Assembly: GCF_964355755.1 (NCBI RefSeq)
Contig: NC_092670.1
Location: forward strand, 1,885,001-1,949,000
DNA: 64,000 nucleotides
Source of the DNA: Antedon mediterranea
Lineage: Eukaryota > Echinodermata > Crinoidea > Comatulida > Antedonidae
Direction: 5' to 3'
In this document: positions 1 through 64,000 of the stretch, in pieces
How the letters are laid out: every line of letters begins with the position of its first letter
Position numbering within the stretch: position 1 is the first letter of the stretch
Made by a program: the position numbers and the translations under genes
Notes under the pieces: model-generated
Databases searched by the model: none
What the model was told of the DNA's origin: nothing
What the model saw: the letters and a program-made list of their open reading frames with translations, nothing else

Positions 1-1
1 G

Positions 2-2990
2 GTAGATGTAGTAGAAATTAAGGATCCTATCGGAGCATTTGCGTGGGAACCAGTTGGGTCGCGGTTCGCTGTACTTCATGGTGAATCACCAAGAATTGGT
101 GCTAGCTTTTATAATGTGAAGCCTAACAGTAAAATTGAGTTAATAAGTAAGTTACACAAATTAAGCATCATCAAATAGGTCAACTTAAGCCTGTTTTTCA
201 TTTAGGCTAATTTATACGTTGACTATTGCACATGCATAGTATTATTTTCATGTTTTATGACTTGAAAAATTGTACAATAAATCAAAACTTAGAATTGTTT
301 GTTTCGCGCGAATATATTTGCCTAGTGGAAAATATGCTGTAGAGCATTAATTTATATCTAATATTATAATCTGCATGAATCATTTGCTTGGGGTGAGCAT
401 CGGAACTTGTATATTCAATTTCATAGTTAACAATACTACAACTAAGACATTCTTTTTTATTATCTAGCTACATTAGAGAAAAAAGCAGCAAATGCATTGT
501 TCTGGGCACCAAATGGTCAATTTATAGTACTCGCTGGTCTGCGATCGTAAGTAAAGTATATACTAACTCTATGGCGTGTTTAATCGAAATTCATGTCATA
601 AATTGTATTTAATTCCACAAACCTATGTTTGGATTTACTGTAGAAAAGAAAAATATGAAGATTAAATTCTGCTATTTTTTAGACCTGTTTCATGTTTTCA
701 ATTCCAGAATGAATGGAGCATTGGAGTTTGTCGACGCCAATGACATGACTATCATGAACACGTCGGAGCATTTTATGGCAACCGACGTTGAATGGGACCC
801 AACTGGACGATATGTAGCAACAGGTGTCAGCTGGTGGAGTCATAAGGTTAGATTAATATCTTCTGAAGATTTTCCAGTTTGTGACACTCTTCCTATTTGT
901 TAAATTTTTCGCCTTTTGTTGGCAGGATGTTTGGAATTACAGAATAGATTAATATTCAAGGGGAAATTGTTTCACTGGACCTAAAGTTTATAGTCCTTAC
1001 TCTATCTACCACAAGAACCATGGAGCTAGTGGTGATGGCTGTTCCACTGTCTTAACCACTCGGTTCTCACATGTGGTTATGGCTACTGTTCCACTGTCTT
1101 AACCACTCAGTTCTCACATGTGGTTATGGCTACTGTTCCACTGTCTTAACCACTCAGTTCTCACATGTGGTTATGGCTATGTATTACTGTTCCACTGTCT
1201 TAACCACTCAGTTCTCACATGTGGTTATGGCTACTGTTCCACTGTCTTAACCACTCAGTTCTCACATGTAGTTCAAATATCAATTTGTTACTACGTACTT
1301 AAATGTGAGAATTAAAATATTGATTTATAACTATTTATATTGATGACTCTGCATTTGTGTCTGCAGGTTGACAATGCATACTGGATGTGGTCGTTCCAAG
1401 GAAAAGTACTTCAAAAATGCACTACAGATCGCTTCTGTCAACTGTTATGGCGGCCACGCCCACCGCCAGTGCTTACTGAAGAACAAATCAAGGTACTATC
1501 TACACCCCTTCACATTGAATGGAATAATCTGTCCAGTTTATTTACTTACTGTGAATTCTGAAAGATAGATAATATATATTAAAATGGAACCCATACTCTA
1601 CATAACTACTGTAAATCCTTTAGTTACAATTACATCTAATAAATAAAGAATCACAGGAAAAAGTGAAACATTCATTGAAAGCCCGATCATTAATTAATGA
1701 CAGTGACAGTGGCTTTGGCTGCTTCTGTGCTTTCCTGGCAGATAGTGACTATGATACATTTTCTCCTTGCATCATGTTTGTTTAATTTGTATTATATTTT
1801 GTAAAATGTGTCTTTTGCCTGATTAATTAATAGTAATAAAAGTATTGTTTATTTTTATCCTCCAAAGGATTTGAAAAAGAATATGAAGACGTACAGCAAA
1901 CGTTATGAATTGAAAGATAGAATGAGCCAATCAAAGGCCTCCAAGGTAAGACGATTTGTGGAAATAATGCAATAGTAGGCTAGTTACATTGTTTTGAATA
2001 GTGTATAGATTGATTTGACATAATGCAATAGTAGGCTAGTTGCATTGTTTTGAATAGTGTATAGATTGATTTGACATAATGCAATAGTAGGCTAGTTGCA
2101 TTGTTTTGAATAGTGTATAGATTGATTTGACATAATGCAATAGTAGGCTAGTTGCATTGTTTTGAATAGTGTATAGATTGATTTGACATAATGCAATAGT
2201 AGGCTAGTTACATTGTTTTGAATAGTGTATAGATTGATTTGACTTAAAATCTCATTTGAAGAACAAAACAATGAGAGTAAATCACAAATGGCACAGCCGA
2301 TAATTAGTGTGCGGCAAAATCAAAGTTTATTTTAACTTTTCTTGTAGGAAATCATTGAAAGACGTCGTGTATTGATGGAAGAATTTGAAAACTTCAAGAA
2401 ACAGAAAGAGGAACAACTTGCAGCAGAGAAGAAAGAACGTTTAGAACTGAGGAGAGGTAAGCAACAGTCATTACCAAACAGCCCTCTCTAGTTGTTGATT
2501 TACATTCATGGGCTTGCCTACAAATTGTAGATTGCAATTTCTTTTTTTTTCAAATCTTCTTTGTAACTTAAGATATGGAACGCTCACTATGCATAAATAA
2601 TTTATTCTCACTCATGGATGTGAATCAGACAAGATGGGCCTAATTTTAAGGCCTCCTAATTGTTTAATTTCAACACAGCACCAATTCAAGATTGATTCCT
2701 GATGAAAGGACATTTTTGTCCCACCTGTCCTTAACTCTAGCTACAACCAATCTCACCTTATTCAAGAGTAACTGTATATTTATTATACATGCATGGTTGG
2801 TCTAGCCAATCAGCACACAGAGGGGGTACTTGCACACCAATGAATTGGGTACTGAAAATATTATCAAAGAATATTTATTCTTTCAGGTATGGAGACTGAC
2901 TCATATGACAGTGGTTGGGATGAAGTTGCACAGGAAACTGTTGAATTTTTTATAAGCGAAGAAATCATTGAAATCGAAGATCCAGAGTAA
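2..2990 (+). CDS. EIF3B: Eukaryotic translation initiation factor 3 subunit B, C-terminal exons (5' part outside window)
   Basis: eIF3B is a core scaffold of the eIF3 complex that binds the 40S subunit in cytoplasmic translation initiation. Exons read as <2-146, 468-546, 708-846, 1367-1492, 1868-1945, 2348-2456 and 2887-2990 (stop TAA 2988-2990). All junctions are GT-AG and the phases agree. Diagnostic family stretches are EWDPTGRY and SWWSHKVDNAYW (end of the beta-propeller), [12 protein letters not shown], a charged helical segment with ERRR and KKERLELR, and an acidic tail ([23 protein letters not shown]). The N-terminal RRM and most of the propeller lie upstream of the window. Two introns carry minisatellites (1041-1270 and 1964-2243). 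Identity is very secure; exact exon ends are hand-called. Confidence 0.95.
1041..1270. repeat. 47-bp minisatellite in eIF3B intron
   Basis: About five tandem copies of a 47-bp unit containing gttccactgtcttaacc and ctcacatgtggttatgg; one copy carries a short insertion (tatgtatt). It lies in the intron 847-1366. Small ORFs inside it come from the repeat. Confidence 0.9.
1964..2243. repeat. ~57-bp minisatellite in eIF3B intron
   Basis: Five near-identical copies of a unit containing ataatgcaatagtaggc and gtgtatagattgatttg, in the intron between the exons ending at 1945 and starting at 2348. Confidence 0.9.
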
Positions 2991-3425
2991 TTGTGTTGCG
3001 TTCAACATCTTTTGGAGTTTCACGATTGAAATTCCAAACACGTTTGAGCCGTTTGGTCAGTTGCGCATTTGTAGATTTTCGGATTAATATTGAAGACCGA
3101 AAATCATTTAAACCCGGTAGCTTTGTTGGTGGGGTGTTAGTGCATTTGTGTGAGCAAAGCTGTAACCGGAAGATTATTTCTTATTGATATCCAGAATTTC
3201 TGATTAGTATCTTTGTATTGTATACTAATTATTATATAGAATTTGTCAAATCTTACTCAGTATAGTGTGGTATTGTTATACATTGGTATATTATCGTGAA
3301 TTTATAGTTGTTTGATTTTGTTTATTTAGCCTCCCTGCATTCCATAATTGATACTCAGCCTCAAATCGAAAAACATACCTCGTTAGAAACTTGTATTTGA
3401 ATACTATAATAAGTATTATCAACAA

Positions 3426-3431
3426 AATAAA
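3426..3431 (+). terminator. Candidate poly(A) signal of eIF3B
   Basis: AATAAA 436 bases past the eIF3B stop. The 2991-4121 gap between the two convergent genes otherwise looks like AT-rich 3' UTR and spacer with no supported gene. Confidence 0.5.
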
Positions 3432-3899
3432 ATTATTCTAAAACGATATTTTTTAGTTTTTAACAACAAATATGGTAATTGATTACAAACCATATTGTTT
3501 AACGTCGCCTACATATATTGTAGATTGCTCGTTTTGGAAAAGACGTCGTAAAAAACCCCGTCATAGGCACTTTTTTTATTTCTTTGTAGTATATAGTTTA
3601 ATTTCTTCATATAGTAATGTAGTCATTGGATTATTAATATATCATTCACCATTTACGATATGATATTAAATCTTATATGATAGTCAATGTCATTGATTCA
3701 GTTCTTTTTGTTGGTATATAAATTGCCCTCAGATGTTTGCATTATTCAGTCCATGGTCTACCATGAGACCAACGCACCTTCTTGAAAGTGAGCATATACC
3801 ATAACATTTTAGTGATGCCATGCAATGTAGAGTGCTAGCTTTTTTTTCCAATTTTACATTAATTTGTAATTAGTTACATCTTTATAAAAGAAATTACTA

Positions 3900-3905
3900 T
3901 TTATT
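3900..3905 (-). terminator. Candidate poly(A) signal of galactokinase
   Basis: AATAAA on the minus strand (tttatt on plus), about 217 bases past the galactokinase stop codon. Confidence 0.4.
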
Positions 3906-4121
3906 TCTCAAAAATAAATTGCCAAAATTATGATGCATTGCATTGTGGTTACAGCTTCATAAAAGAAATTACTGTACCTATCATTAATTTATAATACAAA
4001 CAGTTGAAATTATATATAATTTATAATATACAGTAATTATAAAATCTATTATGTTCAATATATCTGGGCTCCAATAGTACTGTACTTATTTGTCCTCATC
4101 AAAACTGCATGTTGTTAAATG

Positions 4122-7100
4122 TTACAACTGAAGTGGTCTGGCTCCATCACATGCTGCACATACATAGAATGTAGCATTACCGCTATACTTAGACTAAAAA
4201 GAAAACAAACATACATTAAAATGTTATATAATGTTACCACTATCATATGTTCCATTTTTTATTCTAATCAGCGACCAATACCACAGGTAATTAATTAGAG
4301 GGACACCACATGATGTACTTACTTGCATAGTTTCCACCGTGTTCTGTACAGCCTCTTTGTCAAGTAGGGTTACAGTGCAGCCTCCAAACCCACCTCCCGT
4401 CATCCTTGATCCATAAATGCCATCACATGACATCGCTAAATTTACTAAGTCATCTAGCTCTTTGCAGCTTACTTCGTAATCCTTACTAAAATAGAAAAAT
4501 TAATGCAAAAGATAGAAAATACACTTCTGTACTACCTATTTTCTACTTTTAGTTTAATTATTTATTTAATCTCGAGTTCTGTTCACACTGAAAAATGGGT
4601 GGAGTGTTTAAAAATAGAATCATTCTTATTTCGGATTCCGCCGTAAAAAATATGTGTGTGAAATGCACTAAAAATACAATTGTACTGTTAATGAAATAGT
4701 TTAGTACTTAAACTACAACATTTAAAAGTACTATGAAAAATAAAAAACTCTCAAGCATACACCAACTAACAATATAACATAAAAAAAAAAACATAGTATA
4801 TAATCAGTTCATCTACTGATTTTTAAAAAAGAAACTTTTTACAAATGTCATGTTATGCCCAACGTACCACAAAGAATTGTGGCTTTCCACCATCAGTTTA
4901 CCAAATGTGACAAAGTCAGAGCTTGACAATGCTTCTGCTGCTTTCGAGGTTCTTGTGATCTCGCTGATCACATGTCTAGCTCGTCTAAAAGTCACATCAT
5001 CAAGCTTTCCTACTTGATCTATAAGTAAAACATTTTACGAATTAAAAAACCTTTTTAAAAATAGTTAATTATGAATATATTTGAATAATTTAAACATAAA
5101 ACCAGACTTCTTATACCCCTTTCACATCGCATTTCATACACACAATGGCACACAAAATTCTGATGTTAAAATGCTGTGTGAGTTTGGCAAGGCGATGAGG
5201 ACGTGGTAATAAGTATACATCTGCCCAAACATAGTAGTAATATTCCCAAATATGGTATATGATATCATCACGTCCATATATGGGCACATCACATTTTTTT
5301 GTCAGTTTGATAGTGTAGACAAGGCTTTAGTATTTAAAAACTAGAAAGACCAAACAATTGTTAGTACACACAATAACCACAACAGAGAAAACAATTCACC
5401 AATTGCTTACGTTGAAGGTCTTCCATCGTTGCATCCCGAAGACTTTCTTTCCCAAGAGCCTTTGCTGCTTTGTAACACTGTTTACGTCGTGATGGGTACT
5501 CACTTCCGGTAAGTTCATGTTTGACGTTTGAGTTAGTAATTAGCACAACTATATTTGGGTTGGTCATGGCAACTAATTTAGCTTCCATTGATCTAGCAAC
5601 AAAAATAAAAATAGCTAGAATATGAGAATGAGGTCCAGTGCAGCATGTAAATCTCAATTTGTTTATTTTAATAAATTTATTTATATAAATCTTCAGGCAA
5701 ATACTAGAAGTTTAAAAGTAGGTGCTTGCTAAAAACACTTAAGTACACACTTACCTACAGTCTATAAGTAAAGCATTATCTTTTTTCCCCATAACAGAAA
5801 TGAACTGGTCCATAATACCACAAGGCATTTTGGGAAAGTCATGTTCAGCTTTCTGACAGGCTAAAGCCTTGTCTTTTGGACTTGTTTTAAAACTTGGATC
5901 CAGCTGCTCTAGGAAAGTATACGTTGCGACTTCTAGCGATGCAGAGCTGGAAACACCGCCTCCTATAGGCACAGTGGTACCTATCACAGCGCTGAATGAT
6001 GATAGGTTACCTGATAAGACAAAAAGACAGCGCAACATAACAGTTGGTTATGCACTTGTCAATATTGAATGACCTACAATATGACCCCGGGAGAGGTGCG
6101 TCATTTGTCCGATGTGCGTCAATACATTTAGGTGACGATGACGCACCCATTTTGATGCATTGTGGACATGTTGTTCATGATATGATGGGTGGTAAAGTGA
6201 CGGACACTGACACACCATGTTCATTGATGTGACGTACCATCTAGGTTTTGTGAATAATTATTTGTCAATGACGCACCTCTCCCGGGGGTCATATTGTGGG
6301 TCATTCAATTGACAAGTGTCAATCAATTGAATACAGAGCTCTGGGAGTGTAAGGTACTACTTTTGCTGTGTTATTCACCTTTGTAATTTTGTACAACTCC
6401 TTTTACATAGTTTGCCCATGCAGGTTCACCTGGCAGGAGGGGGATCTCACTTGTTGGAAGAGCAAATTCAACTTGTTTTGGTTCATCAACACCTTCAGCG
6501 GTTGTTATCACTGTACACATCCCACTGTTGGTTTTTGAGCCAACAAGTACCGTCACCATAGGCAGTGCCTGAATTGGAAAAGAAGAAAGATATTACTTTC
6601 TTTATTTTCATGTATATTCATCAATAAGTAAATAACAAACAAAAAACAGGATGCTTACCTGATCTGATGATGAAACATTTTATTTTTTTATTTGATCTAA
6701 CAATCAATAACATAAAATGATTATAATATCATTTACTCCATGATAATAGTTATATATATTTCTGCTAAAAAACAAAAGGCCTACGTACTACTAGTAGTAG
6801 TAGTATGCCTATAAACCTATAGGACTATTTTATATTTCCTAGCTAAGCCTAGCTACCTGTCCTAACTAGCTAGGCCTGGCTCTACTAAGCCTGGACTTTT
6901 GTTTAGGCTAAGTAAGTTTTAGTTAACAAACACAGTGCAAGTGGTGCATCCCCCAGCCAGCATCACCCACCACACAGATGATTGGACCAACTTACCATCG
7001 GAAAAACAGTGCAAGTGGTGCACCCCAGCCAGCCAGCATCACCCACCACACAGATGATTGGACCAACTTACCATCGGAAAAACAGTGCAAGTGGTGCACC

Positions 7101-7324
7101 CCAGCCAGCCAGCATCACCCACCACACAGATGATTGGACCAACTTACCATCGGAAAAACGAACCCATCGTTGTAGTCTGTATGCTCCCCTATCAAATTAA
7201 CTCTTCCTGGTGCACACGCTGCAACATCTGGTTTACTACCGAATTGTTTTAAGAATTCATTGCAAAGTTGGGAAAGTAACGTTTCGACTTCTAAAACCTC
7301 TGTTACCCGATTCGACGAAGACAT
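4122..7324 (-). CDS. GALK1: Galactokinase (GHMP kinase)
   Basis: Galactokinase phosphorylates alpha-D-galactose at C1 with ATP in the cytosol, the entry step of the Leloir pathway. Exons on the minus strand: 7148-7324, 6379-6568, 5755-6010, 5411-5592, 4868-5018, 4323-4485 and 4122-4187. This gives 394 residues, the usual length for GALK1. The galactokinase signature [12 protein letters not shown] is at residues 40-51, the GHMP ATP-binding loop [10 protein letters not shown] at about 137-146, the catalytic Asp lies in [12 protein letters not shown], and the C-terminal GHMP motif [12 protein letters not shown] is in exon 6. All introns are GT-AG with matching phases. GALK1 is preferred over GALK2 from overall length and motif wording; this is not proven. 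Intron 1 begins in a 76-bp repeat that copies the splice donor, and intron 2 holds a foldback element. Confidence 0.96.
5205..5328. mobile_element. MITE fragment, 'gtctacactatcaaac' family, in galactokinase intron
   Basis: Contains tccatatatgggcacatcac and ends in ttgatagtgtagacaagg. The same words occur in four other places (17304-17640, 29567-29728, 42048-42185, 49070-49200). Only the right half is clear here. Confidence 0.6.
6053..6317. mobile_element. Foldback/MITE element in galactokinase intron 2
   Basis: Terminal inverted repeats of about 50 bp. The left begins cacttgtcaatattgaatga and continues through ccccgggagaggtgcgtca; the right is its near-perfect reverse complement ending caattgacaagtg. 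The ~265-bp interior has no transposase. Confidence 0.8.
6939..7157. repeat. 76-bp tandem repeat that includes the galactokinase exon 1 splice donor
   Basis: Three units, with cttaccatcgg at 6991, 7067 and 7143 (exactly 76 apart). On the minus strand this word is CCGATGGTAAG, the exon 1/intron 1 junction. The copy at 7143 is the one that joins the coding exon. Confidence 0.9.
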
Positions 7325-7480
7325 TGTGTTAATTTACATTTATACTATAAAAGTATACTGTGTCATGTAAATTGCTTAGCTCATCATGTCACGACGTTCA
7401 AATAAACAAACATCATCCCAGGGTCGCGATTCCTAAAGCGTTATGATTGGCTGGTTAACACACGTGACTCCAGAAGTTAG
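7325..7480. promoter_or_regulatory. GALK1: 5' flank of galactokinase (presumed promoter)
   Basis: Sequence directly upstream of the galactokinase start codon. No TATA box or other motif is clear enough to name; the call rests on position only. Confidence 0.35.
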
Positions 7481-8336
7481 TTTGCGCAAAGAATATATAT
7501 CACAAGAATGAGTATTCCGCGATTTTTGCATGAGAAATTTGTAACATAGAGCTCCAGAGAGTGATGCCCGCCCTCATAAGGGCGGATGTATACATATTAA
7601 ATAAGACTTGATTTAATAGATATTATACATGTCACATTAAATAGAATTATGATAATAGTTTTGCAATTGTAAACTATTTTATAATACATATTTATTAACA
7701 AACTAGTGTACATTCACTTTTACAGACAATTATTTACTAACATGCTAAGTTAGTTCACAAAAAAGGCCTAACACAGCAACACCAAAAGTCAACGAATCGT
7801 TACTCAGCACGGCCTATTCTTTACCATTGCCCGTGTACTACTCTACGCCCGGTAAATTAAGTATTGTTTTTATGATATAAATCAGTATAAAATACATGTT
7901 ATTAATAGGAAAAAATGTTAAATGTCATTAACATTTATTTGTTTTACCAGAAACAAGTTAAATATAGGAATATTATTAAACTATCCTACGTGAAAACGCG
8001 TAAACACCAACACGCCCGGTCACGCTATTGTAGCGCCCGGTTGATAAAGCAAACTGTTTATACGGCAGTTTTTACTAAATAAATTGCATAAAGCGAACAA
8101 TTAAATATCCAAATAGTTTTTAACGTGATGTTGGCATGTAGTTGATAACATTTTTATCATCGGAAAATACTCCGGTGGTCCAGCCTTTGATTAGTGAAAC
8201 CTTCACCAAAAGTTGTATACATCCCAGATACATCCACACTTATGGCGGCGCCCTACCACATGGACAATATTACTGTTACAGGGAAAATCGCGGATTACTC
8301 ATTCTTGTGATATATATTCTTTGGTTTGCGCAAAGA
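7481..8336. mobile_element. Non-autonomous TIR element, ~0.86 kb
   Basis: The left end tttgcgcaaagaatatatat plus cacaagaatgag is repeated inverted at 8284-8336 with few changes. The interior has no recognisable coding sequence. Target-site duplication is unclear. Confidence 0.65.
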
Positions 8337-9250
8337 ACTTGGTTTGCGTGATGGATGGGTGAGTGGTGGTGGTGGTGGTGGTGGAGCAGAAATAATTAGT
8401 TCATGCTCGATTTTTACACGTTTGTTATATTGTGAATATTTTATTAACAATACAATCAATCATTTTACCAGATATATTATTATCAAATTAAAAATTATAT
8501 TACATTAATTAATAGCACACACACTGCTATCCAGTTTCAGCAATTGGTAGGCCTACAGTAGGCCACTATCCAATCGGAGGCCTAAAAAATAAAGTTGCTC
8601 TCACCACTACATACATCACCCGGCCCACCCACTATAAAAGCGGCTTAAGGCCTAGGCTACATGTACATTACCAGTATAGGACAATTTTTCCTTCCGAAAA
8701 TAATAAGAACCTGTTTAGTTCGAACATGGAGGTATACCTCCATGGTTCGAACTTCAATTCAAATAATATATATGTATATTCAAAACAATAAAACACGAAA
8801 TATACCACATTGTAGGCCTACAAAGCCAAACAATCCCACCACCAACTTCGTAAACGTAAACTTAACCGTCTGCGTGCTTTCCATATGCCCAGCGTTGCCA
8901 GCGATAAAATTTAAATTATGCCGTATCCTGTCTCAAATAATGCCAGATTGGGAAAAATAATGCCAGATCCCCAAAATTTGGCCCTAAACAGCGCCACCAA
9001 CGGTTGTATGTCTAATAAACGTTTGTAAAACCCCAACTGACACAAAATAGGGACTAAATTGTATCCCTATGTCGTTCAAAAATTGTATTTTTAGTTTTGT
9101 GAGTAATAACTAATAATTCTAAAAATATCTGGGGTGCGAAAATGGTAATTGCAAATGAAACAAACACCAACCCACGAACCCTTCTCCCCCCCCCCCCAAA
9201 AAAAAAACCTGTTACAGCCATGGAAATTTAGAATTTTTGAGCTGAAATAT
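8337..9250. other. Intergenic, no gene seen
   Basis: AT-rich sequence with a (ggt)n run near 8361, a near-perfect 37-bp palindrome at 8717-8753, and C and A homopolymers near 9185-9208. Short ORFs here have no family resemblance. Confidence 0.5.
8717..8753. repeat. 37-bp palindrome
   Basis: agttcgaac at one end and gttcgaact at the other, centred on ggaggtatacctcc, with a single unpaired base. It would form a cruciform or hairpin. Confidence 0.85.
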
Positions 9251-10065
9251 GAGAGCTGCTCGATCTTTGCACTTAATTTCAAATATGAAAGGATCTTAGC
9301 CCACCATAATTAGAAAATGGCAATTATAATTTAAAATAGGAAATAAAAATATATATTAAGTGTCTCCAGGACCTCAGCCCCACCATGGTTGATAAGAAAA
9401 TTTTGAAAAATGCTGATTTAAATGCCACTTAATTTAAAATATGAAATAAAAATATATTTATTAGTGTCTCCAGGATCTTAGCCCACCATAGTTCGAAAAT
9501 GGCAACTATAATTGAAAATAGGAAATCAAAATATATATTAAGTGTCTCCAGGACCTCAGCCCCACCCGGGGCCCCACCATGGTTGGGACTGGAGGTACAA
9601 CAATTTGGAAAAATAGAGCTGCTCAATGGCCGGAAATGGCACTTAATTTCAGATATAAAATAAAAATATATTTATTAGTACCTCCAGGATCTTAGCCCAC
9701 CATAGTTTGAAAATGGCAATTATAATTTAAAATAGGAAAAAAATATATATATATTAAGTGTCTCCAGGACCTCAGCTCCACCATGGCTGATGCTGAGGTA
9801 AGAAAATTTGGAAAAATAGAGCTGCTCAATGGGCGGAAATGGCACTTAATTTCAAATATGAAATAAAAATATATTTATTAGTACCTTCAGGATCTTAGCC
9901 CATCGTAGTTTTGAAAATGGCAATTATAATTTAAAATAGGAAATAAAAATATATATTAAGTGTCTCCATGACCTCAGCCCCACCATGGTTGGGGGTGAGG
10001 TAAAAAAAATGGAAAAATAGAGCTGCTCGATGGGCGGAAATGGCACTTAATATTAAATAAAAATT
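9250..10065. repeat. Degenerate ~200-bp tandem array
   Basis: Four or more alternating blocks containing 'aaaatggcaattataatt', 'tgtctccaggacctcagc' and 'ccaccatggttg'. Diverged tandem repeats without coding sequence. From 10066 to 11340 the sequence is plain intergenic with a run of 'aataatgcc' words (10630-10740). Confidence 0.75.
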
Positions 10066-11344
10066 ACCTCGCCCACATGGTCACTACTGGGGCTGAGAGG
10101 TGAAGAACATTTGGAAAAATAGGGTTGCTACGACGATGCAAATGGAACATAATTTGAAATATGGAAAACAAATTCTCCTAGAAGAAATTCTTTTTAAAAT
10201 TAGAGCTTCTAATTAGTTACTGGAAATTGCCATTTCAAGGGTTGGGGTAGAGGTGCGGCCACTTATAATTATGAACTGAGACAACAAAACCCCTTTCATA
10301 ATGTTTTCGTTCAATTGTCTCTATATCTGGGGATCCAATAACCTGCATGGTCTCTGAAATAGAGCAACATAATTGGCCAATAGCTAGCCTCTTCGGATTT
10401 TTTGTGCTGCCTATATCGGACACACGGTAGTTTTCGAGCAGCCTTCCTTTCCGAAGAGTCTATTTAAGTCCGAAACAAAAGGATGGAAGAACTATTGTAC
10501 GGAAAACCCGAACAGATCTGTTTTGTACAATATGATATTGTGTAAGGTGATATGTATTAAATTGCAAGATTAAACAAAATATTTTATTTTTGTTCTGTGG
10601 TATATTATTTTTTTGGTTGTTCAAAAAACACAAAATTATGCCAGATTATGCTAAAAACGGCTAAATAATGCCGCGGCATTATGCCAGATGCCGTGGGCCT
10701 CTAAATAATGCCAAAAAGCATAATAATGCCAGAAATGGCAACTATGCATATGCCGCGCGCTCGTAGCCTACGTCACGTGAAGGCAAATATCCAATGATGA
10801 CATCTAATCTATATTTTTTAAGTTGAGCGCTCTCCTTCACTTTTGTCCATTCTCACTTTGTTATATTTATATTTATATTTGTTATGCTCATTATTTTTAT
10901 GAATGAATAAAGAAACTAGAAATGTTACGACCTCATAATCATAGAAAAAAATGGAATAAACGTAAAAGTTTTGCGCATTTTTAAATTGTGCTAGACTTCG
11001 CATGGTAGGCCTTTTTGGATGGGTGACGGGTATGGTGTTATAGCACAATTAAAATATTATACTAATCAAAAAGTAGGCCTAGGATACATAGAAACTTCAT
11101 ACACCATTTGGAAATGTATCCTTGTCTTTCGTTAACATTTTGCTATGATTTGGAATTGAAAAGTTGAATAAGCAAGACCGCATGGTACTGAGAGGACATG
11201 ATTGACCCCATAACCAACATAAATAATTGAAAATGTTGTAAGTACAATCAACGAACTTGAGGGTCGTTGATACTAACATCTATTTATGAAGTACCTGGCA
11301 TGCATGCAATTTACGTGTGTACTTACACGTAGACGGACGGTGTA

Positions 11345-11556
11345 GTAAAAAAAATAGCAACAGTGTGACGCGTATTACACCCAAAAAATAGCAACAGTGT
11401 GACGCGTCGTAACCAAAAAAATAGCAACAGTGTGACGCGTCGTAACAAAAAAAATAGCAACAGTGTGACGCGTCGTAACAAAAAAAATAGCAACAGTGTG
11501 ACGCGTCGTAACAAAAAAAATAGCAACAGTGTGACGCGTCGTAACAAAAAATAGCA
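11345..11556. repeat. 33-bp minisatellite
   Basis: About six copies of a 33-bp unit containing atagcaacagtgtgacgc and gtcgtaac plus an A run. The unit length is a multiple of three, which creates spurious repetitive ORFs on the minus strand. Confidence 0.92.
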
Positions 11557-11890
11557 ACTGAACTTGCTTTGTTATAGTTGTTTATTGAATGAAAAAAAAA
11601 TCATTTTGAATCGATCACAGTATTAGTTGAGTTGTAAATATTTGTATACACGGTAATTTCATACACTTTATTTAAATTTCTAGCTAATAAAGTATAATTT
11701 AAAATATTCAAATTCATTTTTGCCTAATTAAATATGAAAACCTTTTGTGAAATCGAAATATCAATGGTGGGTGCACAATAACAATGCTTTTCTAAAATTA
11801 AATACATTTTAAGGATACCACCAATATTATAATAATTGTATTTAAAAACAAAATTATGAATACCACCAAATAGGATGCCAATCCATAAAG

Positions 11891-11894
<4 letters not shown>

Positions 11895-11938
<44 letters not shown>

Positions 11939-11956
11939 AGGTGGGGGGAGGGGGGG
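11895..11956. repeat. (TA)n, poly-T and poly-G low complexity
   Basis: A TA dinucleotide run is followed by a T homopolymer and a G-rich run. Confidence 0.9.
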
Positions 11957-12013
11957 TTGTTAAATTTTAATCAACCTTCGGAACTATATTATATTACAGT
12001 ACTATATTAATCA

Positions 12014-12420
12014 TCACCAACAAATCTCCATATTCAGCAGTAAAATATTAATATTCATGTTAATTACCACCAAATCATCAATATTCAACAGTACAATATT
12101 AATATTCATGTTAATTACCACCAAATCATCAATATTTAACAGTACAATATTAATATTCATGTTGATTACCACCAAATCATCAATATTCAACAGTACAATA
12201 TTAATATTTATAATGAATATATCAATCTTCACTAACAAATATCCATATTTAACAGTATCATTCATTACCAATACCACATAATATACATATTCAACAGTAA
12301 AATATTAATATTCATGACATGTTTATCATTCATTACCAACACATAATATATAATATTCATGATGATACGTTACCATTCATTACCAACGCCACATAATATC
12401 CATATTCAACAGTAAAATAT
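12014..12420. repeat. 51-bp minisatellite with degenerate flanks
   Basis: Clean units start at 12067, 12118 and 12169 (51 bp apart, with ccaccaaatcatcaatatt); decayed copies follow to about 12420. The unit is a multiple of three, so both strands carry artefact ORFs. Confidence 0.88.
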
Positions 12421-12868
12421 TAATATTCACTGTGTGAATAAGCTATTATCAATACAACAAAATATGCATATTCAACAATACAATATCTTTATTCATTATC
12501 AATAAGATTGTGAGAGTACCACATATTCAACACCAATGTCAAGAGTACTTTAGGAACATTAGGAACCTATATTCTACATAACTTCAGAGCAAAAGGTCAA
12601 CTTTAGAGCAAAAGGTCGCTTGATTTTGATATTCAGAAAATTACTATTACTATTAATTATTGTTAATACTGATTTAGGAATTCTACAGAGGATGCTGCAA
12701 TAAGTTAAATTTTCTTACTGCAGTAATTTTACTGTGGTTGCTGCAGTAATTATACTGTGGTAAACTGATTTTTAAATGGCAGGCCAATTTATTTTTCTTT
12801 TTACTGAATACTTAATTTTAAAAGTGGCTAAACAAATTTTACAAAATAATAAGTAAACATAAGGTTAG

Positions 12869-13186
12869 GATGACTATAACGAGGCATTTAATAAAAAGGC
12901 AAATTGCCTTAAAATGTAAATGTGACATGTTTCGAGAAACTATTCTCATCATCAGAACAGTAAACAACGCCTAGAGTGCTTATATACCAATAAGACATAT
13001 TGTATGTAAATAAGTAAGTAATTAGCATAATAAAACAACAAGGAATGTAGGCAACAACCAATCATATGGCAACAACCAATCTAGGCGTTGTTTACTGTTC
13101 TGATGATGAGAATAGTTTCTCGAAACATGTCACATTTACATTTTAAGGCAATTTGCCTTTTTATTAAATGCCTCGTTATAGTCATC
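12869..13186. mobile_element. 318-bp foldback element with 106-bp arms
   Basis: The arms 12869-12974 and 13081-13186 are reverse complements. The outer ends are gatgactataacgaggc and gcctcgttatagtcatc. The spacer is ~106 bp and has no ORF. Each arm contains a hammerhead-like core (CTGATGA, short hairpin, GAAAC) on one strand; the plus-strand copy is at 13100-13126. Confidence 0.88.
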
Positions 13187-14149
13187 GCAAGTTTGGTGGT
13201 ATTATTCATGATTTATCTATACATAAGGTGCATTCTGGTATAAATAATGTTACTTCTAAATAAACAAAACAAAGCTGCTGGATTAGTATTGTAATTAGCA
13301 GTTACTAAATAGAATCACTTATAACCAACACTCATGGGTTACAATATTCCACAAATTAGTTAAAGACCAACCTGTATTAACTATAATTCAAAACTATTAA
13401 AAACAAGTCTAAACAATTGTTATAATATGCTGAAAGCATGGAATGGCACGATTACTTTTGATCTTGGATGTTAATACTGTTTTATGCATCACACACATAT
13501 ATTTCAGATGGAAATAAAAACAAATATAATATAAATAAAATAACTTTAACCTGAAAGAGAATAAAACTATTGTAAATGAATAATACAATACTTGTTGTTG
13601 ACTACAAGTATTACCAGTTATTACAAGTATTCCCAGTTATTACCAGTTTTACCGTTTTTTATTATCACCAACAATTTGTAGTAGTATGGAATAATCTTTG
13701 AAAAAGGTTGATATAATATCAATAATATTGAAAATATTATTATATAAATTTTATCTTTGTGTTTTTAAATGTATATTTTATTATCAACCTGTAATTGGTG
13801 CCTTGCACTGTTGGTGGTAAGCAATAAAGAAAATAAAATTAATGTACGCCATATGTTGTACATTAAAATAACGCACTACCACACTCACATCTGACTAATA
13901 TATATCAATAAATTAATTATATAAAAATATAACTAAAATAATACAGAAGCAAGAAACATATTATTAGAAATGGTTTGATTATTTTTACCCCTTTTTATTA
14001 TTGTGGTGAAATTTAAAACCCTGTTTTTGCTTCAATTTTCTTTTTGTCCCAAAAGAGTTCGAATTTGAGATTATGTATTTTAAAAATATCAAACCATACA
14101 ACGGAAGTAGTCATATGTGTACTTTATACTCTTTACTCTACACTTTTTA

Positions 14150-14615
14150 GTATTGCTAACCAACCATGGTAGTACACATTTCAAACCAACCATGGTAGTA
14201 CACATTTCAAACCAACCATGGTAGAGTACACATTTCAAACCAACCATGGTAGTACACATTTCAAACCAACCATGGTAGTACACATTTCAAACCAACCATG
14301 GTAGTACACATTTCAAACCAACCATGGTAGTACACATTTCAAACCAACCATGGTAGTACACATTTCAAACCAACCATGGTAGAGTACACATTTCAAACCA
14401 ACCATGGTAGAGTACACATTTCAAACCAACCATGGTAGTACACATTTCAAACCAACCATGGTAGAGTACACATTTCAAACCAACCATGGTAGAGTACACA
14501 TTTCAAACCAACCATGGTAGAGTACACATTTCAAACCAACCATGGTAGAGTACACATTTCAAACCAACCATGGTAGAGTACACATTTCAAACCAACCATG
14601 GTAGTACACATTTCA
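14150..14615. repeat. 26/28-bp minisatellite
   Basis: About 17 copies of a unit containing aaccaaccatggtag and tacacatttc, with and without an extra 'ag'. Sequence on either side (13187-14150 and 14616-16669) is AT-rich intergenic DNA in which I see no gene. Confidence 0.92.
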
Positions 14616-16669
14616 TCAATTCAAGCAAAACATAACCCCTAACCCAACCATCGTACTTAAACAAACCAACTAAAACTTAGGCATGTTTTGACAAAATAGC
14701 AATATATAGAATATAACACTCTTTCTAAAAGCTAAATATTATTTATCAATTAACATTAATTATTGCTGAATGGTTTATAAGGTTCAATGAGGTACAATAT
14801 TAAAATGCTGCTGACACAAGAACACATGTATATGCTAATAATCAGTTCTTAAATTTCAGAATGTAGATATAATTTACTGACCGATGTACTGAATTCAGTA
14901 TAACTAAAGATTACACAACATTTTTTTTCCCATTTACTGTACTTTGCCAATTTAAAATGTCACGGTAACGCATGTTAAAACCAGCAATGTCTGTAAACCC
15001 ACTTTACACCACCCCAATATAATGAGAAATTTCCAATTAATAAGCCAATCCTCTAGATTTCTTTGTCAAACTGTGGAGCATTCAAGGGGACAACCACCAA
15101 ATACCAAGTAGGCCCACTCTTCCCTGGTAGGCCTAACTATTATCGTACTGTACTACATATCAACCAGTCTCACTTCATTAATGAGATATGAAATGTTGTT
15201 AAATTAACACACATAACTAGATCAAATTAAACAATTATAATTTAAAAACTTATACTCGTATTAGTATAACAAGAACTTTGTTAGAATGTTTGCATCGAGT
15301 AAAATACTTCATCAATACTTAAAAATGCTTAAGCAATAATTAGTTGTGGTAAACAAATATCTAACAAATGATTAAATAATAAATCACATTAAAATTAATT
15401 AAAATGAAATGTGTATAAAAATAAAACATATATACTGTAAACGGAAAATAATCCTATGACTTTATCATAAATGCATTTGTTAGAAATTAATATTTTTTGT
15501 GACAAAAATAAGGAATTTACAGAAAGACAAATTAAAGAAAAGGTTGAAAGAAACTATAAGCAAAATCACAATAATATGTAATTCATCACAATTTATCTAT
15601 ATACAATTAGAGATATTCATCTCGCACAGCAAGAATTTTCTCTTAATTTACATAATATATCTTTTTATTATATCTTTAAACATGGTACTCCACTATTCAT
15701 CACATAATCAGATTCACAGATTGTCTGTCAAGACTTACTTGCAAAGAATATACTAACTAAATCAGTTTCAGTGACTACGCATATTTTTTTAAAGCATGAA
15801 TCATATTACACATGCAACAATTTCTTTAAAATGTGACCAGTATTAATTGATCACCTGATAGCTAAAAACACATAACATGTGATGTACTACATTATGGTTG
15901 ATTTTTTATATTTATATATATAACTTTGGGTGGCTTTTCTGACAGACAGTGTCTAGATAGCAAAATCAATGTTATTATAAATAGAATGATGTATTGTTTC
16001 ATACACATTATTAAGACTAGATAGAAGGAATCATGGCTTGATTATTATTTCAGTTTTAAATTAAAATAGAGGTATACTGTTATTGAATACATATTCGAAA
16101 TACATTATTTTAACCAATTCAAATGAATTACTTTTTTACAAGGTAGACTTCCTGAACCAGTTGCTAAAACCCATAAAATTAATTATTTTGTGACAGTAAT
16201 CTACTGAAATCATATCTTTAAAAAAACTAGATAAATAAATCGTGCAATACCAATTAATTAATTAATTAATAAAACACATTAAAAGTTATTTTGTTAAAAC
16301 GATGCGCTTTCACCAAAACTAATACATAACTCCTTCAAATTAAAGACCCAGTTTTAGACCAGAATTTTAGGAAAATTTGGTCTCTCAGGTAGAATATCTA
16401 TATATTAAGTTTATCTGGATTACATAAAAAAGTGGTCACTAATTGGATGGAGCCTTTAATTGTTGGGTCTTTAATTAGATGGAGTTACTAAGAACAAGTA
16501 CTAAATTGCATTTATTCACTAAAGAAAATTGGACGCATTCGGAACACCATAATTAACAGAAAACCATAAATATTAGCCCAAAGGGATCTGGTATTAGGAG
16601 AGTATTCCATTGGATTTTATAAATCATTGTTTTAAAACAAAAACAAAATATGTAAATAAAATGTGATTG

Positions 16670-16675
16670 TTTATT
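16670..16675 (-). terminator. Candidate poly(A) signal of the SEC14L gene
   Basis: AATAAA on the minus strand about 185 bases past the SEC14L stop codon. Confidence 0.45.
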
Positions 16676-16860
16676 TCAATCAGTTTCTGCAAGCATCATC
16701 ATTAATATCTCAACAATTCAAATTCTGATCATAATTATTAATATTCATGATTATTACTATAATATTGCATTGATTGTTTTAGATGGTCCAACTGGCGCAT
16801 CTATCGTCAACTATTTTTGTTTTTTGCTGCCGATGATGATGATGCTTGGTCCCGGTCTAG

Positions 16861-38113
<21,253 letters not shown>

Positions 38114-38896
38114 GATGTGGAAGTATAAATAATTATTTAGAATAAAAAAAACAGCTAATTTGACTCCTAAAACATCAACATCGTTGCCGCATTTTCGCCA
38201 ATGTTTTGTCGAAAGTGACAATGCTCTACCTGCTCTGCGCATGTGCCGATCGTTTAAGTCAAGGCAGCGGGTGCTCCAACTTTATGTTTTTGACGTCACT
38301 AAATACTTGGACAAAAAGAGTTATTGTTACGGCGGCGGGTAATGTCAAATGACGTTGTTCCACCAATTAGTGATAACGGAATTACGTCATATAGGAAGAG
38401 GCTAGGCTTGAAATCCAATCGACGACGGGCCGGAAGTACACACTCTAAAAGAGTGTGACGAGAGAGGGAGGCTCGTCATGTGATGGAACGTACCTCGTGC
38501 ATACCGTATGCCTAGCTAAGTTTGTAATGTAAAACACACGTTATGTGAGAGAGGTAGGCCTAATTAATACAGTGGTTGCTGCTGCTATATAAAATACAGC
38601 CTAGAAGGCAAGGTGGTAAGATTGAATTTACATTAATTGCATTAATTTCATTTTGGAAAATATTTGCATTGACTGTTTCTGATTGGTTTATTCTGTTGCT
38701 ATGTTTTTGATTGGTTAAAACTTTACAATTTCTTTATCAGTAACCAAGGACGGTAAATCATGCATGCTTGCTGTAACTATCTTAAATTTATTTTAGGATT
38801 AAATTAGGGTCTAGTATAATTTGTCACAGGTTGATTTTGAATTTTTTTTTTTTTTGCAGAGAAAAATAAACTATAACCTTCAGATGATCACAAACA
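38114..38896. promoter_or_regulatory. Shared intergenic region between divergent SEC14L and GH99-like genes
   Basis: 783 bp separate the two start codons, which face away from each other. The part near SEC14L is richer in CG dinucleotides (about 38180-38500) than the surroundings. Transcription starts and any noncoding first exons cannot be placed from sequence alone. Confidence 0.45.
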
Positions 38897-41800
38897 ATGG
38901 TTTCCCTAATTCAACCTATTATCATTATTCAATTGTTTTTGTTGATTAGTGTGGCGTCTAAGAATAACAACAGAAGGGTAAGTGCAATAGAATCATTGAG
39001 TTGCTTCATTAAGTCCATTATTTTTCACATTTCTAACTTTATTTTTAAAAACACACACAATTCATGACTGGGTTGGAAGAAACCCATTCAATTTTATTTA
39101 GCCAAAAGATAATAATGGGTAGATGGTGTATTTTTTTGTTGTTGCAGATTTTAGTTGATGTCACAAGTAATAAGTTGACCAGAGAGCATGATGGGAGCTT
39201 TGGCATGTGGTCATATCATGGGTAAAATATTTGTTAACATTTCAACTAACCCGATTTTAACTGGATTCTAACAAGTGAAATTTATATATAGCTATACCTA
39301 CTTGATTTGAAACAGGTTAACTCACAACCTCTTACATTAATTTAGACTAAGGATAAAAACTATAACAATTTTTTTTTTAACAGGATTGCAAAAGAAAGTC
39401 ATGCGAAACCTAAAGAATTTATTTTTAATGGTGACTTGGTAGACAAGGAAGGTAGACATAAACACATAGCTTCTACATTGTATCCCACACTGGGCTTGAC
39501 CTCTGACCAGGATCCAGTATATCAGGTGATACTATTAAATAGAGCATACTAATAAATTACTATTTCTAGATGGCGACTTGGCTTAATATTTGTAAGTGAA
39601 AACAATTTGGCTCACTGTGTGTGTTATACCAGCATACTTATTCTTGAGATAAGCGGCTTTTTGAAGAGAAATTCTTGAGACTGTACATAGAAACTAACAA
39701 ACAATGAGAGACTTGTAGCTATTTACCTCAATTTTAATAAATTTTAATTTCAATAAACACAAATAGTTGTATTTTCAAACACCTGGGAACGCCTGATTGC
39801 ATTTATCCTCTGTACATATTTTATTGTTCTGTGTATTTTACTTCGTGTTTTAACATTTTACTGATTTTATTCTATTTTTATTTTATGTTGCCATGAGAAA
39901 AACCAATTTCAAATCTTTCGTTGACAAACTATTTGACAATAAAGTTATCTTGTATCTTGTATAAATCTGCAATCAATTAACAATTCATAAATTTGTTTTT
40001 TTCTGATAGGAATACTTGATACTTCAATCACAGCTTGTAGGAGTTGATGGCTTTCTTGTGGAATGGGCGAGTTTTAAATTGATTGGTATAGTCATATTAT
40101 TTTAGTTAATAATCTATACTAATAATCATTATTTTATTTAATCAACTATTATTTTCACAGGGGTATAAAGGTCACAGCAGTGATGTTGCCCTTCAAAGCT
40201 ACCGGTCACTCGCGAAAAAGCACAAGTCGTTCGTCCTTGGGGTCAATTGGTATGTTTCTTTTCTTCATTTCAACATAATGTTTATGCTACAGCATATTCA
40301 TACTATTATTATCACAAAAACTTGTGCCCAATAGGTCACAAACAGATTAAGACTATCCTAGAATTGATATGAATTGCTAGAACTTTGTAAAACTAAAATA
40401 TATTTGTTTTTGTTTAGGTGTGATCATTGGTTGTACGATTCATTGAAGAATAGAACAAGATCAGAAGTGAGTTTGACAGGTTACTGGTTGTAGGCAATAG
40501 TTATATAACCATATATTCAATCTTGCTGTTTTGTTTTTACATCCAGCATTTAATTTCAATACCCATTGCTATTAGTATAGGCCCACCCCAAACATAACTT
40601 CATATTCAAGTATGTAATGGTACATAATTAATATCACTGTACTTTGTTTTTGCTTCTTTACTTTTAGATTTTAGATGCATTCCATGACAACTTACAGTAC
40701 TTGATGGATACCTTATTTTTAGGACCAGATGTATCTGTGTTCAACAATAAAAATCCAGTTATATTTCTCTTTGGCAGAGGCATTACATCTGATATTTTGA
40801 GAGGTAAGTGTGTTTGCAGATGTTTCCTTCAATTACATCACTGGGGTTTTTGTAGTATTTTAAAGTCTGATAGGATAGAAAATATTTTTCCCCTTATTTG
40901 TTGTTGAAATCTGATGCAATAGCAACTCTTGATAATAAGGATGATAAGAATACAACTATGATGGTGATGATAGTTTCATAAAAGTTGTTGACACATGCTT
41001 ATTTTTCATGTCTTCATTTATTTAAGATTTGATATCAATGCCATTGGATTTAAAAGAAGGGGTTGATAAACCAATTTGGATTGGCAGTTATCTGAATTTT
41101 GCATCGGGCAACAAATGGGACGAATGGGCAGATCTGTTAAATGGAACATTCGGATGGGTACCTCCAAGAACTACACCAACCCCCTCTGATATGCCAGAGT
41201 GGGATTTTTATGCCTCATTAAAAGATGTGACAACATATCATGTGAGTTTACTTCATTCATTTTACATCACAGCCGTTCACATGGTATGTGACTTATGATT
41301 GATTGAAGTGCTACCAACAGCAAGAGTTAATACTGTAGGCTGAAAACACCTACACTTCCTGCCTCACTATGATTGATTGAAGTGCTACAAACAGCAAGAG
41401 TTAATACTGTAGGCTGAAAACACCTACACTTCCTGCCTCACTATGATTGATTGAAGTGCTACCAACAGCAAGAGTTAATACTGTAGGCTGAAAACACCTA
41501 CATTTCCTGCCTCACTATGATTGATTGAAGTGCTACCAACAGCAAGAGTTAATACTGTATGCTGAAAACACCTACACTTCCTGCCTCACTATGATTGATT
41601 GAAGTGCTACCAACAGCAAGAGTTAATACTGTAGGCTGAAAACACCTACATTTCCTGCCTCACTATGATTGATTGAAGTGCTACCAACAGCAAGAGTTAA
41701 TACTGTATGCTGAAAACACCTCCACTTCCTGCCTCACTATATGAGGTTTGGATCAAAAATTGCCATTATATCAGTGCAAGTAGTACAACATCCTCTATGA

Positions 41801-44800
41801 ATTGTGTTCTCCATCTTGAAGCCGTGAAAAATGTAGAATGAAACAAATACCTTTTAACATTTGTTGTTTTGTTCCAGGAAACTCTAAACAATTTTGGTTC
41901 CGACTGTCTGAAGAAGGACGAATGTCAGCTATGGCTGGGGTCGGCATCCCCACAGTTTGATAATAGAGGATGTGCAGGTTGGGGAGGATCTCTGAAGAAA
42001 ATGGCACAATGGATCAAGAATGACACCTCGGGGTTAGATTAATGATTAATTAAAGCTCTTTCTACACACTAATTTGAAAAAAAAAGTGGAATGTGCCCAA
42101 ATATGGTAGTGATATGCCCAAATATGATACTGATATGACATCCTCATGTCCATATATGGGCACATCACATTTTTTGTCACATCATGTGTTCTCCATCTAT
42201 GAACCTGTGTCATGGTGTGTTAAATGTCACAATGCAGACTTTGTTACTAGTCTTGTTTATTTACTTTAGTCTTGCATTTCTCATCCTTCAGATGACTCTC
42301 CTTGAATCTTAAGTATGTTCAGAAAAGGTGCAAAACATTAGTACACAGGTGTCCATTTTAAAAGAGTAATCATATCCCTGTATTGATGATCATGGCAGAT
42401 GGCAGTACTCACACAACCAATACATGCTCTAATTTAGATTTATTTGTAATATTTTCAGAAATAACCTGGATATTTTTGATGTCCAATGGCGTTACTACAC
42501 CAACCACGTAACAACAACAAACACCATCCTCATTCCAACACTTAATGACTTCTCCGAAGCATCTGTTGTCCTGGCGACAAACGAAACTACTCTCCAATCG
42601 CTGTTCAGCATTTTGTTTTTTGCTCGGGAGTGGAAACAGAATTGTTACTATGGCCATGATGAGCTGTTGTTATTTGGCTTTTTGGATTGGTTTACAATGT
42701 ATAAAGAAGCAGAATTTTTGGGTCGCACTCCAAATCTAAATGGTAGGTGGAGTCAAACAAGGTACTTCAAGCCCATAGAAACTTACAGCACCTAACAAGG
42801 TGCTTAAAGACGCTTACAGCACCTAACAAGGCGCTTAAAGACGCTTACAGCACCTAACAAGGTGCTTAAAGACGCTTACAGCACCTAACAAGGCGCTTAA
42901 AGACGCTTACAGCACCTAACAAGGCGCTTAAAGACGCTTACAGCACCTAACAAGGCGCTTAAAGACGCTTACAGCACCTAACAAGGCGCTTAAAGACGCT
43001 TACAGCACCTAACAAGGCGCTTAAAGACACTTACAGCTACAGTACCTAACAAGGCGCTTAAAGACGCTTACAGCACCTAACAAGACGCTTACAGCACCTA
43101 ACAAGACGCTTAAAGACGCTTACAGCACCTAACAAGGCGCTTAAAGACACTTACAGCACCTAACAAGGCGCTTAAAGACGCTTACAGCACCTAACAAGGC
43201 GCTTAAAGACGCTCACCATTCAGCACCTAACAAGGCGCTTAAAGACGCTCACCATTCAGCACCTAACATGGCGCTTAAAGACGCTCACCATTCAGCACCT
43301 AACATGGCGCTTAAAGACGCTCACCATTCAGCACCTAACAAGGCGCTTAAAGACGCTCACCATTCAGCACCTAACATGGCGCTTAAAGACGCTCACCATT
43401 CAGCACCTAACAAGGCGCTTAAAGACGCTCACCATTCAGCACCTAACAAGGCGCTTAAAGACGCTCACCATTCAGCACCTAACAAGGCGCTTAAAGACGC
43501 TCACCATTCAGCACCTAACAAGACGCTTAAAGACGCTCACCATTCAGCACCTAACATGGCGCTTAAAGACGCTCACCATTCAGCACCTAACATGGCGCTT
43601 AAAGACGCTCACCATTCAGCACCTAACAAGGCGCTTAAAGACGCTCACCATTCAGCACCTAACAAGACGCTTAAAGACGCTCACCATTCAGCACCTAACA
43701 AGGCGCTTAAAGACGCTCACCATTCAGCACCTAACATGGCGCTTAAAGACGCTCACCATTCAGCACCTAACAAGGCGCTTAAAGACGCTCACCATTCAGC
43801 ACCTAACAAGGCGCTTAAAGACGCTCACCATTCAGCACCTAACATGGCGCTTAAAGACGCTCACCATTCAGCACCTAACAAGGCGCTTAAAGACGCTCAC
43901 CATTCAGCACCTAACATGGCGCTTAAAGACGCTCACCATTCAGCACCTAACATGGCGCTTAAAGACGCTCACCATTCAGCACCTAACATGGCGCTTAAAG
44001 ACGCTCACCATTCAGCACCTAACATGGCGCTTAAAGACGCTCACCATTCAGCACCTAACAAGGCGCTTAAAGACGCTCACCATTCAGCACCTAACATGGC
44101 GCTTAAAGACGCTCACCATTCAGCACCTAACAAGACGCTTAAAGACGCTCACCATTCAGCACCTAACATGGCGCTTAAAGACGCTCACCATTCAGCACCT
44201 AACAAGACGCTTAAAGACGCTCACCATTCAGCACCTAACAAGACGCTTAAAGACGCTCACCATTCAGCACCTAACATGGCGCTTAAAGACGCTCACCATT
44301 CAGCACCTAACATGGCGCTTAAAGACGCTCACCATTCAGCACCTAACAAGGCGCTTAAAGATGCTCACCATTCAGCACCTAACAAGACGCTTAAAGACGC
44401 TCACCATTCAGCACCTAACAAGGCACTTAAAGACGCTCACCATTCAGATTATTTACTGTATGTTTCATTTTTCAGCAACCAATGTAATGACATTACTTGA
44501 AGAGACTGGACAATGGATAAGTGAGCAGAACATGACTAATGCTAAACAAAGCCTGAATAAAGCAAGGTAGTATTACAGGATTTATGTATAAGTATCCATG
44601 TTCTGAAGGCACTCACAGATGTACTAGATAGTCTCCCTCAAGTGTCATGTTAAACACAGGCATTTTCTATTTGAAAAACAAAGAGTTTCGTTTCATTTGT
44701 TTCACAATAATAATAAAAAAGCACTTAAAAATCTGATTTGACTAGTTTCGTTAGACCATGCAGAAAGTACAAGTCCACATTTAGACCAAATTTTACTCTT

Positions 44801-46088
44801 CCTTCTGACATAGAGCAAAGGAAATACAATTTACATTATTCATGGTAAATAAATAAATATGCAGTAGAGAAAGGTAAATACACATTTTTCATATAATAAA
44901 GACAAAAGATAAAATAAAGTTATTAAAAGGAAATTATCAAGTCGCATTACATATTTTTCCAGAGAATCTCTGAAGGAGTTGACTTCACTTGTTTCAACCA
45001 ATGTTCTGGATATACAGGTGCCTAGCAAGCAGATTTACGCTGTAGTACCACCTGTTCAAGATCCATATGCAAATTACATCATCAACAGTACAACTGGGTT
45101 ATTCCTACAGATGGATCAGCCAACTGCTGATCTCTTAATCAAGAAGAACTTTAAGGTAAGTGTTTAATTGGAGGAAAAAATTAAAAATCGCATTAAAAGA
45201 TTTTTCTCTACTTTAATTTTTGTGGTGAACTTAGGCCTGGCTTGAACATTTAACACTTAATAAATTGATCAAACTTTTCAGTTCAGTTAGTTATTTCTTA
45301 TTTCAGGGGTTTATGAGTTTCCAATATCAGTTACTCGATTCAAAGTTTGCAAATCTAATAACGATGTCATCCACAAAACGAAAGGCTAAAAACAGCCTAG
45401 ACGTTGGTTGTAGCAGACAGGTGATTACGGGAACTATTGGTGGCAGCAGACTGCATAGCAAATATGTTTCCAATTTTGCAGAAATATGTGATATCATGTG
45501 CAACATTCCAGGTATATAAAATGATAACTAATAAATGTAAAGAAGGATTGTGCTCTACACTGCTGTAAATGTTTTTTAAAAAATAGTGGACTTAAGTTTA
45601 GGTACCAGTGCACCAATTATTTATTTGGACGGTGTTAAGACAGTATTCAAAGTATATGTATGATGTAGTGATTTGGGAAAATAAGAGAAAACAGAGTATA
45701 ATAACCAAAACATTAGGATTGGTGAAATCTTAATTTTACTTCCTTTTTTGACAAAAACTTACTTTACTAGTACTGTAAATACAATGTTCAAATTAAAAGT
45801 TAAATTGGTATTTCTGAGTGACCATGGCATTCTATGCCTATACATGTGTATATAATATGACATTCAATATCACCCACAGTGAAACATAACTAATTATTTT
45901 TTGGACATTTATATCAACTTTTTCTCTTTCTAGGTGTTTGGCAGTCTGCAAATGTCACCCTCTATGAGCAGAATCAATCGTGGGACCATAGTGCTAAAAA
46001 TTCATCAGACATTTACTTCACGGCTAATGCAAATTTTCTTGTCAGAAAAATCTTGCTTCAATTTGAGACATGGGAAAGAAAATCTTAG
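38897..46088 (+). CDS. Secreted glycoside hydrolase family 99-like (GH71/99-type) protein
   Basis: Fourteen exons: 38897-38977, 39148-39221, 39384-39525, 40010-40066, 40161-40249, 40418-40466, 40668-40803, 41027-41241, 41878-42032, 42459-42742, 44476-44566, 44963-45155, 45307-45511 and 45934-46088 (stop 46086-46088). The product is 641 residues. The N-terminus is a hydrophobic signal peptide (residues 1 to ~22), so secretion is likely. The fold resembles GH99/GH71-like TIM barrels: a YPTLG/SDQDPVYQ segment, GVDGFLVEW at ~110-118, an internal LQYLMDT helix and NPVIFLFG strand. Several N-x-S/T sites occur. The substrate is unknown; activity on alpha-mannoside or similar glycans would be a guess from the family. 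Intron 4 appears to use a GC donor. Intron 10 carries a large minisatellite. Confidence 0.8.
41297..41740. repeat. 74-bp minisatellite in GH99-like intron
   Basis: Six copies of a 74-bp unit starting gattgattgaagtgctac, in the intron between the exons ending at 41241 and starting at 41878. Confidence 0.95.
42048..42185. mobile_element. MITE, 'gtctacactatcaaac' family
   Basis: gctctttctacacactaatt at the left, then tgtgcccaaatatgg and tccatatatgggcacatcac as in the other copies. In a GH99-like intron. Confidence 0.6.
42790..44447. repeat. 31-bp to 36-bp minisatellite in GH99-like intron 10
   Basis: The first ~0.4 kb is built from a ~31-bp unit (gcttacagcacctaacaa plus ggcgcttaaagac). From about 43205 the unit is 36 bp, with gctcaccattcagcacc replacing the start, repeated about 34 times. 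The 36-bp part is open in two forward frames; one encodes a 12-residue repeat (ALKDAHHSAPNK and variants) over 43268-44500. The array lies wholly between two well-supported coding exons (42742 and 44476), so I treat it as intronic satellite. Confidence 0.93.
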
Positions 46089-46259
46089 ATGAAATTCCAA
46101 TATTTTTATATCAATAGATTTGATTATGTCACCGCAACATAAATGTAATGATGTTGAATCACACTGGTTGTAATTCAACATTTTTAGCATGTTAGAATTG
46201 ATTGATTAGTTCCAATTAGATTTAAATATACAGTACTCCGAAACAATATTGTCTTTGTC

Positions 46260-46265
46260 AATAAA
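46260..46265 (+). terminator. Candidate poly(A) signal of the GH99-like gene
   Basis: AATAAA 172 bases past the stop codon. Confidence 0.55.
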
Positions 46266-46355
46266 AAACTTTTTAAACCAGTTTTTAATTTACCCCATGT
46301 TACTTAAGGCCACTTTATATAATACTACTTGCCAATTTGATATTTTTCTTATTAA

Positions 46356-47339
46356 CACTTTGACTGCCAAACACGAAGATCTTCGTTTTTGGAAACACAA
46401 CGTTTGACTGCCAAACACAAAGATCTTCGTTTTTCGCGTTTTTTTACGAAATCCGGTAGATAGGTTAATTATTGGTATATACTATAAATATGGACACTAT
46501 ATTCGGTCTGGACCGTAAATATTTTACTTTTTGAAATTAACTAATGTGGTTACAAACGATTGTCAAAATGGTACCTGTCGAAATAACATACACCGCGCAT
46601 CACAGTAGCGCGTACAGCGATGGTTTGGCGCACTGTGTATCGGGCGCGCGCTAGCTATGCCGCCGAAGCATCACAAAGGTTTATGTGGATTGGCATGTTT
46701 GTTTGTTATCTGAATAAAAAATAATGGATGAATTTTCAATATGAAGTCTTTAATTTTATTATTGTATGTATACCCTAATTGTTTTGGTGTTTCACTGTAA
46801 GTGGCCGAGTTTCACGCAACAAATTTGTTTAGAAATGGTATGATGAATATTATCATCAGTTTACTAGCTAGGCTAGTAGTACTGAGGCTATAGCCTAGCC
46901 TAGGCCTAGTCGTAAAACGGTTCCGGACCAACTTTAGGCCTAGTTAAATAGGCCTGGTGTCTTTACTATGTGGATTTTGGCGAAACATTGATGTAAGATA
47001 TATGATTTATAAAATATAATACATTTTTCGATGGTGATAACTTGTTTTTATAGGCCTACCGGTGCCGTGTAAGTAACTTTTTCGTTGTTTGTTGATCTCA
47101 ACGGGCGATATTTTCATATTGTGATGTCTTGCACAAAATCGCAAATATCTCGACTTTCTTGCGCGAAACTACGAAAAACTCACAAAGTGGGTTACTTTCA
47201 TTTTAATTATTTTAGTCTAAATTACATGTAAATCAGATCACATACATAGTTTCAATCAGCTTTAATAAAAACATCGAATTGGGCTATAAACGCTGGCGGT
47301 GGCAGTTTCTAACTGGAAAAACCTCTGGCAGTCAAAGTG
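46356..47339. mobile_element. TTAA-flanked piggyBac-like MITE, ~0.98 kb
   Basis: The ends cactttgactgcca and tggcagtcaaagtg are perfect inverted repeats, bordered by TTAA at 46352-46355 and 47340-47343. The left end has an internal direct repeat (gactgccaaacac, aagatcttcgttttt twice). Ends of the form CnnTTTGACTGCC with TTAA duplication are typical of piggyBac. No transposase. It fills most of the gap between the two convergent genes. Confidence 0.82.
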
Positions 47340-47632
47340 TTAAATACATTGTGTTTATTCTAATCGGAAATATCAATCTATCTAATAAGGTACAATTACT
47401 ATTATTATTGTGTTTACTCAGATATGTAAAAAAATATTTTTTATAAAAATACTATATTTAGACAAGCAATGTTTAGAATAAAATGTGTATACTAAGTATT
47501 TTGGTATAGTTTTTATATTCTTAATTTTCAGTTTGTATTAACTTAAAGAAAACTAAACTATGGCCAACATTTACAAACTAAAGCATGCAAACCTGTGTTG
47601 TGTTTACACCCGAGTAATAAGGCAGCAAATGT

Positions 47633-47638
47633 TTTATT
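47633..47638 (-). terminator. Candidate poly(A) signal of the ACSM gene
   Basis: AATAAA on the minus strand 41 bases past the stop codon. Confidence 0.5.
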
Positions 47639-47678
47639 CACACTATCAGATAACAACTGTCAGATGAACTGTCCTCAA

Positions 47679-50600
47679 TTATTTGGCCCATTCATTGTTT
47701 CTCAGGTCGATTCGTCGGATTTTACCGCTTACTGTTTTTGGAAGACTTTTAACAAATTCTATCTGAAAGAAAAATAATAATCTTCATCAAATTAATTAAT
47801 ATGGTTAAAGATATGGTAAGAAAATAATGCAGGAAATTTGGTTTGGAGAAACATGATGCGCAAGACGGGAGAGATGGTGTAGCACTACAGCCTGGAATGA
47901 GTGACAGTAACCACTTGGAAGAGGGAGAACTCACTCACTACACAGTCATCACTGCCATTGTGCAGTTCTAAGCAAAGTCTGGTACTATCAACAAGGACCT
48001 GCTGAAGGCCAGAGTACAAATATCTTACCTTGCGTGGGTATTTGTAAGGTGCTGTTATGTTCTGTACATGCTTTTTTAATTCCTCTTTTAAGTTTTCTTC
48101 ATCTTTTACTTCATAGTTGCTAGCAAGAACCACATATGCTTTTACAACCTTTGATAACAATACATTCTTTAGTCAATCACAAGAATTAAAACAAAATATT
48201 CTGTATTTGTAAAGTAAAATAACTGTAGTGAGATAGGACTTGTTCAATATCTGGGTGATATTACCTCTCCTCTGATCTTATCTGGACTGCTAACTGCAGC
48301 TGACTCGGCAACCGCTGGATGTTCAATGAGGGCGCTCTCTACTTCAAATGGACCAATTCTATATCTAACGATAAAAATATTCAACATATTATAAACAAAT
48401 GCTTCATAGTATAATTATAATGCAATTTTTAAGTCACTTTTTAATAAACAGCTATATTTTTTTACTACAGTAAAAGATTAGTTCCAAGTTACCCTGCAGA
48501 TGTTATGACATCATCGCCTCTGGCAAGAAACCAGAAGAATCCCTCTTCATCTTTCATAGCTCTATCACCCGTCAGGTAGAAGTCACCTTTAAAAACTGCC
48601 GCTGTTCTCTCTGGGTCATTCTAGAAGATGTAAAATAAGAATAACATTTAAAAGAAGAGAATTCAGTAACCATTAGCTGTTGTTGCACCTTTGTTTAATC
48701 TTGGTTCCCACTAGCAGTGGAAGGACATAAACCAATATTCGAACAGTGGCTTGTCATTGGTCAACTCGCGTTGCCAGTACATCCTTGCGTTGCGTCGCTA
48801 GTGGGAGTCAAACTTTAAGACCATTAATACTTACAATGTATCCAGTAAACAAACCAACTGGTCGATTTGGTTTGACCCTTATTCCTATGTCACCTTCGTG
48901 ACCTGGTCCAAGTTCATTGCCCTCACCATCAACTATACAAAGGTCGTAACCTGGTGCTGGTTTTCCCATCGATCCAGGTTTTAAAGGCAGGCATCGAAAA
49001 GAGCCACATAGTAGTACCTGGAAACAATTGTCAGGTTTTATTCATTTGAATATATGTTAAGAATCTCTTAAACTCTGTCTACACTATCAAACTTTATGTG
49101 ACAAAAAATATGATGTGCCCATATATGAACATGATATGTCATATCACTACCATATTTAAGCATATAACTACCATATTTGGGCACATCACACTTTTAAAAT
49201 AACGTACTGTTTCACTTTGTCCATAACCTTCTCTTATTACATGTCCAACACGTTTTCGCCACTCTTCAATAACTTCTGGATTCTGAATAAATTTCAAAAT
49301 AAATATCTTTATTCTTAAGAATTCTGTTAATTTAGCCAAACATATTGGAGCTTGATGTGGAATTACACGTAGTGTACATACCAAGGGTTCACCAGCACTA
49401 AGTACATGGCGTAAGGAATCAAGATTATATGGCTGCAAGTCTTCTTGGATCAACATACGAAATATGGTAGGAGCCGCACAGAATGTACTCACTGGATACT
49501 TGTCTAAAATCTGCAAAAAAGAACAATTAGAGAAAAACATAACCACTTTAATGGTTTGGGCATATGAGAGAGTACTGTTAGTAAAATTCAAATTTCAAAA
49601 CACAAACATTCCCCTAAAAAAAGCTTAAATTTTGTTACCACCTTCATAGATGATGAAGTGGCATTTAAATAAACTTTAGACTGGGTGGAAATATAAACTG
49701 TGCGAACACTGCTCACCAAGAAACTGAATACATACCTTCAAAGTCTTGCATGGATCAAATTTTGGGGTGTGATGTACAAATATGCAAGAACCTTGTATCC
49801 AAGGAGCATAAAAACTACTCCAAGCAGACTTTGCCCACCCCGTGTCAGAGGTGTTCCAATGGATGTCAATTGAGGTCAAATCTAACCAGTACCTAAACAA
49901 AGAGAAAAAAGCTTTCAACATCAAAATACTAGTAGGTAATAGGGTATTCAGTTTTCCAGTTATGTTAATTGGGGTCATGTTTTCCAGATGATGTCAATTG
50001 GGGTCAAGTTTTCCAGTTAGTGTCAATCGGGGTTAAGTTTTCCAGTTGATGTCAATTGGAGTCAAGTTTTCCAGTTGATGTCAATTGGGGTCAAGTTTTC
50101 CAGTTTATGTCAATTGGGGTCAAGTTTTCCAGTTGATGTCAATTGGGGTCAAGTTTAACAAAATTCCGATAGTTCAGTACAGTTTTGGCAAGTTTTCTAT
50201 ATTTCACACACCTTCCAGTGATGACATGTGCTAGACCATACGACTGTGTCTGCTCAACCATTTTGGGTAATCCAGTTGTTCCACTAGTAAAGAAAATACA
50301 CGTCGGATCAGAGCTCTTGCAAGAAACACACTGTTAAAACAATAACATTTACTGTATATCATACGCAGTGGTCAAATAAGATAAATAAATAAAATAATAA
50401 AATAAATAATAAACACATATGACACATTTGAAAAAATATTACAAAAACCTTGTGGTCTTCAGATGCCTCCTCATTTAGACCTCTATAATCAAGCCAACCA
50501 ATTCTACAAAAGAAATAAATTCAGGTGTTCTGATAAAACAGTATTTCAAACAATATGTTGTTTGAGCAATATATAATGTAATTCCTGTATTCATCACTGG

Positions 50601-53415
50601 ATGTAGGGTAATGAGCTGTTAGGAGCTCATTTTACTAAACCTCAGCATTATGTGGTAAGGTGGCCAGTTCCTTTCCACGCCGCCTTATGCTCCCTAGAAT
50701 TTTTAACCAGGTACTTATTTACAGCTGAGAATTGAACCCGGGTATCTCTATATGACAGTCAAATGTCCTAACCGGCTACCCTACAGAGATCAAAAGGGTA
50801 AAACAGCTTCCACAAAATAAAGGTACCTTGTTTGTCCAACTTGAGATACTAACAGTTTACTACGAAGCTCTGGACATTCATCAGCTACCTATAATAAACA
50901 ATAATCAGAATATAGCTGAAGATTTATAAAAGTTTGCTAAATACGAATAAATGAGGACATCATGTTAAATAAAAGTTTATGATTGTACCTGGTCAACAAA
51001 TGGTGCAACGCTTTCATCTGTAATGATACAAGTAGCCTTGGCATCTTGTAATCTTTGCTTGATATCTTTGGCACGTAGTAAGGTGGTTCCAGGACACAAT
51101 ACAGTACCTACAATATATAAGGGCAACATGTAGGCCTACACGATATTAGAAAGGGGAATGTGCTTGAGTATGGGGATATAAAGTAAGGAGAAATAGGCTT
51201 AAGTATGGGGATATAAATTCAAAATCAAACCTCTAATGACTGACCTTATTTTCTTATATTAATAATATTCTTGTTGACTTTTTGCATTGCAATCATTTCA
51301 GTAATAACAATTATTGGATTTTAATTTGTCACTTTGATGAATTACAGGTTATCGATCGGTACAAAAAATCATGTGACCTGAAGCATATACGGTTATAGTG
51401 CTGAATTGGGTCTGCTATATGTCAAATAGAATACTGTTTGCAGTATACATTGTATGCCGTGTAGTATATGTGAAATTACAGGACCCACTTATATTCTACA
51501 GTATTACGAATATTTACTACAATATTAATTTCAGATAAAATATTCAGTTATTATTAAAAGGCTGATGATCATCAATTAAATTCATATGGAACTGACCAGC
51601 TGGAAGAGATTGATGAATAATAATAAATTATAATGAATTAATTATTTTTCAGACAATTCAGGTCTAGTTCCACCTTCTTATGATTCACTCACGTAGGTTG
51701 TTTATTTCAAGTTGTCATTTTGGCAACCTAATATTGACGGTTTGACAACAAAAACAACATAGATGAGTGGGAGACCAAGAAACGGAAGAAGGCCGTGGGA
51801 GACCAAGAAACGGAAGAAGGCCGGACATGACCTGAAATAATTAAATAATTTATTATTATAACAATATATTATTCATAGACTTGACAATCTCTTACAGCTG
51901 GTCAGTTCCATATGAATTTAATTGTGATACGACTTTTATATTAAACAAATAAGGTAAACAAAGCAGTGGTTAACTTATAGTAGCAATGATATCATTAATC
52001 AATCAGAAAAATATGACACACAAACAATTAGACCTGTTGTTCCAATGTTCAAATATTGAGGAAGGATTTCAATATTTGATGATTTGTTGATCATATTTGA
52101 CCAAAGTTTAGTTATGTCTCCGGCCTATTCTATAGTGCCCACCAGATAGACTTGTTTATCAGTGATTCTATGAATGGATGACTAATTGTGGAACAGGAAC
52201 ACTAGTACAGTTAGAGGAAAAATGGTCATGTTTACAAAAGTTGTCAAAACAATATAGATTATCTGATAAAAATCCTAGAAATTAGGAAACCTTTTGCCAT
52301 TTTCCCCAGACTGAGTAGGCCTACCGATTTGATTTCATTTGGAAAATTACCTCACAATGATTAGATTATAAATTATTTTTAATATGGATACTTTGCATGT
52401 TTTTTTCCCACCTCATGTGGTGCATGATGCATAAATAAACTATTTAAAAAATAATAGTCTACCTGTACGTAAACATGCAACATTGACAAGCCACCACTCT
52501 GGAACTCTGGGAAGAATCAACATCACCACCTCTCCCTTGTTAACTCGACAAACTTGCTCCAAGATATTTGCAAATCTAAAAACATAAAATGTGATCATTG
52601 TGCAACACACCAGCAATAATAGTTTTGCCTTTAGAAAATAAAGTATAGAACAAAATGTGCAAAACCTGCATTTAAAGAAAAATAGGTGCTTATTAGAAAA
52701 AAAAGAATTCTATAAGACCACGAAATAAAATTTAAAAACAGGTGATTACATTTTCATAACATCAATAAATGTTACTTTTAATACAATTTTTTTCATATTA
52801 TGTAATATTTATTGTTAAATTCTCATATTTGTTACCTTTTTGCTTTTGATTGGATATCTTGAAATGTCCATTTTAACTCTTTTCCTTCATCATTGATCCA
52901 CCAAAGTGCTGGGTTTCTAGTTTTTCTTTCTCCATTCTAAAAATTAACATTTTAAAACAAAATTTATGAAAAAAATATGCACAAATATCAGTCAACTTCT
53001 TTATTTTATCGTTCAATCATAGTTCATTATTTATTTGGTATTTATATTTTATACAGTTAGGTATTACCTTTTCTTTTTGTGCCCATTCATCAAGGACTTC
53101 AACAAAATTAAAATATTCTGGAATCTCTAACTCAAAATGTTTACGACCAAGTTCATAATCATTAAAACCTGTTGCCGACACTGCTGTAAGAAATGACCTG
53201 ATTGGTTGATGGCTTTTTAATGATTTTCTTAACGCAGAATGCTGCCCAATCGAAAATCTTGTTGCTAAGATTTTGCTGCATTCTTTTAAAGAACGTTTAA
53301 AAATGAATTCCAAATTGTTTATATAAAATTGTCCATAATGCCGTTGAACTTTCCCATGATGCAGTTGAACTTTCCCATGATGCAGTTGTAGGAGCCTTTT
53401 TCCAACTTTCAACAT
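47679..53415 (-). CDS. Acyl-CoA synthetase, medium-chain (ACSM) family, mitochondrial
   Basis: Converts medium-chain or aromatic carboxylates to acyl-CoA with ATP, giving AMP and PPi, in the mitochondrial matrix. Exons on the minus strand: 53068-53415, 52836-52936, 52463-52575, 50989-51107, 50827-50888, 50449-50503, 50212-50330, 49736-49892, 49382-49510, 49208-49282, 48835-49017, 48493-48620, 48265-48364, 48029-48148 and 47679-47762. Phases agree and the total is 630 residues, somewhat long for ACSM because of the N-terminus. Adenylate-forming motifs: [10 protein letters not shown] at 281-290, YGQSET at ~421-426, TGD at ~504-506, [10 protein letters not shown], and the catalytic Lys in [10 protein letters not shown] (~617). 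The basic, acid-poor N-terminus fits a mitochondrial targeting peptide and includes a repeated heptad-like unit (LHHGKVQ twice). The paralogue is not assigned. Confidence 0.95.
49070..49200. mobile_element. MITE, 'gtctacactatcaaac' family, beside ACSM exon 10
   Basis: ctctgtctacactatcaaac at the left, gatgtgcccatatatg inside, and tgggcacatcacac at the right. It ends only a few bases from the splice donor of ACSM exon 49208-49282. Confidence 0.75.
49955..50156. repeat. 29-bp minisatellite related to ACSM exon 8 sequence
   Basis: Seven or so copies of a 29-bp unit gatgtcaattggggtcaa plus gttttccagtt. The neighbouring exon (49736-49892) contains gatgtcaattgaggtcaa at about 49862, almost the same word. 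Confidence 0.88.
50605..50790 (-). mobile_element. tRNA-derived SINE
   Basis: Reading on the minus strand: gggtagccggttaggaca (box A region), a short spacer, then cccgggttcaattctc (B box), followed by an unrelated body (accaggttaaaaattc reversed region, ggcggcgtggaaagg). This is the layout of a tRNA-derived SINE. In the ACSM intron between exons 50827-50888 and 50449-50503. Confidence 0.65.
51569..51930. mobile_element. Foldback element in ACSM intron 3
   Basis: ttcatatggaactgaccagc at 51583 is inverted as gctggtcagttccatatgaa at about 51897. The interior has a duplicated gggagaccaagaaacgg and an inverted caggtc/gacctg pair. No ORF. Confidence 0.75.
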
Positions 53416-54942
53416 TTTTCATACATACCGGTTTTACTATTGATCTACCAATATAAATAGAATATAACATCATTTTATAGTAGTTTATTTCAAGTCAATC
53501 ACAGCAATGATAAACAATGATTTAGGTTATGCCAATCATAGATTTTGGCATACAATGTATTATCTACAAATATTAATACAGTATGATGTTAATGTTTTTA
53601 TGTTCAAGTTTAACGTAAACATTTATTTTCTTTCATAAACAATTACAATAATATAAATTAATAAGGTACTTAAACAGATAGTATTGAATTTGAAATATAT
53701 ATAAAAAAAAACATATCATTTTACTCTTTTATTTTATTAAAATGTTGTCAAATTTATATAGTGCTTTTGCAATTATCAGATTGTTCCTAAAGCGCCTAAA
53801 ATGAAACTAAAGATCAGATGAGAGAAAAAAAGATTGAAATGTGTAAAATATAATTTTAAAAAACAAAAAATAACAACACAAAATCAGAGCTAAGAGCAGC
53901 CTGTTAGTGTTAGTGCTAGGCAGGGGATTACTGTAGAAACAATGACTGCGAGGATACGTGTAAGATGTTAGGTGTGGTACAGAATAAATACTCTAAAATC
54001 GCAGTAAAGATTATTGCAGCTCCTCGCAGCTACAGTATTAACACTTCATGATCATGTGTTCAACGATTACCTATTCTCAGCATTGTTTCAACCAACCAGC
54101 ACAAAGATATTATTTACATTTTTCAATTGTTTGCTCAGCATGAATATATTATATATTGTATTATAAATGATAATTTCAACCTGTAACTTATAACAAAATA
54201 TCTTGAATCATTCATTTGAAATATTTAATTATTTGTAACAAAAACTACAAAATAATTGAAATATATCTAAAAATTATAAATTTTGTAATTTTCCAATCTT
54301 AAGACAGTACATGATGCGTTTGGTAAATAGTTGGTTACATGGCTAAAACAAAATTGGACTAACATTGAATAAGGATTATGTGAGCACCCCTAAATACAAA
54401 TGGACTAATCTTGTGAATAATGAATATTGATTTTTTTTTTTTTAGTAAAGCTGTCTGTGTAAAACCAATACAGTACTTGTCACTACAGTACTACTTGTCA
54501 CTTACTGAAAAATAATTAATAAAGACACTGAAATAATCAACAAAATAAACATTCAAAATGTCGAGTGGCGGAGGATTTAGTTCGTTAAGGTAAGATGTTT
54601 TTACATATGCTTCCAAATAAAGTACGGTACTAACTACTATGATCATTTGAACCAGAAGTAAGCAATTTAATATAATGCAACTACTGTGCAAGTGCTTAGT
54701 AACAGGTTATAGCAACAGCACTGTGAGCGAGTTCCCCAGTTTTACGGGGCAGTATCATGTGACTGGTATATCTGTTTATTTATCGCACACAATTTTTTAG
54801 TTGCGTTCAAATTCTAATCTTATAGCATACTTATTTAAACAAATAGATTTAGTGGTGAAAAAATAGGAATAAAAAGGCCTGTTTCCAGCAAGAGCAGCAC
54901 TTTAATTTGACTTTTTTCCATTATTTCTGAAAAAAAATTATA

Positions 54943-55024
54943 AACGAATGTTCACGTTATACTACAGTATTATAGGGTTGCTTACTTACTGTGGAATACT
55001 GTAGTATAGCGTGAACATTCGTTA
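54943..55024. repeat. Hairpin with overlapping direct repeat
   Basis: Arms aacgaatgttcacgttatac and its complement gtatagcgtgaacattcgtt form a stem. A ~28-bp direct repeat (ttatagggttgcttactta) begins in the loop and is repeated right after the stem. Confidence 0.8.
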
Positions 55025-55419
55025 TTATAGGGTTGCTTACTTACTGTGGAACTTGGTTGGTAGAAGATCGCAAAGCTGTACGTTCTGCAGTGTCCGGAAA
55101 TGCATTATCTATGTTATGCGCCATTTGAACAATTTGCAATTTCAAATCGTTTTATTTCACAATTATAACAATTAGACTTTTAAAATTTATTGAATAATTA
55201 ATTATAATTTCTTGCATTATTTAACAATGTAAGCCTAATAAGTATGGTTATCAAGCTTTGGTTTTTATTTCAAACATCTATTTAGTGTTGTACCCAAATC
55301 CGGCCCCCCAAACCGCAACCCACTTTCTTATTCCTCTTTCTTGTTCATATGTTGTTCCCGCCGCATGACTGAAGACAGTTCTACTCATTTCTACCTTTAG
55401 GTAGGTGTATCACAATTCT

Positions 55420-55585
55420 CTGCCACCTGGATCATCCACCCTGTCACCTGGATCATCCACCCTGCCACCTGGATCATCCACCCTGTCACCTGGATCATCC
55501 ACCCTGTCACCTGCCTGGATCATCCACCCTGTCACCTGCCTGGATCATTCACCCTGACACACCTGCCTGGATCATCCAGGCCAGT
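55420..55585. repeat. 22-bp minisatellite
   Basis: About seven copies of cacctggatcatccaccc plus 'tgtc' or 'tgcc', some with an extra 'ctgc'. Confidence 0.92.
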
Positions 55586-56707
55586 AGTGGTGGTGGATGG
55601 ATGATAGGCCCCTCCTGCACTATCTACAGTATTAGGCTATCAAGTAGGCTAGGGAGTTGGTGCTTCTCTGCAGGATGGTTACTTGGTATTAACCGGCTGA
55701 ATGACGGCTATTTTAACTACGGAGTATCAAGCAAAATCAATATTGTCACTATAAAAACAATACATTTATCTTATTTAATTACTTACCACCAAAAAGTTTA
55801 AACTTGTTTGATGAAAACTCCCCCGTTACCGACCGTCGTAGCTCAGTCTTACCTCTCCATGTGAGAGACCCTGGAGAATAGGGAATCAACCATTTCCATA
55901 AAAACACATTATAAGTAAGTGTAGAGAAAATGTTATTTGTAAATACAAATCAACCCTTATCTGTATGGCAACTTCGTAAAGTACAAACTAATTAACATTA
56001 ATATAACAATAACCAAGATACAACTAGATTAAAATTTATGTAAATAAGAAAATATTATCAAGCATGAAAGACGAAACCCTTATTACAAAATGGAACGACC
56101 TTACAAGAAATAAACACGAGCTTGACCTTTGAACTTCCGAAAGACGTTCTCTTATAATTTGACAAGATTTGCGAAGTAAGTTGGCATGGGCGGTCTATTT
56201 TTATTGTTTATTAAATCAACAATATGTTCGTTAACAATGTGTAAAGTATTATCAAGAAAAGAGTATGATTGAAGAAAAATGTTGTGCAATCTACAGTATG
56301 CCGTTTTAGCGTGAATTTAGCTGTAAAACGTTAAATAAATAGACTAACCTTTAAGTACTCTAACCAGAGTGTGGTCCACAGTTCACACGACCAGCAGTGT
56401 AGGCTGGTGTAGACTCAACTAGGCCCTAGCTAGGCTGCCCTGCCTGGTTGATAGCCCAACTTTCCTGACAAACGGAAAGCTAATATTTTGGTCAGTACTG
56501 TGTCAATTATCAGGAGAGGTTTACAACCTTGTTAATATGGCTACTTACAATCGAACAATTAATTGTAATTTTAATATTTGAGTTTTCTGCAACTATCTAT
56601 CAGATATGATAATACTTATCTAACTTTATTATTAACTGTATCATATTTTCATATTTAATACGATCAGTAGGCCTACTGATATACACAAAAAAAAGAAGTA
56701 CAATATT

Positions 56708-59053
56708 ATGGCTTCAGAAAAATGTAATGAGGAAGAAATAGACTTTGAGTCTGACAAAAATTTTGTCTTTATAAAAATCGAAGAAAAAGACAATGATGAA
56801 GAAAATATCCGTAGGCAGGTGTGTTTGGAATCTGTTGACATATTGAAGAATCCACACGATCATGATCTATATAGTCTTAACACCACTGCCATGCAAGAGG
56901 ATGTAGAGCAGACATCACAAAAACATGTCTTGAGCAGTGGCGATGTGTTGGAGACGGAACAAAATTCACAGGTTTTGAGTAGTGATGATATGCAAGTCAA
57001 AGAAGAACACAAGTCACTGCCACCGGTCTTGAGCAGTAAGGGCATGGAAGAGCAGGAGGAACAGGGAACTCTGAAACAATTTTTGAGCAGTACTAGTAAT
57101 GTCAAAAGAGTTAGAAGATTCCAAATGAAATGGAAGCTGAAGTATCCCTGGATCGATTACATTGGGGATTATGACCTTATAAATGGCGTTATGATTTGCA
57201 CAATTTGTCGAGAGTACAGAAAGCATGCCGATCAAAACTCCAATTTTTTAAATGGAACAAGCACTTTTAGACTTGGTGCAATTGATGCTCATAACATTAG
57301 TAAAGGTCATAAGAAATGTATTGCAATGAAGCTGATGGAAACTGTCGACCAAGGTACAGCGATTGAGAATCTTTTAAAAATGAATCAAGAACGATCGGCA
57401 AGAATAAGATTACAAAGAAATGAAAGAAGAAAAAATCGCAGAAAGAAAATTGCGGGATTGATAGATGGGCTTGTGAATGGATCAATGGTGTCATGTGACA
57501 AACCAGCAGTAAGCAATGTAACTATACAATGTGATAAAAAATCTAATAATATAAGTGACAATAATTTGAAAAGAGAATCGCCTCCAATGGAAATACAAAA
57601 GCAAACACTACCAACATCGCTTCCAGACACAAGTCATAGTTTCACACCACCGAAAAAGCCCCGATTGGTTGATTATGAAAGAAACAGAATTCGTCGTTTT
57701 CAGTCGACGTGGCAGCTAGAGTTCCCATGGCTTGATTATTTAGGAGATCCTGATCGCCATAACGGCGTCATGTACTGCAAGATTTGTAGACTTTTTCCAG
57801 AGATTGCAGATCAATCTTCTAAATTTTTTTCCGGTACAAGTAGCTTTCGTAGAGGGGGAATTGAATCGCATAACATCAGTGTCGCACACCGTGCATGTCT
57901 TTGTAGAAAGAATGCTCATGAATCTATGAATACAGATCCAACAGAAGAATATGTTGATAATCAATCCAGAAGATTTGTCAGAAAGACAACAGAGAATGCT
58001 ACAAATGAAATCATAAACGATTTACCAAGTATATCAAACCAACCAACTTATACTGAAGTAATTGGTTTACATGAAAACTCTTTTATTCCAGAAGATGGTT
58101 TCGACCAGGTTTTATTCCAGAATGATTGGACCTCACTGTTTCCTTGGGTGGCATATACAGGTTCTAGGTCAACTAGTGACGTGTACTGTAGAATATGTAG
58201 ATTGCATCCTCATGATGCTGACATCAATTCTAAATTATTTAAAGGTACAAAGATAGTACAAAAGCGTTTACTCCAACTGCATTCGGAAAGTGCATCGCAT
58301 ATTCTTTGTGTAGCAAAACAGTTTTTCGATGAATCTTTAGGAGATTATAATTTTCACTCACCATTACCAATAAATCATTCTTCATCAAACAGTTGTACTC
58401 CTTTGAAGTTGTCATCAAGCAATCACTCATCAGAAATTTTATCTCGCAATCAGACTTCTCTTAATTTTCTATCATACAGTCCCACTACTTCACATTCATT
58501 ATTGCAGTGTCAGACATATTCAGAACCAGCATTACATATTCCACAAGCTCCAAATCAAATATCAGCGGACTTTCCACTTCCTCAAACTGAAATAAACTGT
58601 AAACCATACACACCCATGTGTCGAAGATATAATGAGAAACGTAAACTTCTTGAGTCTAGCAGCCACCAGAGTAATCTTTCCCATCAAAGGTCACATGCAG
58701 CTGCTTTGGAGACCACGTCATGGCAGCCGCAAGAAGAAACTAAGACAGAAGAGTTCTGTAATGTTTCTACATGGAAGAGTGAATTTGTTTGGTTAGACTT
58801 TGACTGTGGTTCTGGTGTCATGACCTGTAAACTCTGTCAATGCTATCCAATGGATGCGTCAACATCGGAATTCTTGAAAGGTTCTAAACATTTTAGTAGA
58901 GACCACTTAGTTCAACATGCCAAAAGTAACGGACACAGAGCTGCTGTTTGTCGTAACTTTCTTGCAATTCTTGCTAAGCAGAACACAAATCCTGAAATGG
59001 AAAATGATAAAGTAACGTATAATGATTTGCCAGAAGAACAAGGTCATAGGTAA
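56708..59053 (+). CDS. Protein with four tandem TTF/BED-like zinc fingers (possibly the 5' exon of a fusion with the M20 gene)
   Basis: A single open exon of 781 codons. The first ~130 residues are acidic with four spaced LSS-containing repeats. Four related modules follow, with the first Trp at residues 142, 335, 474 and 689. Each reads W-x(5-6)-PW/VW-x-D/A-Y/F, then C-x2-C, then F-x2-G-T/S, then H-x-S/I-x-(2-3)-H. This resembles the zinc-binding N-terminal module of hAT-derived proteins such as ZNF862 or KIAA1586. No transposase catalytic or dimerisation domain is present. A basic PPKKPRL stretch between modules 1 and 2 could be a nuclear signal. The stop TAA (59051-59053) begins one base inside a consensus donor AG|GTAAAT at 59049/59050, so the reading frame may not end here. 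DNA or protein binding is inference. An AATAAA near 59273 would allow an independent transcript. Confidence 0.85.
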   Translation: MASEKCNEEEIDFESDKNFVFIKIEEKDNDEENIRRQVCLESVDILKNPHDHDLYSLNTTAMQEDVEQTSQKHVLSSGDVLETEQNSQVLSSDDMQVKEEHKSLPPVLSSKGMEEQEEQGTLKQFLSSTSNVKRVRRFQMKWKLKYPWIDYIGDYDLINGVMICTICREYRKHADQNSNFLNGTSTFRLGAIDAHNISKGHKKCIAMKLMETVDQGTAIENLLKMNQERSARIRLQRNERRKNRRKKIAGLIDGLVNGSMVSCDKPAVSNVTIQCDKKSNNISDNNLKRESPPMEIQKQTLPTSLPDTSHSFTPPKKPRLVDYERNRIRRFQSTWQLEFPWLDYLGDPDRHNGVMYCKICRLFPEIADQSSKFFSGTSSFRRGGIESHNISVAHRACLCRKNAHESMNTDPTEEYVDNQSRRFVRKTTENATNEIINDLPSISNQPTYTEVIGLHENSFIPEDGFDQVLFQNDWTSLFPWVAYTGSRSTSDVYCRICRLHPHDADINSKLFKGTKIVQKRLLQLHSESASHILCVAKQFFDESLGDYNFHSPLPINHSSSNSCTPLKLSSSNHSSEILSRNQTSLNFLSYSPTTSHSLLQCQTYSEPALHIPQAPNQISADFPLPQTEINCKPYTPMCRRYNEKRKLLESSSHQSNLSHQRSHAAALETTSWQPQEETKTEEFCNVSTWKSEFVWLDFDCGSGVMTCKLCQCYPMDASTSEFLKGSKHFSRDHLVQHAKSNGHRAAVCRNFLAILAKQNTNPEMENDKVTYNDLPEEQGHR

Positions 59054-59385
59054 ATGCCTACAATCTATTAGAAGTAGAAAACACCAATTTGGTTTCCTTT
59101 TAAAATATTATTAACATTGTTAAAAATATATCACTTGGGATTTTCTGAAGTACCTAGTTTAAATGTTTTAATTGATCTATAAATTGGGAAACCACTACAA
59201 TATGGGCTTTTAAGGCACTTTGAAACATACCTGGCCTTCTGAAGCATATCTCTGTGTAGAATGTTATTGTTAAATAAAAAAAATATTAATAATCATTTAC
59301 AGTATGCATACGGTAATTTCTTTGAAAAGCAACATTAGATTTAACATTGTCGTTAATGTTTTCACATTTTTTCTCCAACAGGCAA

Positions 59386-62300
59386 ATGATAAAAAGAGCC
59401 GCAAGTATGGAAGAGTTCAATAAAATGCGTGACAAAGCTAAGAGCGCTATTGACGACTCTGCAGCTGACTTGAACACCATCAGTCAGGAGATTTGGTCGA
59501 ACCCAGAACTAGCGTATGAAGAACACCATGCCCACAAGATCCTTACAAACTTTTTGGAAAAACAAGGCTTCGAAGTTGAGCGTAAATACATCTTGGACAC
59601 TGCCTTCCGAGCTACATGGGGTACAGATGGGGGCGTTACCATAGGAGTCATATGTGAATATGACGCCCTTCCAGGGATAGGACATGCTTGCGGACATAAT
59701 TTGATTGCAGAATGTGGAGTTGCTACTGCTATTGGTATTAAAGCTGCTCTTGAGATGAACTTAGTTAAAGATCTTAAAGCAAAGGTAAACACAATTTTGA
59801 GCAGTTTTATAGTCATTTTGTTTTTATCCTTGCTTTAACTACTCAGTTGAGAGAATCGTAGTCCTTCTGTGCTCGTGGTGTGATACAACTATACAATACA
59901 GTGGCCATTTTGTAGAGTCACTGCCCTGCTCATATCAATTTGATGTTGCCTAGTTTTACAGATCTCTGAATTCAACAACCATACACTCCATGTATATATT
60001 TAAAAGAGGCTCTTAGAAACATATTTTTAAAACAATTTACCCAAAATGATTAATTTATTAATACACTGGAGCTTGTAAGTAATAGTAAATTTATTTATGA
60101 TAAAAAATGTGACCTCTTTAATTTATGAATTAAAGAATATATATGCAAATATTGTTGCTGGTAGAATTAGTACAAAGGACATGTGATTACAAGTATTATA
60201 ATTTATGAATGAACCAAGACCAGGATTTTATACAACACAGTCTAATCATAAAAAACAACCAATTTAAGATTATATTTATTATAATATAATGCATACACTA
60301 CGGTAATACATTTTTTAGGCCACTAATTATCTTGCTTGTACTTTAAACCCTTTTGCATACACACTAATGTATATTTAACCTAAAAAAATAATATAAACAT
60401 CATTTACTAATACAATTCAATGTCGTGGAAAGTAAACAAGTTTAGTTTAAACCTCCAAAAAGTTTACAACTTGTGCGAGTTGAAACAGTTGTACAGTACA
60501 GTATTAACTTCTGTCATAATCATTTGTTTTTAAAAAGCATAGATTCATATCTTTTTCTGTCAAAGTCTTCAGATAGGTTGAACTTTCATTTTTCTTAGAT
60601 TGTTGTGCTTGGTACACCAGCAGAAGAAGGGGGTGGAGGAAAATGCCAGATGATTGAACGTGGTGCATTTGATGGCTTAGACGTTGCAATGATGGCCCAT
60701 CCATACGCCCACAATGTCTCAAGACCAAAAGCACTGTCCATGCTAGAGTAAGAATCCTGAACAAACTATTATATTTAAGTTTAAGGGAGAATAGAATTTG
60801 TTATTTTGAAATAAGTTTTGTCAGCTTATATTGAGTTTTGAGATAGTTGCCTGTATATTATGTCCCAAAACTCAAGCCCACAGCATCATTACAACCAAAA
60901 GCTCCCTTAAGATTTTATAGAAGCCTGTCTTAAGGAAGTCTGGTTTTCACATGTATTATAAATAAATATTATACCTGGTAAATATCTTTTAAAGTATTTC
61001 AACATGATAAAAATGATATGCCTTCATCATCAAATTACTTTACTACAGCATGTTTTTTTTACAGTATAAATTTAATTAAAATGTTAAATTTCAGATTAAA
61101 GATTAGTTACCATGGTAAATCAGCACATGCAGCTGCAGCACCATGGGAAGGTGTCAATGCATTAGATGCTGCCGTAGCATGCTATAGCAATTTATCAAAT
61201 CTACGCCAGCAGATGAAACCAGATTGGAGAATCCATGGTAAATAAGGATATAATTCTCATAGTCAGGAGTTCTTGATGATTTTCTGTCTATCAAAACTTG
61301 TCCTGTAGCTCTGAATAGCATACACTGACTTTTAATCTACTATAATAAAATGAGAAATTTGTTATAATTTATTCATAAAAAATTAGGTAAATATAATATA
61401 TATAAACATTTTTAGGTATTATAACTAATGGAGGACTTCAGGCAAATATCATTCCTGATAAGGCGGAGCTATCGTACTACTTGAGGGCGCCAGATGAAGA
61501 GAATTTAGCACTGCTAAAAGAGAAAGCAGTAGCATGTATTGAGGGAGCTGCCAAGTCTACTGGTTGCCAGGTAATACTATTGATTTTCTAAGAATAATTT
61601 TTTTCTGCAGGAATAATTAATGTCATATATAAATATTTTTTTTTTACATTTTACTAACACCAGGGTGTCATTTTAAGCTAGCAGTGTGTGTGTCAACATC
61701 ATTCCAACTTTTGAATTTGAAAATTACACCTCTGCAAACATTTATTTTCCAGGCTATGTTTTTGTTCAACCCCCTATGTATATCGCTAAGTCATAACACA
61801 CACCTTTCCAATGTCTATGAAAAGCAACTCCAGATTTTAAAACCGGATGAAACAAAGGACGCAAAGTCTGAGAATAAGGAAAACAAACCTGAGACTAATG
61901 GGGGTGCTAATGGCTCCAACAATCTGAGTAAAAATGCAGAAGTTATGATGGATTCGGTAGATATTGGAGAACTGTCTTTGAATATCATAAGCCTTTTTGT
62001 TTCATACGCCATTGACGATGATACTCTGTATGGAACAGAAGCGTTTAATCAAATATGTGGTATGAATACCGTTGGTATTGATATAAATGTTAATTTAGTT
62101 GGAGCAGAGTATAGTGGGGTTTTGTCTTGTCCTGTAGTCTTCATATCAAAGGTTCTGATCTCATATCTGTTTTCTTCTTCTAAGGTAAAACACTAAATAT
62201 CAGACTAATGGGTTCATTTGTGGTTCTTATTCTTTGATATAAAAGATCATTTTGCTCTAAAAAATGCAATCATTATGTGAAAGTGCAATGCATACAGCAA

Positions 62301-63034
62301 GTGATTGATCATACAACATTGTATTTCATTGCCTAATGCTTTTTAAACTATAAAACTGGGGGGAAAAAAGATATATTTTCACTTCGTTCAATTAGGGTGA
62401 AAATTGACAACTACACCTTTTTTAAACATCATCATAAAATTTTTTATTATTGTTATATTATCACAAAATGAAAAAACACTACATTAGCATCGCTGCACTA
62501 GAAAAGAAGCATGTTATTGATACGGGTATACAGTTTGAAAAATGTGACTTTGCATGTAGTAAACTTAAAATATCAACACGCACATGGATTGGGTGACCTC
62601 ACAAATGTTACACTGAGAATTTATATGTGGCATGTGATGATATCAATGCAGATGCACCTACCACTTACTTTATTAAATCAGGTATGTGCTTGTTTGTTGT
62701 TTTCATTAGGAGTCATGTAGCTACAAAAAGCTTGTGACAAATAGGTGTTTTCCTAAATTTTAAGTAAATGTTTACTTATTTATAAAGCTAAATATAGTTC
62801 TTATTATAAAAACAACATGTTGTTGCATTTTAAATTAATTTGCTTGTTTGATTTTTTTGTCCAGGGTCAGAAGCAGCTCAGGTGCCTACATTGATCCAGG
62901 CCAAAGCATTCGCATTGACTGCCCTGGAATTGGCTTATCCTATCAACGAGGGAATGCTTCAAAATATTCGCAAGGAGTTCCAAGACACTGTAAAACCAAA
63001 ACAACCAAACAAAGAGAAAGCTGAAGAGAACTGA
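59386..63034 (+). CDS. PM20D2: Peptidase M20 domain-containing protein 2 (M20 metallopeptidase/amidohydrolase)
   Basis: PM20D2 (ACY1L2) type cytosolic dipeptidase; the family hydrolyses beta-alanyl or gamma-aminobutyryl dipeptides with basic residues. Exons: 59382-59784, 60599-60747, 61095-61237, 61416-61570, 61753-62059 and 62865-63034 (stop 63032-63034). From the ATG at 59386 this gives 440 residues, the usual family length. Motifs: [15 protein letters not shown] (metal ligands), [11 protein letters not shown] (catalytic Glu), [22 protein letters not shown] (dimerisation-domain His). The fifth exon is diverged and carries a Lys/Glu/Asn-rich insertion ([13 protein letters not shown]) where the family usually has none; it still aligns through YEKQ and SVDIGELS. 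The first exon starts in the phase of the upstream zinc-finger exon, so the true start may be 56708. Confidence 0.88.
62560..62681 (+). pseudogene. Decayed duplicate of the PM20D2 penultimate exon
   Basis: Two frames each carry part of an M20D2-like exon end. One frame has [18 protein letters not shown] and the other [15 protein letters not shown], joined to a good donor (TCAG|GTATGT) in the same phase as the exon ending at 62059. A frameshift between them and an in-frame TGA mean it cannot be used as it stands. Confidence 0.5.
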
Positions 63035-64000
63035 TCTGTTTTTCAATATTTTGTCAGTTATTTCTGCAGTAATAGCTACATTTGCTTCAGTATAATTGGT
63101 TGACTATAAAACTGTCAATAATATTAATAAGCACTGCAGTAATTTACTACAGTTATACTAAATAGATAATTGTATTAATACTTATTTTTCTTAAATCATT
63201 AAAATAAATCTTAAATGTAAATTGTCAATAGAACTATTGACATTTTTTTTTACTTATTGTAGTAAAATATGTTACTTTTAAAATAATTATGTGAAAGATG
63301 ATTACTGGTACTACAGTATTGAATACAATACAATTGAAATTTAATATGTATTAGTTTAAATTGTAATTTTTTAATTAAAATTGTAATTTTTTAATTAATA
63401 TTTGTAAAGATTACTAAATATGACAAATTATTTAAATTTAAAATATTTTAAATGTGGATTTAAAATAATTATGGGATTTTGTTTATTTGTAACATGAATA
63501 ATGTGGGTTTGTTATAATTAGGTTAAGATGCAGTGTAGACAGTTTTCCCACTTTAATTTAGACTTCTCTTTAAATAAAATCAAGTGAACATGCCTTTATA
63601 ACAGATTTATTGTCTAAGGAAACAAATTATAATTAAAAATATTTAAATACAATAATTTCAGTATTTATGTGTATTTAATAAAAGTTATTAACTTGAATCA
63701 TGAATGTGCATTTTTTTCTGGTAATTAGTGATTGTTTTTTTCTCAAAATATTATTAGCCACAAAAACCTATTCATACATTCATGGTTTATCAATTAAAGC
63801 CGATTGTTTTTTGACAGTGCAAATTTTTGATATTTTTTTCTAAAACAAGCCATTTTATTTTATCCGTGTACCGTAGGTTGAAATAAAACAGCAAATACAT
63901 TATAAAAATCTTTTGACGAACTCTGCTTTGATATCGCTTTATGAGAAGTATGCAAGCAATTTAGGTGTTCATTTTGGAGAATCTAATTTTACACATGGAT
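63035..64000. other. 3' UTR and downstream flank of PM20D2
   Basis: AT-rich sequence with an AATAAA at 63203-63208 (169 bases past the stop) and further ones near 63565 and 63677. No gene seen. Confidence 0.6.

Follow-up and report, generated by a model that had tools for sequence, protein, structure and literature searches.

The locus considered here raises the question of whether an open reading frame (ORF) with four zinc fingers and the PM20D2 gene that follows it can be joined in one spliced message, or whether they are two neighbours. The initial annotation had proposed a possible fusion. The window, a stretch of 64,000 nucleotides, corresponds to C1:1885001-1949000 of an assembly of 354 Mb in 18 contigs, and in it the stop of the four-finger ORF and the PM20D2 gene lie head to tail, about 350 bases apart. 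The features around the candidate junction are the following.

56708..59053, + strand: four-finger ORF, 781 codons, without intron, with a PF25431 match
57110..57340, + strand: finger 1 (zf-C17orf113), C-x2-C and H-x5-H ligands kept
57689..57922, + strand: finger 2 (zf-C17orf113), ligands kept, with a predicted model
58103..58333, + strand: finger 3 (zf-C17orf113), ligands kept, weakest of the four
58754..58975, + strand: finger 4 (zf-C17orf113), ligands kept
59047..59055, + strand: donor-like 9-mer TAG/GTAAAT over the finger stop codon, score 8.38
59050..59381, + strand: gap of 332 bp, candidate intron or intergenic, with AATAAA at 59273 and TATAAAT at 59178
Ends at 59302 and 59381, + strand: candidate acceptor AGs in the gap
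59382..59784, + strand: PM20D2 coding exon 1, with ATGs at 59386 and 59407
60599..60747, + strand: PM20D2 exon 2, GT-AG join
61095..61237, + strand: PM20D2 exon 3, GT-AG join
61416..61570, + strand: PM20D2 exon 4, GT-AG join

Elsewhere in the window, positions 43145-44497 hold a minisatellite-like stretch of 451 open codons with 34 copies of LKDAHHSAPN, in which a second frame is open too. Two short sequences are over-represented in the window: TAGGCCTA, a sequence presumably also present in echinoderm DNA, occurs 46 times on both strands together against 0.64 expected per strand, and GTAGGCCTAC is counted 12 times on both strands together. Searches of the assembly for COX1, GFP, and GH6 gave no match; those for GFP and GH6 gave none in the control genomes either, so their absence carries no weight.

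The finger ORF, previously described as open for 781 codons, is indeed open throughout from 56708 to 59053 on the + strand. The chance of 780 open codons at the ORF's own base composition is about 1e-25, so this stretch is very likely a genuine coding exon. Its start codon lies in good context, with A at -3 and G at +4. The Pfam model PF25431 (zf-C17orf113) matches the protein in four stretches (E 1.8e-37) with a score of 127.5 bits, above the curated cut-off of 29.5, and the C-x2-C and H-x5-H patterns of the family are kept. The zinc ligands C30, C33, H61, and H67 are invariant in ten of ten aligned domains, four of which come from this ORF; among the other finger loci of the genome, the alignment covered six of eight (L003, L007, L009, L010, L011, and L012), the remaining two being L013 and one place on C8. 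Structure prediction gave a confident model for finger 2 (mean pLDDT 91.6), none of the seven matches listed from its fold search against the PDB reaches E 0.001, and a search by sequence for a solved relative of the finger gave none at E up to 0.1. The fingers had also been called BED/TTF-like, a label that does not hold: at E up to 1, no BED or TTF Pfam model matches, and besides PF25431 the scan gave nothing but a TERB2 match below threshold. At the same threshold, no transposase catalytic or dimerisation domain (hAT) is found in the ORF. The gene was also considered as a transposon with terminal inverted repeats and this was rejected, as 55800-59600 holds only six short imperfect pairs. 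The four-finger gene probably derives from a zinc finger of the transposase type.

A genome-wide search with PF25431 found at least 11 places, three within the finger ORF and eight elsewhere, all of these counts being lower bounds; finger 3 is among the four PF25431 stretches of the ORF, yet has no entry at E 0.001 in this search. Set against the other zf-C17orf113 loci of this genome, in the window ORF no further Pfam domain follows the four fingers, whereas a DUF4371 match below the curated cut-off occurs at four of the six other loci scanned (L003, L009, L010, and L011, the match at L011 sitting in a neighbouring ORF). Loci L012 and L013 have identical frame length and score. Besides the locus itself, a DNA search of the genome with 56500-59500 listed one other place, a 221-bp fragment of finger 1 at C1:32127438-32127658 (L002:1513-1671 / L022), and thus gave no processed copy of the joined message. 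This partial copy is 80% identical in DNA, contains an internal TGA, and lies on the same contig as the finger ORF, 30 Mb off. For C17orf113, no paper was found in the literature searched.

Downstream, PM20D2 exons 1-4 join into an M20 dipeptidase and were found once on C1. The structure 7yh4 (Xaa-Arg dipeptidase), which we take to be human PM20D2, was matched by residues 17-283 of a query that carried a longer, wrong exon 5, and by residues 10-391 of the 397 (E 7.4e-116) encoded by exons 1-4 followed by the canonical exons 5gamma and 6gamma listed below. By this full-length similarity the gamma isoform appears to be a member of the PM20D2 / M20D dipeptidase family; its score against TIGR01891, 200.9 bits, is above the cut-off of 153.75. 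In the 7yh4 alignment it retains GHACGHN, EE, HP, and NHS (NHS for NHT), which are presumably the metal-binding positions of M20D enzymes. A reference title in PMC13311154 names PM20D2 as beta-alanyl-lysine dipeptidase. The second of the two ATGs of exon 1, at 59407, lies in good context (ATGG with A at -3).

The 3′ end of the gene proved to be more complex than first annotated. Position 63034 had been given as the end of PM20D2, but end-to-end alignment with human PM20D2 is obtained with the exons 63877-64105 and 64826-64965, the second of three terminal pairs.

61753..62059, + strand: exon 5alpha, doubtful: in frame and bounded by GT-AG, but highly divergent and with the last metal-binding His substituted
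62460..62682, + strand: stretch resembling a decayed exon 5, by eye with stops and frame changes; tblastn match 62517-62612, E 0.44
62865..63034, + strand: exon 6alpha, 62% identical to 6gamma over 45 codons
63877-64105 (L023:377-605), + strand: canonical exon 5gamma, running past the window end at 64000
64826-64965 (L023:1326-1465): exon 6gamma, outside the window
68030-68258 (L023:4530-4758): exon 5delta, outside the window
68569-68696 (L023:5069-5196): exon 6delta, outside the window

When the 210-residue alpha C-terminus was used as a query, residues 1-53 (exon 4) matched well and residues 119-197 (the end of 5alpha plus the last exon) only weakly; a search with it also led to a further last-exon copy, 60% identical, downstream of the window. 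The alpha isoform is without the last metal-binding His. The gamma and delta pairs have GT-AG edges, open frames, and the same phases, and a search with the delta pair likewise finds M20 enzymes (best E 7.7e-13). Between copies, dN and dS are 0.27 and 1.08 for 6alpha-6gamma (45 codons) and 0.61 and 2.71 for 6gamma-6delta (39 codons), while for 5gamma-5delta pN is 0.31 and pS 0.76 (72 codons; dS saturated). For 5alpha-5gamma, dN is 0.89 and dS 1.08 (42 codons, poor alignment), and 5alpha therefore shows no sign of constraint. Behind the single PM20D2 core there are thus two intact terminal exon pairs, gamma and delta, and one doubtful pair, alpha. Judged from their edges and frames, gamma and delta form an array of tandem homologous terminal exons with compatible phases and intact frames. 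These tandem pairs, an unexpected find of the analysis, set the locus apart from PM20D2 in that several last exon pairs stand behind one set of exons 1-4; the possible N-terminal fingers are the other difference. The arrangement, a candidate for alternative use, resembles alternative or mutually exclusive terminal exons in having tandem copies of one exon pair in matching phases, with the difference that each pair here encodes the C-terminal part of the enzyme's catalytic domain.

The only other PM20D2-like gene listed, at C8:12390194-12391928 (L019:1477-3211), has open exons and its own ATG, with the start at about the same place as in PM20D2. It reads GHASGRN for GHACGHN, HE for EE, and QP for HP, with NHT kept, and is apparently a non-catalytic relative. 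No finger match lies near it in the genome-wide PF25431 search.

The case for joining the two ORFs begins with the donor. The stop TAA of the finger ORF does lie within a splice donor at 59049/59050, as had been claimed, and this donor is strong. Its score was obtained with the identical 9-mer of a SEC14-like gene left out of training. In the window, 66 of 7285 GTs on both strands score as high, as do 9 of 22 inferred real donors. The models were trained on 22 donors and 20 acceptors placed by eye, with human homologues as a guide, in PM20D2, the C8 paralog, and four genes of the window whose names (galactokinase-, acyl-CoA-synthetase-, SEC14-, and eIF3b-like) are presumed identities. The training set included the gamma and delta exon edges but neither edge of 5alpha, nor the 6alpha acceptor, nor two short acceptors. 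Elsewhere in the window, the donors that follow PM20D2 exon 2 and a galactokinase-like exon, both belonging to inferred introns, likewise have an in-frame TAA, so that a stop in this place is no obstacle to an exon edge. The donor bears directly on the possibility that the two genes are independent, with the finger message ending in the gap, PM20D2 starting in it, and both donor and phase coincidental. A donor this strong overlaps only 55 of 8506 stop triplets in the window (52 of 4072 for TAA alone), which argues against such a coincidence, as does the need to fit a 3′ UTR, a promoter, and a 5′ UTR within 332 bp.

The acceptor is less telling. There is an AG at 59381, as annotated, but it is not the best one in the gap: 59302 outscores it under both models. 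Among 20 real acceptors, 15 score as high as 59381 in the 14-base model and 19 in the 24-base model, and the share of 75-bp stretches that contain one as good is 27% or 56%, respectively; the two models disagree on how weak it is. The acceptor lies within the real range, low in it, and is ordinary to weak. Splicing to 59302 would give 820 residues with a 40-residue tail outside the PM20D2 frame, its stop ending at 59423, an unattractive but conceivable product. With 59381, the frame does continue as described, through an Arg codon of two bases plus one across the 332-bp gap, a length comparable to PM20D2 introns 2 and 3 (347 and 178 bp, against 814 bp for intron 1). The agreement in phase counts for no more than a factor of 3. 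The joined product of 1222 residues stands as to its length and single terminal stop, but not as to its reliance on the doubtful exon 5 and on a 3′ end at 63034; with the canonical gamma last exons, the fused product has 1186 residues.

Other evidence favours two independent genes. Both ORFs have good start codons of their own, an acceptor like 59381 is common by chance, the C8 paralog has no finger match nearby, and the matching human chain, 454 residues long, aligns with PM20D2 over 44-441. The AATAAA at 59273, earlier cited in support of two genes, is compatible with them but has no weight because a 332-bp stretch drawn at random from the window carries one in 42% of cases. TATAAAT at 59178 is likewise compatible, and as a PM20D2 promoter it was rejected, since it is expected by chance in 13% of such stretches. 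Taken with the donor, these points leave two independent genes a real possibility, on the doubtful side.

At the other extreme, the finger ORF could be the first coding exon of an obligatory chimeric gene, with all PM20D2 made as a finger-dipeptidase. The donor, acceptor, and frame fit, and the gap is without a CpG-rich start signature, with 2 CpG against 7.1 expected in the 350 bp before the PM20D2 ATG. This last point is weak because values before other starts are mixed: CpG observed/expected is 1.07 for the galactokinase-like gene, 0.61 for the C8 paralog, 0.35 for the finger ORF, and 0.53 before the doubtful start of the acyl-CoA-synthetase-like gene. CpG depletion was accordingly rejected as a mark of the start of a transcription unit, given this mixture across five ORF starts. 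PM20D2, however, retains a start codon in good context, and an obligatory chimaera seems unlikely. A nested arrangement is also conceivable, in which a non-coding PM20D2 5′ exon lies upstream of 56708 and the intronless finger ORF sits inside the first intron, which ends at the acceptor 59381. The position of that acceptor just before the PM20D2 start codon and the lack of introns in the finger ORF agree with this and do not distinguish it from the other readings, but the strong donor over the finger stop would be superfluous, and the nested gene is highly improbable.

We tentatively prefer, as a credible if far from settled reading, a pair of adjacent, complete ORFs that a read-through splice isoform joins. 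The four-finger gene lies head to tail with PM20D2, which encodes an M20 dipeptidase and has a start codon of its own, and because the ORFs are so close, finger-gene transcripts could run on into PM20D2. Splicing from 59049 to 59382 would then remove the finger stop with the intron and yield a finger-dipeptidase chimaera. If the intron were retained or the RNA ended early, the stop would be read and the finger protein made alone, and PM20D2 alone may be produced from its own start codon. The splice letters, both ORFs, and the joined frame are directly present in the sequence. Fusion is favoured by the donor placed exactly over the finger stop, by the acceptor in matching phase, and by the shortness of a gap that would otherwise have to hold a 3′ end, a promoter, and a 5′ end; the weak to ordinary acceptor, the stronger out-of-frame 59302, and the PM20D2 start in good context speak against it. 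The existence of any fused message is judged somewhat probable, a judgement and not a calculation, and all of these estimates weigh in the guess that lineage-specific chimaeras are rare. The finger array could bring the chimaera to DNA. However, since a dipeptidase has no evident task there, the chimaera is most likely a by-product of read-through.

The finger family and the enzyme family are each already known. In host-transposase fusions in general, a transposon-derived part is joined to a host domain by splicing; here the finger part is upstream and the host enzyme downstream, which differs from the usual order in such genes. Like the host-transposase fusion genes covered in PMC8700633, this locus has a transposon-associated finger beside a host domain, possibly splice-joined. 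No finger-PM20D2 fusion is named in the portions of the literature searched.

A broader proposal, rather unlikely in our estimation, is that the whole is one modular-enzyme locus. Splicing of an intron that begins with the fingers' stop codon would retain or skip an optional array of four transposon-type fingers in front of a dipeptidase core, and the metal-completing C-terminal part of the enzyme would come from one of the tandem pairs, of which gamma and delta supply the last metal ligand and alpha does not; targeting to DNA and catalytic competence would then be set independently of each other. If the junction is used, the locus would represent the capture of a transposon-type finger array by a host enzyme, with the separate proteins and the chimaera all still makeable. 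If tandem terminal pairs do swap the part that completes the metal site, they would offer a simple route to active and inactive M20 forms from one gene.
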